NCBI RefSeq assembly: GCF_900196725.1
Contig: NZ_FZMP01000207.1
Location: forward strand, 1 to 64,000
Length of the DNA: 64,000 bases
Source of the DNA: Candidatus Methanoperedens nitratireducens
Lineage (GTDB): Archaea; Halobacteriota; Methanosarcinia; Methanosarcinales; Methanoperedenaceae
Reading direction: 5' to 3'
The notes under the pieces are model-generated. The model was not told where the DNA came from and made no database searches. It saw nothing but the letters and a program-made list of their open reading frames with translations. Every line of letters begins with the position of its first letter. Position 1 is the stretch's first letter. Shown piece by piece: positions 1 through 64,000 of the stretch. A program made the position numbers and the translations under genes.

Positions 1-40
1 TTTACCACCTTATTTCGTTTTCCCATGCCGAGAAGATGGG

Positions 41-49
41 TATATAAAG
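41..49 (+). promoter_or_regulatory. TATA box of the proline dehydrogenase gene
   Basis: An A/T-only TATATAAA element lies about 40 bases before the ATG at 90. That places the expected archaeal start site near 65-75 and leaves a short leader. Upstream of it only about 40 bases are visible. Confidence 0.5.
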
Positions 50-89
50 CCAAAGGTTTCGGGACTACACAATATCCAATTTTATCCGA

Positions 90-929
90 ATGAGCTTCCT
101 AACAAGATTTGCGCGCCAGTGGATCGCTGGCGAGACGCTGGATGATGCCATAGCGCAGGCGAAGAAAAAGAACAATGCTGGGATACGCGCAATCATCAAT
201 TTCCTCGGGGAGCATGTAAAAGATGAGGCAGAAGCGGATAATAACGTAGAGGAGAACTTGCGGATACTCAGAGCGATAGAAGAATCAAAAACCAAAGCTT
301 CGCTCTCCATAAAGCCAACGCAGCTCGGACTTGATATCGACAAGAACCTCTGTTTATCGAAGGTAGAAAAAATCGTCAGCACTGCATCTTCAAAAAACAT
401 CTTTGTCTGGATAGATATGGAGAATTCGCCTTATGCACAGGGCACCGTTGATATTTATCTTGAAATCATTAAAAAGCATAAGAACGCGGGCATTGCGATA
501 CAGGCTAACCTGAAAAGAAGCGAAAGCGACATAGCGAGGATAGCTGCATCAATGGGTATAATCCGCCTGGTCAAGGGTGCGTACAGTGAGAAAATGGAGA
601 TAGCATACACAAGCAGAAGCGATATAACGCGCAACTTCTCAAAGCTTATGGCATACCTGTTCTACAAAAGCCCTTTTTTTGCTATCGCAACCCATGATGA
701 TAGATTGATTAACGAAGCGATCGAGGCAAATAAAACCCATCAAAAGAGGCTTGAGTTCCAGATGCTCATGGGAGTGAGGGATGAGCTTAAACGCAAGCTT
801 GTAAGAGAAGGCTTCGCCGTTGTTGATTACATCCCTTACGGTAAGAACTGGTTCCCCTATACTACGCGCAGGGTAAGGGAGAGAAAGAGGAACATACTGC
901 TGATACTGAGGTCTGTGTTTGATATTTAA
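90..929 (+). CDS. Proline dehydrogenase (PRODH/PutA-type)
   Basis: A 279-residue monofunctional proline dehydrogenase. This FAD-dependent TIM-barrel enzyme oxidises proline to pyrroline-5-carboxylate. Family landmarks appear in order: IDME at 108-111, RLVKGAY at 159-165, ATHDD at 200-204, QMLMGV at 224-229, YIPYG at 247-251 and the substrate-binding RR pair at 260-261. The length matches small bacterial PRODHs and there is no fused aldehyde dehydrogenase. The ATG follows a TATA box at 41-49 with a short leader. The downstream gene is on the other strand, so it is probably monocistronic. No P5C dehydrogenase is seen in the window. PRODH is patchy in methanogen relatives, so transfer is possible, but this was not tested. 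Confidence 0.9.
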   Translation: MSFLTRFARQWIAGETLDDAIAQAKKKNNAGIRAIINFLGEHVKDEAEADNNVEENLRILRAIEESKTKASLSIKPTQLGLDIDKNLCLSKVEKIVSTASSKNIFVWIDMENSPYAQGTVDIYLEIIKKHKNAGIAIQANLKRSESDIARIAASMGIIRLVKGAYSEKMEIAYTSRSDITRNFSKLMAYLFYKSPFFAIATHDDRLINEAIEANKTHQKRLEFQMLMGVRDELKRKLVREGFAVVDYIPYGKNWFPYTTRRVRERKRNILLILRSVFDI

Positions 930-957
930 TAGTCTTACATGAGCCTAAAGCAAAATC

Positions 958-1033
958 AACAACGAACTGGTACGAACTCGTACTAACTCAGGTCGTCGTG
1001 AGTTCGTATTGAGTTCGCTGTGAGTTCGTTGTT
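958..1033. repeat. Large inverted array of 11-bp units
   Basis: Three tandem 11-base units beginning TGAGTTCG start at 999, 1010 and 1021. The left side, 958-990, carries imperfect reverse complements of the same units, so the whole forms a long hairpin around GGTCGTCG. The outermost 11 bases (958-968 and 1023-1033) pair perfectly. It sits between the ends of the proline dehydrogenase and mptD genes, which converge, so it may act as a bidirectional terminator. The internal 11-bp periodicity is unusual for one. Confidence 0.75.
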
Positions 1034-1207
1034 AATTTCTTCAACGCATCGCTGGCTCACAAAGCGATATGACGGCGCATCGGTTTTGTGTAAGCGCCAC
1101 AAATTAATCCTGTCCAACATTACCTTCGCCTGTAATTTATTATGGAGATAAGCGTTTGATTTGCTTAAAATTAGAAAATAAAAAATATTATCAAATTTGT
1201 CACAGGC

Positions 1208-1564
1208 TCACATTTCCTCTATTTTCTTCACACTCATCAGCGGATAATCCTGCCCCTCATCATACACAAGCTCTGCCTGCGCTATCGTATTCTTATACAA
1301 TATCTGCAAGCTCACATTCAGCATCCGCCCTTCCAGTTCGCAGTACTTGAACTTAGGGTTCAGCTTCTTTTGCACCATCTCGCGGTCGATTGAAACACTG
1401 ATGCTCCTGACGTACGGCTGAAGAGCCACGCTTTGCTCGATTGTCCTTTCAAGGTCGTCTATCGTCTCAAGACTGATGGGCATGCCGACGAACTGGTGAT
1501 ACAGCGCACCAAGTTTTATTCCAGCTTCAAACACAGCCCTGTCACGTTCATTTACTTCTGCCAT
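1208..1564 (-). CDS. mptD: Archaeal dihydroneopterin aldolase MptD family
   Basis: A 118-residue protein matching the archaeal DHNA family (formerly DUF381). MptD cleaves 7,8-dihydroneopterin to 6-hydroxymethyl-dihydropterin in tetrahydromethanopterin synthesis. The family signature EAGIKLGALYHQFVG spans residues 13-27, followed by a segment around QPYV near 49-52. The size is typical for the family. It is the last gene of a minus-strand operon, overlaps the end of pssA by 17 bases, and has GGAGG just before its ATG. Its presence implies a methanopterin-using C1 metabolism. The link to the lipid genes upstream looks positional rather than functional. Confidence 0.85.
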   Translation of the reverse strand: MAEVNERDRAVFEAGIKLGALYHQFVGMPISLETIDDLERTIEQSVALQPYVRSISVSIDREMVQKKLNPKFKYCELEGRMLNVSLQILYKNTIAQAELVYDEGQDYPLMSVKKIEEM

Positions 1565-2228
1565 AAAACCTCCTTCCTGCCGGGATCAGAATGTACACAA
1601 ATGCCAGCACAAATAAGAACAGGGATACAAGCTTAACTATCCCTGCATAATTCAGATAAAAACTCGCGATATCTATTGCAAGAAGTATTCCCATGGGCGC
1701 CAGAACGGACAGCTTTTTTATTTTGGGATAACCTATCGTGCTGACCATGAGCAGGGATAAGAGGACAAGGAGAAGGGGGAATACGTATTCGAAATACCGC
1801 AGATAATCCCTCATAAGAAGGAACAGGGCGACGATAAAACCGCCTGCTGTTATGGGAATTCCCTCAAAACCGTCTTTTTTTCCTGCAACATTGAACCGGG
1901 CAAGGCGCAGTATGCCACAAACCAGGAAAAATCCTGAAAATACCCATGCCGCCGGGCTACCGAGAAAAACAAAAGCCGCAGTTGCAGGCGCAACTCCGAA
2001 CGCTATCACATCGGCAAGCGAATCAAGGTTAGCGCCAAGAACGCCCGTGCCTGTGTACCTTGCAAATGCACCGTCCGCGCCGTCCGCTATTACCGCAAGG
2101 AGGATTAGAACAAGAGCCTCATCGACCCTGCCCTGAACTATCATTATCACGGATGCGAAACCGAGGAGCGCGTTTATCAATGTGATTATATCCGCAGGCT
2201 TGATAAGTTTAATGATGTTCTCGCTCAT
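1548..2228 (-). CDS. pssA: CDP-alcohol phosphatidyltransferase, probable archaetidylserine synthase
   Basis: A 226-residue membrane enzyme of the CDP-alcohol phosphatidyltransferase family. It probably joins serine to CDP-archaeol to give archaetidylserine. The diagnostic motif is D52-G-x2-A-R57, G65, D69 and D73, lying after the first membrane segments. The rest is hydrophobic, with roughly six to seven helices. A GAGAGG stretch precedes the ATG. The neighbouring decarboxylase points to serine rather than inositol or glycerol as the alcohol. It lies in one operon with artA and asd, the enzyme set that in haloarchaea supports processing of PGF-CTERM proteins. Confidence 0.88.
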   Translation of the reverse strand: MSENIIKLIKPADIITLINALLGFASVIMIVQGRVDEALVLILLAVIADGADGAFARYTGTGVLGANLDSLADVIAFGVAPATAAFVFLGSPAAWVFSGFFLVCGILRLARFNVAGKKDGFEGIPITAGGFIVALFLLMRDYLRYFEYVFPLLLVLLSLLMVSTIGYPKIKKLSVLAPMGILLAIDIASFYLNYAGIVKLVSLFLFVLAFVYILIPAGRRFYGRSK

Positions 2229-2240
2229 TTCTACCTCTCT

Positions 2241-2873
2241 CTATGCCCTTATTTTCTCTTTTCTCATTGCGATTATGGTCTCGCCTGCTTTTACCTTGTC
2301 ACCCGGTTTAGCCGTAAACTCGTATCCCTGCGGTATTATCACATCCGCACGTGAGCCAAAGCGTATCATACCGATGCGTTCACCCCTTTTTACATAGCTT
2401 CCTTCACTGATGTAGGATACTATGCGCCTGGTGAGGATGCCAGCGATCTGCGTCAATTCAAGTATCCCATGCTCTGTATTTATTACTACATGGTTGCGCT
2501 CGTTTACCTGTGAATCCTTATTGAACGCAGGAATATATCCGCCAGGTTTATAATCGATATGTGTGATCGTGCCTGCAAGCGGAGCGCGGTTCACATGGAC
2601 ATTATGTATGTTCATAAAAATGCTGATAGTCCCGTTTTTTATGGAGATCACCCTGCCGTCCGCCGGGGAGACAGCATCATCCTCATCCCCCGGAGGCTTG
2701 CGCTCAGGGTCGCGGAAAAACACGAAGAAAAAGAGCGTCAGGACGGCTCCGATAATGAACAGGAATAGAAAAAAATAAGATACAAGCCCGCCGGAAAGCG
2801 TTGAGATATATGCCATCACAGCGGTGAACAGAAGTGCGCCGCCGATCCATGGGAGCGAGCCTTTAGCCACCAT
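2241..2873 (-). CDS. asd: Archaetidylserine decarboxylase (PSD-related)
   Basis: A 210-residue pyruvoyl-dependent decarboxylase that turns archaetidylserine into archaetidylethanolamine. Two hydrophobic helices occupy residues 10-52. A soluble domain follows, with NIHNVHVNRAP near 88-98 and the self-cleavage site G173-S174 inside RFGSRADV. Cleavage there would give the beta chain and the pyruvoyl-bearing alpha chain. The length fits the short archaeal and proteobacterial type. It overlaps the end of artA by 11 bases and is followed 12 bases later by pssA, so the three are almost certainly co-transcribed. Confidence 0.9.
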   Translation of the reverse strand: MVAKGSLPWIGGALLFTAVMAYISTLSGGLVSYFFLFLFIIGAVLTLFFFVFFRDPERKPPGDEDDAVSPADGRVISIKNGTISIFMNIHNVHVNRAPLAGTITHIDYKPGGYIPAFNKDSQVNERNHVVINTEHGILELTQIAGILTRRIVSYISEGSYVKRGERIGMIRFGSRADVIIPQGYEFTAKPGDKVKAGETIIAMRKEKIRA

Positions 2874-3735
2874 GCTTGAATATGCCTCCGAACAGCTTTA
2901 AAATACCATCTATCATGTCCAGGATCTCAGGAAGGATTTTCATAACAGCATAGGCTATCAGGAACAGTGCCATAAGAGAACCTACCTTTGCTATCACGGT
3001 ATGCGCAATATAGAAACTGGTTTCCGGGTCACCGAACCAGGTCATCCCGTACGCAGCGACTATGAAAACGTTCCTTATCAGGTTCAAGCCATAAATCACG
3101 GGGACCGATATAAGGAAGGCTGCCGCCTGCCGCTTGAACGGCGCATTGGCACTTGCGATTATACCGGTGAACAGGGCTATGCTTTCGATGGCTGTACATG
3201 CAAGGATGATCTCGACCTTGTAACCGTTCACAGCTATCAGGTTCCAGTCAACCCTTGTCATTGCAATCCCGAAAAGCGAGGCAACCTGGATTGTCTGGCC
3301 AGACACAGTAGATATGAGCCAGGTGTTCATCGCCTGGATTTCAGAAAATGCGAAATAAGATATCCCGCCTATGGCCGCGGCAGTGGTAGCCATGAAAAGC
3401 GAAGTCGTGGTACTTACGCCATTTATGTCCCTGAGTATCCTTTTATCCTGCCGCATCAGGATATAGCCAATAAAAATGCAGATAACAGCGGTGAGTATGG
3501 TCAGGGCTACATTGACATAGTCTTCCACTTCAGCGTAATGCTGCCACTGGAAAGCCCAGTGCACAGCGAAAAAAGCCCAGCCAGCGCCCGCAACGGTGAA
3601 TTTGAGTCTGTAATTCCTGGGGATGATCGAGGCTATTATAAGCAATCCAAGCGCCAACCAGAGGATATTTTCTATCATATAACTGACCCTATAAACCATA
3701 GGGGAGTATATAGTTTTTATCAGGGAATTTAGCAT
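2863..3735 (-). CDS. artA: Archaeosortase (exosortase/archaeosortase family)
   Basis: A 290-residue polytopic membrane protein with about eight helices. The archaeosortase catalytic residues are visible: C180 in LACTAIES, R221 in LNLIRNVF and H245 in YIAHTVIAK. ArtA removes C-terminal PGF-CTERM tripartite signals from surface proteins and couples the product to a lipid. It heads the operon artA-asd-pssA-mptD. In Haloferax volcanii ArtA works with PssA and PssD, so the co-location is meaningful. A likely substrate is the large secreted protein at 17530-20556, whose tail has a PGL-type variant of the signal. The subtype (A versus others) was inferred, not tested. Confidence 0.88.
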   Translation of the reverse strand: MLNSLIKTIYSPMVYRVSYMIENILWLALGLLIIASIIPRNYRLKFTVAGAGWAFFAVHWAFQWQHYAEVEDYVNVALTILTAVICIFIGYILMRQDKRILRDINGVSTTTSLFMATTAAAIGGISYFAFSEIQAMNTWLISTVSGQTIQVASLFGIAMTRVDWNLIAVNGYKVEIILACTAIESIALFTGIIASANAPFKRQAAAFLISVPVIYGLNLIRNVFIVAAYGMTWFGDPETSFYIAHTVIAKVGSLMALFLIAYAVMKILPEILDMIDGILKLFGGIFKHGG

Positions 3736-3829
3736 TTTTATCAGGAAAGAAATATTTTCTATTCACTTACATCAGATTATATTTATACATAATAACATGA
3801 ATTAAAGAGATTATATGAAAAAACTTTAC

Positions 3830-3900
3830 GAAAGGTTTATCAAACGAAGGGGTATGGTGTTGTGACCATACCCCCAGACCGGATAAAGCGAGGTGTCGCT
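3830..3900 (+). repeat. Leader repeat copy 1 upstream of argH
   Basis: A 71-base unit that is repeated 81 bases downstream. It contains a hairpin with arms GGGGTATGGT and ACCATACCCC and a six-base loop, GTTGTG. Outside these are TTTATC/GATAAA arms and a small AGCGA-GGTG-TCGCT hairpin. A 16-codon reading frame starting at 3815 (TGA 3863-3865) runs into it. This copy does not end in a long open frame. Confidence 0.85.
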
Positions 3901-3910
3901 AAACCTTTAA

Positions 3911-3981
3911 GAAAGGTTTATCAAACGAAGGGGTATGGTCACAAGACCATACCCCCAGACCGGATAAAGCGAGGTGTCGCT
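3911..3981 (+). repeat. Leader repeat copy 2, directly before argH
   Basis: The second 71-base copy is identical to copy 1 outside the hairpin loop, which reads CACAAG instead of GTTGTG. It runs to within three bases of the argH ATG, so the argH Shine-Dalgarno lies inside the repeat. The duplication therefore doubles a whole structured 5' leader. Confidence 0.85.
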
Positions 3982-3983
3982 TT
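3966..3983 (+). promoter_or_regulatory. Hairpin holding the argH Shine-Dalgarno
   Basis: AAAGCGA (3966-3972) pairs perfectly with TCGCTTT (3977-3983), leaving GGTG as the loop. The start codon follows at 3984. The ribosome-binding bases GAGGTG are thus half in the stem and half in the loop, so folding could limit initiation. The structure is visible in the sequence; control of argH through it is inference. Confidence 0.55.
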
Positions 3984-5450
3984 ATGAATATACTAAGACG
4001 AGGGCGGCTGTCTGTAGAGCCGGACAGGGATATTAATAACTTCACGTCATCCATGGAAGCTGATAAGCGCATATTCGATGCTGATATCGAAGTGGACAAG
4101 GCACACGTGATCATGCTGAGGGAGCAGAATATCATCAGGGCAGATGATTGCTCGGCTATCCTCTCAGGTCTTGATAAATTAAAAAAGGAAGGCATCTTGG
4201 CCCTGGATACCTCCTACGAGGACGTCCATATAGCCCTTGAAGCACGGCTTATAGAACTCGTTGGCGAGGACACGGGCGGCAGGATGCATTCAGCCCGTTC
4301 AAGGAACGATGAGGTGGCTGCGTGTATCAGGCTTTCACTGCGCGCGGAACTCTTAGACCTGATGGAAGAAGTACATGACCTTGTCTCTGCAATGGTCAAT
4401 ACCGCCGCAAAGCATCATGAGACCATCATGCCAGGGTACACCCATACCCAGCATGCCCAGCCCACCACGCTTGCGCATCATCTATTGGCGCATGCCGGTG
4501 CTTATCTGCGCGACCTTGAACGGTTAAAAGGTGCTTACGAGCGAACGAACAGGAATCCTCTTGGTGCCGCTGCGTTCGCGTCCACAGGCTTCCCGGTGAA
4601 CAGGAAGAGAACAGCAGAACTTCTCGGATTCGATTCCGTGATTGAGAATTCGATGGATGCTGTAAGCACGCGTGATTTTATGATCGAGAGCCTGGGCTGC
4701 TATTCCAACCTGATGACAGACCTGAGCCGCCTTGCGGAAGAACTCATCCTCTGGAGTTCGTCAGAGTTTGATTTTATAGAACTGGACGATAAGTACTCAT
4801 CCACTTCATCAATAATGCCGCAGAAAAAGAACCCGGATATCGCAGAACTCATGCGTGCAAAGACGGGGACCGTCGACGGCGCCCTCATGTCGGTGTTAAC
4901 GATATGCAAAGCTCTTCCATATAGCTATGACCGTGACCTTCAGGAAGCCACACCCCATCTCTGGCGTGCCACGGACAATGTAAGGTCTTCTGTGCGCATG
5001 GCTCAGGGTATGATAAGTACCATGAAGATTAAAAAAGAGAACCTGGAAAGCGCGCTGGATAAAGGGTTCATGACCGCTACGGAGCTTGCGGACACCATTG
5101 TTCGCACCACAGGTATCCCGTTCAGGACAGCACACCACATCGTGGGCTCATGCGCCAGATCCGGGAAAATCCCGACACTTTCGGATATTGATGACCTCTC
5201 GTTGAACATCCTTAACGAGAAATTAAGCGACAGGGGTCTTTCTGAAAAAGATATCCTGGAAGCCCTTGACCCTATGGGGAATATTAAGAAAAGAAGTGTT
5301 CAGGGCGGTCCTGCACCGAAAGAAACAAAGCGCCAGGTAACCGTGATAGGGAGAAAGCTGGCAGGGTTCGGAGAAGGTATCAAACTTATCAGAAAAAAGA
5401 TAACCGAGGCATCGGTAAAACTTGAAAAAGCCAGCCTTCAGTATTCCTGA
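3984..5450 (+). CDS. argH: Argininosuccinate lyase
   Basis: A 488-residue argininosuccinate lyase, which splits argininosuccinate into arginine and fumarate in arginine synthesis. Fumarase-superfamily motifs are in place: TGGRMHSARSRNDE at 97-110, GYTHTQHAQP at 151-160 and the signature SSIMPQKKNP at 275-284. The N-terminus NILRRGRL is the archaeal counterpart of the LWGGRF start. The chosen ATG follows GAGGTG directly. The leader carries two copies of a 71-base structured repeat. No other arginine genes are adjacent, and the next gene, a CorA-like protein, has its own Shine-Dalgarno. Confidence 0.95.
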   Translation: MNILRRGRLSVEPDRDINNFTSSMEADKRIFDADIEVDKAHVIMLREQNIIRADDCSAILSGLDKLKKEGILALDTSYEDVHIALEARLIELVGEDTGGRMHSARSRNDEVAACIRLSLRAELLDLMEEVHDLVSAMVNTAAKHHETIMPGYTHTQHAQPTTLAHHLLAHAGAYLRDLERLKGAYERTNRNPLGAAAFASTGFPVNRKRTAELLGFDSVIENSMDAVSTRDFMIESLGCYSNLMTDLSRLAEELILWSSSEFDFIELDDKYSSTSSIMPQKKNPDIAELMRAKTGTVDGALMSVLTICKALPYSYDRDLQEATPHLWRATDNVRSSVRMAQGMISTMKIKKENLESALDKGFMTATELADTIVRTTGIPFRTAHHIVGSCARSGKIPTLSDIDDLSLNILNEKLSDRGLSEKDILEALDPMGNIKKRSVQGGPAPKETKRQVTVIGRKLAGFGEGIKLIRKKITEASVKLEKASLQYS

Positions 5451-5534
5451 ATAAAACACCGTTCTCAAAAATATACTATGAGAAAAGATTAATATCAAAA
5501 ATAATCCTACTACTGCCGTACTAAAGAGGCAAAT

Positions 5535-6656
5535 ATGACTGAGGAAACCACCGGGATTACAATAATTGCCGAGGAGAAAAAAGAACAGAACGCGGTCACT
5601 GTACCCCAAATTAACGGCAAGCGTGCTCTCTGTGTAGCCCTGCCTTTATCAGGGGGAAAACCATTAAAAATGACAGGTGATAACCCGCATGAGTTTATAC
5701 CTTTTCTAAAAGAATCATCTATAGCCTGGTTAAACTTTCCTGTAGAAGACATAAAGAAAGATGCTGATATCATTGCGATGTCTCTGGGTTTCAGTTCTTC
5801 CCTTGTGCCCACGCTTTTCTCCAGTTACCTGTCAGCATACGAAGACCGCGACACTGAAATGGGGTTAATGCTGCCTGCCGTGATGGTTAAGAAGTTTGAT
5901 GTCCTTATCAGCCCGGTATTGATTTTAATAAGAAAAGACCTGATAGTCACGATCCATGCTGAAAACGTAAACCGCCTGATACGGCTTTCCCGCTATGCCG
6001 ATGCTTTCATGAGAAAAATCAAACCCAACCTCACGCAAGAGGATAAATTGTCAATAATTCTCACAAGGATTATCGATGAAAATAATAACTTGAATTTTGA
6101 GCATCTGCGAGAGCTTGAAGCGCAGGGAGATGAACTGAGCAAGAATCTTCTTGACCCGATGGCGTCAAGAGGCCTGATCGCGCCGGAAATATATAATATG
6201 AAACATGCCCTTATAAGCTACCTGGATACGCTCTGGGCTACCCTTGATGTCATTAACTCTCTCCGCCATGGTGATGCTGAACTCATTACAGATAATCCCA
6301 AGCTGCTGGCCCGCATCGGGATACTTTCAGACGATGTGAACAGGCATATATCGCTCAGCGAGCATATGTCAGAGGTGCTCGCTTCGGGTCTTGAGGTGCT
6401 CCAGAGCATCTATAACAACCAGCTCCAGATATTGAACAACAGGCTTGCTTTTGTTATGACATGGCTTACAATACTGGGTACGGCTGTGCTGGTGCCGAAC
6501 ACCCTTGCGACTATACTCAGCAATCCCGCCTTTGCCCTTGGACCTGAGGACAGGGTATGGTATTCGGTTCTTCTCTTTGCGTCCACGGTACTCGCAACAT
6601 GGGCTGCCTACTGGTGGGTTAAAAAGAAAAGTTTGCTGCCAATCAAAGTGGACTGA
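5535..6656 (+). CDS. CorA-like divalent-cation transporter lacking the GMN motif
   Basis: A 373-residue protein with CorA architecture: a large soluble N-terminal domain, a long helical stretch (about 160-300) and two C-terminal membrane helices (about 305-326 and 341-361) ending in a basic tail. CorA channels import Mg2+ or other divalent ions. The GMN signature expected after the first helix is absent; that region reads VPNTLATILSN. It may therefore be a diverged paralogue with other ion preferences or an efflux role, as in ZntB-like relatives. AAGAGG precedes the ATG. It lies 84 bases after argH and is convergent with the propeller gene, with no gap. Confidence 0.75.
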   Translation: MTEETTGITIIAEEKKEQNAVTVPQINGKRALCVALPLSGGKPLKMTGDNPHEFIPFLKESSIAWLNFPVEDIKKDADIIAMSLGFSSSLVPTLFSSYLSAYEDRDTEMGLMLPAVMVKKFDVLISPVLILIRKDLIVTIHAENVNRLIRLSRYADAFMRKIKPNLTQEDKLSIILTRIIDENNNLNFEHLRELEAQGDELSKNLLDPMASRGLIAPEIYNMKHALISYLDTLWATLDVINSLRHGDAELITDNPKLLARIGILSDDVNRHISLSEHMSEVLASGLEVLQSIYNNQLQILNNRLAFVMTWLTILGTAVLVPNTLATILSNPAFALGPEDRVWYSVLLFASTVLATWAAYWWVKKKSLLPIKVD

Positions 6657-7775
6657 TTATTTTTTTGAAAGGGTATTTGCAATTATCAGGATTGCCAGCA
6701 GCACTATAGCTATTATGACAAGCATGAGGAGCATCGTGGTCAGATCCACTCCGCCTGCTGCCGGTGTCTTCGTGGCGACCGGGGTCGGATGTGCAGTTTC
6801 TGTTATAGCCGGGGTTGTCTCTGCCGGGGTTAATACTGTTGGCGCAGACGTGGCTGTTATGCCGGCCGTATCTCCAGTAGTGATTTTCACTATACCGGAA
6901 GGATTAATCCCCGCATATGAGAACTTCCTGCCGTCACTGCTGAACGACGGGCCTCTTTGCCTGTAATCACCATCAACGAACAGCCTTTTATCAGTCCCGT
7001 CCTGGTTTATTGCAAAGATCTTTTCACCTGATGATGTCAGGTTTTCGTAAGAAACGTATGTTATGATGCCGTCCGGTCCCCAGACCGGGTAATTCTTCTT
7101 TATCTCGTCAAAGGTAAGCTGTCTTTTAGCGGTCCCATTTATATCTACTATGAAAAGCTCTTCTTTCAGCTTGTCATTGTACGATACGTACACTATACTT
7201 TTTCCATCAGGACTTATGTCGGGGCTCCACTGCCTTGAGTCATCGTTAAGTACCTGCCTCTTTCCTGTGCCGTCTGAATTGATGATATACATTTTTTGTC
7301 TTTGCACCTCATCAGGCGCCGTATATGCCAGAGACTTACCATCAGGACTCCATGATGGAGCGGCCCATACAGGCGGTTTATCTTCAGATGAGCTGCCCTG
7401 CCTTGTATTATCCGGGATGAGCCGCTTGTTATCGGTGCCGTCCGGGTTCATTACGAATATCTTCTCAAGCCCGTCTTCTCCGAATGACACATAGGCGATT
7501 TTATCAGGTCCCCAGGCGATTCCCCACTTTTTGTTGGCACCGCCGGTTAGCTTTGTTTCCCCGGTACCGTCCGCGTTTATTACAAATACCTGCTGGTCGT
7601 TGGCATCATCATAGGCAATATAGGCTATCTTCGTCCCATCCGGGCTGAGAGCAGGGTCCCATAGCTGGGTTTCCGCTATATCGAGTTTCCTTAAATTTTC
7701 TATGGAAACCAGAGCTGCTGCGCTGGTGGCAGCGAGCAATATGATGAGAATCCCTAGTGACGGTACTTTTTGCAT
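6657..7775 (-). CDS. Exported TolB-like beta-propeller protein with C-terminal membrane anchor
   Basis: A 372-residue protein with a hydrophobic N-terminal signal (about 5-23). Six or so PD40 blades follow, recognisable by SPDGTKIAY, GPDKIAYVS, SPDGKSLAY, SPDGKSIVYVS and similar repeats. A Thr/Pro-rich linker (about 305-340) and a C-terminal membrane helix (about 344-366) end the protein. The blades should face the outside of the cell. TolB-type propellers usually bind protein or peptide partners, and no enzyme residues are apparent. The gene stands alone between the convergent CorA-like gene and gap on the same strand. A precise role cannot be assigned. Confidence 0.8.
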   Translation of the reverse strand: MQKVPSLGILIILLAATSAAALVSIENLRKLDIAETQLWDPALSPDGTKIAYIAYDDANDQQVFVINADGTGETKLTGGANKKWGIAWGPDKIAYVSFGEDGLEKIFVMNPDGTDNKRLIPDNTRQGSSSEDKPPVWAAPSWSPDGKSLAYTAPDEVQRQKMYIINSDGTGKRQVLNDDSRQWSPDISPDGKSIVYVSYNDKLKEELFIVDINGTAKRQLTFDEIKKNYPVWGPDGIITYVSYENLTSSGEKIFAINQDGTDKRLFVDGDYRQRGPSFSSDGRKFSYAGINPSGIVKITTGDTAGITATSAPTVLTPAETTPAITETAHPTPVATKTPAAGGVDLTTMLLMLVIIAIVLLAILIIANTLSKK

Positions 7776-7818
7776 AAGCTTGAATTATATGTGAACCATG
7801 ATAAATGTTACTCAATAT

Positions 7819-8832
7819 TTATATTCCAAGGGCTTTATTTGTCTTCTTTATCGAACTTGCCCCGTCTTTTTCAATCTCAAGCATTGCCCTGATAGCGTCC
7901 ACGTTCTCAGGAACGACATCGGCTTCCTGGTGTATCGCCTGGAAGAAGTAAAGTTCGCCCTTGTTTATTGCAATCGAATCCTTCCATACCACGTTCTCCC
8001 ACATATCACCCCTCGGTCTTCCCAGGTCTTTTGCGAATTCCATCGCCTCGGCTGTTGATTTTATCCTGTCCTTGCTGCTCACAAGCCTTATGCGCGGCCT
8101 TTCTTTCAGGACATTTACGATATCATCTTCGGTGCATTTCTTTTTTAGTTCGATATTCAGCGCATGAAGGTGCATGAGGGTAGTGGAGGTCTTCACGGCC
8201 ATCGTTGTAATATCGATATGCGGAAGGATCGAGTTCACATCAGGACCGTGGTGCGAAGGAAGCTTGATCGGGTCGGGGATGAGAGCGTTTATCGGACCTG
8301 TCTTTATGTCATTGGGGTCTGCGGCGCGCCTCATCAGCGTCACCCTGGCTTTCTTTACTCCAAATGCAGTATCAAGGGCGTATAAAACCCTTACAAGCCC
8401 GGTCGTGTTGCATGAGACGACCCTGGTAAAATCCCTTCCAAGAGCCTCGCTGTAATTTGCCTCAGAGTTGAATGAGAATCCTGTCAGCTCATGCTCTTCC
8501 CCGCCCTGCCAGATAGCCTTGACCCCGTGCTTTTCATAGAGCTTTTTGTATTCCTCCCCGGTATCGCCGGGCGTTGCATCTACCACTATCTCCGCTTCGT
8601 CCAGTAACTCGTCAAGTGTTCCGCTGACTTCCATCTTCGATTTCTTGAAATCCTCTATATTCTCTTTTGCAGCGGCATAAAGTGCATACCCCTTGTCCTG
8701 CGCGATTTTAGCTTCAAAACTCGGTCTTGTCTTTACAATACCGACGATTTCCATGTCATCCTGGGCTGCTACCGCGTCTGCCACACGTTTTCCTATTGTT
8801 CCGTAACCGTTTATCGCTACTTTCGCTGTCAT
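7819..8832 (-). CDS. gap: Archaeal type II glyceraldehyde-3-phosphate dehydrogenase
   Basis: A 337-residue NAD(P)-dependent enzyme that interconverts glyceraldehyde-3-phosphate and 1,3-bisphosphoglycerate in archaeal gluconeogenesis and glycolysis. It starts with the Rossmann motif GYGTIG at 9-14 and has the catalytic cysteine C141 in VVSCNTTGLVR. Its length and overall sequence match the archaeal class, not the bacterial GapA. With the cupin PGI, IMPase/FBPase and Fae-Hps elsewhere in the window it covers central sugar phosphate metabolism. A CooT-like gene lies 28 bases upstream on the same strand. Confidence 0.95.
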   Translation of the reverse strand: MTAKVAINGYGTIGKRVADAVAAQDDMEIVGIVKTRPSFEAKIAQDKGYALYAAAKENIEDFKKSKMEVSGTLDELLDEAEIVVDATPGDTGEEYKKLYEKHGVKAIWQGGEEHELTGFSFNSEANYSEALGRDFTRVVSCNTTGLVRVLYALDTAFGVKKARVTLMRRAADPNDIKTGPINALIPDPIKLPSHHGPDVNSILPHIDITTMAVKTSTTLMHLHALNIELKKKCTEDDIVNVLKERPRIRLVSSKDRIKSTAEAMEFAKDLGRPRGDMWENVVWKDSIAINKGELYFFQAIHQEADVVPENVDAIRAMLEIEKDGASSIKKTNKALGI

Positions 8833-8860
8833 CTTTTATCTCCCAGCTTCACATTAATTA

Positions 8861-9031
8861 TCAATCTATTATAGCTTCCTGTTTTGTTATATTAATATCC
8901 TTTATTTTACCTGTAACGGTCTTTGTTTCACCCAGCATACCGTAGAGTTTGATAGAATCCCTGTCGGCAGTTATCCTTACGACATCTTCCATTATGATAT
9001 TTCCTTTATGAATTACCTTCAGTTCGCACAT
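8861..9031 (-). CDS. CooT-like small nickel-binding protein
   Basis: A 56-residue protein beginning MCELKV, as CooT-family proteins do. The second-position cysteine is the family's nickel ligand, and the remainder is a small beta-rich domain (DRDSIKLYGMLGETKTV). A longer reading frame upstream uses ATG at 9070 or TTG at 9079, but the family start is the ATG at 9031, so that was chosen. A weak AAGG lies upstream. CooT assists nickel delivery to CO dehydrogenase in bacteria, and methanogen homologues are common with unproven targets. It precedes gap and may share its transcript. Confidence 0.7.
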   Translation of the reverse strand: MCELKVIHKGNIIMEDVVRITADRDSIKLYGMLGETKTVTGKIKDINITKQEAIID

Positions 9032-9142
9032 GGTTGCTAATTCAGCCTTGTTGATATTAAGATTTATCATACCCTGCAACTATAATGGAGTGGAGACTTT
9101 GATATTGCCGAACTGAAGGGACTGATAATACCGGACAATACC

Positions 9143-9991
9143 GTGATGGAGGAGCACTCTATTATAGTGGACGGTGACGTCCTGGTCGGAAATTATGCAG
9201 AACTGGGCTACGGCATTATTGCAAAGACCGTAGTGGCAGGGGAGCATGTGAAGATTACAGGCAGCATACTCAGTGAGAATGATATTCGGATTGACCTGTG
9301 GTCTGAGATAACAGGGGATGTAAGGACAAAGACCGATGCATATCTTGGCGAATTTGTCAATATTTCGGGGAAACTCTTTGCCGCAGGCAACCTTGATGTC
9401 GGGAACAATGTGAAGATAAACGGCGGCTATGAAGTAAAAGGATGGCTTGTTGTCCGCAATCCCCTGCCTGTCGTCATGTTCATATTCTTCTACATGATGG
9501 CTTTGCTGCGCCTGGGGAATGAGGAGGAGGTCGAAAAGGCGCTTGAAGAGATGTTCGCGGATGATGCGCCATCGGAAAAGCTCATGTCAATACCCAACAG
9601 GACGAAGATTAGCCTTGAAGCCATTAAGACCACCTCGCGCGCCGTGATTGGCAGCCACTGCCGCCTTCTGGGCAATGTCCGCGCCCGCTCAGCCTCGGTA
9701 GGGAACCATGTGACAGTGTTTGGCAGTATCCGGACTACCGGCAGCATCACTACAGGCGCAGCCTGTACCATACACGGGAACCTTGACTCAAGAGAGACTG
9801 TGAAGATAGGAAGGAATTGCAGGGTTCTTGGCAAAGTGACAGCGAATTCGATAGTGGTGCATGAAACTGCAAAGGTCGACGGGAACCTGATATCTGCAAA
9901 TGGCGTGACTGTAGAGAAAGATGACCTTGAGGGTCTGAATGATACTGAAAAGAAGCTGTTCTACGGGTTTACGATGCTGGAAATTACCTGA
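9143..9991 (+). CDS. Bactofilin-like polymer-forming protein with a membrane hairpin
   Basis: A 282-residue protein made of two parallel beta-helix stretches of short repeats such as VKITGSILSENDIRI, VKINGGYEVKGW and VTVFGSIRTTGSI. Such stretches are typical of bactofilin and polymer-forming cytoskeletal proteins. They are split by a hydrophobic segment (about 108-123) and a short charged region. The membrane segment suggests a membrane-tethered scaffold. The start is uncertain: GTG at 9143 and ATG at 9146 are both possible. The same frame stays open and protein-like upstream to 9086 without a standard start codon, so the N-terminus may be longer. Its exact role is unknown. Confidence 0.7.
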   Translation: MMEEHSIIVDGDVLVGNYAELGYGIIAKTVVAGEHVKITGSILSENDIRIDLWSEITGDVRTKTDAYLGEFVNISGKLFAAGNLDVGNNVKINGGYEVKGWLVVRNPLPVVMFIFFYMMALLRLGNEEEVEKALEEMFADDAPSEKLMSIPNRTKISLEAIKTTSRAVIGSHCRLLGNVRARSASVGNHVTVFGSIRTTGSITTGAACTIHGNLDSRETVKIGRNCRVLGKVTANSIVVHETAKVDGNLISANGVTVEKDDLEGLNDTEKKLFYGFTMLEIT

Positions 9992-10603
9992 TCTTTGATG
10001 GGAAATTTTACCCGGACTGTCATCCAATAATTTTAATTATGAGCTATTTGTCTATTATAGTGCACCATATATCATTATATTAGGCTATAGCTATGCGGCG
10101 CATTAAGTTGGTTTTAGAAAAGTAATACATATGAATCTAATTTTAGATGGTTGGGGTATACCCGATCCCGACTACATTTACGACCCATAGGATATACAGT
10201 TTTCATTAATATTGTAATGGCCATATTCAGGTTCCTGCAGATTTCAGCCTGAACCTACGGCTTTTCGGGATAGAACTGCTTATCTTCATGGAACAGGTAT
10301 TTCCGTATTAACAGGCTTGCGCTCTGCAAGACGCACATTAAGCAAGCGAATGGTATAACGCACGCCGGCTTTATTCGTTATCCCTGTAAGCGCAAGGTCT
10401 GTGTTCTGGTATTGCCGGGGGACATCTATTATTTTTGGAGGATTCCTGAGCCAGTGAAGAGTTTTTCAAATTACATATTGTTTCCTTGAAGCATGTATTG
10501 AATTATTGGTTCGTGGCATTATGCTTTATTATGATCGTTATTACTTTATAATATACAAATAAACTCAAAAAACAGCATGATTTATAGTTTAAAAACTATA
10601 ATC
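9992..10603. other. Long gene-poor gap between the bactofilin-like and ACT-regulator genes
   Basis: About 610 bases without an intact gene. The only coding-like text is the decayed minus-strand fragment at 10286-10465. The left part (10030-10200) is A/T-rich without a clear start codon plus Shine-Dalgarno. An imperfect pairing of CAGGTTC near 10230 with GAACCT near 10250 is too weak to call. Confidence 0.5.
10286..10465 (-). pseudogene. Decayed gene fragment, C-terminal end of an unknown protein
   Basis: A 59-codon minus-strand stretch, open between in-frame stops at 10466-10468 and 10286-10288, without any Met start. It reads as convincing protein: TLHWLRNPPKIIDVPRQYQN, then a segment with TNKAGVRYTIRLLNVRL, ending EIPVP. 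Codon choice resembles that of neighbouring genes. No upstream continuation is found in any frame, so it looks like the 3' remnant of a lost or truncated gene. The family is not recognised. Confidence 0.45.
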
Positions 10604-11107
10604 CTAATACACTGTAACGCTCTTCACGCCTTTTATCCTCGTCAGCGTATTCACAAGCTCACCGCTAACCCTGCCCTCGATGATAATCGTAAGCATGGGA
10701 TTTTCAGTAAGGTAAGGGTCATCCGATACAGCCTGCCTGATAACTACCCCGTGTTCGGCTACAGCGGTCGCCACAGCACCCAGCAGCCCTTTGCGCGCAG
10801 CATTGTCAGGCAGGATGATTATGACGCCAAGACCGAGGTATGGCGCAACATCCCTGAGGAACGGGATCGTCCTGACATTGCGGAATATCTGCATAAGCTG
10901 CGCATCGTTCAGGATCGTCTCACAGGTGGCATCGACCACCCTCCTGTCCACCCCGATCTCATTTGCGATCTGGGTGTGAGGTATTTCAATATTTCCTGAG
11001 ACAACCCTGCCTTTGTCATTTATCTGGAAACCTCTCTCTAAAAGCAGTCTTATCACCTTTTCCTGTGCGGGATGGCTTTTGAATTTTTCCTGGATTACAC
11101 TCCACAT
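10604..11107 (-). CDS. ACT-domain transcription regulator (COG2061-like)
   Basis: A 167-residue protein with an N-terminal helix-turn-helix (about 25-65; IPHTQIANEIGVDRRVV) and a C-terminal ACT-type domain (about 85-167). The ACT domain includes the ending MLTIIIEGRVSGELVNTL. Such archaeal proteins are predicted to sense amino acids and control their metabolism. The ATG at 11105-11107 was chosen because the open frame upstream of it lacks the family sequence and runs into the divergent gene at 11315. No amino-acid gene is adjacent, so its target is unknown. Confidence 0.8.
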   Translation of the reverse strand: MWSVIQEKFKSHPAQEKVIRLLLERGFQINDKGRVVSGNIEIPHTQIANEIGVDRRVVDATCETILNDAQLMQIFRNVRTIPFLRDVAPYLGLGVIIILPDNAARKGLLGAVATAVAEHGVVIRQAVSDDPYLTENPMLTIIIEGRVSGELVNTLTRIKGVKSVTVY

Positions 11108-11314
11108 TATTTCTATAATAGTTGCACTTAATACAAATGTTTTATGCCACCAGGCCAATCTATGAGATAAGCGCCAGGCGATATTGTTCTCATTGTCTGC
11201 AGCTCCGGAAGATGACCGAAAAGTACTTAAGATCGGTCGATAGAAATATGTTCGTAATCTAACGAATATTAACGAATATATCAGATAAAAAATGAGGAGA
11301 TAAAAAAGAAAAAC

Positions 11315-11815
11315 ATGAAAAAAGAATTCCAAACCCGACTTGAGAATGCAAGGACGCTTGCAGATATCTTTGAAATTGTGAAGGACGCTGTAAAGGATAG
11401 CATGGGAACGAGCCGCGGAGGGCTCATGCTGGGACTTGCGAACCTGGGGAATGACCCGCAGGGATTCATGGGAGCTTTCTATCCTGTGGGTTCCAATATC
11501 ATTGTGATGAACAAAGTACCTCTTGAAAGGATAAAAGAAACTGACCCGCAGCTCTATAAGCCCTATACCTTCCATGTCATGTTGCATGAGTATTTACATT
11601 CGCTTGGATACCTGGATGAAAATATGGTAAGACAACAGGTATATAAGATATGTAAAAATATTCTGGGAGATGACCATGCAGCTACCCGGTTCGCTGCAGA
11701 TACCACCAGCTTCTTCAAGAATCTCGTATATCCTGGCGCAGCCTGGAAAGCTGACGAAACGAAACTTGAGCTTGTGTACGGCTTTGACAGGTCAAGTGCC
11801 AGCTACATAGCTTAG
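11315..11815 (+). CDS. Small zincin-like metalloprotease
   Basis: A 166-residue soluble protein containing H91-E-Y-L-H95-S-L-G-Y-L-D101. This is an HExxHxxGxxD zinc site as found in metzincin-like proteases, where the Asp is the third ligand. There is no signal peptide, so it should act in the cytoplasm. A GAGGAG stretch lies about 15 bases before the ATG. The protein is conserved-looking but its family is not known to me. The upstream gene is a divergent ACT regulator and the downstream one is fae-hps behind its own promoter. Substrates are unknown. Confidence 0.7.
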   Translation: MKKEFQTRLENARTLADIFEIVKDAVKDSMGTSRGGLMLGLANLGNDPQGFMGAFYPVGSNIIVMNKVPLERIKETDPQLYKPYTFHVMLHEYLHSLGYLDENMVRQQVYKICKNILGDDHAATRFAADTTSFFKNLVYPGAAWKADETKLELVYGFDRSSASYIA

Positions 11816-11902
11816 GATTAGTGTCCGGAATACTGCTATCAATCAACTTTTTACTTATTTTTTAAACAATCGGCAACCAGGCAGAACTATTTTGCAGAAA
11901 TA

Positions 11903-11910
11903 CATATATA
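11903..11910 (+). promoter_or_regulatory. TATA element of fae-hps
   Basis: CATATATA lies about 35-42 bases before the GTG start at 11945. This fits an archaeal promoter giving a short leader that still carries the GAGGT ribosome-binding site just upstream of the start. Confidence 0.45.
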
Positions 11911-11944
11911 CTAAATTCTCTATGTTAAGCCCCGAGGTAATAAT

Positions 11945-13126
11945 GTGTTTTTAGTAGGCGAGGCACTAATCGGTGAGGAACCGGAACTGGCTCATATTGA
12001 TTTGATCATCGGAGAAAAAACAGGTCCGGTCGGACAGGCATTTGCGAACGGATTTACACAGTTGTCAATGGGACATACGCCTCTCCTGTCTGTCGTCAGG
12101 CCCAACCTGCTTGCAAAACCTGCCACGCTCATAGTGCCGAAAGTAACTGTGAAGAATATGGCTCAGGCAGCACAGATATTCGGTCCTGCCCAGACCGCGG
12201 TGGCAAGAGCTGTTGCGGATTCAGTCCAGGAAGGGGTTATACCGGAAGACCAGGTCGAAGACCTCGCGGTCGTGGTCAGTGTATTTATCCATCCAGAGGC
12301 AAAGGATTACAATAAGATATACCGCTACAATTACGGCGCCACGAAACTTGCTGTAGAGAGAGCGATGCAGGGATTCCCGGATACCAAGACGCTCATGTAC
12401 GAGAAAGACCGCACCATGCACCCGATCATGGGATTCAAGGTAATCAGGTTATGGAACCCGCCATATCTGCAGGTCGCCATAGATATACCTGACGTTGATG
12501 CCGTGAAAAGCATAATAAAACAGATACCCCAGAGTGACCATCTTATTATCGAGGCAGGGACGCCGCTTATCAAGAGGTACGGCGTGAACATCGTCCAGGC
12601 TATAAGAGAGGTGCGCCCCAATGCATTTGTGGTGGCTGACTTAAAGACGCTGGATACGGGCAACCTCGAGGCGCGCATGGTTGCGGATGCCACAGCGGAT
12701 GCAGTTGTGATATCCGGACTTGCCCCGGCATCCACTATCGAGAAAGCGATAAAGGAAGCAAAGAAGACGGGCATCTATGCTGTTATAGACATGCTGAACG
12801 TTGAAAAACCGCTCTCCGTGTTAAAAGCGCTGGGCATAAAGCCGGATGTGGTTGAACTTCACAGGGCGATTGACACTGAGAACAAAGCAGAACATGCATG
12901 GGGAGACATACCTGCCATGAAGAAGCTATCGGAAAGAATGCTGGTGGCTGTCGCCGGAGGCATCCGCGTGGATACTGTCAGGGAAGCCCTCAAGTCAGGC
13001 GCTGATATTATCGTAGTCGGACGTGCTATCACCAAAGCCAAGGATGTCCGCTCAATGACAGAGCAGTTCCTGGAAGAACTCAGGCAGCCTGAGATAGACC
13101 AGTACAGGATAATGACCGACTTTTAG
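11945..13126 (+). CDS. fae-hps: Bifunctional formaldehyde-activating enzyme / 3-hexulose-6-phosphate synthase
   Basis: A 393-residue fusion. Residues 1-165 are Fae, which condenses formaldehyde with tetrahydromethanopterin; [13 protein letters not shown] ends with the catalytic H17. Residues from about 175 to 390 are Hps, a TIM barrel of the OMPDC family, with IDIPDVDAV near 184 and the VADLKTLD active-site segment near 236. In archaea the fusion serves ribulose-5-phosphate synthesis by the reverse RuMP route as well as formaldehyde handling. The GTG start has GAGGT upstream. A hairpin terminator candidate follows at 13141. The phi (Hxi) isomerase partner is not in the window. Confidence 0.96.
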
Positions 13127-13140
13127 TATTGAAGTGTATG

Positions 13141-13172
13141 AAGTATAGTGAAGTTATAGCTACACTATACTT
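13141..13172 (+). terminator. Hairpin terminator candidate after fae-hps
   Basis: AAGTATAGTG (13141-13150) and CACTATACTT (13163-13172) are perfect 10-base complements around a 12-base loop. An A/T-rich stretch with TTATTTTTCT follows. The position 14 bases after the fae-hps stop suits a terminator. Confidence 0.5.
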
Positions 13173-13195
13173 AAATTATTTTTCTGAAATAATTA

Positions 13196-13211
13196 CCCTG
13201 TATATACAGGG
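13196..13211 (+). promoter_or_regulatory. Perfect 16-bp palindrome, operator/TATA candidate
   Basis: CCCTGTATATACAGGG is fully self-complementary and contains a TATATA core. It lies about 100 bases upstream of the winged-helix gene at 13314. It could be a promoter covered by a dimeric repressor, possibly the product of that gene; the autoregulation is inference. Confidence 0.4.
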
Positions 13212-13313
13212 GTTCAAACTACATACATCATGTACAAATAGAAAGCTTCATATGTACAGAAGAACCCATTATACTCATTGGTAGTATGCTACGGTACCAA
13301 GGGGGAACACTCA

Positions 13314-13844
13314 ATGAAAGCTGATACGGGATGTACACTTGCCGATTTAAAAGGTAAGTATGGTGAGGAAGCTATTGTTGTAGGTATTGGGGGGCTGCTG
13401 ATAGGTTCCACGATAACCCACAGCGAGATAATTTCGACCATATCGACAATGATCATGAGAACTTTTGAAATGATGGTTATAACGTTCCAGAATAATCTTG
13501 TCGATTCGGGCACAGGTAAATTGATAATTGCAAGCACAAGCCCGGGCACTATTCTGATATACCAGAAAAACAAAGAGAGTGCAGGAATGAGAAAAGAAAG
13601 AAGCAGGTGGGAAATAATCGAAGACATGCTTAAAGTATTGATAGAAGAGAAGAATATGAAAAAGACAAGGATCATGCAGAGGGCATGTCTTAACTGGAGA
13701 GATTTACAGAAATATTTCGACTTCTTGCTGGAAGAAGGCTTTATAGCAGAGTGCACGAACCCCGGAAAGGGGAACTATGGGATAACAGAGAAAGGAAGGG
13801 AATTATTGAAGAGATTGAAGAATGTTGAGGAAATATTACGCTAA
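13314..13844 (+). CDS. Winged-helix protein with an unknown N-terminal domain
   Basis: A 176-residue protein. The C-terminal half (about 92-170) is an archaeal winged helix of the HTH_45 type, recognisable from WEIIEDMLKVL through LNWRDLQKYFDFLLEEGFI to YGITEKGRELL. The N-terminal 85 residues contain a glycine-rich hydrophobic stretch (IVVGIGGLLIGSTI) and no recognised domain. ATG at 13314 has GGGGG nine bases before it and was preferred over TTG at 13278. It is convergent with another small HTH gene, overlapping by four bases, and is probably a local transcription regulator. Confidence 0.7.
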   Translation: MKADTGCTLADLKGKYGEEAIVVGIGGLLIGSTITHSEIISTISTMIMRTFEMMVITFQNNLVDSGTGKLIIASTSPGTILIYQKNKESAGMRKERSRWEIIEDMLKVLIEEKNMKKTRIMQRACLNWRDLQKYFDFLLEEGFIAECTNPGKGNYGITEKGRELLKRLKNVEEILR

Positions 13845-14050
13845 TATTTTAGCTGCAAAAATTTCAGTCCCGTGCACGTAATCCGCAGCTCCTCATTTTT
13901 TTTATCGATAAGTGCCTGTTTTTGGAGGAAGCAGAGCACTTCATTTAACTTATGCGCTGGCATGGGAATAACCTTTTTTATTTCATCAAGGCTATGCCAG
14001 TTTATGTCTTGAAGTTGCTCCAGTATTCTATCGATAGAGTTCATGATCAT
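13841..14050 (-). CDS. Small winged-helix DNA-binding protein
   Basis: A 69-residue protein that looks like a single winged helix: SLDEIKKVIPMPAHKLNEVLCFLQKQ is the recognition part, followed by a short wing (NEELRITCTGLKFL). There is no ligand domain. The ATG at 14050 and ATG at 14044 are both possible. Divergently upstream lies an exceptional dyad (14151-14173) and then the surface-protein cluster, so control of that cluster is an attractive but untested idea. Confidence 0.65.
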   Translation of the reverse strand: MIMNSIDRILEQLQDINWHSLDEIKKVIPMPAHKLNEVLCFLQKQALIDKKNEELRITCTGLKFLQLKY

Positions 14051-14150
14051 AATTAAATTCCGCGTTTATAAACTACGTTTTTTACTATTATATATAATTT
14101 ATAGTTTATTTGCTATGTACGGCGTATATGTATTGTCCATATGTAACCTT

Positions 14151-14173
14151 ACTATGTAGCGTCACTACATAGT
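14151..14173. promoter_or_regulatory. Dyad operator candidate between divergent genes
   Basis: ACTATGTAG (14151-14159) and CTACATAGT (14165-14173) are perfect 9-base inverted arms around CGTCA. It lies about 100 bases before the small winged-helix gene and 160 before the lipoprotein gene. This is a layout typical of a regulator binding a shared divergent control region. Confidence 0.45.
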
Positions 14174-14334
14174 CCCGCAATATTCTCAGACTTCTTAATG
14201 TTTTTTAAGGTAGTAATAATATTGATTGGTTATACCACAATTTAAAATCCCCCGGAAATCCCATCGGGAACCCGGAGGCCAGAGAGTTCTGGAAAAGCAA
14301 TGTGGGGAATAAGGGCTGAAATGGAGGAAAAAAA

Positions 14335-14886
14335 TTGGACAAAAGATCGATTACAGCAGTGATATTCTCGGAATCCAGACTGTGGAGGATTCTGGGAATA
14401 TTGATGCTCATATCTATCTTGGGAGGATGCATCGGTAAGGAGAATAAACCGAATGCGGAACTCACTGCCCAGGAAGATAACGGTGGTGGACTGACGTTGG
14501 TGCAAAGTGCCCCGGACCAGAATGAATCCGTTAGCATCAGTGAATCAAAGAACATCAGCAAACTGAAACCAAACTCAGTACGTCTGATTCTCCGGCCTAA
14601 GGAGCTTAACAGGACAGGCAGGCTTCCTGTAACGCTACAGATCACAAATCCGAGGCTGAACGAAACCGTTACAACCGTGTTTAAGCCCGGTTCGGGGAAG
14701 GAATGGTACAACCAGACCAATATAACTTACATTTCCAACAGCAACTGGACTCAGAATTTCTCTATAAAACCGAATAAGAATACCAGTTATGTCCACATGT
14801 TCGTCCAGATTTCAGATAACGGTACTGTGGTAAAAAAAGCTGCATGGAATCTTTCCTGGGGGGTGCCTGTCGAGAAGGCGAAATAA
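14335..14886 (+). CDS. Secreted lipoprotein, first gene of the surface cluster
   Basis: A 183-residue lipoprotein. A basic N-terminus and hydrophobic core (about 15-30) lead to the lipobox ILGGC with C32 as the modified cysteine. The mature part is rich in N, S, T and Q with many N-x-S/T sites. A likely beta-sandwich (about 78-180; RLPVTLQITNPRLNETVTTV) follows. The TTG start is supported by GGAGGA eight bases upstream. It is followed 148 bases later by three secreted repeat proteins. Its family is not recognised. An accessory or membrane-anchor role for the cluster is inference. Confidence 0.65.
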   Translation: MDKRSITAVIFSESRLWRILGILMLISILGGCIGKENKPNAELTAQEDNGGGLTLVQSAPDQNESVSISESKNISKLKPNSVRLILRPKELNRTGRLPVTLQITNPRLNETVTTVFKPGSGKEWYNQTNITYISNSNWTQNFSIKPNKNTSYVHMFVQISDNGTVVKKAAWNLSWGVPVEKAK

Positions 14887-14910
14887 CTGGGTTCAAGTCC
14901 CAGAGGCACA
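14887..14910 (+). other. tRNA T-arm-like fragment
   Basis: CTGGG-TTCAAGT-CCCAG forms a five-pair stem with a seven-base loop obeying the tRNA TTCRANY rule, and AGGCACA follows where the acceptor strand would be. There is no matching 5' half, since the upstream text is the lipoprotein gene. It may be an integration scar or chance. Confidence 0.3.
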
Positions 14911-14934
14911 TTCGCTCGGTCAAATCGGGTCGGC

Positions 14935-14988
14935 AGTCCCTGCGGCAGCAGAAAGTAGTCCCTGCGGCAGCAGAAAGTGGTCCCTGCC
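14935..14988 (+). repeat. 22-bp tandem repeat, about 2.4 copies
   Basis: The unit starting AGTCCCTGCGGCAGCAGAAA begins at 14935 and again at 14957. A third, partial copy starts at 14979. It is G/C-rich compared with the flanks and sits just before the Shine-Dalgarno of the first repeat-protein gene, so it lies in that gene's leader. Confidence 0.8.
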
Positions 14989-15034
14989 ACCGCAACCGAG
15001 TTGAAACATATACAAATATAAAAGGAGGAAAAAT

Positions 15035-15616
15035 ATGAAGAAAGTTTTGATAGCATTACTGTTAATGTCAACAGTAATCGGAATGACAATGCCAGCAATG
15101 GCAAATCCGCATATTAAGAAGGTAGTTAATAACGATCAGGACGCAACGAACTGGGCAACCAGTACGATAGCTCAAAGCCAGGAAAATTCAGGTGACCTGG
15201 TCAACAACAACGCACAGATTGCCCTTGGCGGCGATGCCAAAGCAAAGTCTGAAGCAAATGCTAATGCAAATGCCCAGGACCAGAGCAGCCACGATGTCGG
15301 AAGCGGCGATGATTCAGAGGATAATATCGGCGGTCTGGATAATTCCGGTGCGACCAATGTACTCTCTGGAAATGCGGGCTCTCTCGCTGCTGCAGATGGT
15401 GGAGATGCAGACAATGGTGATAACTTCCAGGAAAATTCACTCGTACAGATCGCCACTGCAGAAATAACAACCACACAGGACATCGTTCAGATAATCGATG
15501 AAGTCGAGGAACTCGTACTGACTATCGAAGATTCTGCAATCGTTGAAGGCAATGAAGTAGAAGATGAGTCAGCAATCGTAGCATCCGGCGACGAAGAGGC
15601 AGAAATAAATCTGTAG
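15035..15616 (+). CDS. Secreted acidic Q/N/A-rich protein (surface cluster protein 1)
   Basis: A 193-residue protein with a clear signal peptide (about 1-23, ending AMANP). The mature chain is rich in Asn, Gln, Ala, Ser, Asp and Gly, with short alternating polar-hydrophobic strings (AQSQENSGDLVNNNAQIAL; NSLVQIATAEITTTQDIVQ). It has a very acidic tail. No cysteines or enzyme motifs are visible. GGAGG precedes the ATG. A terminator-like hairpin follows before the next gene, which should make this the most abundant product of the cluster. The composition suits a beta-solenoid or amyloid-like fibre subunit, but that is inference and no known family is claimed. Confidence 0.7.
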   Translation: MKKVLIALLLMSTVIGMTMPAMANPHIKKVVNNDQDATNWATSTIAQSQENSGDLVNNNAQIALGGDAKAKSEANANANAQDQSSHDVGSGDDSEDNIGGLDNSGATNVLSGNAGSLAAADGGDADNGDNFQENSLVQIATAEITTTQDIVQIIDEVEELVLTIEDSAIVEGNEVEDESAIVASGDEEAEINL

Positions 15617-15662
15617 TCGCAGAATAGCGATGCAGTTGCATAATCAAAGACGGCTCTAAGGT

Positions 15663-15700
15663 ATAGGGGAGGGGAAACTTCCTCTATCCTTTTTGTTTTT
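15663..15700 (+). terminator. Partial terminator or attenuator inside the surface cluster
   Basis: ATAGGGGAGG (15663-15672) pairs with CTTCCTCTAT (15678-15687), counting two G-U pairs, over a GGAAA loop. CCTTTTTGTTTTT follows. Its place between protein 1 and protein 2 of the cluster would lower expression of the downstream genes. Confidence 0.55.
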
Positions 15701-15733
15701 ATGTAGAGTCGTCAAAAATTGGAGGTGAGTAGC

Positions 15734-16147
15734 ATGAAAAAGATACTGGTTGTGCTGGGAGTGATCTTAATACTTACTATTCCCGCACTTGCAGATGTCG
15801 GTCAAAAGGCAAGACTGAACGGCGAGAATGCGGTGATAGTTAAGGTAGATCAGATTGCCTGGAATTATGGTTCCGGAGATATAAACCAGGATATGAGTGT
15901 GCAAGTAACAGGAAATTACCAGATGATAGACCAGGACAGTATGACGCTTTTAGGTGGATCACTTATTTCTGATTCCGATTATTCAGCCTTTGTAAACAAT
16001 ACAATGAAAGGGCGTAATGTTATCAGGATTGATCTGGACCAGTACGGGAATAACTCAGGAAGCGGAAGCATTGGCCAGAGTATTAATGTTCTTGTAGATA
16101 ACAACGTACAGACATTGAGTCAGGATATTATAGTGATTATCGATTGA
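15734..16147 (+). CDS. Secreted repeat protein with two 42-residue curlin-like units (cluster protein 2)
   Basis: A 137-residue secreted protein with a signal peptide ending ALAD (about 1-20). Two repeats, residues 32-73 and 95-136, align without gaps at an offset of 63. They share DQ (39-40/102-103), GSG (46-48/109-111), I50/I113, Q52/Q115, N61/N124, Q63/Q126 and QD (67-68/130-131). The alternating pattern with regularly spaced Q, N and G resembles curlin-type cross-beta repeats, although the exact curlin consensus is not met. ATG at 15734 has GGAGGTG at the right distance and beats TTG at 15719. It lies 12 bases before the next gene. Confidence 0.7.
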   Translation: MKKILVVLGVILILTIPALADVGQKARLNGENAVIVKVDQIAWNYGSGDINQDMSVQVTGNYQMIDQDSMTLLGGSLISDSDYSAFVNNTMKGRNVIRIDLDQYGNNSGSGSIGQSINVLVDNNVQTLSQDIIVIID

Positions 16148-16159
16148 GGAGTGGGCACT

Positions 16160-17110
16160 ATGAAATGGATTTGTCTGTTGGTCGCGGGCCTGATGATATC
16201 GGTCAGCATAGCTGTTGCGGATGAAGAACTGAGCTCTGCCCAGCTATCTCAGATTGCTGTAGACAGGATTGGTGATTCAAGCCAGGAGGCAGATATTTCT
16301 GGCTTTGATGAAGCAGAATCCAGCCAGATAGGTTACTCCTCTGATGGAATTGTCACCCAGACCATTTCTTATGAAAACATAGGGAACGGAAGCATCCTGC
16401 AATGGGGAGAATCCGGAGATATGAAATATAAAGAAAGGTCATTTTATTTTGACCAGATAGGAGATGAAATCAACACAACGAACTGGATAAATGGTGATGT
16501 GAATCAGACGATCTATATCAGGAACTCCTCCAACCTGTATTTGAAGCAGGTCGTAGGAGGGTTGAAGAATATCCTCTTCCCTGACCAGCAGACTGCCCAG
16601 GTAGAAAGGGAGAACGGAGCATGGTGGTTCTGCGGTAAGGCGGTGAACAATAGATCAGGATTACCTCTCTGTGCCGATAAATTTGCAAAAAAGATATACG
16701 ATGGGAAAGCAACTGAAAGTGATTTTTATAAGCTTCAAGCTCTTCAGGAGAACTACGATGTTTTTCCATCTGAGAACCTTACGCTCCATGTGATCCTTAC
16801 GAAGTGGAACATGACCAGGACCGATGATAACAACCTCAGCATAAAGTTCCGCGCTTATAATTTTGGGAAAAAGACCTACAATGCCACGATTGTAATGGAC
16901 CTTGTCTCGAAGGTCGATATAGTCAGTCTTGAGGGCAGTAGTGTCAATGCAGACAATACACAGAACTGGCAGATCAAGATGCCTTCGAAGCGGAACATTG
17001 AACTCGGCACTTACACAGTTCAATCGATGAAGGAAATAGATAAAGTAGTGAAAGTGCCCCTGGAGGATATAAAGGTGAACAGCATCGAGATGAAGGTTAT
17101 GAGCGAATGA
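16160..17110 (+). CDS. Secreted protein with Q/N/G-rich repeats plus a beta domain (cluster protein 3)
   Basis: A 316-residue secreted protein with a signal peptide of about 21 residues. Residues 22-135 carry repeat-like text related to cluster protein 2 (IGNGSILQWGESGD; INGDVNQTIYIRNSS; NLYLKQVV), notably the shared G-D-(I/V)-N-Q core. A middle part has two cysteines (WWFCGKA and LPLCADK). The C-terminal part (about 195-316) looks like an Ig-like or CARDB domain (NLSIKFRAYNFGKKTYNATI). ATG at 16160 with GAGGAG upstream was chosen over GTG at 16151. It could act as a nucleator or cap for the fibre-like proteins; this is inference. Confidence 0.68.
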   Translation: MKWICLLVAGLMISVSIAVADEELSSAQLSQIAVDRIGDSSQEADISGFDEAESSQIGYSSDGIVTQTISYENIGNGSILQWGESGDMKYKERSFYFDQIGDEINTTNWINGDVNQTIYIRNSSNLYLKQVVGGLKNILFPDQQTAQVERENGAWWFCGKAVNNRSGLPLCADKFAKKIYDGKATESDFYKLQALQENYDVFPSENLTLHVILTKWNMTRTDDNNLSIKFRAYNFGKKTYNATIVMDLVSKVDIVSLEGSSVNADNTQNWQIKMPSKRNIELGTYTVQSMKEIDKVVKVPLEDIKVNSIEMKVMSE

Positions 17111-17150
17111 ATAACGAATAAAAAAACGTGGGCGTTAGTAAAAAAACAAA

Positions 17151-17200
17151 GGCGAGCAATCAGGTAACAGCTAATAAATATCAAAAACCTGATGCTCGCC
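17151..17200 (+). terminator. Strong hairpin closing the first half of the surface cluster
   Basis: GGCGAGCAATCAGGT (17151-17165) pairs with ACCTGATGCTCGCC (17187-17200) with a single bulged A and a 21-base loop. It starts 40 bases after the stop of cluster protein 3. No long T-run follows, so it could equally stabilise the 3' end of the messenger. The rest of the gap 17201-17429 shows no supported gene. Confidence 0.5.
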
Positions 17201-17429
17201 ACTCATCACAGTTACCATCCATAAAATATCAGGCGCAACTGATATGGATGTGGAAATTTATTCCAAAAAGGAATCTCAAAGAGAAATCTATATATGCAGG
17301 CAGTTCATGTATAAACCAACTGGGATTTGGAAAATTATTGGTGCCAGGTATGAATGCTGTCCATAACTTTGGAAAGTAGGAATCAAGGCATTGGCCCATA
17401 AAAAATATAATAGCTAAGGGGGTTTGCCG

Positions 17430-17576
17430 ATGAGCAATAAAAAGGTCATTATTACACTTTTGGTATTCTTACCATCTCTATTCTCGTTGAGGTTAAGAGC
17501 GCATTACATTGATGCGAGAATAACGATGTGTGATTCAATATCGTCTGCAAAAGTTGCCGGGGGGTATCACCATTAA
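17430..17576 (+). CDS. Possible small hydrophobic peptide before the wall-protein gene
   Basis: A 48-residue open frame (MSNKKVIITLLVFLPSL at the start) with GGGGG eight bases before the ATG. A basic-hydrophobic N-terminus resembles a signal peptide. It overlaps the start of the next gene by 47 bases in another frame. It might be a leader peptide coupling translation to that gene or a truncated secreted protein. Evidence is limited to the ribosome-binding site and the signal-like start. Confidence 0.3.
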   Translation: MSNKKVIITLLVFLPSLFSLRLRAHYIDARITMCDSISSAKVAGGYHH

Positions 17577-20556
17577 TAAAATTATTAAAGGATTTGTTTT
17601 TTTACTGGTAATTATGAGTGTTGCTTTCATTGTTATGGCAGCATCCCCGGTTGTTGTTATTGTACAACCAGCGAGTGATGGTGAAACCATTAGCGGTAAT
17701 TTCCAATTTGTTGCCCATATTACCAGTCCAGACGAGAATCTAAACAGGGTAGATTTCATTATTACTAACACAACCGGAACTGTCAGATCTGATTTTACGA
17801 CCCCCAATCGAAATACTCCCGATTCAGGGGAGGATTTTGCATATTCTTTAAATACTGCTGAACTTGCTGATGGAAGTTATACGCTAACAGTGAACGCTAT
17901 AAATGAGAATATAACCTCTTCCAATACCACAACTGTGACCCGCAATTTTGTTATTAGTAACGTTCCGCCGCCCCTATCAATCATATCACTTTCCCCTGTT
18001 GATGACCCAACCACACAGGTCGGTACGCCTCAGAAATTTGAAATAAATCTCAATAGAAGCGCATCCACTACCTGGTATATTGATGGTTTTGTAGTCCAGA
18101 CCAATCAAAATGCGGCATCGGCAAGCTATACAAATTCTACGGCAGGCGTTGGAACACACACTGTTACTGCAAATGCTACTGACGGCTATTATCTTATCTC
18201 AAAAACCTGGAACTGGGCTGTTGTCCCAATACCTACATATGATGTAAGCGGCTATGTGTTCGATAATTCAGGTTCGGGACTTGGAGGTGTTCAGGTTCAG
18301 AGCGGCAGCAACCAAGGTATTACGTCAGCATCCGGCTATTATTTGATAACTGGTTTTCTTAACGGCACTTATAACTTCAGTTATTCTAAGACCGGATTTG
18401 ATACGGGTTATTTAGAAGTTACAATCAATGGCGCAAATTATATTAATGCGAATAAAACAATCTATGATACTACTTCGCCTGCTTCGGTATCTAATCCAAA
18501 TACAGTAGCAGGCAACTTTTTTGTAAACAATAGCTGGGTCAATCCCACAGATACGGATTTCAGTTACGTGTTGTTTATGTACAGTAACGGCACCGAATTG
18601 CAAAAAGTTTATTCCCCGGCTAATTACCTTAATCTTCAGTGGCAACCGCATTATACTCAGAATATCAGTGCACAGACGGTGGATACGAAAGGAATTATCA
18701 ACCAGACACTTGTATGGTTCAACGCTACCATACCGAATAACCCCCCCGTTCAGGCTCCCATAGGAAATAAGACCATATACAAAGGTCAGCTACTGACATT
18801 CAGCTTAAGTGCAACCGATGCTGATTCAGACCCTATACGCTACGGGACGAACGCAAGCAAAGGCAGTTTTGATAGCAACACGGGAACTTACACATGGACT
18901 CCCGGAGATGGGGACGCAGGGGTATATGTTTGGGGATTTAACAGCAGCGACAGCTACGGCGGAATAGACAGTGAGATAATAACGGTCGAAGTAAAAAACC
19001 CTCTTGAGCTTGACCTGAGGCTTCTTGAACCGATAGTAGTAACGGATAAGAACGGAACGTCGGTTGGGATATGGCAGGATGCAAATATCGGACATATAGG
19101 GAAACTTATCGGTTACAACAGTACATTTAAGAACGCAGCAGATGTCAGGCTGGTTCTCAATGTTACCGAGATCGGTAATAATGCGACCAATGATACATAT
19201 AAAGTAACGCTTGGACAAAACGAGTCTAAATCATGTCCTGATGGAACCAGTATATGCAGGGTGAAATTTGAAATAGAACCGGAAGGAGTTAAAGAAGGAG
19301 TTTTCGATTTTTCCCTGAAAATAGATGTCAACGGGTATATAAATCAAACCCCTGTATTAAAATACACCAACCTTACTACTATACATCTCCCGATAATCCC
19401 TGTTTTCAAAATAAAGCAAACTGATGCGGCTATTGCCATCGTTAGCGAGGGAAAGACAACCACAATTACATATGTCCTTGAAGCTAACAGTACGGTCAAT
19501 ATGACGAATATCTCTATTTTTGATCCGTTATATCCGCAAAAATATTTCAATATCTCAAGATATGAAGTCAGTGGCAATACCTCGCGTTGTTACAATGAAA
19601 ATCAAAAACAGATCCCATGCAGCCTGAGCTATGAATATCCGGCAACCATCGGCGCTTTATCCAGGTTCAAATCAGAAGAATCAGAAATGGGATTCCCATA
19701 TATTATAAATATGGCGACCTTTAGTGCGAAAAATGAATCTGGTTATCCAATCAATGATACCGACTATGTGGAGATATGCGTAAATAAGTGCTGGAAAGGG
19801 AATATTCCAGAGAGTATCTACGTATCAAGTGAAGGTGGCGGCGGAGGTGGCGGCGGAGGTGGCGGCGGAGGCGCGCCTGCCAGCAGTGAGGATTTCAATA
19901 ACATTGAGGCGCGAGAGGTCAGGGAAATGGCCGTTTACGCGAAATCAGCCTCAACTTACGTATTTAAATCTGTAGATCCGGTCATGGTTGTTGGGTTTGA
20001 AAGCAGCTCAAGCGAGAACTCAGTGCCTGTTGTTGTTGAAGTGCTCAGGAACAGATCAAAGCTTATCGGTGAAGATGCTCCGGGCAAACTATACAAGTAC
20101 TTCAATGTCTTTGTAGGCACAAGCGGCTTCAGCCGGAAAGTAAGTAACGGGGTTGTGGCATACCGGGTCAACAACAGCTGGCTGGCAGAAAATAACATCG
20201 ATCCGGCGGATATAAGCCTTTATAAATGGCGGGGAACCTGGGTCAAACTGGATACCGAGATTGCAGAAAACAAATCAAATTACACTTATTACGCCAGCCT
20301 TACAGGCAACTTCAGCAGTTTTGCAATCGTTGCAACCAAAGAACAGATAGGCAGCAAGATGTCTGTACTTGATATGCCCGTGTCTCCAGACCAGCAAAAT
20401 ACAACCCAGGCAATAGCCAATCTCTCAGCCGACGAACCGAAGCGTAAAATCCCGGGTTTATCCGCAGCAGTCATACTGGTTTTTGGGATAGCAGGTATAA
20501 TATCCTATCTTAAGAGGAATTATAAGAGATTAAATAAAAAGGACGTGGGAAAATGA
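17530..20556 (+). CDS. Large S-layer/wall-type protein with PGF-pre-PGF domain and sorting tail
   Basis: A 1008-residue secreted protein. An N-terminal signal (about 14-38) precedes Ig-like domains. A carboxypeptidase-regulatory-like fold follows (about 237-315; YDVSGYVFDNSGSGLGGVQV), then a cadherin/He_PIG-like domain (about 398-490) and further beta domains. An all-glycine linker (about 768-781) comes next. A PGF-pre-PGF domain runs from about 785 to 938 (ending SFAIVATKE). The C-terminus has IPGLSAAVILVFGIAGIISY and a basic tail, a PGL variant of PGF-CTERM. It is thus a probable archaeosortase substrate that becomes lipid-anchored. The start is uncertain (GTG 17530 or a TTG further in). 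It overlaps the next gene by four bases. Confidence 0.82.
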   Translation: MIQYRLQKLPGGITINKIIKGFVFLLVIMSVAFIVMAASPVVVIVQPASDGETISGNFQFVAHITSPDENLNRVDFIITNTTGTVRSDFTTPNRNTPDSGEDFAYSLNTAELADGSYTLTVNAINENITSSNTTTVTRNFVISNVPPPLSIISLSPVDDPTTQVGTPQKFEINLNRSASTTWYIDGFVVQTNQNAASASYTNSTAGVGTHTVTANATDGYYLISKTWNWAVVPIPTYDVSGYVFDNSGSGLGGVQVQSGSNQGITSASGYYLITGFLNGTYNFSYSKTGFDTGYLEVTINGANYINANKTIYDTTSPASVSNPNTVAGNFFVNNSWVNPTDTDFSYVLFMYSNGTELQKVYSPANYLNLQWQPHYTQNISAQTVDTKGIINQTLVWFNATIPNNPPVQAPIGNKTIYKGQLLTFSLSATDADSDPIRYGTNASKGSFDSNTGTYTWTPGDGDAGVYVWGFNSSDSYGGIDSEIITVEVKNPLELDLRLLEPIVVTDKNGTSVGIWQDANIGHIGKLIGYNSTFKNAADVRLVLNVTEIGNNATNDTYKVTLGQNESKSCPDGTSICRVKFEIEPEGVKEGVFDFSLKIDVNGYINQTPVLKYTNLTTIHLPIIPVFKIKQTDAAIAIVSEGKTTTITYVLEANSTVNMTNISIFDPLYPQKYFNISRYEVSGNTSRCYNENQKQIPCSLSYEYPATIGALSRFKSEESEMGFPYIINMATFSAKNESGYPINDTDYVEICVNKCWKGNIPESIYVSSEGGGGGGGGGGGGGAPASSEDFNNIEAREVREMAVYAKSASTYVFKSVDPVMVVGFESSSSENSVPVVVEVLRNRSKLIGEDAPGKLYKYFNVFVGTSGFSRKVSNGVVAYRVNNSWLAENNIDPADISLYKWRGTWVKLDTEIAENKSNYTYYASLTGNFSSFAIVATKEQIGSKMSVLDMPVSPDQQNTTQAIANLSADEPKRKIPGLSAAVILVFGIAGIISYLKRNYKRLNKKDVGK

Positions 20557-21203
20557 GAGCTATCGCGGTAGTAATTGTGATGTTACTGATCGTCCAGAGT
20601 GTGGAGGCAAAAGGAGATTCCGGCTGGGTAGGCCCTGAAAGTTTCCTTTATCCTTTAAAAGTGTGGATGGAGAAACTCAGCATCAATCTAATTTCCAGCC
20701 AGGAAGAGAAAGACCTGAAAATGCTTGACCTTGCCGAAGAACGGCTGGCTGAAGCTGAGGAGATGGAAAATAATTCAAAAGCGTTTGAAAAAGCCATGGA
20801 TGAATATACAGAGCAACTGGAAGAACTCCATGGGGCTATAGAAAAGAACGCCGATAATGGAACAAAAAAGATTAACGTAGGTATAAAAGAAAGGATTGAG
20901 AGCCATAAAAACCGAACAAAAAATTTAAAAAGTTCACTGAGAGCCAGCGTAGTCCAGCAAAGCATCATCGAGGCAAGCAGTTCCGCAGGAGGGAGCAGGA
21001 TTAATGTCAGCTCAATCAACGGGAACGTCTCAGTGCAAACAGAAGGCGGCAATGCAACTGTCACCCGGGACGGCAGCAATGTGACAGTAGTTTCCGTCAC
21101 AAATAACTCCAGACAGGTGGTTGTTATCAACTCCTCGCGGAACGGGTCATCAAGTTCAGTCTCGGTGCGGTCAAGTTCTAAGGCTGTTGTCAGCACCGGC
21201 TAG
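20553..21203 (+). CDS. Secreted DUF5667-type protein
   Basis: A 216-residue exported protein with a signal peptide (about 1-19). It carries the DUF5667 pattern: GPESFLYPLKVWMEKLSINL followed by a charged helix with LAEERLAEAEEME and a further helical hairpin to about 125. The C-terminal 80 residues are Ser/Asn/Val-rich repeats (NVSVQTEGGNATVTRDGSNV) suggesting a beta-solenoid tail. Its ATG overlaps the TGA of the wall-protein gene (ATGA), so the two are translationally coupled and likely act together at the cell surface. The function of the family is unknown. Confidence 0.75.
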   Translation: MRAIAVVIVMLLIVQSVEAKGDSGWVGPESFLYPLKVWMEKLSINLISSQEEKDLKMLDLAEERLAEAEEMENNSKAFEKAMDEYTEQLEELHGAIEKNADNGTKKINVGIKERIESHKNRTKNLKSSLRASVVQQSIIEASSSAGGSRINVSSINGNVSVQTEGGNATVTRDGSNVTVVSVTNNSRQVVVINSSRNGSSSSVSVRSSSKAVVSTG

Positions 21204-21212
21204 CGGGCATTC

Positions 21213-21911
21213 TTAAGAATTAAAATACTCTTTGAGTATTGTATTAAATATTCTCCATCCGTCCCTGAAAGAGTTAAGATTGGAATCCCCGTTCTTTCTG
21301 CAGGCTTCGAAGGATGGTACTTCTTTCACCTTGAGTCCCGCTTTTTTCATGCGTATTGACTGTTCAGTCTCGATCTCGAACCCTTTTGACTGGCAGTATA
21401 TCTTTTTAATTGCCTCTTTCTTAAATGCCCTATAACCATAACACAGGTCTGTGTAGTTTGAACCGTATAGCATGTTCACCATAGTGACGAATAACCTGTT
21501 ACCCAATCGTCTGAATGGCGTGATATCTGCCGAACCCCCGCCAGGCATCATGCGTGAGCCATTTGAAACATCATATCCGTCCAGCACAGGTTCTAAAAGT
21601 CCCGGGATTTCTTTGGGATCGTGGCTTCCGTCCGCATCCATTATTATCAATATATCCCCGGTCGCATTCTCAAACCCGGTTCTCATTGCCGCGCCTTTTC
21701 CCCGGGGTTTTTCTACAATGATTTTCGCATCTTTCCTGTATTTTAATATTTCATCCCTTGTTCTGTCTGTGGAATTACCGTCCACAACTACTACCTCATC
21801 TATAAATTCAGGGATGTACGGGAAAACCTCTTTTATATTCGATTCTTCGTTCAATGTCGGTATCACCAAGCTTACGTTTTTCACTTCACCGTATTTGTTT
21901 GTAAGACTCAT
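21213..21911 (-). CDS. Family 2 glycosyltransferase, dolichyl-phosphate sugar synthase-like
   Basis: A 232-residue GT-A fold glycosyltransferase. The N-terminal SLVIPTLNEESNI (about 14-26) and the metal-binding DAD at 92-94 in MDADGSHDP are standard for GT2. The sequence resembles DPM/DPG synthases, which load a sugar on a polyprenyl phosphate for glycan assembly. There are no C-terminal membrane helices. The ATG at 21911 with GGGGG upstream was preferred over ATGs at 21944 and 22001. It is convergent with the surface cluster and could supply sugars for its many N-glycosylation sites, although that link is only positional. Confidence 0.85.
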   Translation of the reverse strand: MSLTNKYGEVKNVSLVIPTLNEESNIKEVFPYIPEFIDEVVVVDGNSTDRTRDEILKYRKDAKIIVEKPRGKGAAMRTGFENATGDILIIMDADGSHDPKEIPGLLEPVLDGYDVSNGSRMMPGGGSADITPFRRLGNRLFVTMVNMLYGSNYTDLCYGYRAFKKEAIKKIYCQSKGFEIETEQSIRMKKAGLKVKEVPSFEACRKNGDSNLNSFRDGWRIFNTILKEYFNS

Positions 21912-22033
21912 ACTACCCCCACTCGATATTTCGTTAGTTCTCATTTCTTTAAATAACGTTAAGAACGCAAGGCATATACTGGACGCACATGCCGAAAGCA
22001 CATGCCGGAAACTTACGAATTCAGGTAAACGGT

Positions 22034-22807
22034 TTATTCCTCTGGTTCTTCTGGCTCCCCGATTATTCTATCATATAGGTCACCTGGACAGAAAGCGAAA
22101 CCTGCGACTCGCCCGGCTGGATGGGTGTGCCGGTTTTTCCACCGCTGCCGGTGCAAAACGGGAGGAAGCGCGCCTTCGCTTATCGACGCCGTTCTCACGC
22201 CGGTTATCCTGACCTTCAGGCTTTGAGCAAGCAGGCCTGCTTTAGCAGATGAGTCATTTACAGCCTTTACAAGCAGCTCGTCGCTGATCTGTCTTTGCTT
22301 TTCTTCGGATACTGTAAAAGATATCCCGCTGACCTGGTTCGCGCCGGCGGCGACTGCTTTTTCTACGATGTCGCTCAGGTTGCCGGGTATCTTCGTGGTT
22401 ACCTGTACATTATTGGAAGCCGAATATCCGGTGATGTTCGGCGCTTCACCTTCCGCTGGAGATTTGTACAATGGCTGGATGGACAGGAAGGATGTCCGGA
22501 TTTCCCTGTCGCCAAGCCCCAGGCTTTTAAGGGCATTTATCACAGATGTCATAGCATTGTTATTTTTCTGCGAGGCTTCCCCGGCAGTAGGGGCCTGCGT
22601 CAGGACACCGATGTTTATGGATGCAGTATCAGGCACCACAAATTCCGATGCAGAGCCGGAAACAGAAAGCTCCCTCTGTTCAGAAGCTCCCAGCTTTGCA
22701 TTCGCACCTGCGGCGCTTACGTATAAACCCGCAATTATTATCACAATGCCAATTGAGAGAATAACCAGAAGTATGTACAGTTTATTACCTGTTGTTTCCT
22801 GATTCAT
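22034..22807 (-). CDS. SIMPL-domain (DUF541) exported protein, frameshifted near the end
   Basis: An N-terminal membrane anchor (about 10-32) is followed by a SIMPL domain: SVSGSASEFVVPDTASINIG, IQPLYK, GYSASNNVQVTTK and ARSLKVRI-type text. After ISEGALPPV the frame loses similarity. The proper family ending (GTPIQPGESQVSLSVQVTYM) continues in another frame and stops at 22063-22065. One extra base around 22155-22165, next to AAAA and GGG runs, would explain this. Without it the protein would be about 247 residues. SIMPL proteins are periplasmic or surface oligomers of poorly known role. It is a true mutation or a consensus error. Confidence 0.75.
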   Translation of the reverse strand: MNQETTGNKLYILLVILSIGIVIIIAGLYVSAAGANAKLGASEQRELSVSGSASEFVVPDTASINIGVLTQAPTAGEASQKNNNAMTSVINALKSLGLGDREIRTSFLSIQPLYKSPAEGEAPNITGYSASNNVQVTTKIPGNLSDIVEKAVAAGANQVSGISFTVSEEKQRQISDELLVKAVNDSSAKAGLLAQSLKVRITGVRTASISEGALPPVLHRQRWKNRHTHPAGRVAGFAFCPGDLYDRIIGEPEEPEE

Positions 22808-22901
22808 ACACCTCTTTCTTCCCCTGATTTAATAACGGCTTGGCAGGAGATAAACCTTGCGTGTGCTGGCTGTCGCTTCGAACCATTTGCCTGATTTTAA
22901 A

Positions 22902-22924
22902 TTGGTAGCAACGGTTGCTACCAA
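22902..22924. promoter_or_regulatory. Perfect 11-bp-arm palindrome between SIMPL and larB
   Basis: TTGGTAGCAAC and GTTGCTACCAA flank a single G, so 22 of 23 bases are paired. It lies 95 bases upstream of the SIMPL gene and 158 upstream of larB in their shared divergent region, as expected for a dimeric repressor site. The regulator is not known. Confidence 0.5.
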
Positions 22925-23081
22925 CATTTATTACGATGTCACCGAAACCAATTGATTGAGGTTGGGAAGAGTTAGTGTAACGAATATATTTGTCAGTCAG
23001 CCGCGTTTTGACCTCCAACCTCAATTAAATCTTATAAATAGCTCTAAATAAGTTTAAAGCTGACCTTGCCATGCCTTCGGA

Positions 23082-23909
23082 ATGCATAAGAATAATCTAT
23101 ATGCAGATTTACTTAAGTACATGGATCTCTCCGATACCCTGAAAAAATTAAAAAATAACGAAATAACCCTTGAAGAAGCTGAAAAGCAGCTTCGGATAAC
23201 TAATTTTGAAACTTTATCTGATATTGCAAAAGTTGATACCCACAGGGCGAAGAGAACAGGCATCCCCGAAGCTATCATAGCTGATTGCAAGACCTGCGAT
23301 GAGGTCGTATCCATCGCGCAGGTTCATTTAAAAAATGAGGGGAGAGTTATCGTAACCCGGGCGAGTGATGAAAAGTACCTGGCACTTGAATCGCTGGCAA
23401 AGGAGATGAAACTACTGATCAGGAGTTCAAGACGCGCAGGCGTGATCTCTATAGGCGAACCGGTCGACAAGACAGGCGGCAGGGTCGGTATTGTTTCGGC
23501 AGGTACGGCTGATATCCCGGTGGCTGAGGAAGCAAGAATAATAGCCGAAGAGATGGGCTGCTCTGTTACTGCTATATACGATGTCGGCGTCGCAGGCATC
23601 CACAGGCTTTTTCCCGAACTGACCAGGCTTATTGTGACTGGCGTAGATGCCATCGTTGTTGCCGCCGGACGCGAGGGAACGCTCCCGGCGATAGTGTCGG
23701 GTCTTGTAGATGTACCTGTTATCGGTGTCCCGGTCTCCACGGGCTACGGGGCAGGAGGGGAAGGGAAGGCTGCGCTTCTTTCTATGCTGCAATCCTGTTC
23801 TGTTCTGACCGTAGTGAACATCGATGCAGGATTCGTGGCAGGGGCTTTTGCGGCAAGGATAGCGAACCTGGCAGCGAAAAATAGGAATAAAATAGAAAAA
23901 TCGGCATAA
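23082..23909 (+). CDS. larB: Nickel-pincer cofactor synthesis protein LarB
   Basis: A 275-residue LarB. It carboxylates nicotinic acid adenine dinucleotide and hydrolyses it to pyridinium-3,5-biscarboxylate mononucleotide, the first step of the nickel-pincer nucleotide of lactate racemase. The PurE-like half (about 125-260) has GIVSAGTADIPVAEEA and GIHRLFPEL followed by AAGREGTLPAIVSGL and GAGGEGKAAL. The helical N-terminus DTLKKLKNNEITLEEAEKQL is typical. The start could be ATG 23082 or ATG 23121; neither has a good ribosome-binding site. LarC and LarE are not in the window, so the cofactor pathway or its client enzyme must lie elsewhere. Confidence 0.88.
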   Translation: MHKNNLYADLLKYMDLSDTLKKLKNNEITLEEAEKQLRITNFETLSDIAKVDTHRAKRTGIPEAIIADCKTCDEVVSIAQVHLKNEGRVIVTRASDEKYLALESLAKEMKLLIRSSRRAGVISIGEPVDKTGGRVGIVSAGTADIPVAEEARIIAEEMGCSVTAIYDVGVAGIHRLFPELTRLIVTGVDAIVVAAGREGTLPAIVSGLVDVPVIGVPVSTGYGAGGEGKAALLSMLQSCSVLTVVNIDAGFVAGAFAARIANLAAKNRNKIEKSA

Positions 23910-24121
23910 TATGCCTGATAGTACCATACCACTTATTCCAAATCCATTTATTCCAAATATCTTTTTAATTGAGAAAATAATTGAGAAAATTATTTATATC
24001 GTGAGATGGTAAAAAGCTTTTTGATGGATATATATGTTTTTCTATCTCGAACAAATTTCTATAACAAGTGAAAAAGTAATATAGTATGAAAAACGTATAA
24101 CACTTAGGAGGTTAAAATATT

Positions 24122-24541
24122 ATGAGAATACGGGTAGTTAGTTCGAAAGAGGAAATTAATTCGTTAGGATCGGGGGAAAAGATCATTCATCTTGCCTTCA
24201 GGCCATCGAACAAGGATATTTTTGCGCTGGTGCAGGCATGCCCTAATGTGAAAGCGATACATATACCAAGTTCATACATCAGGACGATATCAAATTCGAC
24301 CAAGATGTTTCTGGATATGCAGGGGATCTCACTGCTGGAAGGGGATGTGTGGGGACACAGGAAAGATATAAACGAATATTCAGAGATCAAACCTGAAGTT
24401 TTCGACAGGATGCAGGAGCTTAAGGGTGAGGGCTTATCAGAGTCCTCCGTACTTGACAGACTGGGAAGAGAAACACGTCTCAGCAAGGATTTATTGAAAT
24501 TCCTTATAAAAGAAAAGGAGAAGACAAAGAGAACCAAATGA
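24122..24541 (+). CDS. DUF1699 family protein
   Basis: A 139-residue soluble protein matching DUF1699, a family I associate with Methanosarcinales. The N-terminal part (MRIRVVSSKEEINSL ... HLAFRPSNKDIFALVQACP) looks like a small alpha/beta domain. The C-terminal part is helical and charged (MQELKGEGLSESSVLDRLG, a possible helix-turn-helix). A strong AGGAGGTT ribosome-binding site precedes the ATG, suggesting high expression. Function is unknown. Its value here is as a lineage marker. The convergent neighbour is tatA. Confidence 0.78.
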   Translation: MRIRVVSSKEEINSLGSGEKIIHLAFRPSNKDIFALVQACPNVKAIHIPSSYIRTISNSTKMFLDMQGISLLEGDVWGHRKDINEYSEIKPEVFDRMQELKGEGLSESSVLDRLGRETRLSKDLLKFLIKEKEKTKRTK

Positions 24542-24594
24542 TTCTTCTTTGTTTATTTTTTCATTTTTAGTAATCGTTAGTTAAGTATGGTTAA

Positions 24595-24894
24595 TTAAGT
24601 ATTGGATTTTACAGTTGGCATTTTTTTCTGGATTTCATCCAGTAACTGCTCATCGCTCTTGCCTTCAGTCGCGATTCCGAGGTCCTTTGCCATCTGCTTT
24701 ATCTTACTTTCGGCAGGTTTTTCTTTAAGTGATGTTTCGGTATTCTTTAACTCATTTTCAGTCTCTATCTTTGCTTTCTTGAACTCGCCTGTGGCTTTAC
24801 CGAGTGAACGGGCAAGCTCCGGGATCTTACTTGCACCAAATAAGATGAGGATTGCCAGCACTATTAATATTATCTCAGGTGGTCCTATTGCCAT
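24595..24894 (-). CDS. tatA: Twin-arginine translocase subunit TatA (second copy)
   Basis: A 99-residue TatA with an N-terminal membrane helix (PPEIILIVLAILILFGASKI), the FG hinge, and the amphipathic helix IPELARSLGKATGEFKKAKI. A charged C-terminal region follows. TatA oligomers form the pore that exports folded proteins. The start is ATG at 24894; the open frame extends further upstream into the other tatA but without family sequence. It follows directly behind its paralogue. Both share a C-terminal motif of the form (K/A)xLGI(A/D)xxGKxxEQLxxEI. TatC is not in this window. Confidence 0.9.
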   Translation of the reverse strand: MAIGPPEIILIVLAILILFGASKIPELARSLGKATGEFKKAKIETENELKNTETSLKEKPAESKIKQMAKDLGIATEGKSDEQLLDEIQKKMPTVKSNT

Positions 24895-24895
24895 A

Positions 24896-25204
24896 TTACG
24901 CACCAGCCGGTTTTGCAGGCAGCATTTCACTGGATTTTACCTTACTGCGTATTTCTTCAACGAGCTGCTCGATTGTTTTACCTTTCACATCTATACCCAT
25001 TTCAATAGCTAAATTATGTACTTTTATGTCTTGTTCATTTAAAGGTTTATCTATCTTTTTTAACTCATGTTCTGCTTCGATCTGTGCTTTCTTGAACTCC
25101 CCGGCAGCCTTTCCCAGCGAACGTGCCATTTCCGGAAGTTTATCCGGACCGAATAAGAACAGAGCAGCGATCAAGATCAAAATCAATTCTGGAGTTCCGA
25201 TCAT
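24896..25204 (-). CDS. tatA: Twin-arginine translocase subunit TatA (first copy)
   Basis: A 102-residue TatA paralogue: short N-terminus GTPELILI, membrane helix to LFLFG, then [20 protein letters not shown] and an acidic-basic helical tail. ATG at 25204 follows a TTG codon and is the likely start. The gene ends one base before the start of the second tatA. Having two TatA forms side by side may reflect a TatA/TatB-like split of labour, though both have TatA-type hinges. A homologous C-terminal region of about 35 residues in both copies points to a recent tandem duplication. Confidence 0.9.
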
Positions 25205-25333
25205 CAAATATCAGTTGATTTTGTTATTATATAATCTTTACTACCATTATCATTGTCCTGTACTGGCTATATATTTAAATACCGACAGCCTCGTAAAAGT
25301 GTAGAGGATAATTTCAAACCCGGCCATATCGTG

Positions 25334-25355
25334 AACAATAAAGCTTTTTATTGTT
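25334..25355 (+). promoter_or_regulatory. Inverted repeat before the IMPase/FBPase gene
   Basis: AACAATAAA (25334-25342) and TTTATTGTT (25347-25355) are perfect arms around GCTT, 43 bases before the chosen ATG. It may be an operator or a hairpin in the leader. The region also serves as the divergent upstream area of the tat genes. Confidence 0.4.
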
Positions 25356-25397
25356 TGCAATCCTACCGATAGTAAATTGAAGGAAGCATGTAACTTA

Positions 25398-26183
25398 ATG
25401 AAACATAATACATTTTATGACCTTTGCAACGATGTTGCGGCGTCGATTGAGCAGGCTGTTTCAGGACTGGTAGGAAAACCCGAAGCCGGTATGGTGCTCC
25501 GTATCGGCGCTGACGGCACGCCGACAGAAAAGATAGATGAAACCGCTGAGAACGCAGCCCTTCAGGTGCTTGAGAGAGACGGCATATCGATGCGGTTTGT
25601 GAGCGAAGAACTTGGCGAGAAAACGATCGGCAAAGAGCCTGAATTCACTTTTGTTCTTGATCCTATAGATGGCACGTTCAATGCTGTACACAGCATCCCC
25701 TTTTACTGCGTGCCGATCGCGATATGCGGCTCCGATTTATCCGATATCAGGTACGGATATGTGAAAAACCTTGTTACCGGGGATATCTATACGGCAGAAA
25801 GGGGAAAAGGCGCGTTTTTCAATAACGAACCAATACACGTATCCTCCCGTTCCGAGCTTTCCGAATTGAGCGTGATATCCTACAGCCACCGCCCCCATGC
25901 CGTCGCTATCAACAACCATATTGCCAGGAGAGTAAGGGTGTTCGGATGCGCTGCTCTTGAACTATGCTATGTGGCATCAGGGGTATTCGATGCATTTATC
26001 GATATGCGCGGGATGCTTCGTATCACTGACATAGCGGCAGGGAAACTGATAGTCAAAGAGGCTGGTGGTATGATAACGGACGGGAATGGGGAGCTTTTAT
26101 CAACCCCGCTTGATGTGAAGAAGCGGGTGAATTTAGTTGCCAGCAACGGGAAGGCTCATGATAAATTACTTGAACTTGTGTAG
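25398..26183 (+). CDS. suhB: Bifunctional inositol monophosphatase / fructose-1,6-bisphosphatase
   Basis: A 261-residue Mg2+-dependent phosphatase. EE at 70-71 and DPIDGT at 88-93 bind the metals, and ITDIAAGKLIVKEAGG near 214-229 carries the third aspartate. In archaea this family usually dephosphorylates both inositol-1-phosphate and fructose-1,6-bisphosphate, and some members also act on NADP. The start was set at ATG 25398 because the seven residues gained from TTG 25377 lack family similarity. It is followed after six bases by NAD kinase. The same two activities are fused in one protein (MJ0917) in Methanocaldococcus. Confidence 0.88.
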   Translation: MKHNTFYDLCNDVAASIEQAVSGLVGKPEAGMVLRIGADGTPTEKIDETAENAALQVLERDGISMRFVSEELGEKTIGKEPEFTFVLDPIDGTFNAVHSIPFYCVPIAICGSDLSDIRYGYVKNLVTGDIYTAERGKGAFFNNEPIHVSSRSELSELSVISYSHRPHAVAINNHIARRVRVFGCAALELCYVASGVFDAFIDMRGMLRITDIAAGKLIVKEAGGMITDGNGELLSTPLDVKKRVNLVASNGKAHDKLLELV

Positions 26184-26189
26184 GTGCAT

Positions 26190-27011
26190 ATGAGACGTAT
26201 AGGAGTAATTTCAAGATGCGACAGGGATGATGTGATAGCTTTTGTCGGGAACCTCGTGGATTATCTCAAAACAAAAGCAGAGGTATTCATCGATACAAAA
26301 ACCGCTGAAAAGCTAAATCAAAAAGGCATGCCGATGGTGGAGATGAGAAAAAAGGGCGTAGAATTCATTATCGCGATAGGAGGCGACGGGACCGTGCTGC
26401 GCGGAATACAGAAAATGGACGATCCGCTTCCTGTGCTCGGGATAAATATGGGCACCATCGGATTTCTTGTCGATGTGAACCCCGATGAAGCGCGCGAGGT
26501 CATTGATAAGATGCTTTCAGGCTTTGAGGTGGAAGAGCGCTCCCGGCTCGCTATCAGGGTCAATGACGAGCCGCTGCCGCCAGCTACCAATGAGGTCGTA
26601 GTCCTGACGGCAAATCCCGCCAAGATACTTTCCTATAAGATTTTCGTGGATAAAAACCAGCTTGAGGAGCTGCGGGCTGATGGAATCGTTTTTGCCACTT
26701 CCACAGGCTCGACCGCTTATGCGATGAGCGCCGGAGGTCCTATAGTTGATCCGCGGGTGGACGGCATGGTGATAGTGCCCCTTGCGCCGTTTAAACTATC
26801 CGCGCGCCCCTGGGTTGTCCCGGCAAAAAGCGAGATAAGGATGGAACTCACTACTCCGAAAAAAGAAGCTGTGATCGTGATAGACGGGCAGTACACAAAG
26901 AAGATAAATGAGGACGATAAGATATTCATCACGAAGGCTGAGAAACCCGCCAGGTTCGTGAAAACAAGGAAGGACGGGTTCTACGAGAAAGTGAGGAGCA
27001 AGCTTGCATAG
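26190..27011 (+). CDS. nadK: NAD kinase
   Basis: A 273-residue NAD kinase that phosphorylates NAD to NADP using ATP or polyphosphate. The GGDGT catalytic motif is at 64-68 (FIIAIGGDGTVL). The NE/D motif TNEVVVL and the ATSTGSTAYAMSAGGP segment are in place. The ATG at 26190 follows AGGTG and was preferred to GTG 26184. It sits between the IMPase/FBPase gene and ruvC with 6-base gaps, a compact three-gene operon. The phosphatase next door could balance the NADP pool. Confidence 0.94.
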   Translation: MRRIGVISRCDRDDVIAFVGNLVDYLKTKAEVFIDTKTAEKLNQKGMPMVEMRKKGVEFIIAIGGDGTVLRGIQKMDDPLPVLGINMGTIGFLVDVNPDEAREVIDKMLSGFEVEERSRLAIRVNDEPLPPATNEVVVLTANPAKILSYKIFVDKNQLEELRADGIVFATSTGSTAYAMSAGGPIVDPRVDGMVIVPLAPFKLSARPWVVPAKSEIRMELTTPKKEAVIVIDGQYTKKINEDDKIFITKAEKPARFVKTRKDGFYEKVRSKLA

Positions 27012-27017
27012 AGGCAT

Positions 27018-27494
27018 ATGATCGTTATCGGCATTGACCCCGGGCTTGCAATCGTGGGCTTCGGCGTAATACGGAAAGAGGATAACAGCATCACGCCAAC
27101 GCCAGTGAGTTACGGATGCATAAGGACCTCAGCCGAAAAACAGACGCCTGAACGTCTCATGGAAATATATAACGAAGTCAGCGCGCTTTTTGAAAAATAT
27201 AATCCCACAGCTGTCGCGGTTGAGAGGCTTTTTTTTAATAAGAACGTCACGAACGCGATGAGCGTCAGCGAAGCAAGGGGCGTTATCTTTCTTGCAGCGC
27301 AGCAAAAGAACATACCCCTCTTTGAATATACCCCGAACCAGGTAAAGCAGGCGATAACAGGCTCCGGGTGCGCTGATAAGAAACAGATGCAGGAGATGAT
27401 CAAGAGGCTGCTGAACCTGGATGAACTGCCGCAGCCTGATGACTCGGCGGATGGTCTTTCGATTGCGTTATGTCATATAAATTTTTTAAGGTGA
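27018..27494 (+). CDS. ruvC: Bacterial-type Holliday junction resolvase RuvC
   Basis: A 158-residue RuvC with all four acidic catalytic residues: D7 in GIDPGL, E69 in VERLFF, and D142 and D145 in DDSADGLSIALCH. The KNVTNAMSVSEARGV segment matches the family dimer and DNA-binding region. RuvC cuts four-way junctions in bacteria, whereas archaea normally use the unrelated Hjc, so this is unexpected. It ends the suhB-nadK operon and converges on herA, the end of the DNA end-resection operon, with a shared hairpin between them. RuvA and RuvB are absent from the window. Acquisition from bacteria is likely but untested. Confidence 0.93.
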   Translation: MIVIGIDPGLAIVGFGVIRKEDNSITPTPVSYGCIRTSAEKQTPERLMEIYNEVSALFEKYNPTAVAVERLFFNKNVTNAMSVSEARGVIFLAAQQKNIPLFEYTPNQVKQAITGSGCADKKQMQEMIKRLLNLDELPQPDDSADGLSIALCHINFLR

Positions 27495-27495
27495 A

Positions 27496-27534
27496 TTAAC
27501 ATAATTCAAATTATCATAATCCATCTTATGTTAA
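27496..27534. terminator. Bidirectional terminator between ruvC and herA
   Basis: TTAACATAA (27496-27504) and TTATGTTAA (27526-27534) are perfect 9-base arms across a 21-base A/T-rich spacer. The right arm includes the herA stop codon. It would end transcription from both convergent operons. Confidence 0.5.
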
Positions 27535-29099
27535 ACCCCGATATCCATCTCCTCATCCGCCCTCACCGCAGGCTTCTCATGCTTCTCCTCATATTCCCTC
27601 TGTGACTTCCACAGCGCCGGCGCATCCTTGCTCCTGCCCTTAAGATCGCTCGTAAGCCTCTTCCGTATCCTGACCAGCGTGGGGGTATTTATTGCCACCC
27701 CTGAGATCACAGCCTGACCTTTGGCAAGCGAGGGCAGTTCCGAGATAAGCTCCCTGCTTGCAGATTCGATGCTCTGGGCAATCTGCTGCTGGTCTGTGGG
27801 ATTGATTATGCGCATCGTTATCTGCGTCATGCACTGCGAGAGCGAATCAGCATCCAGCTTGCTGGGGCGCTGCGAAACCATGCATATGCCAATGCCGAAC
27901 TTCCTGCCCTCAGAGAGAATCGTTTTCAGGATGCTCTTTGATTTAGCCTCGCCGCTATGGGGTGCGAACCTGTGCGCCTCCTCGATGACCACGAATACAG
28001 GATAAGGCAGGAACTTATCCACATGGGATTCGTTGTACCTGTTATTCTCGGTGCCCATCTTCGCATCGAAAAGCCGGCGCAGCATAACCGATGCTATCAA
28101 TTGCTGGTATGTCTCCTCGATCCCTGAGACATCCATGATAGTAAGCTGACCGACCTTGAAATATTCAGCCAGCGGAATGGTCTGAAAATCATCGAATATC
28201 GGCGCAGAGAGTTTCCCGAACCTCCAGATGATCCCGTCTATCGTGGACTCGTTACTTGAATTTCGCAGCGCCTCTATCTCCTGCTTCAGTTCATTGCGGG
28301 TGAATTGTTTCTTGCTGTTGTTCTTGAGGTTGTGAAAAGCAGACCGGAAAAGTGTTTTCATCTTATCGGACATCGTGCCGTCATCCATTATGCTTATAAA
28401 ATCGCTTACAAGCAGGTCACTTACGCGGATTTTTATATGTTCGGGCTTCACTATCCTGACCTTCGGGCGGTATGAGGGTGTAATAAATTCAGGCTGGTTC
28501 GATATTTCTGCAAGCGTAGAGTATTCGCCGTGAGGGTCAAAAATCAGGACGGGCGCCATGTTTTTGGGTTTTAGCAATTCTTCAACAAGGACGCCTACGG
28601 TGTACGATTTCCCGGCTCCCGTGGATGCAATGACCGAAACGTGCTGGCTCACCATATCCCGCACCGACATGACTATATCTGCCTCTGCCCCAAGAACAGT
28701 ACCAATGGATGCCGAACCCCTTTCACCCTGTTTCACCTTGCTTATGTCTTTAAGGATATCCTTTCCCGCAGGCTCTATCCTTACACCGTTTTCCGGGTTT
28801 GTTCTGGGATTTATGAACTCACCCATCGCGGCATCAAAATAGCCCACCACGTCGGCTGAATAAGAATAGTATTTAAAATCCGTGGGGTCAAGGCCGTAAA
28901 ACCCCGATACTGTATCAGCCTCGATGCTCATATCCATAAGGAACTCCTGCGGATAGCGGTTCAGCGGCTCACAACATTTCACCCGGCAGAGAACTTTTTT
29001 CCCGGCATCGGTATAGCTGATGAACATACCTCTCGGGAGGCGCTCGCACGAGATGAAATTAAAACCATCCTCATCCGAGGAGCTGACAGTTCCTATCAT
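27531..29099 (-). CDS. herA: HerA DNA translocase/helicase
   Basis: A 522-residue hexameric ATPase that, with NurA, resects DNA ends beside Mre11-Rad50. An N-terminal HAS-barrel (about 1-75) precedes the RecA-like core. Walker A is STGAGKS at about 159-165, and the Walker B region with the EEAHRFAP sensor is near 378-385. Further on comes SQRPSKLD. The ATG at 29099 is backed by GAGAGGGG and overlaps the upstream TGA (ATGA). An ATG at 29147 would add 16 residues without support. It is the last gene of mre11-rad50-nurA-HAS-herA. Confidence 0.94.
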   Translation of the reverse strand: MIGTVSSSDEDGFNFISCERLPRGMFISYTDAGKKVLCRVKCCEPLNRYPQEFLMDMSIEADTVSGFYGLDPTDFKYYSYSADVVGYFDAAMGEFINPRTNPENGVRIEPAGKDILKDISKVKQGERGSASIGTVLGAEADIVMSVRDMVSQHVSVIASTGAGKSYTVGVLVEELLKPKNMAPVLIFDPHGEYSTLAEISNQPEFITPSYRPKVRIVKPEHIKIRVSDLLVSDFISIMDDGTMSDKMKTLFRSAFHNLKNNSKKQFTRNELKQEIEALRNSSNESTIDGIIWRFGKLSAPIFDDFQTIPLAEYFKVGQLTIMDVSGIEETYQQLIASVMLRRLFDAKMGTENNRYNESHVDKFLPYPVFVVIEEAHRFAPHSGEAKSKSILKTILSEGRKFGIGICMVSQRPSKLDADSLSQCMTQITMRIINPTDQQQIAQSIESASRELISELPSLAKGQAVISGVAINTPTLVRIRKRLTSDLKGRSKDAPALWKSQREYEEKHEKPAVRADEEMDIGV

Positions 29100-29611
29100 G
29101 TGCCCCTCTCGATGTATTTCCTGATAAGTTTCAGCATAGCGCAGCATTCAGGGTAGTTTTTCTCTACCTGTTCCACGATGCCAAGAAGAACAGACCTGCC
29201 AAGGGCATCACGGTTCGCCTGGAAATAGGCGATGCTGGGTTTGCCATTCAATGTATGGAAATCCCTTACCTCGTCCTGGGCTAGCAAAAGAAGCTCATCA
29301 CCTATATCGGGCGGTGAATCTATGCTGTACTTCACATTTCCGTTGCTGATCGTCCCAAGCCCATGAATTGTATAATAGCTATTCTTGAAATCCTCATTAA
29401 AAGGAGCATACTTGGGCTGCATTTGCGGCTCAATATACGGGATAAGTTCTTCACGTACTGTATGTTTGATGTTCTTTATCACACCCACTATGATCCTATC
29501 GTCTTTTTTTATTTTCACCAGCCTGCCGACACACTCCTTCTGTGTGTCAGGCGGTATTTTCACCACGTATGTACTCGCATCCTCTACCCTGATTACATCT
29601 CCTAATACCAT
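29096..29611 (-). CDS. HAS-barrel-like protein of the herA operon
   Basis: A 171-residue protein between nurA and herA. Residues 1-60 (VLGDVIRVEDASTYVVKI, then VGRLVKIKKDDRIIVGVI) look like a HAS barrel, the beta barrel found at HerA N-termini and in ATP synthase. The rest is mixed alpha/beta ending in helices. GGAGG lies five bases before the chosen ATG at 29611 (a second ATG precedes it). It is translationally coupled to herA. It could be a regulator or adaptor of the HerA-NurA complex. That is inferred from fold and position only. Confidence 0.65.
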   Translation of the reverse strand: MVLGDVIRVEDASTYVVKIPPDTQKECVGRLVKIKKDDRIIVGVIKNIKHTVREELIPYIEPQMQPKYAPFNEDFKNSYYTIHGLGTISNGNVKYSIDSPPDIGDELLLLAQDEVRDFHTLNGKPSIAYFQANRDALGRSVLLGIVEQVEKNYPECCAMLKLIRKYIERGT

Positions 29612-29640
29612 CATATCCTCCTTTCATTATTTCCTGTTTT

Positions 29641-30792
29641 TTATTTCCAGTTCATCATTTTATGAAAATGTTTGGCACTTTTGTGTATTTTGATCCCGTG
29701 CGCCTTGCAGAAATTGTCAAGCATACCATAAAAAAGTGTATGCTCGCTCATCCGTATCAGCGCAGCGTCGTGCGCCCGCATCAGGATGTCGGGATAATTG
29801 CCGCGTATCACGCACTCTGCCCTGATTATATCTGCTATCTTATCGACCTGACCTGCCTGGTACGCCCATGAGGGAAATTCCACGCGCACAGGAAGCCCAT
29901 TGCTCATACTCATATAAAAGAACGCTATACCGTTCCTGAACCTGCCGTAGTAGTCAAGCACCGCCTTTGAATCCCCACCCCTCCTGTCATCCCTGTCGCA
30001 GAGGAAAGCTGCCGTCCGCTCCCCCCATAAAATATTAGAGAAAAGATGCGTGTCAGAAAGCTTACTCTTTTTTAATTCGAAAATGTGGTGCATCATCAGG
30101 GTAACGTCCCGGGACATCGTTGTATCGATGTAACCGATAACAGGGTTTTTCGTACTTTCCGAGGCTTCAAGCAGCCTGGTTATCGCATTGACATAAATCT
30201 GACGGATATTAGCATTAAGCACGTTTATATGTGACAGGATGAGCGCGCCGTCAAGCAGAACGTAGAGCTTTTCATGCTCTTTCATCAACTGAACCATGCT
30301 ATCGCATTCCGCAGCAAAGCGCCGCGCATCCACGTACTCGCTCCCGAAGGAATATACGCTTGCCGCCTCGAACTCATCCGGGGTGATAATTGAGGCTTCA
30401 GTTTCCTGCTTATAATCCGAATCATTTGTATGCCTGTTAAATATGCGCGAGGTCTGTATAACGGCTAAAGGTATTTCGTAATTTTTATCCGAATATATCT
30501 GGCTGCCGTCTACAGCCCCGACAGCGACGCCTGAGAGCACGGAATTAATCCATTCAAGCGCCTCATGCCTGTTTTTCCAGTTAAATTGAAAAGGACGGAT
30601 GAGCTTCCCCGGCTCAAGAAGTTTCGCGCCGCTGTAAGAGGGCAGCGCTTCGTTCATTTTAAAGTCAATGACATTCAGTTTCCCAAGCTCTTCCCTGTAC
30701 TCTTTCGCAAGCTCGGACCTCTGGGCATCGTATGACTTTATCGCCTCAAGCTTTGAATCGAACTGCAAAGAAATGTTTTTCAGGTCGAGCAT
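29641..30792 (-). CDS. nurA: NurA 5'-3' nuclease
   Basis: A 383-residue NurA nuclease. The RNase H-like core begins with VAVGAVDGSQIY (about 90-101), whose Asp binds Mn2+, and continues with YVLLDGALIL (about 176-185). An HDAALI segment (about 345-350) and further acidic residues close the site. NurA degrades 5' strands while bound to the HerA hexamer, giving 3' overhangs for RadA. It overlaps the end of rad50 by 13 bases and is followed by the HAS-barrel gene. Confidence 0.88.
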   Translation of the reverse strand: MLDLKNISLQFDSKLEAIKSYDAQRSELAKEYREELGKLNVIDFKMNEALPSYSGAKLLEPGKLIRPFQFNWKNRHEALEWINSVLSGVAVGAVDGSQIYSDKNYEIPLAVIQTSRIFNRHTNDSDYKQETEASIITPDEFEAASVYSFGSEYVDARRFAAECDSMVQLMKEHEKLYVLLDGALILSHINVLNANIRQIYVNAITRLLEASESTKNPVIGYIDTTMSRDVTLMMHHIFELKKSKLSDTHLFSNILWGERTAAFLCDRDDRRGGDSKAVLDYYGRFRNGIAFFYMSMSNGLPVRVEFPSWAYQAGQVDKIADIIRAECVIRGNYPDILMRAHDAALIRMSEHTLFYGMLDNFCKAHGIKIHKSAKHFHKMMNWK

Positions 30793-33700
30793 TGCTGCAC
30801 CCTGCTTTCACCATCGATTTTCTGTATCCTCACAACATTTGCATATTTTTCATTGAATGTGTCGTCATGGGATATAACGAATACCTGTTTGAACCCGCGG
30901 ATTTTCATAATCTCCTGCGAGAGTTTTTCCCGTCTTAACTCATCCATATTCTGCGTGGGTTCATCAAGGAATATGAAATCGCAGCTTGAAAGTGCTTTCA
31001 GGAGCGCAAGCCGCACAGCGAGCGCTGCGCCCATGCGTTCCCCACCGCTTAATTGCCTGAACGATTTTACTTCTCCGCCGGATTCGACCTCGATATCGTA
31101 ATCATTTTGCCACTTAAGCCCGCAGGTATAGTCATCCATTATCTCGGAATAAATGTTACCTGCTTCCTGGCTTATCTCCCCGATAAATTCATTGGCGATA
31201 AACTCAGAGGAGTTCTTGATGGTATCGCGTATGAAATTTGAGAACGAGAGGAATTGTTTTTCATTCTCCAGCTTTTTTTCTATCTCATTTATTTTTGTGA
31301 TCTCCGATTCCATGCCTGCGATCTCGCGCACAAGCTTCTCAAGGCTCTTGTTTTTCCCCTTTGTAGCTTCCGCCTTACTGCTTACGGTTTTTCCAAGTTC
31401 TTCAAGCTGCGAGATAGTATCGTTAAGAAGCGGCTCGCTGAATTCCCGTGAAAGCTCCTCATACTTGCGCAGAGCCTCGTTCAACGCAGAATTGATCGAT
31501 GATATATTTTCTTTAAGTTTTCCGCACTCCTGCGCATATTCACTCGCTTTTGATGCCAGCGGGAGAGCCTGCAAATATTTGTTGTGCTCAGGTTCAAGCT
31601 TTGTTATATTATCCTGCGCAGATGCGATTTTTTCATCAAGCCCGTCAAATGTCAGGAGGAACCCGGCTGCAATTGCATCCCGCTCGTGCCTGCACGATTC
31701 AAGCGATGCAGGAACATGTTCAAGAGCTTTCAGATCTTTCAGGTTTTTTCCGATAATATCGTTCAGGTTCTCAAACTCTTTATCGGGTGAGTTCAGCGCT
31801 TTGAGTTCCCTGGTTTTCGATTCGATCAGTTCATCCACCAGCTTAAGTTCGGCAGGGTTTCCTTCCAGTGCGTCTTTTAAATTGTACTTCTTATTAAGTT
31901 CTTCGAGCTTTTTTAAACAGGCGGATATCATCGCAGGGACTTCTTTCAAAGAGGTCAAATCCCCCTGCTTTGACGCTACCAGCGACTCTATCGTGGCTAC
32001 CTGCCCGGAGGGGTCGTTCATTTCTTTTAAAGATGCCCCAAGCGAGCTTATTTCAAGCATAACTTTTTCAAGAGCGGCTTTAACACCATCGATTTCAGCA
32101 CTCAATCCGAACCTGGAATTCAGTTCTTTTATCTTCTCACCGCACTCAGCCAGGGCAGCGGGAACGCTGGAGAGGTCTTCAAGGTCTTTATTTTTTGATG
32201 TTATCAGAGCCTCTGCGCTTTCAAATTCCGTAACTGATTTTTGTGTTTTTTCCAATTCCTTTTTGTGGGATTGCAGCTTAAGGGAAACTGCCTTCTGTTC
32301 ATCCTCATTCCCGGTAAGTATATCAATCCCGAGCGAGGGATACGATGAGACCAAAGCCTCAATTCTTGAACGACACGAAATTACCTCAATATAAACACCG
32401 TTATAAGCGCCGAATTCTTTCTTTTTAGCTGTTATAAGCACCAGCATATCGTCGCGCTGTTTTATGGGATTATTGAGCTGTTTTGATTCTTTTGATATCA
32501 GGTCTAACTGGCTCTTTATTTCTGTTAGTTCTTTTTCCCGGGATTCTATCTCATCATTGAAATAACGGGTAAAATCGCTGACCGAAGTACATTTAATCCC
32601 ATTCAGGATCGGGCATAAACCCTGCGTTCCGGCAAGTTTCATGTTGCTGCGGGTTTGTTTAAGCAAAGAGCTTACAGCAGCATGCTTCTGGTTCAGTTCC
32701 TGCTGGCGCGCCTCAAGCATTGTCTGCTGTTCGACAAGAGGAAGAAGCGCAGCAATCTTATTTCCAAGCTGCTCAATCTCTACCAATAACGCGTTCGCTC
32801 GCTGCTCTTTTTCAGTTGCCTGTCTTAATTCAAAGCCAAGTTTCCCGAGCGAATCCAGGAAAGAAGAAAGAGATTTCATTTCATCCTCAAGCACCTTTTG
32901 CCTCTTTACTGCCGGAAGAAGCTGGTTCTTCCTGGATACAAGGTGTGATATTTCACTTCGCAATTTTTCGGCCCGGGCTTCCTTCTCTTTTAGCACTGGA
33001 ATTGCGGATGACAGCTCCCGAAGCGGCACCTCAAGGCTATCTTTCCGATCCTTTATCCTGGCTTCAAGCTCCGATTGCTTAATTTTCAGGGGTAAAAGAT
33101 GTGATATTCTGGTCTTTTGCTCCTCGATATCGCGCCTGATATCCTCTATGCGCTTTGATTTCTCCCTGAGGTTCAAAAGGCGTGAGATTATATCGTTCAT
33201 GGGCTCTTTCAATTCTTTTTGAAGTTTGCCAATGGATTCTTCAAGTTTGTGCGCGGCTTCGATTTTTGGGGTAAGCTGTTTCTTTTTTCCCTCAAGCTCT
33301 TTATTTTCCAGTGTAAGTTTGGATGAGCATTTTAGCTTTTCCGTAAAGGAGTTTATTTTAAGATCAAGTTTCGTTATATCCTCTTTTAGCTTATCCCTCT
33401 TCAGGCGGTCGCCGTTCAATTCTTTAAGCGTAACGTTCTCTTTTTTATACATTTCCTCAACAGGAGCCAGTTCGTTTACGATCTTCCGGGCTGATTCCGC
33501 ACGCCTTAGGTCTGAGTTTATTCTCTCAAATTGTTTTGTTACCTCTTCAAGGCGGATGCGTTCGCTTTTTATCTGTGACGTAAGAGCGTCCAGCCGGGAT
33601 TTTTTGCCTGTCAGTTCTTCTTTTTTTCTATTTAGAGAGGAGAGCTTTTTGTTTATCTCTTTGATATCAGATTTCAGCTCTTCAACCTCTTTTTGCATGT

Positions 33701-34322
33701 CTTCTTTTTCTTTTTTCAATTCAGGATACTTCTCTGTGCGGGTTCGCAGGGGTATCAGCCCCCTGTCCATCGAATCAATCGTCTTTTCAATAGCCGCAGT
33801 TACCTCCCGCAGGTTAGTGTATGCTTCTTTATATTCCTCCACCCGCAGGATATTGTCAAAGATCTTCTTTCTCGGCTCGGGGTTCAGGAGGAACGCTGTC
33901 GTGAACGTGCCCTGGGGAACCCCTACTGCATTTTCAAAAATAGAGGGCACGTCCCCCGTTGACCTGACATTATACAGGAGATTGGATGCTATCCAGTCCG
34001 TGACATCCTTTTTTCCTTTGATCTCGCTGACAGGCGTTTTAATATAATACTCGCTTCCGCCCAATTTCCTGGTTATCGTGTATTCAATTTCATCCCTGCC
34101 TTCTACGGTTATGGCGACATAGCCTGATTTTTCGCCGTGCCTGCGGAAGTCATCTATCTTTTTGTAGGGAGGATAGTCGAACAACACATAGCCGATAGCT
34201 TCAAGGATAGTGCTTTTCCCGTGCCCGTTCTGACCGCAGATGCCGTTGATGCCTTCAAGGAATTCGATTGTCTCATGGCTGTAGGATTTTACGTTCTTTA
34301 ATTCAACCGATTTTATCAGCAT
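30780..34322 (-). CDS. rad50: Rad50 double-strand break repair ATPase
   Basis: An 1180-residue SMC-like ATPase. Walker A GQNGHGKST is at 30-38, and the C-terminal signature LSGGERMGAALAVRLALL with Walker B FIFLDEPTQNMDE is near 1090-1130. Between them run two long coiled coils. The hook at the turn is atypical: C570-P-I-L-N-G-I-K-C578 instead of CxxC, as in some SbcC-like proteins. At 1180 residues it is about 300 longer than well-studied archaeal Rad50s, implying longer arms. It abuts mre11 exactly and overlaps nurA. Several antisense open frames here are by-products of its charged helical composition. Confidence 0.95.
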   Translation of the reverse strand: MLIKSVELKNVKSYSHETIEFLEGINGICGQNGHGKSTILEAIGYVLFDYPPYKKIDDFRRHGEKSGYVAITVEGRDEIEYTITRKLGGSEYYIKTPVSEIKGKKDVTDWIASNLLYNVRSTGDVPSIFENAVGVPQGTFTTAFLLNPEPRKKIFDNILRVEEYKEAYTNLREVTAAIEKTIDSMDRGLIPLRTRTEKYPELKKEKEDMQKEVEELKSDIKEINKKLSSLNRKKEELTGKKSRLDALTSQIKSERIRLEEVTKQFERINSDLRRAESARKIVNELAPVEEMYKKENVTLKELNGDRLKRDKLKEDITKLDLKINSFTEKLKCSSKLTLENKELEGKKKQLTPKIEAAHKLEESIGKLQKELKEPMNDIISRLLNLREKSKRIEDIRRDIEEQKTRISHLLPLKIKQSELEARIKDRKDSLEVPLRELSSAIPVLKEKEARAEKLRSEISHLVSRKNQLLPAVKRQKVLEDEMKSLSSFLDSLGKLGFELRQATEKEQRANALLVEIEQLGNKIAALLPLVEQQTMLEARQQELNQKHAAVSSLLKQTRSNMKLAGTQGLCPILNGIKCTSVSDFTRYFNDEIESREKELTEIKSQLDLISKESKQLNNPIKQRDDMLVLITAKKKEFGAYNGVYIEVISCRSRIEALVSSYPSLGIDILTGNEDEQKAVSLKLQSHKKELEKTQKSVTEFESAEALITSKNKDLEDLSSVPAALAECGEKIKELNSRFGLSAEIDGVKAALEKVMLEISSLGASLKEMNDPSGQVATIESLVASKQGDLTSLKEVPAMISACLKKLEELNKKYNLKDALEGNPAELKLVDELIESKTRELKALNSPDKEFENLNDIIGKNLKDLKALEHVPASLESCRHERDAIAAGFLLTFDGLDEKIASAQDNITKLEPEHNKYLQALPLASKASEYAQECGKLKENISSINSALNEALRKYEELSREFSEPLLNDTISQLEELGKTVSSKAEATKGKNKSLEKLVREIAGMESEITKINEIEKKLENEKQFLSFSNFIRDTIKNSSEFIANEFIGEISQEAGNIYSEIMDDYTCGLKWQNDYDIEVESGGEVKSFRQLSGGERMGAALAVRLALLKALSSCDFIFLDEPTQNMDELRREKLSQEIMKIRGFKQVFVISHDDTFNEKYANVVRIQKIDGESRVQQCST

Positions 34323-35627
34323 TCAGGCATCCCCTATCCGTGAAAGGAGAGTCTTCTGTGCTGGACCGGCAGCTTTTTTACCCGTCTTATCTTCATTATC
34401 CGGCAGAGAGCTTTTTATTTTTTCAAAACACCATCTCAACTCCGTCTGGATCGCGCTCTCTTCAACCCCTGCTGCAGCCATCCTTTTTGCTTCGATAATC
34501 GTTTTCACTATCTCTTCCGCATTGTCCCTGTACCTGCCGTCAAGTTTTACCCTGTCTGAGAAAACGCGGTGCTCTATCTCCTCGCGCGTCAGCCCGCGCA
34601 CGTCCCCCTCGTTGAGCGTGTATTGCGAGTTGCTTTTCAGTATCTTTATTTCCGACCAGAGAGGCTTGAACTGTTCAGACAGCATATCCTTTATGCGCTC
34701 CAGGTTTATATCGGATTTTGGAAAATTCATGTTGCCGTAGAGCAAAAGTTCAATCAGCGGGTCCGGTGGGATTGATGGTTCCCTGTCCAGCCTTGAACCA
34801 ATACTCGAATACAGCTCATCCGGGGTGGCGATGCTGCTTATGTCCAGTTTGATGCGCCTCACAGGGCGGGTTACCGGGCTTATGAGTTTTGTGCCGCTGT
34901 CCCTTACGTGATAGAAGCCTTTCGGTAAACCATATTCATTCATCGCGATCATTTCAACGCTGCCCGGATTGAAAATCCAGCCGTCAATTTCGTAATTCAT
35001 GTGATAGTGCCCGAGCGCGAGGTAATTCACGACTTCTTTTAAGGGTAAAAGAGAGTTATAATGGATCTCCCCTGGAGCCTCCTGCCTCATCTGCCCCGCC
35101 ATGCCGAAGTGCATCATCAGTATCGTGTATTTTTCTCCCCGGGCGGCGGTTATTTTTTTTATCTCCTCTGCTATCTGGGGAATTACAGAAACAGTGCTTG
35201 AGCCGATGTATTTCACACCGAAGATGCGGACGTTGTCCAGTTCGATAAAATCACCCATTAGTTTGACGCCGTCAGCCTCTGCCTCTTTCAGCTTTATAAC
35301 TTTAAGCAGACCCTCGGAATTCAGCATATCAAGCCAGCTATAGCCATCCTGGTGGTATGCCAGATCATGATTTCCCTCAACGACATAAACGCCTGCGGAA
35401 GGACTTTTCTTTTTTAATTCCGAAAGTACCTTGTGCGCCTGCCTATAGGTGGGCGCGTTTATGTTCCGCTTGTGAAATAAATCACCTGAGATAAGGATGA
35501 ATTCCACCCTGTGATCAATGGCGTGCTGAATGACAGTATGAAAAGCGCGGGCGTAGTCACGGAAGCGCTCGGGGAGCCCGTATTGAGCATAACCCAGGTG
35601 AAAATCGCTCGCATGGATGAAGTTCAT
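34323..35627 (-). CDS. mre11: Mre11 nuclease
   Basis: A 434-residue metallophosphoesterase nuclease and partner of Rad50. Phosphoesterase motifs are D8-x-H10, SGDLFH at 47-52, GNHD at 85-88, and the later MMHFG and LGHYH segments. The C-terminal part (about 300-420) is charged and helical, suitable for binding the Rad50 coiled-coil base. The stop abuts the rad50 start, so the pair is co-translated. It is the first gene of the resection operon. The upstream region was reshaped by an IS200-type element whose transposase gene points away from it. Confidence 0.94.
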   Translation of the reverse strand: MNFIHASDFHLGYAQYGLPERFRDYARAFHTVIQHAIDHRVEFILISGDLFHKRNINAPTYRQAHKVLSELKKKSPSAGVYVVEGNHDLAYHQDGYSWLDMLNSEGLLKVIKLKEAEADGVKLMGDFIELDNVRIFGVKYIGSSTVSVIPQIAEEIKKITAARGEKYTILMMHFGMAGQMRQEAPGEIHYNSLLPLKEVVNYLALGHYHMNYEIDGWIFNPGSVEMIAMNEYGLPKGFYHVRDSGTKLISPVTRPVRRIKLDISSIATPDELYSSIGSRLDREPSIPPDPLIELLLYGNMNFPKSDINLERIKDMLSEQFKPLWSEIKILKSNSQYTLNEGDVRGLTREEIEHRVFSDRVKLDGRYRDNAEEIVKTIIEAKRMAAAGVEESAIQTELRWCFEKIKSSLPDNEDKTGKKAAGPAQKTLLSRIGDA

Positions 35628-35689
35628 TGGGACTTAAAAGGCGCTACGGGTTAAAAATTGTTGCGGGAGCGGGGCGAAAGTGAATGGGG

Positions 35690-36242
35690 AGTTTATTATA
35701 TTAGGGTGTACGTATCTATTCTCGCTTTTTCTAAGGAATACTTTCGCGCCGCTCTTGCTGAAGTACTTTATGTATAGGCGTCAGTGTATCGGTTATATGG
35801 ATGGTAACAAGAAAGAGCTCAGGCATGACAGGCATACGGTATCACTGCTGACAGACCACCTTGTGTTCTCTCCCAAATATAGAGGAAAGGTCCTCGTGGG
35901 AGATGTGGCGATGATCGCTGAGGGGATTATCTGCAAAACCTGTGTAGAGATGGGTATTGAGATAATAGAGATAGCTGTGAATCCTGATCATGTTCACATT
36001 TTTTTTAAATATCCTCCTAAGTATTCGCTGAGCTTTATTGCAAAGAAATTAAAAGGAAGGTCGAGCAGGATACTGAGAGAGGAATTTCCGCATCTCAGGG
36101 ATTGGTGCGGCGATCATTTCTGGGCACCGAGTTGCTTCCACGGGTCCGTAGGGCAAGGATGGGAGGTAGTACAGAAGTATATTGAAACGCAGGATAAACA
36201 CCATGCAAAATCAATAGCTACAGGCCTCGTACATTAAGTACG
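35690..36242 (+). mobile_element. IS200/IS605-type insertion element (ends approximate)
   Basis: The region holds one Y1 HUH transposase gene and no tnpB. Interrupted coding text resumes at 36240, three bases after the transposase stop, which suggests the right end lies there. The left end is not defined; some point between 35640 and 35790 is likely. No flanking duplication is expected for this family. Confidence 0.55.
35797..36237 (+). CDS. tnpA: IS200/IS605-family transposase TnpA
   Basis: A 146-residue Y1 transposase that mobilises single-stranded element DNA. It has ELRHDRHTVSLLTDHLVFSP at the start, the HUH pair H65-V-H67 in NPDHVHIFFKYPP, and the catalytic tyrosine Y128 in VVQKYIETQ. 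It looks intact. The start was placed at ATG 35797, where family similarity begins; the frame is open back to 35680. It lies only 170 bases upstream of mre11 and is divergent from it. Downstream are remnants of other genes, so this is a small mobile scar in an otherwise stable region. Confidence 0.9.
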   Translation: MDGNKKELRHDRHTVSLLTDHLVFSPKYRGKVLVGDVAMIAEGIICKTCVEMGIEIIEIAVNPDHVHIFFKYPPKYSLSFIAKKLKGRSSRILREEFPHLRDWCGDHFWAPSCFHGSVGQGWEVVQKYIETQDKHHAKSIATGLVH

Positions 36243-36401
36243 GGGTTTGTGACGGGAGGAAACCCACCATATAAATTTTCAATTGCTGCTGGAACATCTC
36301 TTCCTTCAGGATTCAACATGGGACCGGACGGAACTATTGGAGGAAGCGGTACTCTTGCGCCGGGATTGTCAAAAAGTATTATCAAAGTGTTGCGCTTTTA
36401 A
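36240..36401 (+). pseudogene. Fragment of a secreted Ig-like (He_PIG) protein
   Basis: A 53-codon open stretch starting with TGFVTGGNPPYKFSIAAGTS and continuing LPSGFNMGPDGTIGG. This is the conserved face of a He_PIG/putative Ig domain (GGxPPYxFSI ... LPxGxxxxxDGTIxG). It has no start codon, begins immediately after the transposase stop and ends at TAA 36399-36401. It is a leftover of a surface protein, probably cut by the insertion. The rest to 36617 shows no supported gene. Confidence 0.6.
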
Positions 36402-36617
36402 TTCCAAACCTTTCAGTTCTTCAAATCATCGTTACAAACCTCGTAAACTTATTGATTCCTCTTGGCTAAGTTCATATCTGGACATCATATCTCGTTTCTG
36501 CCCAACGCCAAATTCATTCCCGGCTAAATAAGGCAGTTCAGGAACCATTTCCTTCTCAGACTTTCGGAAAACTTATTAAAGTCAGAAGTCAGTGTTACTA
36601 TTGCAAATCCAGGATGA

Positions 36618-36926
36618 ATGGAAATGTCCACGATAGCAAACGAGATTCCAGCAGATATATTAAAAGAGATCGAGTATTGGTCCAAAAAAGAAAGAACCGA
36701 TACTGACTCTTTCATATTAAAGCTTATAGACGAGGGGCTGCGCGAGTGGAAAATACAAAAAGTGCTCAGAATGTACCAGAACCAGGAGATAACGCTCTGG
36801 AGAGCCGCTGAGATCGCCGGGGTCTCTCTGGCTGAACTACTGGCTGAGTTACCAAAACAAAAGATCGTTTTTCAATATGATCTTGAAGAGTTAAAAGAAG
36901 ATTTAGAATATGCCCGTGGTAAGTGA
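36618..36926 (+). CDS. UPF0175 family antitoxin
   Basis: A 102-residue protein of the UPF0175 family, found as the antitoxin partner of PIN toxins. An N-terminal ribbon-like segment (ANEIPADILKEIEYW) and a helix-turn-helix (EITLWRAAEIAGVSLAELLAEL, about 57-78) are present. The acidic tail should bind the toxin. An AGGAT precedes ATG 36618; ATG 36624 is the alternative start. It overlaps the truncated PIN gene by 17 bases, the usual arrangement for this module. Confidence 0.85.
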   Translation: MEMSTIANEIPADILKEIEYWSKKERTDTDSFILKLIDEGLREWKIQKVLRMYQNQEITLWRAAEIAGVSLAELLAELPKQKIVFQYDLEELKEDLEYARGK

Positions 36927-37098
36927 CGCCAGTCCGCTTCTTCTGCTGGCTAAGATTGGAAAGCTCAATCTCTTGAAAGAATTATACTCGAAAATTATAA
37001 TCCCTTCGCAGGTCAGGGAAGAGGTCTTAAAATATAGCGATAATGCCTCTTTGCTTATAGCGGTGAACCTATGGATTGGTAACCACCCAGGGTTTTGA
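36910..37098 (+). pseudogene. Truncated DUF3368/PIN-domain toxin
   Basis: Only the first 62 codons of a PIN-type toxin: VVSDASPLLLLAKIGKLNLL carries the first catalytic aspartate, and IIPSQVREEVL follows, then the frame ends after an unrelated tail. Family members are about 150-160 residues with three further acidic residues, all missing here. The continuation was not found in other frames before 37156. The antitoxin upstream is intact, so this is an orphaned pair. Residual binding to the antitoxin cannot be excluded. Confidence 0.7.
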
Positions 37099-37156
37099 AT
37101 ATCATGTGCTAAGGTGATTCCAGGGCAGAAGATGGGATGTCCGGGTTGCTAAAAAG

Positions 37157-37540
37157 TCAAACCTCTATCCTTTCTAAGTTCTTATGCGCGTCCCTGTATT
37201 GTTTTTTCATATCTTTTAACCTGTTAAAAGCCTCTTCACATACCTGCTGTATCATCCCAGGCACTACCCCGGTAAGGTGCCTGTCTATAAGGGTGCGAAG
37301 CTCGTAATTGCAGTTTGAACATAAGTGGAGTATGCGGTTATCACCGGAATTCGGGACCAACTCTTCAGGTGCCAGGAGATGCTGGTGGATAGAGGCATTA
37401 CTGATATACCCGCATATCTCGCATTCAATGTACGGTTTATCAGGTGCCTCAAGGTTCAGCCATTTCTCTATATAGTTATCGATATATTTTTTGTCCTTTA
37501 TTTCGGCTGCCAGCCGGGCTTTATCATTACGACCTTGCAT
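37157..37540 (-). CDS. HNH-like zinc-finger protein of the U32 operon
   Basis: A 127-residue protein with a zinc site arranged as CEICGYISNASIHQHLL ... HLCSNCNYELRTLIDRHL (about 40-87). That is two CxxC pairs enclosing histidines, as in HNH-type folds. The flanks are basic and helical. It might bind nucleic acid. It is the third gene of an overlapping set with a U32-type protein and a small cysteine-containing protein; the overlap with the preceding gene is 14 bases. I do not recognise a named family. Confidence 0.6.
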   Translation of the reverse strand: MQGRNDKARLAAEIKDKKYIDNYIEKWLNLEAPDKPYIECEICGYISNASIHQHLLAPEELVPNSGDNRILHLCSNCNYELRTLIDRHLTGVVPGMIQQVCEEAFNRLKDMKKQYRDAHKNLERIEV

Positions 37541-37910
37541 AATTACCGAGTATTATTAAATCCGGCCTTGGTTTTTCAAAGCTTCCAAGCTCGTTCTTGC
37601 ACCTGTTGCAAAGTTCGCGCGCCGTGAACGCCACCACCTCAAAAGACCCGGGCAGGGTACGGGCATATATCAGATGAGGCTTCAGACCGAGGTCTTTGCT
37701 GATCTCAGACAGGATAGCGACGAATTGTTTCCGGTAAACTTCCAGATCCTCTGTCTGCAATCCCCTCAGATCCGCAAGCATGCCCATACACCCGCACGCA
37801 GTTCCAAACACTTTTAATTCTATTATATAGACCGGTGCTCCTTTGAATTTCCTGATGGTGCTCTCAAGCTTTCCACGGTTCTCGGGGATCTTAGTTACGA
37901 AGTCGCGCAT
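37527..37910 (-). CDS. Conserved-looking protein of unknown function, U32 operon
   Basis: A 127-residue protein with no known domain that I can name. Residues 25-50 (APVYIIELKVFGTACGCMGM) contain a CxC-type pair, and a second pair CNRC lies near 106-109. It could hold a metal or Fe-S centre together. GAGGT precedes the ATG. It overlaps the U32 gene by 16 bases and the downstream HNH-like gene by 14, so the three are produced together and probably act together. Confidence 0.6.
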   Translation of the reverse strand: MRDFVTKIPENRGKLESTIRKFKGAPVYIIELKVFGTACGCMGMLADLRGLQTEDLEVYRKQFVAILSEISKDLGLKPHLIYARTLPGSFEVVAFTARELCNRCKNELGSFEKPRPDLIILGNYARS

Positions 37911-38947
37911 TTTGTTCTAACCTCTTTTAAGGGCAAAGTCTTTCTTTGCCGGTCTTTAAATTCATAAACCCTGATAACTCTTTCCGCTGTAGCTTTACAG
38001 AATCCGCACCTGTGACAGAATTTTTTGCAACCCATCCACTGTTTTACAGCGCCTTCCAGTTCCTTGTTAGGGATATAGAACATATCGCGCAGTTCACTGG
38101 GGCAGTCAAGCAGGTCCATCAAGTTCCCGTCGTAAGAACGGTTCGAATAAGCTTTCATGCAATCTATTATCCAGCGTATCGTGTTGGCACGCCCGGACAT
38201 CTTGAAACAATCTATACCAAGCGCCTCATAGGCACCGAGGTCTTCCGGTCTTATCCATGGGGACTTAATTACCAGCTCCGGATACCTGACCCTGAAAGAC
38301 ATGCACTTTTCATAATAATAGTCGCTGAAAATACTGGGCTTGTTACCGAGAGCTGTCATGTGGGAAAAAAGATTGAAATGGGAATACCGAAACGGGCATT
38401 TGTACAGGCACGCCTCATTCACCAGAAGCCGCAGTTCGCAGTCCGCGACATCCTTTATGGCTTCCAGGATATCGAAGTTCCGGTTGATATTGGTATCCAG
38501 CGTTATAGCATCCGCACCGAGTTCCAGGTAGAACCTTGCCCGCTCAGGCGAATCAACATGAGATATGGTAGACACCACGACCTTTATATCTGGAAATTCC
38601 TTCCTGAGCATTTCTATCAGGTAAGGCTCGGCAACCGTCACCGAGTCCACTCCGATATCGTTCAGCTTCCCAAAATACCATCTGAACATATTGTAACCCT
38701 GTGAAGTCAAATGCTGTCCCCCCATGCATGAAGGATTCATAACGATACCGATTTTCAGTTTCCTGTCATGCAGGTACTCGGTTTGCGTTACAATCTCATC
38801 CAGCATTGGGGCGTGCAGTGTAATCCTGCCGCTACCGAGCACCTCCGGCGTACCTGCCATATAGATCTCATAAGCGTCCCCGGTCGCCTCTTTGCATATC
38901 TCTTTCAGCGCTAAAAAATGACCCGGATGCGGTATTACCAGTTTCAT
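37895..38947 (-). CDS. Peptidase U32-family protein (UbiU/UbiV/RlhA-like)
   Basis: A 350-residue U32-family TIM-barrel protein. Segments typical of the family include GIVMNPSCMGG, GADAITLDTNINRN and LRLLVNEACLYKCPFR, where C-x3-C starts an Fe-S ligand set. A later cluster CKKFCHRCGFC lies near 315-325. Characterised relatives hydroxylate RNA or ubiquinone precursors without oxygen, using prephenate and an Fe-S cluster, rather than cutting peptides. GGAAGTG precedes the ATG. Co-transcription with two small cysteine-rich proteins suggests a multi-subunit enzyme. The substrate is unknown. Confidence 0.75.
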   Translation of the reverse strand: MKLVIPHPGHFLALKEICKEATGDAYEIYMAGTPEVLGSGRITLHAPMLDEIVTQTEYLHDRKLKIGIVMNPSCMGGQHLTSQGYNMFRWYFGKLNDIGVDSVTVAEPYLIEMLRKEFPDIKVVVSTISHVDSPERARFYLELGADAITLDTNINRNFDILEAIKDVADCELRLLVNEACLYKCPFRYSHFNLFSHMTALGNKPSIFSDYYYEKCMSFRVRYPELVIKSPWIRPEDLGAYEALGIDCFKMSGRANTIRWIIDCMKAYSNRSYDGNLMDLLDCPSELRDMFYIPNKELEGAVKQWMGCKKFCHRCGFCKATAERVIRVYEFKDRQRKTLPLKEVRTKCATS

Positions 38948-39026
38948 TATTTCACTTCCTGCTCAACAAGTCGTGGGGAATAATATATCTTTTCATGCAA
39001 ACCATTCCGGTCGCAAAAAATGAATC

Positions 39027-39761
39027 TTATAAGGAACTGTAAATTTCCTCAAACAACCAGGCATACTCCTGGGGTTTTGTTAAAAACTCAAGCTTCTTCA
39101 TATCCCTTACCAGTCCGTACATTTCTTTGTTTTTCTGCAGCCCTGCTTCCCGGACATTTGTGGGAGCAAGCGCCCTTATTTCCGGCACTTCAATATAATG
39201 GGAGTTTTTCACGATCCCGTTTTCCAGGATAAAATAAGCGCCTCCTCCCATTTCCTTTATTGGCGCATATACGGACTCAAAATCCCGCGCGACCCAGTTC
39301 GCCATCTTCAGCACCTTATTAGAGGCATTGATTGTGAGATGACCGTATCCGGGAGGAATAATTACCTTATCCCCCTGGCTTGCTTTTACCAGCACTACGT
39401 CCTTTATCCTATTGCCCTCAGGCTTCTGCATAACATAATGAGCCTCGCCGCTTAAGACTTCATATATTTCCGGGAATGTCATGCCGGTGCCAGGTACAAC
39501 CGGGTGGTAGTGCCCTGCGGTCTTCACGAATTCACGTCCCAGCATGCGGGGAGGAATGACTGTGATGTCGTATCTCAAGCCGTGCTCGCGCATTGTGAGC
39601 GCGTCATTTTTACTCAGGGAAAGCTCACGGTACATATAATACAATACAATGTTGCCCGCCCCGGAAAGCCATTCCCGGTCATAAGCGACCTCTTTCATAT
39701 CGAACAGCGTTCTGATGTTAGGCTTTACCCTCTTTGTCCCGAATTCCAGAATATGCTCCAT
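39027..39761 (-). CDS. pgiA: Cupin-type glucose-6-phosphate isomerase
   Basis: A 244-residue archaeal phosphoglucose isomerase of the cupin superfamily, interconverting glucose-6-phosphate and fructose-6-phosphate. The metal site is TAGHYHP (about 82-88) with PEIYEVLSGEAHYVMQ and the later histidine in PPGYGHLTIN (about 137-146). The length is greater than the 190-residue Pyrococcus enzyme because of a C-terminal helical extension. ATG 39761 was taken over the preceding TTG. It stands alone between the U32 operon and the ccmF genes. Confidence 0.88.
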   Translation of the reverse strand: MEHILEFGTKRVKPNIRTLFDMKEVAYDREWLSGAGNIVLYYMYRELSLSKNDALTMREHGLRYDITVIPPRMLGREFVKTAGHYHPVVPGTGMTFPEIYEVLSGEAHYVMQKPEGNRIKDVVLVKASQGDKVIIPPGYGHLTINASNKVLKMANWVARDFESVYAPIKEMGGGAYFILENGIVKNSHYIEVPEIRALAPTNVREAGLQKNKEMYGLVRDMKKLEFLTKPQEYAWLFEEIYSSL

Positions 39762-39801
39762 CAATCAATAATTATGTTTTTCAATATTTATAGGATTGCG
39801 T

Positions 39802-40404
39802 TCACTTTATCAAAATCATGAGTGATGTTACCCTTTCCGGGTAAAAGGAAAAAATGTTCCCTGCGACTACAAGCAGCGTCCCGGTCCAGAATATCAGAAT
39901 ATGGAAAGGATTATCTCTTAAGCTTACAAAATTAAAGACCAGTATAACAATCCCCAGATGCAGGAGCGATGAGCCAAGCCTTATCATATATCCTTCTTTC
40001 TCGAACCTGATCGCCTGGCTCTTTTTGAATGTCAGGATAAGAATGACAGCCTGTACCGCTATCATAACCGCAAGCATAAAACCCAATCCTGTCCCTATGC
40101 CTCTTAAAAATACCAGCATGACCATCACTCCCAGCACTGCAGCACCGAATTTTACCAGTATATCCTGTTCAAACAGCCTTTTGGGAATGCACAGGCCAAG
40201 CGATATAAGCAGAAGCAAAAGGAACGGGTAGATGTACGAATTCATTTCATCTATATACTTGCCGTACTGGGCAGTCCGGGTCCACTGCGGGTCAACTGAA
40301 AGATAATTGTAATAAGTAATCCCGTAAACGCTGACCAGACCTATCGCAAAAAGAATAAGGGTTGTAAAGATTATCAGATAATAATCGTAGTTTTTAAGCC
40401 TCAT
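39802..40404 (-). CDS. ccmF2: CcmF C-terminal half (split cytochrome c haem lyase)
   Basis: A 200-residue membrane protein with about six helices. The segment IRLGSSLLHLGIVILVF resembles the CcmF region with the conserved haem-ligating histidine near its C-terminus (AHLG). CcmF attaches haem to apocytochrome c outside the membrane, and in several archaea it is split. The ATG at 40404 overlaps the natural stop of the upstream gene (ATGA), which supports this start over the longer frame beginning at 40506. The family call depends mainly on the adjacent WWD-domain gene. Confidence 0.68.
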   Translation of the reverse strand: MRLKNYDYYLIIFTTLILFAIGLVSVYGITYYNYLSVDPQWTRTAQYGKYIDEMNSYIYPFLLLLLISLGLCIPKRLFEQDILVKFGAAVLGVMVMLVFLRGIGTGLGFMLAVMIAVQAVILILTFKKSQAIRFEKEGYMIRLGSSLLHLGIVILVFNFVSLRDNPFHILIFWTGTLLVVAGNIFSFYPERVTSLMILIK

Positions 40405-41387
40405 GGCTGCACCACCGAATGTATCCCCGGAACGATATAGGTAAGCAGGTAAGTAAATACCAGGGATGCGAAGCAGATTATCCCTGTATACGCAGTCGTT
40501 CTCCACATTTTATCCCTGTTAGCGTATATACGGGCGTGCAGGTATGCGCTGTAAAGCACCCACATCATTATCGAGCCGCTTATTTTGGGGTCCCATCACC
40601 ACGCGCTGTCTTTCCACGCCTCTATAGCCCATGGGTAGCCGATAAGCATTCCCGCCGTGAGCAGGATATATCCCGGCTTTGCATACCTGTACGCGATCTC
40701 ATCATAGAGCTTATCCTTCCTGATGAGCATGTAAACGCATGCAGCAAAGGTAATTATAAGAGAAGCGTATGCAATGAACAGCATTGGCGGGTGCGTCCAC
40801 ATATAGGCTGAATTGTAGTAGTATGTGATGCGCCCGTATAATGTCCCGGCTACCTGGAAAATCGTCCCATCTCCCCTTCCGAGCGCGGAATACCACATGG
40901 TAATCTCGCTGTGGACGGCGGGTAACGGTTCTTTAAACGGGTTGGAGAGGAAAAATATGAGCGTTGAGAAGATCGACAAAATTATGCCAATAAAGGCAAT
41001 AATGTCTTTTCGCCTCTGCATTACCAGAACAAAAATAAAGGCTACCATAGCCCAGAAGTACAGTTTCTCCGATTCGATCCAGAGCGGGATGATGAAGCGG
41101 CTGCTGTCCACGGGTATCAATTGCCGTAAAACCGCCGGGTATTCGATCAAAACCGTATTATAAATCTGTATGTGGAACCGGATGAGAAAAATAAAGCCGA
41201 GGACATAAAGACCTGTATTAATATATATAAATTTTATCAAATAATCGTAATATACATTTTTTCTCTTAATGATATAAAGAAACGAGAGGATACCTTGTAA
41301 TAACGATATTATCAGAATATATGTAATTACCGGCTTCCCGATAATAGCCAGGGACTCCCTTGCTGCCAGATATTCGGGAAAGCCCAT
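40401..41387 (-). CDS. ccmF1: CcmF N-terminal half with WWD domain, interrupted by an in-frame TGA
   Basis: A membrane protein of 328 codons with about eight helices and CcmF landmarks: NPFKEPLP, WTHPPMLFIAYAS and then AIEAWKDSAW-stop-WDPKISG. The haem-binding WWD motif is broken exactly at one tryptophan: codon 264 (40596-40598) is TGA where TGG is expected. After it the frame continues with good family text (SIMMWVLYSAYLHARIYA) to a TGA at 40401-40403, which overlaps the ccmF2 start. Other genes here end in TGA, so general UGA=Trp decoding is excluded. It is a nonsense mutation, a base error or rare readthrough. The start overlaps the UPF0201 stop (TAATG). Confidence 0.78.
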
Positions 41388-41809
41388 TACAGCTCGATCT
41401 CCTCGACGGGTTTGCCATCAACCGTGCGGGGTGAAAGCCAGTCGATGATGGTCATGAGGTCTTCTTTATTCCCGGCAGATATTTCAATATGTATCGAACC
41501 CAGGCTCTCCTCACCAGCCGGGAAATTCACTTTCCCCACATAAGCTACCTGTTTATTCAGCTTGAACTGTATGGTATTCACTTCAATGCCATTCATGAAT
41601 ACCTGGCGCGCCGTATCAAGGATGCAGTGTTCCCTTAAAAGCTGATGTAACTTTCGAAGGCTTCCCATGTCCCCCTCCCCGTAGAGCCCCGGAACACCAA
41701 AATCCTGTAGCAAAAGTTTTACAGGGATTAAATTCATGATCGCAGTTTCAACTTTTTCCCGGACTTCCGTAGGGTGTACAAGTGCAAAGACCTTTACTGT
41801 TGCTATCAT
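41387..41809 (-). CDS. UPF0201 (DUF54) RNA-binding-like protein
   Basis: A 140-residue archaeal protein with HPTEVREKVETAIMNLIP at 12-29, ILDTARQVFMNGIE near 63-76 and FKLNKQVAYVGKVNFP near 82-97. These are the hallmarks of UPF0201, annotated in Pfam as an RNA-binding domain. It overlaps the UPF0200 gene by four bases and ccmF1 by one. UPF0200 and UPF0201 are adjacent or fused in many archaea, which supports both calls. The biological role is unproven. Confidence 0.85.
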   Translation of the reverse strand: MIATVKVFALVHPTEVREKVETAIMNLIPVKLLLQDFGVPGLYGEGDMGSLRKLHQLLREHCILDTARQVFMNGIEVNTIQFKLNKQVAYVGKVNFPAGEESLGSIHIEISAGNKEDLMTIIDWLSPRTVDGKPVEEIEL

Positions 41810-42345
41810 AAATTTATGAGCAATTTTTTGACCTGTTCATGGAATTTTTCAAGGGAGCTGGTATTACTTATAGTTATATCCGCAATTTCTATCGCTTTAT
41901 CCAGTCCCCAGCCTTTCTCGCGTTCATCGCGCCTTTTTAATTCCTCTGTGCTGCACATGTCATCAGAACGGGCGCGCTTTTTAACCCTCTCAAACCTGAT
42001 ATCAAAAGAAGCATCTATGGCTACAAGCTTAAAATCGTCTCCGAACTGGTTTTTGAAATAATTTACCTCTTCTATATTCCTTGTACCATCGATAACAATA
42101 ACAGGCGAATCAAGCAAATGGACTTTGTGAACACACCTTCTTGCAATCGCATCCATACCCTCTTCCCTGCGAAGCCTGGTTCCCGTGCCGCCGATATTCT
42201 CATCAGTGGGAGGTAGACCGCACCTTGCGGTTTCTTCCCTTACAACGTCGCCCATGTTCACGACCGGTATGTTCAGGCTCCGGGCGATATTTGACGCTTC
42301 GGATTTTCCGGATGCAGGCATTCCAACAAATGCAATAATCTTCAT
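41806..42345 (-). CDS. UPF0200 P-loop kinase-like protein
   Basis: A 179-residue P-loop protein related to adenylate and dephospho-CoA kinases. Walker A is GMPASGKS at 8-15, followed by NMGDVVREE. A lid-like region follows, with KRARSDDMCSTEELKRRDERE (about 122-142), and IADITISN comes near the end. The substrate is unknown. It heads the operon UPF0200-UPF0201-ccmF1-ccmF2. Its upstream region contains a palindromic TATA element shared with the divergent PAN gene. Confidence 0.87.
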   Translation of the reverse strand: MKIIAFVGMPASGKSEASNIARSLNIPVVNMGDVVREETARCGLPPTDENIGGTGTRLRREEGMDAIARRCVHKVHLLDSPVIVIDGTRNIEEVNYFKNQFGDDFKLVAIDASFDIRFERVKKRARSDDMCSTEELKRRDEREKGWGLDKAIEIADITISNTSSLEKFHEQVKKLLINL

Positions 42346-42366
42346 GGGCAGGGTTAATTCTGCTGG

Positions 42367-42400
42367 AAGTTTATAAACTTATGCACCCAATATTTATATG
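42367..42400. promoter_or_regulatory. Divergent promoters of UPF0200 and PAN
   Basis: AAGTTTATAAACTT (42367-42380) is a perfect palindrome that can serve as the TATA box for the minus-strand operon. TATTTATATG (42391-42400) lies 25-34 bases before the PAN ATG, implying a nearly leaderless PAN transcript. Confidence 0.45.
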
Positions 42401-42424
42401 CTATAAAATCATATTCCTTCGCTC

Positions 42425-43636
42425 ATGGAAGAAGCTATAGCGAAAAATCCTGCTGCAGACAGTACGATTCAAAAGGATAGCGGGACAGAGATAAAAGAAT
42501 TGCGGGAAATGGTAGAATCCCTGCGTGATCAGGTAAAAGAGATGCATTCAAGGCTTCTTGAAGCAGCGATCCTGAACAATAAATATGTCCAGACTATCCA
42601 GGAATATCAAAAGCAGATAGAGCAGTTGAAAAAGCCGCCCCTGTTCATTTGCAGTGTCGTGGAACTGCTTGATGACATGGCGCTTCTAAGGCAGCACGGC
42701 AGCAACCAGGAGATCGTCACATGGGTGCCTGATGAAATTAAAACAAAAATAGAAGCAGGTGCGCGTGTAGCGGTTACAAATAACCTTGCGATCGTCAGGG
42801 TATTATCCAAATCGGCAGATGTAAGAGCACGTGTAATGGAGCTGATCGAAGCTCCCGATGTCGATTATAATATGATAGGTGGTCTGAACAGGCAGATAGA
42901 TGAAGTTATCGAGGTACTTGAGCTTCCGCTTACGAATCCTGAGCTTTTCGCGGAAGTAGGGGTTGAGCCTCCCAATGGCATCCTGCTATACGGTCCACCC
43001 GGTACCGGGAAAACCCTTATAGCCAAAGCAGTTGCACACAGGGCCAAGGCTACCTTTATCAGGATGAGCGGAACCGAGCTTGTCCAGAAATACATAGGGG
43101 AAGGCGCGCGTCTTGTGAGGGATGTATTCGATATAGCAAGGGAAAAATCCCCAAGTATCGTTTTTATAGACGAGATAGATGCGGTCGGAAGCAGGAGAAG
43201 CTACGACGGCACTACGGGTTCATCGGAAGTTAACAGGACAATGGTACAGCTGCTTGCGGAGCTTGACGGCTTTGATAAGCGGGGTGATGTGAAAGTGGTC
43301 GCAGCCACGAATCGTATCGATCTTCTTGACCCCGCCTTATTAAGACCCGGAAGGTTTGACAGGATAATCGAAGTACCCAGACCTGATGCCGAAGGACGCC
43401 TGGAGATACTGAAGATACACTCGCGGAACATGAAGCTTGATAACGTGGACTTTGACGAGCTTGTAGAGCTGACAGAAGGATTAAGCGGCGCAGACCTTAA
43501 AGCCATTGTTACCGAAGCGGGCATGAACGTTATCAGAAGAAAAGGTAAGCTGGTAACCGTGGAAGATTTTAAGAAAGCTTATGATAAGATGATTATCAAG
43601 GAGAAAAAAGACGAAGTGACAGGGATGTTCGTATAA
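42425..43636 (+). CDS. pan: Proteasome-activating nucleotidase PAN
   Basis: A 403-residue AAA+ ATPase that unfolds substrates for the 20S proteasome. An N-terminal coiled coil (about 20-70) precedes an OB domain (about 75-135). The ATPase follows: Walker A GPPGTGKT at 190-197, Walker B FIDEIDAVG near 247-255, and the second-region-of-homology arginines in RPGRFDR. The C-terminus ends in MFV, where most PANs have a hydrophobic-Tyr-x motif to open the proteasome gate, so Phe replaces Tyr. The start is nearly leaderless. Proteasome subunits are not in the window. Confidence 0.94.
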   Translation: MEEAIAKNPAADSTIQKDSGTEIKELREMVESLRDQVKEMHSRLLEAAILNNKYVQTIQEYQKQIEQLKKPPLFICSVVELLDDMALLRQHGSNQEIVTWVPDEIKTKIEAGARVAVTNNLAIVRVLSKSADVRARVMELIEAPDVDYNMIGGLNRQIDEVIEVLELPLTNPELFAEVGVEPPNGILLYGPPGTGKTLIAKAVAHRAKATFIRMSGTELVQKYIGEGARLVRDVFDIAREKSPSIVFIDEIDAVGSRRSYDGTTGSSEVNRTMVQLLAELDGFDKRGDVKVVAATNRIDLLDPALLRPGRFDRIIEVPRPDAEGRLEILKIHSRNMKLDNVDFDELVELTEGLSGADLKAIVTEAGMNVIRRKGKLVTVEDFKKAYDKMIIKEKKDEVTGMFV

Positions 43637-43702
43637 TCCCTGTAAAATATTTCAATTTAAAAGAAATCAATTGCCGGTTTATACCCGGCAATTTTTAAAA
43701 AG

Positions 43703-43921
43703 TTAATCCATCGTTTCGCCCGTATCTTTTGAGCGAAGGTCGGATAATGAATAAGCTAGGTTCCTTATTTTAAGTCTTTCTTCTACTGTTGCTTCTTCAC
43801 CTTTCTTAATGGCTTTAATTCTTTCCGGGTCTATTCCAGAATAATTGCCAAGCTGTTCATATGTAAGTTTGTGTTTGTGGAGCAACTCAATCAAATAACG
43901 TTTGGTGGCTGGAAGTCCCAT
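43703..43921 (-). CDS. Small HTH (XRE-like) protein
   Basis: A 72-residue protein with one helix-turn-helix: TKRYLIELLHKHKLTYEQLG followed by YSGIDPERIKAIKKGEEA, the usual Cro/XRE order. No other domain is present. ATG 43921 follows AGGTG and is preferred over GTG 43930. It lies downstream of PAN on the opposite strand and shares the divergent region before the gene at 43993, which it may control. Confidence 0.65.
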   Translation of the reverse strand: MGLPATKRYLIELLHKHKLTYEQLGNYSGIDPERIKAIKKGEEATVEERLKIRNLAYSLSDLRSKDTGETMD

Positions 43922-43992
43922 GTAAATCACCTGGATAGTATGCTTTAATACATATGGACAGGTATATCAAGGTATCTTAAGGTGACCTGAAA

Positions 43993-44313
43993 ATGAATGA
44001 TAAAGATACCGATGTTATCCAGACTGTTGAAACCGAGGTTGACGGAATAAAAAAAAGGCTAAAAAAAGTCAAGAGGAAATGCACAGTCGTACGTGTTGCA
44101 CAGGCCAAAGGCTGGAGAAATGTTGTGGTAGTGGATACCAAAACAAATAAAAAATACTTTTTTGGAAAAGTACTCAACCCGCCGCCTGAGATTAACCCTG
44201 GCGAGGAGTTGTATATAGGGTATGAGGATATGCCTTATGAACTTCCGGGTATAAAGCAAAAAATAATCCTTATGACCCTTGATGGTTTCCAGCTTGACTG
44301 GACCATGGTCTAA
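43993..44313 (+). CDS. Small conserved-looking protein of unknown function
   Basis: A 106-residue soluble protein. A lysine-rich helix (about 15-30; DGIKKRLKKVKRKC) precedes a beta-rich domain (TVVRVAQAKGWRNVVVVDTK ... YFFGKVLNPPPEINPGEEL) that could be an OB or SH3-like fold. GGTGA lies before the ATG. The basic segment may bind nucleic acid or acidic partners. It is divergent from the XRE-like gene and convergent with the cupredoxin-like gene, overlapping that one by four bases. No family recognised. Confidence 0.55.
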   Translation: MNDKDTDVIQTVETEVDGIKKRLKKVKRKCTVVRVAQAKGWRNVVVVDTKTNKKYFFGKVLNPPPEINPGEELYIGYEDMPYELPGIKQKIILMTLDGFQLDWTMV

Positions 44314-45044
44314 GTTACCTTTATAGTTCCATTCACATTTTTATTATTTTTAACGTAATAAATATAGGTTCCGGAAGTCTTGAACATATACGGTGATGTT
44401 TGTCTGCCGTTATCCAGGACTTTTTCCGTGAATCCCGGGATATCATCGCTTGCAACAGTAATTGGGTCCAGTCCTTCATTGGACCAGATAACTTCATCAC
44501 CTGCTCTGAGATTTAAAGAAGCGCCTCTAAAAATCCTGTAGCGGTCTAATGTAATATAAGTCTTATTTCCCGTAGGAGTAATTTCCGGGAACTGGGTGCC
44601 TGTGACCACTGTGACCACAGGTGTTGCCGCTGTTGCCGTAATTGCCGGAGTCGGCGTCGGAGATAAAGTTGATGCCGGGGTCGACTGTTTCGGTGCTGCT
44701 GAATTAGACGAAAATGCCCAGATAAGCCCCCCGATGACCAGTATTGCCAGACCTATCGTCAGTACCTTATTGAAACCCCCTGTCCCCGCTGCTGGCTGCG
44801 CTCCGGAAGGGACAGGTACAACCGGCGGTTTTGCGACAACAGAAGGTTTTACCTCTACTTTTTTAACATCTTCAATCACAGGCGTTACAGATGGTTTTAT
44901 ATCTTTCGCGCCTGTCAAATCTATGTTCCAGTTGCATTTCGGACATACCCTGGCAACAGGGTAATCAATGCTGCCAAGACCAAGTTCTTTTTTAATGGTT
45001 TTGGTTATTAACGGCTCACCGCATTTCGGACATCTTTCTTCCAT
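44310..45044 (-). CDS. Zinc-ribbon membrane protein with a cupredoxin-like domain lacking copper ligands
   Basis: A 244-residue protein. An N-terminal zinc ribbon (CPKC at 5-8 and CPKC near 33-36) leads through a Pro/Val-rich cytoplasmic linker to one membrane helix (about 95-113). Then comes a Thr/Pro-rich stalk and an outside domain (about 160-244) with the plastocyanin-like pattern GDEVIWSNEG ... GTYIYYVKNNKNVNGTIKV. The Cys and His ligands of blue-copper proteins are missing at the expected positions. The topology places the ribbon inside and the beta-sandwich outside, suggesting a sensor or structural link. The function is unknown. Confidence 0.7.
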   Translation of the reverse strand: MEERCPKCGEPLITKTIKKELGLGSIDYPVARVCPKCNWNIDLTGAKDIKPSVTPVIEDVKKVEVKPSVVAKPPVVPVPSGAQPAAGTGGFNKVLTIGLAILVIGGLIWAFSSNSAAPKQSTPASTLSPTPTPAITATAATPVVTVVTGTQFPEITPTGNKTYITLDRYRIFRGASLNLRAGDEVIWSNEGLDPITVASDDIPGFTEKVLDNGRQTSPYMFKTSGTYIYYVKNNKNVNGTIKVT

Positions 45045-45145
45045 TTCGACACCATCTTAAAACTACTATTGACCTATATATTTAGCTATATATTAATATA
45101 TCGATTGACATCTGTAAGATTTTTAACCATTTTCCGAAGTTTGCT

Positions 45146-45334
45146 CTAATATTTGGTGGTGTCAGTAAGTTCCTGCGGCAGGGATTTTTTATGCGCACAT
45201 GTTTTTAATACAGCATACCAGTCACGCGCAAATAATACAAGGCTGATAAGTGCCATCATTTCAAAGAATTCGAAAAATACCATGGAATCGGGCAGATTTA
45301 ACACTTCGAAAAATCCATTGACCAGGAAAAACAA
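45146..45334 (-). CDS. Small membrane protein with two helices
   Basis: About 62 residues from TTG 45334. The frame remains open upstream (KKFIHVFLFGLFFLV), so the true start may be a few codons earlier with a non-ATG codon. Two hydrophobic helices, around LFFLVNGFFEVLNL and EMMALISLVLFARDWYAVL, are followed by a charged tail. It is probably a genuine small membrane protein, since the helices and loop look organised. It has no recognised family and no clear ribosome-binding site. It is divergent from the carbonic anhydrase gene. Confidence 0.45.
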   Translation of the reverse strand: MFFLVNGFFEVLNLPDSMVFFEFFEMMALISLVLFARDWYAVLKTCAHKKSLPQELTDTTKY

Positions 45335-45406
45335 GCCGAATAAGAATACATGGATGAATTTTTTTGAAAAAATTTAAGTAGTAGCAATGTTCTGAAAACA
45401 TATCGG

Positions 45407-46189
45407 GTGGTAATTATTAAACCAAACCATATCAAAATATCTATACTCATAGTACTGGCAGTCCTCTTAGCAACAGGATGCGTTGAGCGTGTAGAACAAG
45501 TTTACAGCAAATCAAGTGTAGGCGCAAGCCCTATGACTCCCTGGAACAATAAAAACATCAAGCCTGACATTGAGCTTTCAGCATATGTCCATCCCCAGGC
45601 TTCCGTAATAGGAGCAGTGTACATCGGTAAGAACGTAATGGTCTCACCACAGGCTTCGGTGAGGGGCGATGAAGGGATGCCAATCCATATAGGCAATGAT
45701 ACGAACGTGCAGGACGGTGTTTCGATACATGCGCTTGAGACCTCTGATGAGGAAGGAAAACCGGTAGAGAAGAACCTGGTCGAGGTCAAAGGCCAAAAAT
45801 ACGCCGTGTACATCGGTGATAGGGTCTCACTGGCTCATCAGGCGCAGGTTCACGGCCCGGCGAGCGTGGGCGATGATACCTTTGTGGGCATGCAGGCGTT
45901 CGTGTTCAAATCAAAGGTTGGTAACAATGTGGTGATCGAGCCTGCGGCAAGGGTTGTGGGCGTGACCATCCCCGATGGCAGATATGTGCCTCTTGGAATG
46001 ATTGTTTCCAATCAGTCCGTAGCTGATGCCCTGCCTGTTATCACTGAGGATTACGTGTTCGCGCACCTGAACGAGGGAGTGCTGCATGTGAACACGAACC
46101 TGGCTAAGGGCTATAACATGATGGGCGGAAAAAGCGCGCCAGAGGCTTCGGAAGGCGATGGAGGGCATGCGGAGTTGAAGAAGGAATAA
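45407..46189 (+). CDS. cam: Secreted gamma-class carbonic anhydrase (Cam-like)
   Basis: A 260-residue left-handed beta-helix enzyme that hydrates CO2. The sequence follows Methanosarcina Cam closely, with the zinc ligands H108, H144 and H149 at the same 36- and 5-residue spacing. The acidic loop (TSDEEGKPVEKN) found in Cam but not CamH is also there. It is exported: the lipobox-like VLLATGC puts a cysteine at 25, so it may be lipid-anchored outside the membrane. GTG 45407 is the only sensible start. Outside the cell it could speed CO2/bicarbonate exchange during methane or acetate metabolism. Confidence 0.93.
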   Translation: MVIIKPNHIKISILIVLAVLLATGCVERVEQVYSKSSVGASPMTPWNNKNIKPDIELSAYVHPQASVIGAVYIGKNVMVSPQASVRGDEGMPIHIGNDTNVQDGVSIHALETSDEEGKPVEKNLVEVKGQKYAVYIGDRVSLAHQAQVHGPASVGDDTFVGMQAFVFKSKVGNNVVIEPAARVVGVTIPDGRYVPLGMIVSNQSVADALPVITEDYVFAHLNEGVLHVNTNLAKGYNMMGGKSAPEASEGDGGHAELKKE

Positions 46190-46298
46190 ATGAAAGTCAG
46201 GGGGCGTCTTTTGACGCGCCCTTTATTCTGGTTCAAGCTGGGGCTTCTTCGAGTAATTTTTATAATTAAGAAAATAATTTCTGAGATATTAATTTACC

Positions 46299-46952
46299 TT
46301 ATGTTACAACCCTCCCATCCTTCAGCCTTACAATCCTGTCCGCCTTTTCCCCCAGGTCTGGCTCATGCGTTACCATGATTATGGTCTGCCCGCGCTGTTC
46401 ATTCAGCTCCCTGAAAAGCTGCACGATCTGGTTTGAGGACTCGGTATCCAGGTTAGCCGTCGGCTCATCCGCAAGCAGTATAGCCGGCTCGTTCGCAAGG
46501 GCTCGCGCGATCGCAACACGCTGCTGCTGTCCGCCTGAAAGTTCATTCGGGGTATGGTCCGCCCTGTCGCCCAGTCCCACAAGCTCCAGAAGTGAGGCAG
46601 CCCGGTCGTATTTCCTGTTATCCATGATCATGGGAAGTGCGACGTTCTCAAGCGCGCTGAGTTCCATAAGCAGGCTGAAGAACTGGAAAACGAAACCGAG
46701 CTTCCTTAGCCTGAAATCCGCCCTCTCGTTTTCGTTCAACGAGGATACGTCAGAACCGTCGATAAAGATGCTTCCCGATGTTGGCGCATCCAGAAGCCCC
46801 ATCATGTTCAGCAAAGTGGATTTTCCGCTCCCCGAAGGACCCATGAGTGCCACGAATTCGCCCCTGCCGATATCTAAATCCACGCCCCGGAGCGCCGGTA
46901 CCTCTATCTTGCCCATGTAATATATCTTCCGGATATTCTTAAGTTCTATCAA
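46299..46952 (-). CDS. ABC transporter ATP-binding protein (MacB/LolD type)
   Basis: A 217-residue ABC ATPase. Walker A GPSGSGKST is at 38-46, the signature LSGGQ at 138-142 and Walker B ILLADE at 158-163. The sequence belongs to the MacB/LolD/FtsE branch, whose members work with FtsX-type permeases to move or extrude lipoproteins, peptides or antibiotics rather than import nutrients. It immediately follows its permease gene. Together with the upstream CARDB-like protein it forms a three-gene export or extracellular-remodelling module. Confidence 0.93.
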   Translation of the reverse strand: MIELKNIRKIYYMGKIEVPALRGVDLDIGRGEFVALMGPSGSGKSTLLNMMGLLDAPTSGSIFIDGSDVSSLNENERADFRLRKLGFVFQFFSLLMELSALENVALPMIMDNRKYDRAASLLELVGLGDRADHTPNELSGGQQQRVAIARALANEPAILLADEPTANLDTESSNQIVQLFRELNEQRGQTIIMVTHEPDLGEKADRIVRLKDGRVVT

Positions 46953-48122
46953 CTATCCTCCCCATATGGCTTTTATGATATTCGTCTTCGCCGCCACCGA
47001 TGCAGGGTACATACCGCCTATGATGCAGGTCATGAGTATAGCCAGGTCCGCCGCGATTATCGACCGCGCAGAAATCCACGGGATAATAACAAGCTTCATT
47101 CCATATTCGGGCTCCATTACAAGAGGATTCTGGCGCATGCCCTCTACCAGGAACATGCTGCCGACGGTGCCAAGCATAGTCCCGATCACGCCGATAAAAA
47201 GAGCCTCTGCAAGATAGATTTTCAGTATCATAGACCCTTTTGCCCCCATCGCTTTGAGAACACCTATCTCGCGTATCTTGTTTTTCACTGTAGTATATAT
47301 TATCAGGCTTATGGCGATAGCTGCGACAAATACGGGGATCGCCGAGGTAAGCAGCGATATGGCGCCGAAGGTCTCTATCATCCCCGCCATGCCGGCTGAA
47401 AGCTCCTGCCAGGTCTTTACGTTCGGAAGAGTAGTCTCTTTCTGGAGTATGGTCTTATACATTAATGAATTATCGGGATTTTCAAGCCGTATAAGAATGC
47501 TGGTAGCATCATCTTTTTCGACAAGCTGTTTGACTGTATCATATGTAGCAATTATGCCGTACCTGTCAAGCTCCCATGTCCCGGTGCTGATAATACCCTT
47601 TATCCTGAACTCTATGGGCTCTCTGTCCTGGTACAGGATAAGAACCGTATCTCCCACATCAACTTTCAGGATTTCTGCAAGAGAAGTCCCTATCAACAGT
47701 TCATATTTATCCTTATCGTCAAGGAATTCCCCCCTTTCTACGGTTTTAGAGAGCGTGGAGGCTTTTTCTTCAAGCGACGGTTTGACACCGAATATAGCGA
47801 TCCCGATCTTTTCTGTTTTCGATTCTATCTCCACACCCCCTGTTACCCTTGGCGCCACCCCTACAATGCCTTTTATACCTGAGGCTTTTGATACCACGCT
47901 TTCAGACCTCGCAATTACATCATCACCTGTGTTCGGCTGTATCTGCATATGCCCGAGAAAAACATCGACTGCGTTTCCTACAAACGCATTTTGCATCCCG
48001 TTGTTCAGTGCGGTTGTAAAAATAGGACCTACTACGCCAATAGTTATGGCAAGGATGACCATCAGGGTCTCGCGCCTTCTTTTGGACATGTCCTTGATAG
48101 CAAGGAAAAGCCACGCCTTCAT
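46953..48122 (-). CDS. FtsX/MacB-type ABC transporter permease
   Basis: A 389-residue permease with one N-terminal helix (about 18-38), a large external MacB-PCD-type domain (about 40-245) and three C-terminal helices (about 260-380). This is the standard type VII ABC layout. LGVKPSLEEKASTL-type text and GTSLAEIL are typical of the external domain. It directly precedes the ATPase and lies four bases after the CARDB-like protein. It probably acts as a mechanotransmitter on surface substrates. The substrate is unknown. Confidence 0.9.
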   Translation of the reverse strand: MKAWLFLAIKDMSKRRRETLMVILAITIGVVGPIFTTALNNGMQNAFVGNAVDVFLGHMQIQPNTGDDVIARSESVVSKASGIKGIVGVAPRVTGGVEIESKTEKIGIAIFGVKPSLEEKASTLSKTVERGEFLDDKDKYELLIGTSLAEILKVDVGDTVLILYQDREPIEFRIKGIISTGTWELDRYGIIATYDTVKQLVEKDDATSILIRLENPDNSLMYKTILQKETTLPNVKTWQELSAGMAGMIETFGAISLLTSAIPVFVAAIAISLIIYTTVKNKIREIGVLKAMGAKGSMILKIYLAEALFIGVIGTMLGTVGSMFLVEGMRQNPLVMEPEYGMKLVIIPWISARSIIAADLAILMTCIIGGMYPASVAAKTNIIKAIWGG

Positions 48123-48126
48123 GATA

Positions 48127-49344
48127 TCAGTGTTTCCTTAGCTTCCAGAAATACAACAAAGCCAGTATCGCGATCAAACCGATTATAACAGGAAGAGGGT
48201 TACTGCTGTTAGCAGGAGCGACTATCAGGATAAGCTCTCTTTGTATCTCGCGCTTTCCGAAATCGTCTTGAAAACTTATGTTCAAAACTGCCGACTTTTT
48301 ACCGCTCCCTGCCCCATCAAGGGTAAATATGGCATTGGAATAATCGTCTTTTTTGATTTCTCCCAGGTATGCCAGGGTATCGCCTTCAAGTCCTGATTCA
48401 AGGCGCGCCGTTACGCCTTTTGCATCCCCCGTGCCAGTGTTCTCGATTTTCACCGTCAGCGTAAAGGGCTCATTCTCCTGTATTCTTGCAGGTTCAGTTG
48501 TCTTTTTCGCGATATCGAGGTTTGCCCTGCCGGCTGCGACTATACCTACGAGTTTTGTCTCGTTGTATTCAATGCCCCTTTCATCCATATAATCAAGGAT
48601 AAGGTCAACAGGATAGTTCTTGATAATTGCATTCTTTTCCATTGAGAACCAGAATTCAGCATCTTTTTCCATTCCCTGGGACAGGTCTTTAAAAATACGC
48701 TCGGAGTCAGAGGACAACGGCACGAGCTCTTTGTCCCTTGGGTTCAGCGTCAGCTTCAGCCATTTTATCTCGTTATCGCCGACGTTCTCAAGCGAGACCG
48801 CCATCTTGAACGGTTCGCCGGGCTCGACCTGTGAGCTGTTCGCTATAACCTGCACGCTCCTGACCTCTACAAGCGTATTCCCCTTGACAGCAAGCGTTAT
48901 CTTGCCTGTGGATTCTTTATTCTGCCCGTAATAAACTGTATATGGTATGTCGTATTGTCCGTATGTTGCGTTCCTCTCCACGTCGATCTTGAAAAAAGTC
49001 TTATGCGCGGTCCCCGCGGCCAGGTTGAAATACTGCGTATATTCATTCCCATAACCTCCGCTTGCGATAAGGTATCCCGGATAGCTGATCTCCCCGAGTT
49101 TGTTATTGGGAGGTATAGATGCGGAGAAAGGGTATCTCAGGAAAAGGTATATTTTTACATTATCCACAGGCGCATCTATATTATTCTGTACCGTGAACTC
49201 CAGTCCCACGTTCCTGTCACCCGGCGTGAGATGGGGAACGGAAACGACATAAGTAATATTGAAAGGGAGCTGTTCAGATTGTGCCTGTGTATTGGCTGCG
49301 GAAGTCAATAGAATTAGTAAAGTAAGTGCCAGGATTTTTTTCAT
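48127..49344 (-). CDS. Secreted CARDB/COG1361-like protein with C-terminal anchor
   Basis: A 405-residue protein with a signal peptide (about 1-21). Three beta-sandwich domains (starting near 25, 150 and 275; for example EPFTLTVKIENTGTGDAKGV) are of the CARDB/S-layer-related type. A C-terminal membrane helix (about 381-399) and a basic end follow. Such proteins often accompany archaeal FtsX-type ABC systems and may be the external partner of the permease encoded next. It is the first gene of the module. Confidence 0.82.
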   Translation of the reverse strand: MKKILALTLLILLTSAANTQAQSEQLPFNITYVVSVPHLTPGDRNVGLEFTVQNNIDAPVDNVKIYLFLRYPFSASIPPNNKLGEISYPGYLIASGGYGNEYTQYFNLAAGTAHKTFFKIDVERNATYGQYDIPYTVYYGQNKESTGKITLAVKGNTLVEVRSVQVIANSSQVEPGEPFKMAVSLENVGDNEIKWLKLTLNPRDKELVPLSSDSERIFKDLSQGMEKDAEFWFSMEKNAIIKNYPVDLILDYMDERGIEYNETKLVGIVAAGRANLDIAKKTTEPARIQENEPFTLTVKIENTGTGDAKGVTARLESGLEGDTLAYLGEIKKDDYSNAIFTLDGAGSGKKSAVLNISFQDDFGKREIQRELILIVAPANSSNPLPVIIGLIAILALLYFWKLRKH

Positions 49345-49565
49345 AAATTAACACCGGATTTTAATTCAGCCGTATTTTATGATGTACTGTGATTTAAAGA
49401 TAATTTAGAGTCACCTTTATTCCCACAGCTTCAGATATTTTAATCCATTTTATTCAAAATATACTTTTGCTTCCGTTGGTTTATATGCAGAAATCAATGC
49501 TGCAGATGAGTAATCATGCAAAATTATATATAATAAGATACTTCTTTAATTGGTTGTGGTACTAT

Positions 49566-50162
49566 ATGGATTTCCTTGAAAAAGTAAAAGGATTGTTACT
49601 GGAACCTTCAAAGACATTTGATTCTTTGAAAGATGAAACCTTGGAAGAAGCTCTAAAATATTATGCAATTATTGCTGTTGCGTATTCAGCACTTTTTGCA
49701 TTAATGTTTACATTCGCAGGCAGCCTGTTCGGTTCTATGATGGGATTCAGGGACTTTGGAATGATGATGGGTGCCGGAGCCGGAATAGGTGCAGCTGTAG
49801 TATTCTTTGTGATGTTTATGATACTTGCAATAGCAGGTGCATTCATAGGAGGAGCGATACTTCATATCTTCGTTTACATTGTGGGCGGAAGAAAAGGAAT
49901 TGTGCAAACAATAAAAGCTGTTATGTATGGAGCAACCCCGTCTTTGCTGCTTGGCTGGATACCGCTTGTAAGCATAATCGCCTCGATATGGTCATTAATT
50001 GTGGAGATTATCGGGATTCGACAGCTTCATGGGCTAACTACCGGAAGGGCAATTCTTGCTATACTTATACCGATAATACTGGGTATTATACTAGCAGTAG
50101 TTCTTGCAGCATTGTTAGTTGCATACATGACAAGTACAGGAGTGCCGCGGTATGGGTATTGA
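49566..50162 (+). CDS. Yip1-family membrane protein
   Basis: A 198-residue membrane protein with five hydrophobic helices after an N-terminal amphipathic part, MDFLEKVKGLLLEPSKTFDS. That opening is the typical start of archaeal and bacterial Yip1 (PF04893) proteins. Gly/Met-rich helices (MMGFRDFGMMMGAGAGIGAA) are notable. ATG 49566 was chosen; the frame is open back to 49467 but the extra 33 residues lack family similarity. It is convergent with scpB. The function of prokaryotic Yip1 proteins is unknown. Confidence 0.8.
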   Translation: MDFLEKVKGLLLEPSKTFDSLKDETLEEALKYYAIIAVAYSALFALMFTFAGSLFGSMMGFRDFGMMMGAGAGIGAAVVFFVMFMILAIAGAFIGGAILHIFVYIVGGRKGIVQTIKAVMYGATPSLLLGWIPLVSIIASIWSLIVEIIGIRQLHGLTTGRAILAILIPIILGIILAVVLAALLVAYMTSTGVPRYGY

Positions 50163-50166
50163 CCCA

Positions 50167-51261
50167 TTACTTCTTTACCTTTTTTAATCCCTCGATCACA
50201 GCATCGTACTTCTGGCATATCCTCTTCACAACATCCATTTCGGCATTCTTATGCGTGGGAACCAGGATATCAGCCCCGCCTCCTATCTCCTTGCCTTCAC
50301 TCGATGTACCGTAATCAGGCGCTATCTTTACGCCATTGGATGAGATCCCCAGGCGCAGTTCATTGACGATGCGCGACACCATCTCTGTTTGCGGCGCCAC
50401 TTTCGTGGTGATAGAGTACGTTTTCTCGATATACTCATCCTTCAAACCGGAGATACGTTCGATGCTTTCCTTGACCTTTATTTTACTCCCGTACTCGGCG
50501 AGCAAGTTTATCGAATTGATAAGGTCATCGAACGTTGCTGCCGAGACCTCGATTATCCTGCCGTCAAAATACTTGCCGATCTTCTCTCCATAGCCTTTTG
50601 AAATCACAAGGACTCCGAGATCCTGCACACGGTCCCGCTCCTCGTCCGTAGGGTTATACGGGTTAACCACCTCAAATTCCGCGATCCCGCAAAGTGCCAT
50701 CAACGACTCATACATCGGGGTAACGCCTATCCCCTGCTTCCCAAGCCATTTATCAAGCCCCATCTTCTGCTCGCGCGCAAGCTCGATTATCTTGTGTTTG
50801 ATAGCTTCAGGGTCTGCTGAATCAAGGTTAAAGTATTCTGCAAACCGCGCCGTAGTTTGCAGCATCCGCGTCCTGCCATGTGGTTCTGCCGATATCAAGC
50901 CCCTCTCCTCAAGGTCTCTCACATGATCATAAGCGGCGGCGCCTCTCCTGTCAACAAGCTCTGCCACTGTAATGGGCTGGTGATACGCAATCATAGATAG
51001 CGTGCGAAGCACAGGGGAGCGCAGTTCCTTTGGTGCTATATGCCGCACCTTCTCCGCATACTCAGGCTTGACCTGCATCACAAACCTCCCTTCTATCTCT
51101 ACAATCTCTATGGCAGAGCCCCGCTGCGCGTACTCGTCCATCAACTGCCTGACTATATCCCCTACGTTCTTTAATTTTGTAAGGTTACGAAGCTGCAACT
51201 CATCCAGGGGTTCACCCGAAGCGAACAGCGCAGCTTCTATGATCTCCTTTCCTTCGCTCAC
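50167..51261 (-). CDS. scpB: Segregation and condensation protein ScpB with C-terminal extension
   Basis: A 364-residue protein. Residues 1-165 are ScpB, two winged helices that bind ScpA and with SMC form condensin: EIIEAALFASGEPL at the start, then LRTLSMIAYHQPITVAELV and LEERGLISAEPHGRTRML. The remaining 200 residues, including a VVNPYNPTDEERDRVQDLGV segment, form an extension not present in bacterial ScpB, which is about 180-200 residues. The gene starts inside the last codons of scpA (4-base overlap). Confidence 0.88.
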   Translation of the reverse strand: MSEGKEIIEAALFASGEPLDELQLRNLTKLKNVGDIVRQLMDEYAQRGSAIEIVEIEGRFVMQVKPEYAEKVRHIAPKELRSPVLRTLSMIAYHQPITVAELVDRRGAAAYDHVRDLEERGLISAEPHGRTRMLQTTARFAEYFNLDSADPEAIKHKIIELAREQKMGLDKWLGKQGIGVTPMYESLMALCGIAEFEVVNPYNPTDEERDRVQDLGVLVISKGYGEKIGKYFDGRIIEVSAATFDDLINSINLLAEYGSKIKVKESIERISGLKDEYIEKTYSITTKVAPQTEMVSRIVNELRLGISSNGVKIAPDYGTSSEGKEIGGGADILVPTHKNAEMDVVKRICQKYDAVIEGLKKVKK

Positions 51262-51947
51262 GATGCCCCCTGTTTGCGAATGAAAAGCTCACCGAAAAGT
51301 TCTTCCTGGTCAAGCCATATTTCCTTTTTTGTTGCAAGGAATAATATCGCCAGGTATGCCATTACCTTTCCAGACCTGTCAAGTGTCCGGACAAGGTCTG
51401 AGAACCTGATATTCTGCTGGTTCTCAAAAAGCCCGTCCAGCAAATTCCGCATCTTCCCGACCCTGCTTTCGACATCCTCGTCGTGGGCTATCGACAGCAC
51501 CTCCTTGAGCGTGGCGCGGCGTTCGTCCTTAATGTTCTTAAAGCGTTCCAGCCTCCGCTTCTCTATCAGCTCAGCCTTCTTTAATTCCGAAAGCAATTCC
51601 TCAAGCGTCACAGGCCGCCTGGACGTACGGCGCAACGGCAGCGCAGGCACTGGATAATCACTGATCTCGAATTGCTCGTAATCGTCATCGATTATTTCCT
51701 GCGGTTCCTCTATGTCCACAAGGGCATTGGATTTCATGCGAAGCAGTATGGCAGCATACAGCAATGTCCTTCCAGAGATGCGCAGATCCATTTTTTCCAG
51801 CGCCTCAAGCTGCTTCAGGAACTTATCAGTAACCTCGACTATATCGACATTCCAGGGGTCAATCTCCCCGTTTTTCGCCATGTTTACAAGGATTTCGATA
51901 GGTTCTTCCAGTATTTCCTCGATTAGAACTGCTTCTCCTTCGGACAT
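51258..51947 (-). CDS. scpA: Segregation and condensation protein ScpA
   Basis: A 229-residue kleisin that bridges SMC heads. The N-terminal part has PIEILVNMAKNGEIDPWNVD (about 16-35), the diagnostic ScpA stretch. It continues with LRISGRTLLYAAILLRMKS, a charged middle, and a C-terminal winged helix ending FLATKKEIWLDQEELFGELF. It is translated together with scpB through a 4-base overlap. An SMC gene is not in the window, although smc-scpA-scpB strings are common in archaea. Confidence 0.92.
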   Translation of the reverse strand: MSEGEAVLIEEILEEPIEILVNMAKNGEIDPWNVDIVEVTDKFLKQLEALEKMDLRISGRTLLYAAILLRMKSNALVDIEEPQEIIDDDYEQFEISDYPVPALPLRRTSRRPVTLEELLSELKKAELIEKRRLERFKNIKDERRATLKEVLSIAHDEDVESRVGKMRNLLDGLFENQQNIRFSDLVRTLDRSGKVMAYLAILFLATKKEIWLDQEELFGELFIRKQGAS

Positions 51948-52170
51948 ATTTAATTCATATGAATTCGGAAAACTTTGCCTTATTTACAGATTTAGTCTTC
52001 CGGTTGTTTTTAATGTATCTCTTCTATACAATCCTGTTTAGGGTTATATATCTACTGCTCTTTAATAGGTTCAAATTTATTTAAGGCTTGGCATGGGTTA
52101 TAGCGCTTATTTGAGCTTATGAGGAATGCTCGGAACATCTGATAATGCCCAAAAAGACCGAGAATTATAA

Positions 52171-53094
52171 TTACACAATATCCCGCTTTTCCCCGTCTTT
52201 TGACAGTAGAACAACCCTGCTTGCCTCTGATTCATCCGCGATAAGATAGCCCAGCGCCAGAGCGACCTCTTTTGAGAATTCCAGCACCTCCCGGTGGGAT
52301 GGCATGTTATCCCGCGACAGCCGCATTCTTGAAAATCCAAGGTGCATATAAGCTTTCAGTTCAACGTAATCGGGCTCTGCCGCTTCTATAAGCCGCGCAT
52401 AGCCTTCGGGCGCGGACACATTCACACCTTTTGTCAGAGTAATCCTGACTGCAGTCCTCGCCTTGAAATCCTTCATAACTTCTAGTGAATGCTTTATGTT
52501 CTCCCATGTGTCTCCAAGCGGTCTGCATACCTTTCCATATGCCTCCTTATCAGGTGCATTCAGGCTGATATAAAGTTGCGTGGGCTTGATATCTCCGACC
52601 ATTCCGGGGTTTGTTCCGTTGGTGACTACAAAAGTTGTCAGGTCTTTTTTGTGGAATTCTTCAATGAGTTCGGGCAGATAAGGGTATATCGTCGGCTCAC
52701 CTGAAAGCGAAATAGCAACATGCTTGGGTGTAAAAGCCTCTTTCCACTTCGTTTTATCCATAATCTCAGAGCCGCCATAGCCCGATACAAGCCTGTGCTG
52801 CCCGGCGAGGCAGCTTTCCACTATGTCCTGCGGAGAATCCCATTTTTCGGGGACTTCCACGGGCGCTTCAACAGCGCGCCAGCAGTGGAGGCAGCGGTGG
52901 TTGCATACAAGGGTGGGCGTCATCTGGATGCAGCGGTGTGAGGTTATACCGTAGAATTTTGATTTATAACAGTCCCCATCGTTGCGCAGGCTTTTGTTAA
53001 GCCAGAGGCATGTTTTCACTGCACCGTGGGTGCCGGCGAGATGATAGCCGTGTTTTTTTAGGAGGTCTTTTGTTGATTCGGTTATAGGTTTCAT
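52171..53094 (-). CDS. taw1: 4-demethylwyosine synthase TYW1
   Basis: A 307-residue radical SAM enzyme that builds the tricyclic base of wyosine at G37 of tRNA-Phe from N1-methylguanosine and pyruvate. The radical SAM cluster is C64-x3-C68-x2-C71 (CNHRCLHCW), followed by ISLSGEPTIYPYL. Earlier cysteines (around 29 and 42) supply the second Fe-S cluster. The typical archaeal length and the absence of a flavodoxin domain agree with Taw1. ATG 53094 was preferred to GTG 53118; a TATA-like TTTATAAATA lies shortly upstream, consistent with a short leader. Confidence 0.93.
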   Translation of the reverse strand: MKPITESTKDLLKKHGYHLAGTHGAVKTCLWLNKSLRNDGDCYKSKFYGITSHRCIQMTPTLVCNHRCLHCWRAVEAPVEVPEKWDSPQDIVESCLAGQHRLVSGYGGSEIMDKTKWKEAFTPKHVAISLSGEPTIYPYLPELIEEFHKKDLTTFVVTNGTNPGMVGDIKPTQLYISLNAPDKEAYGKVCRPLGDTWENIKHSLEVMKDFKARTAVRITLTKGVNVSAPEGYARLIEAAEPDYVELKAYMHLGFSRMRLSRDNMPSHREVLEFSKEVALALGYLIADESEASRVVLLSKDGEKRDIV

Positions 53095-53236
53095 CGGTTC
53101 GGAATTAGACAAATACACCGACCTATTTATAAACTCGCCCCTAAAAAGATATTTTGCTTCTAACTACCCTTACCTAAACCGAAAGCTATTATACACAAAA
53201 TAACATCAGATAGAGTAAACCATTAGAGGTAATTTA

Positions 53237-54433
53237 ATGCCAAGAAACATTCGTGTGGAGAAACTTACACAAACTCCTATAGAAAAACAGGAGATTGAGA
53301 TAGTAGAGAGAAAAGGGGTTGGGCACCCGGATAGCATGGCAGATGGCTTTGCTGAGGCTGTAAGCCGCTCGCTATGCAATGAATACATCAAAAAATGCGG
53401 AACAGTCCTTCACCATAATACCGATCAGGTCGAGGTCGTGGCTGGACGCTCCTGCCCGGAATACAAAGGTGGGGAACTGATATCGCCGATGTATGTGCTT
53501 CTCGTAGGGAGGGCGACAAAAGAATTCCAGGACTGTAAAATCCCCACTGATACCACGGCTGTAAAGGCTGCGAAACAATACCTGAAAAACACCCTTCCGG
53601 ACATCGATTCTGAGCATGATATTATCATCGACTGCAAACTTGGCGTCGGGTCAACAGACCTCCAGAGCGTTTTCAGGCGCGGACAAGCGCCTATGGCAAA
53701 TGATACATCTTTCGGTGTGGGGTTCGCTCCCTTCTCCGAAACTGAGAATATAGTCTATAATACAGAGCGGCAAATGGTGTTGAATTTCAAGAAAGATATC
53801 CCTGCCATTGGAACAGATATTAAGGTCATGGGCATGAGGAAGAACGATAAGATCACCCTCACCGTCGCCTGTGCAATGATAGGGAAGTACATAGACGATG
53901 CTTCACACTATTTCTCCATAAAAGAAGAGCTCAGCGATAAAATATGCGACCTTGCGATGAAATATACCAACCGTGAAGTGGAGGTCTTTGTTAATACTGG
54001 CGATCATGAAGAAAGCGGGTGCGTTTACCTGACCGTTACCGGGACTTCCGCGGAAATGGGCGATGACGGCTCGGTGGGAAGGGGGAACAGGTGTAACGGT
54101 CTGATAACGCCTAACAGACCGATGAGCATGGAAGCCACAAGCGGTAAAAACCCGATAAACCATGTCGGCAAGCTGTACAACCTCCTCTCCAACCGGATGG
54201 CGAACGATATCGCAGAAAAAGTCCCGGGAATCGAGGACGTGCATATCCGCATCCTGTCGCAGATAGGGCATCCGATAGACCAGCCGCTTATCGCAAGCGC
54301 GCAGGTGATACCCGAAGCAGGTGCGAATATGAGCGTGATAAAATCAGAATCCGAGGCGATCATCGACCAGTGGCTTGCTGATATCACCAAGGTCACAGAA
54401 ATGATAGCCAGGGGAGAGCTGGATACTTTTTAG
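53237..54433 (+). CDS. mat: Archaeal S-adenosylmethionine synthetase
   Basis: A 398-residue methionine adenosyltransferase of the archaeal class (COG1812). It makes SAM from methionine and [14 protein letters not shown] at 27-37 is the ATP-binding motif shared with all MATs, and [20 protein letters not shown] (near 279-298) is the archaeal signature. GAGGT precedes the ATG. The tRNA-modifying radical SAM gene next door uses its product, but the two genes are divergent and each appears to have its own promoter. Confidence 0.96.
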
Positions 54434-54451
54434 CTCTCTATTTTTCTCTTT

Positions 54452-54841
54452 TTACCCTTTTAGTATTTTCACATCAACGTGACGGGTCCTGGGTCCGTCA
54501 AGCTCAACGAAGAATACGCTCTGCCACGTTCCCAGTACAGGATGTCCGCCCTCGACCGGTATGACCGCGCTTGCTCCCAACAGCACGGCCCGCAGATGCG
54601 CATCTGCGTTATTGTCTATCTGGTTGTGGGCGTAGCTCTTATTTTCCGGTACGAGCGCTTCAAGCATGTCCAGTATATCGCTTCTAAGCCCGCGCTCGTT
54701 CTCGTTGATTATTATGCCGCCCGTACTGTGGCGTGTGGATACGACGCAGATGCCGTTTTCTGTGCCGCTTTCTTTTATCGCTGCGCGCACGCGGTCGGTT
54801 ATGTCGATGAGTTCGGTGCGGGTTGTGGTCTGGATGTCCAT
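54452..54841 (-). CDS. YjbQ/UPF0047 family protein
   Basis: A 129-residue protein with STRHSTGGIIINENERGL (about 35-52), NADAHLRAVLLGASAVIPV (about 78-96) and LGTWQSVFFVELDGPR. These are the core of YjbQ-type proteins, which show weak thiamine-phosphate synthase activity. They form trimers with a conserved His/Asp site. The length is normal. It is convergent with MAT and divergent from the thymidylate kinase gene. The physiological role is unclear. Confidence 0.9.
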   Translation of the reverse strand: MDIQTTTRTELIDITDRVRAAIKESGTENGICVVSTRHSTGGIIINENERGLRSDILDMLEALVPENKSYAHNQIDNNADAHLRAVLLGASAVIPVEGGHPVLGTWQSVFFVELDGPRTRHVDVKILKG

Positions 54842-54924
54842 GATTACCTCCGAAATTATCCCGTAATTAAACTATTTTGGAAAATGGATAAGCTTTTTCA
54901 TTATAAATTAGATATATAGCCAGA

Positions 54925-55532
54925 ATGCCAGAAGGAAAACTGATCACACTCGAAGGGATTGATGGTACAGGAAAATCCAGTATAGCAAAACTGCTGGGAA
55001 CCGAATTCCCCAACGCTGTTTTTACAAGAGAGCCCACCCGGAGCTGGATAGGAAAAACAGTAAAAAATCGATAGAATCCGATGCTGACCCGTTAGCGGAA
55101 CTGTTTTTGTTTGTCGCTGACCATGCAGAGCATATTGCAAAAGTGATCAGACCAGCACTTGCAGAAGGAAAACTCGTAATTTCCGACAGGTACTCCGACA
55201 GCAGGTATGCCTACCAGGGCGCCACTCTTTCAAATATGTTCGATGATGCGATGAGATGGGTGCAGGGTATTCATAAAGGCTGGACTGTAGTGCCTGACCT
55301 TACCATTCTTTTCACCATCGACCCGGCTGTTGCGGTCGCGCGGTGTGGCGTTCGCGGAGAGCATACGAAATTCGAAAAAATCGGGTTCCTGAGAAGCGTG
55401 CAGGAGAACTTTCTTAAACTTGCGAAAGAAGAGCCTCTGCGCTTTGTAATAATAGATGCTGATGCTACACTCGAAGTTGTCGGAAGTGAGGTTGAGTCTG
55501 CGATTAGAGATTTTATGGCGACCGCAGGATGA
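54925..55532 (+). pseudogene. tmk: Thymidylate kinase, frameshifted at an A-run
   Basis: From ATG 54925 the text reads as Tmk: LITLEGIDGTGKSSIAKLLG (Walker A GIDGTGKS) and TREPTRSW. At the A6 run 55062-55067 the frame ends at TAG 55072-55074. Adding one A restores KKSIESDADPLAELFLFVAD. The rest of the enzyme then follows to 55532, including SDRYSDSRYAYQGA (the DR(Y/H) motif). Total length would be about 203 residues. dTMP kinase is normally essential, so this may be an assembly error in a homopolymer, a recent mutation backed by another copy, or slippage-dependent expression. It overlaps the next gene by four bases. Confidence 0.82.
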
Positions 55533-55816
55533 TAATGTTTAATACAGCCATAAACCCATTCAACAGCGGTGATTTAATGCCGGAACATCCCGTTTTTGCA
55601 GATGGCGCCCTGCCCGGAAAATTCAAGCTGCTCATAGCCATGGCTTTTGATGCATCGTACGGAGCAGTTCAGGGTGTAAAGGTACTGGCTCAGCAGGCAA
55701 TGGAGGCTGGCGCTACAAAAGAGGAGATTGCGGAAGCATTGAGAGTAGCACAACACCTGAGCGGCGTCGGCTGCATATATACAGCAGGGCAGGCTTTAAA
55801 GGAATTATTTGATTGA
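55529..55816 (+). CDS. Carboxymuconolactone decarboxylase-family protein
   Basis: A 95-residue all-helical protein with the CMD-type core: LPGKFKLLIAMAFDASYGAV and then QQAMEAGATKEEIAEALRVA. The AhpD-like CxxC is absent, only a single Cys (GVGCIY) remains, so peroxidase-partner activity is unlikely. The 4-base overlap with tmk implies coupled translation. Small single-domain members of this family are common in methanogens with unknown roles. A longer start at 55529 and ATG 55577 are both possible. Confidence 0.82.
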   Translation: MIMFNTAINPFNSGDLMPEHPVFADGALPGKFKLLIAMAFDASYGAVQGVKVLAQQAMEAGATKEEIAEALRVAQHLSGVGCIYTAGQALKELFD

Positions 55817-55854
55817 AAAATTCCCTTGCTTTTCAATAAATTATTTAAAAAAAA

Positions 55855-56004
55855 TTATTTTTTAAATTCAGTATATCCGCATTTCCCGCATGCAAAGCGG
55901 TTCTTATGCTCTCCGAGAAAAACTCCCGGACCGCATCTGGGGCATGACTGCCTGACCTTTTTAGCCTTATCCCCGCTTACTTCGTAGAATTTATTTACTG
56001 CCAT
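55855..56004 (-). CDS. rps27ae: Ribosomal protein S27ae
   Basis: A 49-residue zinc-ribbon ribosomal protein of the small subunit. CPRC at 21-24 and CGKC at 39-42 (cysteines 21, 24, 39 and 42) hold the zinc, with the archaeal sequence [14 protein letters not shown] before and YTEFKK at the end. It lies five bases after rps24e, the conserved archaeal order. It is too short for standard length cut-offs but unambiguous. Confidence 0.95.
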
Positions 56005-56009
56005 TAATA

Positions 56010-56438
56010 TCACTTCTTTTCAGGTTCTTTTTTCTCTGATTTTGCCTCAGCTTTTGCCTCTGGTTTGGCTTCAGCCTTTGCCTCAGCTTTTGCTTCTGCC
56101 TTTGCTTCCTGTTTAGCTTCTCCGGCAGGTGCAGCCGGTGCTTCCTCGGCTTTCTCCTCGGTGGGCTTGGGCGCGCCTCGAACAACAAGATACTGGTGAG
56201 CCAGTTGTTTTAATCGCTCCTCGGTCTCGTAAATACTTGCCGTTCCTATTATCTCCTGCTTCCCGAATGCCGTATTAAGCTGTTCGATAACGATCAGTTC
56301 GGGTTTGGAGTTCGCCATTGCAGCAAGCTTGTTCTTCACTTCTATCCTTGAAGGGGTCCCTTTATTGACGATCTTTAAAGAGACTTCTCTTCTATTCAAT
56401 AGTGGATTTTTTTTATCTTTGATGATCTGAAGTTCCAT
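56010..56438 (-). CDS. rps24e: Ribosomal protein S24e with a charged repeat tail
   Basis: A 142-residue protein whose first 97 residues are S24e: [40 protein letters not shown] and YLVVRG. The remaining 45 residues are a low-complexity tail of repeated AKAE/AKPE units rich in Lys, Glu and Ala. Archaeal S24e is normally about 100 residues, so the tail is an addition. It overlaps the dephospho-CoA kinase gene by 26 bases and precedes rps27ae in the transcription-translation operon. Confidence 0.93.
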
Positions 56439-56973
56439 TATTTTCCTCCTTACATTTCATTTTATCAATTAATGATTGTATCTCTTTTTTCTTGTCCTGG
56501 GTCACTTTGACAACTACCGCCCCTTCGTCCGGCAAACCATATATAACTACTGATGACAATGGCGCCATGGCGATCGCCGGCAGGGCGGCTAAGTCCTCTT
56601 CACCTTTTACGAATATCCGTACCGGGTTATCGGAATCCATAGCTTTTGATACTTCATGCAGCAGTCCTTCCGTTAGTATACCAGGCGGGTTTTCGACCGT
56701 GATAGTCCTGAACCGGGGATGCTTGGTACCGTGCAGGATGTGATCAGCAGCGGGAATACGCTTTGTCCTGTCATCCACAAAAGATATGTCCGGCACAATC
56801 CCGGCATTAAGCAGGTTGAATGTTACAATATCTCCTACTGTTATTATTTTAGCAGGATTTTTCAAATCCTTGATTATCTGCCTGGCAGTATCCTGCCCGT
56901 CCCCGCGGTAAAGCTCACCGTGAAGTTTCCTGAGTTCTGATTTTAATTCATCCGGAAGACAATATATCTTCAA
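56413..56973 (-). CDS. GTP-dependent dephospho-CoA kinase (DUF359)
   Basis: A 186-residue kinase that phosphorylates dephospho-CoA with GTP in the archaeal CoA pathway. DUF359 landmarks are GDIVTFNLLNAGIVPDISFV (about 47-66), DDRTKR (67-72), FRTITVENPPGILTE and FVKGEEDLAALPAIAMAPL. The position between spt4 and rps24e is conserved across euryarchaea. It starts two bases after spt4 ends and overlaps rps24e by 26 bases. Confidence 0.9.
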   Translation of the reverse strand: MKIYCLPDELKSELRKLHGELYRGDGQDTARQIIKDLKNPAKIITVGDIVTFNLLNAGIVPDISFVDDRTKRIPAADHILHGTKHPRFRTITVENPPGILTEGLLHEVSKAMDSDNPVRIFVKGEEDLAALPAIAMAPLSSVVIYGLPDEGAVVVKVTQDKKKEIQSLIDKMKCKEENNGTSDHQR

Positions 56974-56974
56974 A

Positions 56975-57160
56975 CTACCGCACCTTCAGGGCATACTTCC
57001 CGGGCAATTTAACACCAAGCTTTTTTGCTATCTGTGATTTTAGCGGGTCGATTATTACCACATAGCCGCTCCAGTCACTGGTAAAGGATGTAGAGTTGCA
57101 TGCCTCGCACACCTGTCCGCTCACCAGCCTGTGGCACTCCTTACAAACAAGCTCTGCCAT
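56975..57160 (-). CDS. spt4: Transcription elongation factor Spt4
   Basis: A 61-residue zinc-binding factor that pairs with Spt5 on RNA polymerase to raise processivity. Zinc cysteines are C6, C9, C18 and C21 (CKECH and CEACN), then FTSDWSGYVVIIDP. The length is standard. It shares one base with the end of rpoE. Confidence 0.94.
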   Translation of the reverse strand: MAELVCKECHRLVSGQVCEACNSTSFTSDWSGYVVIIDPLKSQIAKKLGVKLPGKYALKVR

Positions 57161-57831
57161 TACGCCTCCCCGGGGATTTCTGCGCTTTCTGCCTTAGCTG
57201 CATCTTCTTTCTTTACTTCCTTCTTTTCCTCTCTCTTCTTTTTCCTTGGCTTCGCTTCTTTTTCCTCGCCGCCTTCTTTCGGTTTGCCTTCCCGCGCCTC
57301 TTCAAGCCAGTCTATTTTACCCAGCGCATGCTGACGCATGGTCAGACCGATCTTACTGTCCCTTGGTTCGCGCTCATTAAGACTGACCGCCACTATCCTG
57401 GCTCTTACGTGGTCCCCTACTGTTACGGAGCGGCCGGATTCCTTTGTTATGAGCCTTGAGTTCCTCTCGTCGTAGCTCACGTACTCATCCGTCAGCTGGC
57501 TTACATGCACAAGACCGTCAAGAGGACCTATCCCCACAAATATACCGAACTCGACGACCTCTAACACGCTGCCTTCGATTATTTCCTGCAATTCAGGCAT
57601 AAAAGTAATTGCATCAAACACGGTATCGTAATAAACTCCTGCATCTCCTGCCAGTATGTGCCCTTCGCCCACTTCTACAATGTCCGTTACTGCGACTATT
57701 GATCCAATAACCTTGTCCACAAGTCCTTCAAGCTTATCCCGCAGGGCAAGCTTAACTGCCGCTTCCACGGGTTCGCCAAGTAATTCAGGTGCAATTCTCA
57801 CCGTATCTGCTAATCTCATTTTTTTATACAT
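57160..57831 (-). CDS. rpo7: RNA polymerase subunit Rpo7 (RpoE') with a charged tail
   Basis: A 223-residue stalk subunit. An N-terminal RNP-like domain (MYKKMRLADTVRIAPELLGE) and a C-terminal S1 domain (about 82-165; GSVLEVVEFGIFVGIGPLDG) bind Rpo4 and emerging RNA. The usual length is about 187. The extra 40 residues are a Lys/Glu-rich tail. It lies downstream of the PIN gene and immediately upstream of spt4, as in most euryarchaea. Confidence 0.94.
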   Translation of the reverse strand: MYKKMRLADTVRIAPELLGEPVEAAVKLALRDKLEGLVDKVIGSIVAVTDIVEVGEGHILAGDAGVYYDTVFDAITFMPELQEIIEGSVLEVVEFGIFVGIGPLDGLVHVSQLTDEYVSYDERNSRLITKESGRSVTVGDHVRARIVAVSLNEREPRDSKIGLTMRQHALGKIDWLEEAREGKPKEGGEEKEAKPRKKKREEKKEVKKEDAAKAESAEIPGEA

Positions 57832-57854
57832 TTGAACCCTCTTAATAAAAGATA

Positions 57855-58223
57855 TTAAATACTTAAATGAGTTTTCTCTCGAAGGTGTACAATAGTAACT
57901 CCCTTACTACATAATCTTTTCTTTAATTCTGCATCGTTGGTAAGGACAGCTACGTCCTTTCCGGCTGCCATGTCCATAATAATATCATCGACAAATCCAT
58001 TCTTTTCAATCACGGTGCATCTGTCCAGCAAAGATAATGCTATCTTCGCCGCCACCTTATCCCTGCCCCGCGCTTCTATGAATATTTTTTCTAACTCCTT
58101 AACAGACGCCCCTGGAACAAGATATGTGTCAAATCCCAATCGTTTCAACTCCGAAAAAATATCTACGCCGAACTGTCCCGGGATCATCAGCCCGTTGGTA
58201 TCGATAATCACTTTCCTCGTCAT
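57855..58223 (-). CDS. PIN-domain protein (Fcf1/Utp24-like) of the aIF2 operon
   Basis: A 122-residue PIN domain. Acidic residues are at VIIDTNGLM (D8), [17 protein letters not shown] and VLTNDAEL, giving a full nuclease site. The gene is the standard neighbour of aIF2 gamma and rpoE in archaea and is related to Fcf1/Utp24, which processes rRNA in eukaryotes, so a housekeeping RNA role is likelier than a toxin. It overlaps the end of the aIF2 gamma gene by four bases. Confidence 0.85.
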
Positions 58224-59452
58224 TTAACTTCTTTGATCAATATACCTGAGCCGATAAGCCTCCAGCGTGCTCCGACCCGCCTGCTGATCGCGATCGATGA
58301 GCCTTTGCCCGCGCATACCGGTCTTTTAAGTTTGACCTCGGCGTCCGAAGCCCTTGCGCTTGTGACAACACCTATGGTAGTCGCAGTGCCTATATTCAGC
58401 ATCAATGGCTCGTTTGAGCGTATCGGTTCGACTTTGGATTCATCGCTCACCCCTACCACGCGCGGAAGGAGTTTTGTTTCCATCACGAAACCCTCAATGG
58501 TCGGAGGCATCGAACCTGCAAGCCCTGCGACCTGGCCGACAAGCGCATCGCTCTTGGTAAGGGACGGGTCAAGCTTCGTACCTACCCCGATAAGACCTCC
58601 GGGCCTTGCTTCTTCGATCTCTTCGTTGCCGGCATGTATCCTGGTAATATCGGTTTTGATGGAAACCCACTTAACAGTCCCCCCTGCCTCAACTTTCCTG
58701 CCAGGACGAAGCTCTATTTCTTCGCCCGGGCGCAGGCGTCCGCAGCTTAATGATCCGCCTATGACGCCGCCTACGAGCTTATCCGGCGATGTTCCGGGTT
58801 TATTTACATCAAAAGACCGCGCTACGAACATGAGCGGCGGCTTGTCCAGATCGCGTTTTGGCGTAGGGATGTACTTTTCAATAGCTTCAATAACGAGGTC
58901 GATATTCGTATTCTGCTGTGCTGAGACCGGGATGACGGGTGCGTTCTCCGCAACTGTCCCTTTCACAAAGGCTTTGATCTGGTTATAGTTCTCTATGACC
59001 TTCTCTCGTGGAACAAGATCGATCTTATTCTGGATGATCACTATGTTTTTTATCCCTATGATATTCAGGGCCATAAGATGCTCTTTCGTCTGCGGCTGCG
59101 GGCATGTTTCGTTGGCTGCAATAACAAGGAGAGCGCCATCCATCAGCGCCGCTCCAGAGAGCATTGTCGCCATTAATGTTTCGTGCCCGGGTGAATCGAC
59201 AAACGAAATGGCACGCAGAATCTCGGATTTTGCCCCGCATTTTTCACATACCTCTTTAGTAGTATAATTTTCAGGTTCGGGGCATCCGGGACATTTCCTG
59301 AGCACGACATCGGCATAGCCCAGCCTGATCGATATCCCTCTTTTTATTTCTTCGCTGTGCCTGTCGGTCCAGGCACCTGAAAGTGCCTTGACGAGTGTGG
59401 TTTTACCGTGATCAACGTGTCCTACGATGCCTATATTTACAACTGGTTGCAA
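58220..59452 (-). CDS. eif2g: Translation initiation factor aIF2 gamma
   Basis: A 410-residue GTPase that carries initiator Met-tRNA. G1 GHVDHGKT is at 11-18, switch 2 DSPGHE follows, then NKID. The zinc knuckle [20 protein letters not shown] occupies about 54-73. A TTG start at 59450-59452 is chosen because GGAGGA lies at the proper distance, and the product then begins [16 protein letters not shown] with the normal family length. The longer open frame to 59560 has no family sequence. It leads the operon eif2g-PIN-rpo7-spt4-dephospho-CoA kinase-rps24e-rps27ae. Confidence 0.95.
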
Positions 59453-59719
59453 TGAAATCCTCCAATATGAGAATAATGTGCTAAGATTAGGCTCTTTGTA
59501 TTTAACCGCTTTTACATCGCGGGTAAAATAGCCCTCTGAACGGACAATCTTAAGCCACACAAAAGTTTTCGTGGGGTATAAGCTTATTTGTCATGCAACC
59601 TTCAGGTTTATGTATCTATAGAGATTACTGAAGACTTTGTGAATTCGCGAATAATGTTCTCTGACCATGGTTCATTTATATGGTATCATAGCGTATTCTA
59701 AGAACTAGGAGTGCAAGAC

Positions 59720-61324
59720 ATGTTCTCTCACCTTTCTACAGAAGAATTGCTGCATGAACTGGAAGAACTGGGAGACCGGGTTCCGATGGAGCTAATCCAG
59801 GCGATCCTCGCAAAGGGCAGGGAAGTAGTGGAGCCATTAAGCAGAATACTTCAGGATAATCGGTACTGGGATGCGGAAGACGATAAACTATGGATGCCTA
59901 CCCATGCTGTAAAGCTGCTGGGAGTACTCGCCGACCCGGAGGCGCTTCCACAGCTTATTGACGCTCTGGTTCTTGCAGAAAAAACAGATGACGAATGGGT
60001 TATGGATGACCTGCCTGCAGTATTCGGGCGCATCGGTCCTCCGGCAGTTGAACCCCTCATAGAATTTATCAATGTACACAGAGGAGATTACAGCATGTGG
60101 TGGTCTCGCAGTGTCGCTGCAAACGGTCTGGTGTCCATAGCTATACAGCATACCAAGGAGAGAGAGCGTATCCTGTCATTTCTCCACGGGTTGTTCTCCG
60201 AGGATGAAGATACAGAATTCATGGGGTCTGTTGCGTGCGATCTTCTTGATTTACATGACCCCTCTTCTTTCCCTGTCCTGGAAGATGCTTTCAACAGGGA
60301 TCTTATTGATAAATATATCATTAGCAGAGAAGATTTTCTGCAGGAGAGAGAAGAACTACCCGATGAAAAAGCCCTTGTTCATTACAAAACGGATTTACTG
60401 GAATTTTATGCCCCTGAAGAGGTTGCCAGGCGTCAGGAACGATGGGAAAAGGAACGAAAAGAAAAGGAGCAATTGGCAGCACAGAAGCGGGAGAGTAGAG
60501 AAAAATCCATTGCTATTGAGTTCAGACGCCTTGAGATAACAACAAAGTTGATCGAGAGCAAAGTGCTCCCTCTTTCCAGGAAAGTAGGTCGCAACGAACC
60601 TTGCCCGTGCGGCAGCGGCAAAAAATTCAAGAAATGCCACCTTCCCCTTGTGGAATCCACGCCTCCAAAGCGTGAGTTGTATAGAAGTCGGTATGCTGAT
60701 TTTGAGTATCTGCAAAGAGTATCTCCTTATGATCCATTGTTCGTCCTGGAAAGCCTTACGGCACTGGCATTCGAGGCTGAAATGGAAGGGGATGCGGCCA
60801 GGGCTATAGAAATATTCAGAAAGCTTGAACCTGTGGCAGAGTATACAGGGGAAATGGGCGATTTCCTTAGTGAGTGGGAGGTTATATGCTACAACCATCC
60901 TGAACTGGGGGATGATGGGCTTGCTGTAATACGCAGGCTCCAGTCCTTTCATAAGGATAAAGATCGAGAACAATGGATATATGCAACTATGGATTTAGCG
61001 GACTATCTCGATCTTTTAGGAAGGCGGGATGATGGTAAGAACGAGTATGAGAGATTGCTAAGGGAAGCGCCCGACCTCCTTTTCATCCATACCAGGTATG
61101 CCGAATTCCTGGAAAAAGGAGGCGATATTGATGAGGCTGTCCACCACTACAAAAAAGTTCTCCAGATGGAGGACCAGGCTGATAGGGAGGATTTAGAAAC
61201 AGCGGCGGAGAAACTAAAAGAACTGGCTTCCCACCATGGGATCGAGCTTGATACGTGGACTCAGGAAGCAATCAGACAATGGAGCTATGGCGCCGATGAG
61301 GAAAATACTCTTGATGAGCCCTAA
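59720..61324 (+). CDS. HEAT/TPR helical-repeat protein with a SEC-C zinc motif
   Basis: A 534-residue soluble protein. Residues 1-190 form HEAT-like helical pairs (AVEPLIEFINVHRGDYSMWW; LPQLIDALVLAEKTDDEW). A charged helix then leads to a SEC-C zinc motif near 292-312 (RNEPCPCGSGKKFKKCHLP). TPR-like helices run to the end (ARAIEIFRKLEPVAEYTG; DEAVHHYKKVLQMEDQ). ATG 59720 with GGAG upstream was preferred to GTG 59711. SEC-C motifs occur in SecA and in many orphan proteins as protein or RNA contact modules. The function is unknown. Confidence 0.75.
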   Translation: MFSHLSTEELLHELEELGDRVPMELIQAILAKGREVVEPLSRILQDNRYWDAEDDKLWMPTHAVKLLGVLADPEALPQLIDALVLAEKTDDEWVMDDLPAVFGRIGPPAVEPLIEFINVHRGDYSMWWSRSVAANGLVSIAIQHTKERERILSFLHGLFSEDEDTEFMGSVACDLLDLHDPSSFPVLEDAFNRDLIDKYIISREDFLQEREELPDEKALVHYKTDLLEFYAPEEVARRQERWEKERKEKEQLAAQKRESREKSIAIEFRRLEITTKLIESKVLPLSRKVGRNEPCPCGSGKKFKKCHLPLVESTPPKRELYRSRYADFEYLQRVSPYDPLFVLESLTALAFEAEMEGDAARAIEIFRKLEPVAEYTGEMGDFLSEWEVICYNHPELGDDGLAVIRRLQSFHKDKDREQWIYATMDLADYLDLLGRRDDGKNEYERLLREAPDLLFIHTRYAEFLEKGGDIDEAVHHYKKVLQMEDQADREDLETAAEKLKELASHHGIELDTWTQEAIRQWSYGADEENTLDEP

Positions 61325-61336
61325 TCATCCTATCTC

Positions 61337-62335
61337 TTAGAAATCAAAGAACACATCCTGCGACCCGCACTTTCCGCATACAGCCGAATCTATCAATCCT
61401 CTATCATCGCCGAATACATCAACGGCAATGTAATAGTGTTCCACCCCATGTCGCTTCTTCATGAGGTCTTCAAGCAGCTTTTCTTCCTTCCTATCTTCGG
61501 GACATCTCGATAAGATGAAGTATCTCTCTTTGAACCCACTCTCATTTTTGCATCCCAGGCACGCTTTCGGACCGATGCCTTTCCATGAGTCTTCTATCTC
61601 CCCACTTATTTCCTGGAGAGATGTTTCCCTTATCTCAATGGGTTTTGCCTTTGCAGTCTCTTCGATCTTCTGCGCAGCCACGAAAGCAGTTCTTGCTTCA
61701 TCGGTACGCCTTTCAAGAAGGCACTTCTCGCCGCATGCACGGAGTATCTCCCTGGTCGGGGTCTTATTGGCTTTTTTATAAGCTTCAATGCCAGGGGTGG
61801 GATTTCCATTATTGAAGCACCTGTTGCCGCAGGTGATCAGTTCCTCTTCCGGCAGATCCTTATTGGCTTTTTTGTAGGCTTCAATACCAGGGTAAAGTTG
61901 CCCTTCATCGAAGCATTTTTTGCCGCAGATAATGAGTTCCTCCTCCGGCGGCGTCTCTTCAACAAGAGAGTAAGCTTCAAGTCCCGGATTGAGTTTACCA
62001 TTCAGCAGGCATTCCCTGCCTATCTTGATCAGGCGTTCTTTTGGTATCGGCATTCCTGTGATTTTGGAAGCCTCGATAGCGGAGTAGATGCGCCCATCAT
62101 CGAGGTATTTATCAACGTAGCCGGTAAGGACTTCTTTCTTTAATTCCATCCCGGCAGCTTCAGAACCTTCCAAAGCCTTTGCCATCCATCCTTTCTCAAG
62201 ATACTGATGGAGGTAACTCTTGAGTTCCTCTTTCGAAACCGGCACTCCTGTAAGTTTGGAAATATCTATGGCTTCAGCCATCTTGCCTGATTCAAGGTGC
62301 CTTTTAATGTATCCGATAGCTTTTTCGTCGCTCAT
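61337..62335 (-). CDS. Helical-repeat protein with C-terminal zinc ribbon
   Basis: A 332-residue protein. From the N-terminus to about 220 it is built of helical repeats of about 32-35 residues. The clearest are GIEAYKKANKDLPEEELITC and GIEAYKKANKTPTREILRAC, each followed by a C-x3-C pair (CGNRC, CGEKC). Around 255-332 are further cysteines: CLGCKNE and the final CGKCGSQDVFFDF. The structure suggests a scaffold with several small metal sites. It is convergent with the SEC-C protein 13 bases away. No known family is named. Confidence 0.65.
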   Translation of the reverse strand: MSDEKAIGYIKRHLESGKMAEAIDISKLTGVPVSKEELKSYLHQYLEKGWMAKALEGSEAAGMELKKEVLTGYVDKYLDDGRIYSAIEASKITGMPIPKERLIKIGRECLLNGKLNPGLEAYSLVEETPPEEELIICGKKCFDEGQLYPGIEAYKKANKDLPEEELITCGNRCFNNGNPTPGIEAYKKANKTPTREILRACGEKCLLERRTDEARTAFVAAQKIEETAKAKPIEIRETSLQEISGEIEDSWKGIGPKACLGCKNESGFKERYFILSRCPEDRKEEKLLEDLMKKRHGVEHYYIAVDVFGDDRGLIDSAVCGKCGSQDVFFDF

Positions 62336-62468
62336 TGTTCCTTTAATAGATCGATTTTAAGTCCATCCCTTACATTATTTCAATCGAACATAGAGATAAA
62401 GCTTGTGGAGGCTAAAGTTGACCGGTCAGTTCAACTGTATTGTGCTTTTTAGAAGCTTTTTACAAACT

Positions 62469-63812
62469 TTATCTTCTATCCACTATACGCTTTGGTCTGC
62501 CCTTGATGCGGTAAAGTTCCAAATCTTGAAGGCCTGCAAAGTTAAAAATGATTTTAAAAATCTCATTGGCATACGCTTTGGCAAGTTGTGGCTTATACCT
62601 GAAAAAAGCTCTCAGGAAGTTCTCCTCCACCGCTTTCCGATCGCACTTTTCCCTGTCAAGACATTCTATGCTTACCCTCATTGTTGTCTCTCCTTCATCA
62701 TCACCGCCGTAGAGAAAAGCCTCGTATTCTCCTGTAAGATATTCCATATTCTCGCGCTGGAATACCCCTCGCTCAACATCCACGCGGTTAAATGGCATCT
62801 CTGCGACCCAGAAGGTTTCTGATTCTCGTTGTGGATTCAAAATTTTTATGTGCGTCCTGCCGCATGCACAGCGATCACGGGATACAACGAGTGTAGTATC
62901 TTCTGTGTCATAGTTGAAAAGGAGCGTCCCGCATTTTCTACCAGCAGGTAAGAGCGTTGTAAGGACAATCCTGCCGCATTCGCCATCGCGCAGGAAGTCC
63001 TGCAGCTTAGGATCATAGATATCAAGGTGTACGAGGTCTTCAGGTACGTGGAGACCGCTTCTGTCATTGCACTCACCGCACATCGTTCCTTCGGTGCTCC
63101 CATATGTGTTATATACTTCACACCCCCAGACTTCGGCAAGGTAAACCCGGGACTCGTCTGCAAAACTTTCACCTCCTACGACAAGACGCCTGACGCCGGA
63201 TTCTTGCGGGGGGATGTTTTCCTTTATCATTTGCCTGGCAAGTCCCAGAAGTTTAAAAACGCTTCCGACCATGCCTGTCGGCTTGTAATTTTTTATAATA
63301 CGCAAAGGAAAGGTGCATTTGCCTTCAGGGATTATCGTCATACCGATTTCACGTGCAGCAAGCGTCATCGTATTGGCACCTACGTTCATACCATAAGAGG
63401 CGCAAACTACTACCCTGTCACCGGGACCAAACCCCTGTGACATGAATATCCTGGCATATTTCTCTGCATATCTTTCCCAGTCCTCCCATGCGAGAAAGAA
63501 TGCTTTCGGAGTACCGCTTGTTCCGGTGGTTTCATGAAGCGTGAACACGTCCTTCCAATCCACACTTTTGAACTGGAAATCTGTGCTCTCAGGCGGCTGG
63601 TTTTCACGTATAGTTTTGCCTGATATTACAGGCAATTCCCTGAGATCTTCGTGAGTACGTACTTCAGATGGGGTTATGTTTTGCTCGCGGAACCACCTTC
63701 TGTAAAAAGGCGAATGTTCGCTGGCATACTTGACCGTATAGCGTATGCGCTCTTCTATTAGCGCATCAAGTTCACCCCTGCTCATGGTCTCTATTCTTTC
63801 GTTAAAGAACAC
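62469..63812 (-). CDS. Phenylacetate-CoA ligase family protein, coenzyme F390 synthetase-like
   Basis: A 447-residue adenylate-forming enzyme. The AMP motif TTGTSGTPK is at 95-103, followed by YGMNVGANTM and the YNTYGSTEGT motif near 235-244. A CGECND and CACGRTH pair may bind zinc. The start FFNERIETMSRGEL is the family's N-terminus, so GTG 63812 is kept even though an ATG exists at 63785. In methanogens such proteins include coenzyme F390 synthetase, which adenylylates F420 under oxidative stress. The PaaK branch has aryl acids as substrates. The exact substrate is not settled. Confidence 0.82.
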   Translation of the reverse strand: MFFNERIETMSRGELDALIEERIRYTVKYASEHSPFYRRWFREQNITPSEVRTHEDLRELPVISGKTIRENQPPESTDFQFKSVDWKDVFTLHETTGTSGTPKAFFLAWEDWERYAEKYARIFMSQGFGPGDRVVVCASYGMNVGANTMTLAAREIGMTIIPEGKCTFPLRIIKNYKPTGMVGSVFKLLGLARQMIKENIPPQESGVRRLVVGGESFADESRVYLAEVWGCEVYNTYGSTEGTMCGECNDRSGLHVPEDLVHLDIYDPKLQDFLRDGECGRIVLTTLLPAGRKCGTLLFNYDTEDTTLVVSRDRCACGRTHIKILNPQRESETFWVAEMPFNRVDVERGVFQRENMEYLTGEYEAFLYGGDDEGETTMRVSIECLDREKCDRKAVEENFLRAFFRYKPQLAKAYANEIFKIIFNFAGLQDLELYRIKGRPKRIVDRR

Positions 63813-63874
63813 AATTATTGTTTGAACCTTTTCGAATATATGTTTTTGGTGTCCAGAGCTATTTTGAGCTGCAG

Positions 63875-64000
63875 ACCTCTCAGGATAAACTTATTGTGGG
63901 TGAATCAAAAAGAGTGCTTTAAGGGTGGAGGCTTACGGTACTATCGATGAACTAAACTCAGTACCAGGCGTTGCAAGGTTGTATGTAGAAGCATTGCCAG
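63875..64000 (+). pseudogene. Cobalamin adenosyltransferase remnant, cut by the window edge
   Basis: Two frames together read as a PduO/CobO-type ATP:cob(I)alamin adenosyltransferase. SQDKLIVGESKRVL ends at TAA 63918-63920, then RVEAYGTIDELNSVPGVARL resumes from about 63922. The family string GGxRVxKDDxRVEAYGTxDELNS implies that a few codons were lost between. No start codon with a ribosome-binding site is visible upstream, so the N-terminus seems missing. The right part lies outside the window, so overall intactness cannot be judged. Confidence 0.5.

Follow-up and report, generated by a model that had tools for sequence, protein, structure and literature searches.

In Haloferax a tRNA-like element, the t-element, is located 5′ of 5S rRNA and is a substrate of tRNase Z and RNase P, which cut it (PMC4326828, PMC3296008), and such elements release RNA that is placed behind or between them (PMC4326828, PMC4946936, PMC3296008). 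In the cip-cel operon of the Clostridium cellulosome, stem-loops 3′ of the cistrons for abundant subunits set the stoichiometry (PMC4423207). With regard to what extracellular assemblies are made of, curli (CsgA/CsgB, Curlin PF07012) involve small secreted proteins with regularly spaced Gln, Asn and Gly, encoded by a multi-gene operon, and the curlin repeat is defined by x6-Q-x10-Q, N-x5-Q-x-G and a degenerate pattern (PMC10192328). The archaeal sheath proteins SH and MspA of Methanothrix, Methanospirillum and ANME-1 form extracellular beta-rich assemblies; the groups named in the SH survey are Methanotrichales, Methanomicrobia, Thermofilales and ANME-1, and the text of that survey makes no mention of Methanoperedens (PMC11576556, PMC10593813). 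A further known group is that of the PGF-pre-PGF/archaeosortase A proteins (TIGR04213, TIGR04125), and artA, pssD and pssA act together in Haloferax and are clustered in Methanosarcina (PMC7157517).

A locus with features of all of these, and with differences from each, is present in Candidatus Methanoperedens nitratireducens. The window, meaning the whole stretch of DNA that was analyzed, is 64,000 nucleotides of contig NZ_FZMP01000207.1. Six successive plus-strand ORFs in its ORF list, here named lip, A, B, C, D and E (14335-21203), encode exported proteins, each of which opens with a signal-peptide-like stretch, just as the initial annotation of this DNA had described; the two RNA elements at 14860-14912 and 15651-15706 were missing from it. 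We consider it slightly on the probable side that the six genes constitute a genus-restricted operon for a cell-surface assembly, in which the message for A is cut out and protected so as to set stoichiometry. The features in the window are:

1548-3735, minus strand: archaeosortase gene (TIGR04125, 1.8e-74) with genes for a PssD-like (phosphatidylserine-decarboxylase-like) and a PssA-like (CDP-alcohol transferase) protein
13311-13844, plus strand: winged-helix protein (HTH_45, Sso10a family), upstream of the cassette, a candidate regulator that is syntenic at some loci only
14335-14886, plus strand: lip, first cassette gene, predicted lipoprotein with lipobox ILGGC and a TTG start
14860-14912, plus strand: tRNA-like element (t-element), overlapping the lip stop codon at 14884-14886
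15035-15616, plus strand: A, secreted low-complexity protein, candidate major subunit
15651-15706, plus strand: hairpin directly 3′ of A, stem at 15663-15687, terminator-like or mRNA-stabilizing
15734-16147, plus strand: B, secreted protein of 137 aa with an exact 63-residue tandem duplication
16151-17110, plus strand: C, secreted protein of 319 aa with N-terminal Q repeats and a C-terminal beta-sandwich-like domain
17530-20556, plus strand: D, PGF-pre-PGF surface protein of 1008 aa
20553-21203, plus strand: E, secreted DUF5667 protein (3.5e-16) with a Ser/Asn-rich, beta-prone C-terminus

The order lip-A-B-C is shared by 13 loci, which belong to eight of the 31 Methanoperedens genomes that made up the genus set (M. 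nitroreducens ANME-2d, LC 1, MnB_21 and LFW-280 assemblies included), and five genomes, M. nitroreducens ANME-2d among them, have two copies of the cassette. D is next at 12 of the 13 loci, being missing beside the copy G005_C37, and E is present at seven; at some loci D is clipped by contig ends. The flanks are of several types, among them a Fae-Hps/winged-helix side, an FAD-oxidoreductase-like/glycosyltransferase-like side (judged by eye) and others, so that, with flanks differing between loci, the cassette moves as a unit. Values of dN/dS for the pair formed by the window and G005 are 0.31 for lip, 0.59 for A, 0.41 for B, 0.21 for C and 0.20 for E, which places all five under purifying selection, least so A, the fastest evolving of the cassette genes. 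Since the order is kept at 13 loci in several neighborhoods, with dN/dS of 0.2-0.6, the six-gene set is more than a chance arrangement. The proposal in the initial annotation had depended on the set being found in relatives, where it does recur, and the suspicion expressed there that it has no described counterpart stands, as nothing like this conserved and co-inherited group of exported proteins was found.

When 60 relatives were searched, A, B and C were confined to the genus apart from marginal matches; B has no match among 238 genomes from elsewhere in the class, C has none elsewhere in the phylum (394-genome sample), and the viral contigs that were scanned contain no relative of B or C. 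Pfam and NCBIfam recognize only D and E, with no significant match for lip, A, B or C; when the members of the three families of A, B and C were run singly against Pfam, none had a significant match, and searches of PDB sequences with A, B and C yielded nothing usable. Two ancient cassette subtypes are not proposed, as the C tree, in which the window and G005_C81 are grouped with G000_C11 and G005_C37, partly pairs copies within lineages, making later duplication or gene conversion likely. Stop-codon read-through from B into C (TGA, the same frame at some loci) was rejected because C carries a signal peptide of its own and the relation between the two frames varies from locus to locus. An 83-aa ORF at 17128-17379 is not taken for a gene, since the nearest relative does not preserve its frame. 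A link to multiheme cytochromes was sought by counting CxxCH in the cassette neighborhoods, and the motifs are few and near some copies.

The t-element at the lip/A junction has the sequence GTGCCT..CTGGG-TTCAAGT-CCCAG-AGGCAC. Its acceptor-like stem of 6 bp (14863-14868/14904-14909) is stacked directly on the T-arm (14887-14903), whose stem is of 5 bp and whose loop is TTCAAGT, giving the combination of stacked acceptor stem and 7-nt TTCRA-type loop that is looked for in a t-element, and a short hairpin replaces the D and anticodon arms. It is present at all 13 lip/A junctions, with the TTCRA loop retained in 12 of the copies. Among the 13, 92% of the pair cells are standard vs 29-53% in slid controls, and there are 12 double-changed cells vs 3.9 in shuffled alignments (0/500); with 20 copies, in an alignment fitted to the model, nine pairs have double changes vs 3.2 (0/500). 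The shuffle controls leave the kinship between sequences in place, and the RNA alignments (A4 and A6) were cut around elements that had already been seen, so it is the previously unseen copies, together with the matches to tRNAs, that provide unbiased evidence. None of the 13 was called a tRNA by ARAGORN, and Rfam has no family at the lip/A or A/B junctions.

Model R2, run over the 31 genomes, identified the 13 cassette t-elements and seven previously unseen ones. For six of the seven, a gene for a secreted repeat protein of low complexity lies 48-94 nt downstream, and the products of these genes have A-like signal peptides and SNVNEREDSNV-, RERERL-type or PGQMM repeats. The seventh, and an eighth identified by a wider model, R3, that was built from 20 copies, overlap the 3′ end of a ThiF-like ORF in the genomes G017 and G008:

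L153 4819-4872: t-element overlapping a ThiF-like ORF
L175 3447-3501: t-element overlapping a ThiF-like ORF

These two are 36 nt before the gene for a 166-aa, cytosolic-looking, non-secreted protein, which means that the device is not confined to secreted proteins; their neighborhood may be reminiscent of PRTRC-type plasmid genes. The best matches of R3 outside the genus are real tRNAs, mostly tRNA-Gly, and that the model picks these out gives independent support for the tRNA-like nature of the element. A tRNA-like sequence upstream of a solo paralogue of A on the minus strand (CCGTTG..ATGGGTTCGAATCCTGT-CAACGG, L081 8020-8260) was seen by eye and gets no score from the covariance models. Right after the t-element of the window there is a second hairpin, of the CCCGG/CCGGG type (14913-15010), which is compact in most relatives; the window and the relatives closest to it have a form enlarged by copies of a GTCCCTGCGGC-type repeat.

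At the other end of A, the hairpin has a stem of ten pairs followed by the T-run CCTTTTTGTTTTT, and is the strongest terminator-like site within 13000-22500. Each of the 13 A/B junctions has a hairpin that matches it, in most cases with a T-rich tail; 91.5% of the cells are paired, and there are seven double-changed cells vs 2.9 (2/500). Over the 31 genomes, model R1 of this hairpin has matches in the eight cassette genomes only. Two copies among these had not been seen before: one, in G000:C35 (1.2e-5), follows a solo A paralogue at a distance of 117 nt, and the other, in G024:C77, follows a further secreted repeat gene by 36 nt. Weaker hairpins of the A/B type are present in a sister operon of M. 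nitroreducens.

Like its Haloferax namesake, the Methanoperedens t-element is immediately 5′ of an RNA that may be released; unlike it, it lies in a predicted mRNA, over a stop codon, and belongs to a conserved family found before secreted repeat genes. The hairpin resembles the cip-cel stem-loops in being conserved and 3′ of the cistron for a putatively abundant subunit in an operon for a surface complex, and differs from them in being archaeal and paired with a tRNA-like element. It is very improbable, in our view, that the t-element is a functionless relic of a tRNA gene, such as an integration scar. It may descend from a tRNA gene, given that real tRNAs, mostly tRNA-Gly, are the next-best matches of R3, but compensatory changes, a constant position relative to A at 13 loci in different neighborhoods, and recurrence 5′ of unrelated secreted repeat genes are not what a scar would be expected to display. 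The hairpin may simply be a terminator, as the ten-pair stem with its T-run and the A-B gap of about 118 bp in the window would fit. That B-C-D-E are transcribed separately, from a promoter of their own, with no stoichiometry device within the operon, nevertheless strikes us as unlikely, keeping in mind that the gap is just about 55-66 bp at two loci and that the gene order is always kept; even with termination there, A could still be the more highly transcribed unit.

Turning to the proteins, lip adjoins A at all 13 cassettes. Its lipobox cysteine comes after a hydrophobic signal, as in archaeal lipoproteins, the GC of the lipobox is kept in all 12 aligned sequences, in keeping with its original designation as a lipoprotein, and a small beta-rich domain is present at the C-terminus. 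In the A family the N- and C-terminal Q/N motifs are conserved and the middle is of variable length, with the proteins of relatives ranging from about 180 to 785 aa and the middle in M. nitroreducens consisting of acidic T/S/G repeats; the 11-residue Q spacing is absent from A. In two genomes A is fused by its N-terminal region to a PGF-pre-PGF domain:

L082 10408-11493: A N-terminal region, Pro/Thr-rich linker, PGF-pre-PGF domain, C-terminal TM helix
L083 9044-10126: the same arrangement

By these fusions A is tied to anchors of the D type independently of synteny. A, B and C had all three been described initially as low-complexity proteins. The description suits A, which is rich in Ala, Asn, Asp, Gly, Ser and Glu, and does not suit B (rich in Asn, Gly, Asp and Gln), with its 63-residue duplication, or C, which is only mildly biased and has two domains, with an ordinary C-terminal half. 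The GD(I/V)NQ core that B and C were said to share is a likeness at the level of the motif and nothing beyond (hhalign probability 13%). A single repeat family of shared ancestry is not claimed for A, B and C, as the profiles of B and C match weakly and most of the match between A and B comes from the signal peptide.

The duplication in B gives an autocorrelation of z = 9.2 at offset 63 (0/2000 shuffles as high), and the matched positions Q40/103, N44/107, G48/111, Q52/115, N61/124, Q63/126 and Q67/130 are invariant. In C the Q spacing is 11/14 (period 25), and seven conserved Q columns (34, 45, 59, 70, 84, 119 and 133) are on a two-phase lattice that arises by chance in 2.7% of trials over periods 18-30 (P = 0.027); a free-period autocorrelation test on C was not significant, and so the lattice is suggestive only. 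AlphaFold2 models of B and C, each made from a 13-sequence alignment, are all-beta, with a pLDDT of 41 for B (an unusable model) and 63 for C (moderate); predicted strands recur at offset 63 in the pLDDT 41 model of B and at a period of about 25 in that of C. A fold search of the PDB with the two models gave no significant match, the sole match of B at E<=10 being FapC, a functional amyloid (E = 2.9, not significant). The portrayal of B and C as beta-rich with Q/N/G-spaced repeats has held up. As the Q/N/G register is invariant in B and C orthologues at 50-60% identity, their sequences suggest stacked beta structure rather than disorder. Cross-beta assembly of cassette proteins is plausible but unproven.

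D matches PGF-pre-PGF TIGR04213 at 1.7e-33 and has Big_7, CarboxypepD_reg and He_PIG matches at low significance; it is an Ig-rich surface protein from a large paralogous family. It had been annotated as a 1008-residue wall protein with a PGF sorting tail by which it would be lipid-linked. Its length and domain are as given, but the C-terminus in the window, IPGLSAAVILVFGIAGIISYLKRN, has IPGL where PGF is expected, and in the orthologues, which have a C-terminal transmembrane helix and no PGF, LKLPAAF, NLQLSV, VSFNLIL and similar sequences replace it. The PGF-CTERM model has no match for D, the tail not being that of an archaeosortase A substrate, and covalent lipid linkage through it is unsupported; going by its sequence, D is more simply regarded as a TM-anchored protein. 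With the PGF-pre-PGF/archaeosortase A proteins it shares the PGF-pre-PGF domain and the presence of an artA-pssD-pssA set, about 10 kb away on the same contig, which is given as context and may or may not act on D (the genome has three archaeosortase copies, one of them inside the window); it departs from them in that the PGF tripartite tail is not kept in its orthologues. The assignment of E to DUF5667 and its four-base overlap with D were correctly recognized from the outset, and the overlap is kept at five of six other loci. Giant proteins of 1500-3600 aa with tandem D repeat regions are encoded at G000:C22, G000:C100, G007:C191 and G014:C7, the repeat unit corresponding to D residues about 140-490 at 50-66% identity. 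Between C and D (17140-17220) there is an inverted repeat, GGCGAGCA..TGCTCGCC, a possible second transcription boundary.

In the operon reading, the cassette proteins would exit through Sec, with lip held in the membrane through the predicted lipid and D through the TM helix at its C-terminus. B and C may serve as beta-repeat (solenoid-like) adaptors or nucleators, and A, with its conserved Q/N-rich ends and freely variable low-complexity middle, as the major matrix or fiber subunit. Cutting of the t-element by RNase P and tRNase Z would free the A message from lip; this cleavage is unproven, as the element is without D and anticodon arms. The 3′ hairpin would shield the A message or partly end transcription, and A output would then be in large excess over that of B-C-D-E. 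We infer cleavage, stoichiometry, the role of A as major subunit and fiber formation alike. For A as the bulk subunit, the best clue we have is the kind of gene that is bracketed, either A or one for a different secreted repeat protein of low complexity.

Rather unlikely, to our minds, is that the operon specifies a surface adhesin or coat without polymerization, A, B and C being anchored, mostly disordered decorations, a glue or hydrophilic coat, with ordinary adhesin beta repeats. An acidic, low-complexity A of very variable length, an Ig-rich D from a large paralogous surface family, and the absence of an amyloid fold match for the B and C models are all compatible with this, but it leaves the invariant Q/N/G register of B and C at their level of identity, and the conservation of Q motifs at the ends of A, without an obvious reason. 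Still less probable is a strict curli-like functional amyloid, with C and B as curlin-repeat beta-solenoids that nucleate fibers of A. Q-x10-Q is enriched in the C (29 vs 7.3) and B (27 vs 8.7) families, and the degenerate curlin pattern in the C family (13 vs 2.3), but these counts are over related family members, and so not independent, and the enrichment in the window sequences alone is not significant. The strands of the C model at a period of about 25 and the FapC match of B also favor it, whereas N-x5-Q-x-G is absent throughout the A, B and C families and no member of their alignments matches Curlin Pfam, up to E = 1. The curli analogy of the initial annotation accordingly fails the family test. 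What the cassette has in common with curli is small secreted proteins with regularly spaced Q/N/G in a multi-gene operon, and a period of 25 in C vs about 23 in curlin; it is unlike curli in its archaeal envelope, in having D as an Ig-rich membrane-anchored partner, and in that no CsgC/E/F/G-like gene was noticed nearby, where neighbors were labeled against cassette genes only; secretion of the CsgG type, across an outer membrane, would not be expected in an archaeon that has none. With the SH and MspA sheath proteins the cassette would share the formation of archaeal extracellular beta-rich assemblies, but in the searches made its proteins have no sequence relation to them.

Returning to the reading of the locus as an operon with a cut-out and protected A message, a broader form of it, which we put forward tentatively and regard as possible, is that a tRNA-like element, a gene for a secreted low-complexity repeat protein and a hairpin form a reusable cassette in which tRNA-processing enzymes cut and stabilize messages for matrix or fiber proteins, the founding example being a new archaeal fiber system unrelated to curli, sheath or pili. 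If so, tRNA-processing enzymes would provide mRNA-level control of archaeal surface-protein output, and t-elements would be extended from 5S rRNA to operons. The components with which Methanoperedens forms aggregates have been poorly known so far, and the cassette is a defined gene set for a possible matrix of this environmentally important methane oxidizer. A sister operon, at L128 3274-7423 (G024) and L150 (G014:C2:28000-42000), has genes for three to four secreted proteins of low complexity, with repeats of the SNVNEREDSNV-, RERERL-, HKKFDD- or KPGHK-type, and has two tRNA-like elements and terminal hairpins.
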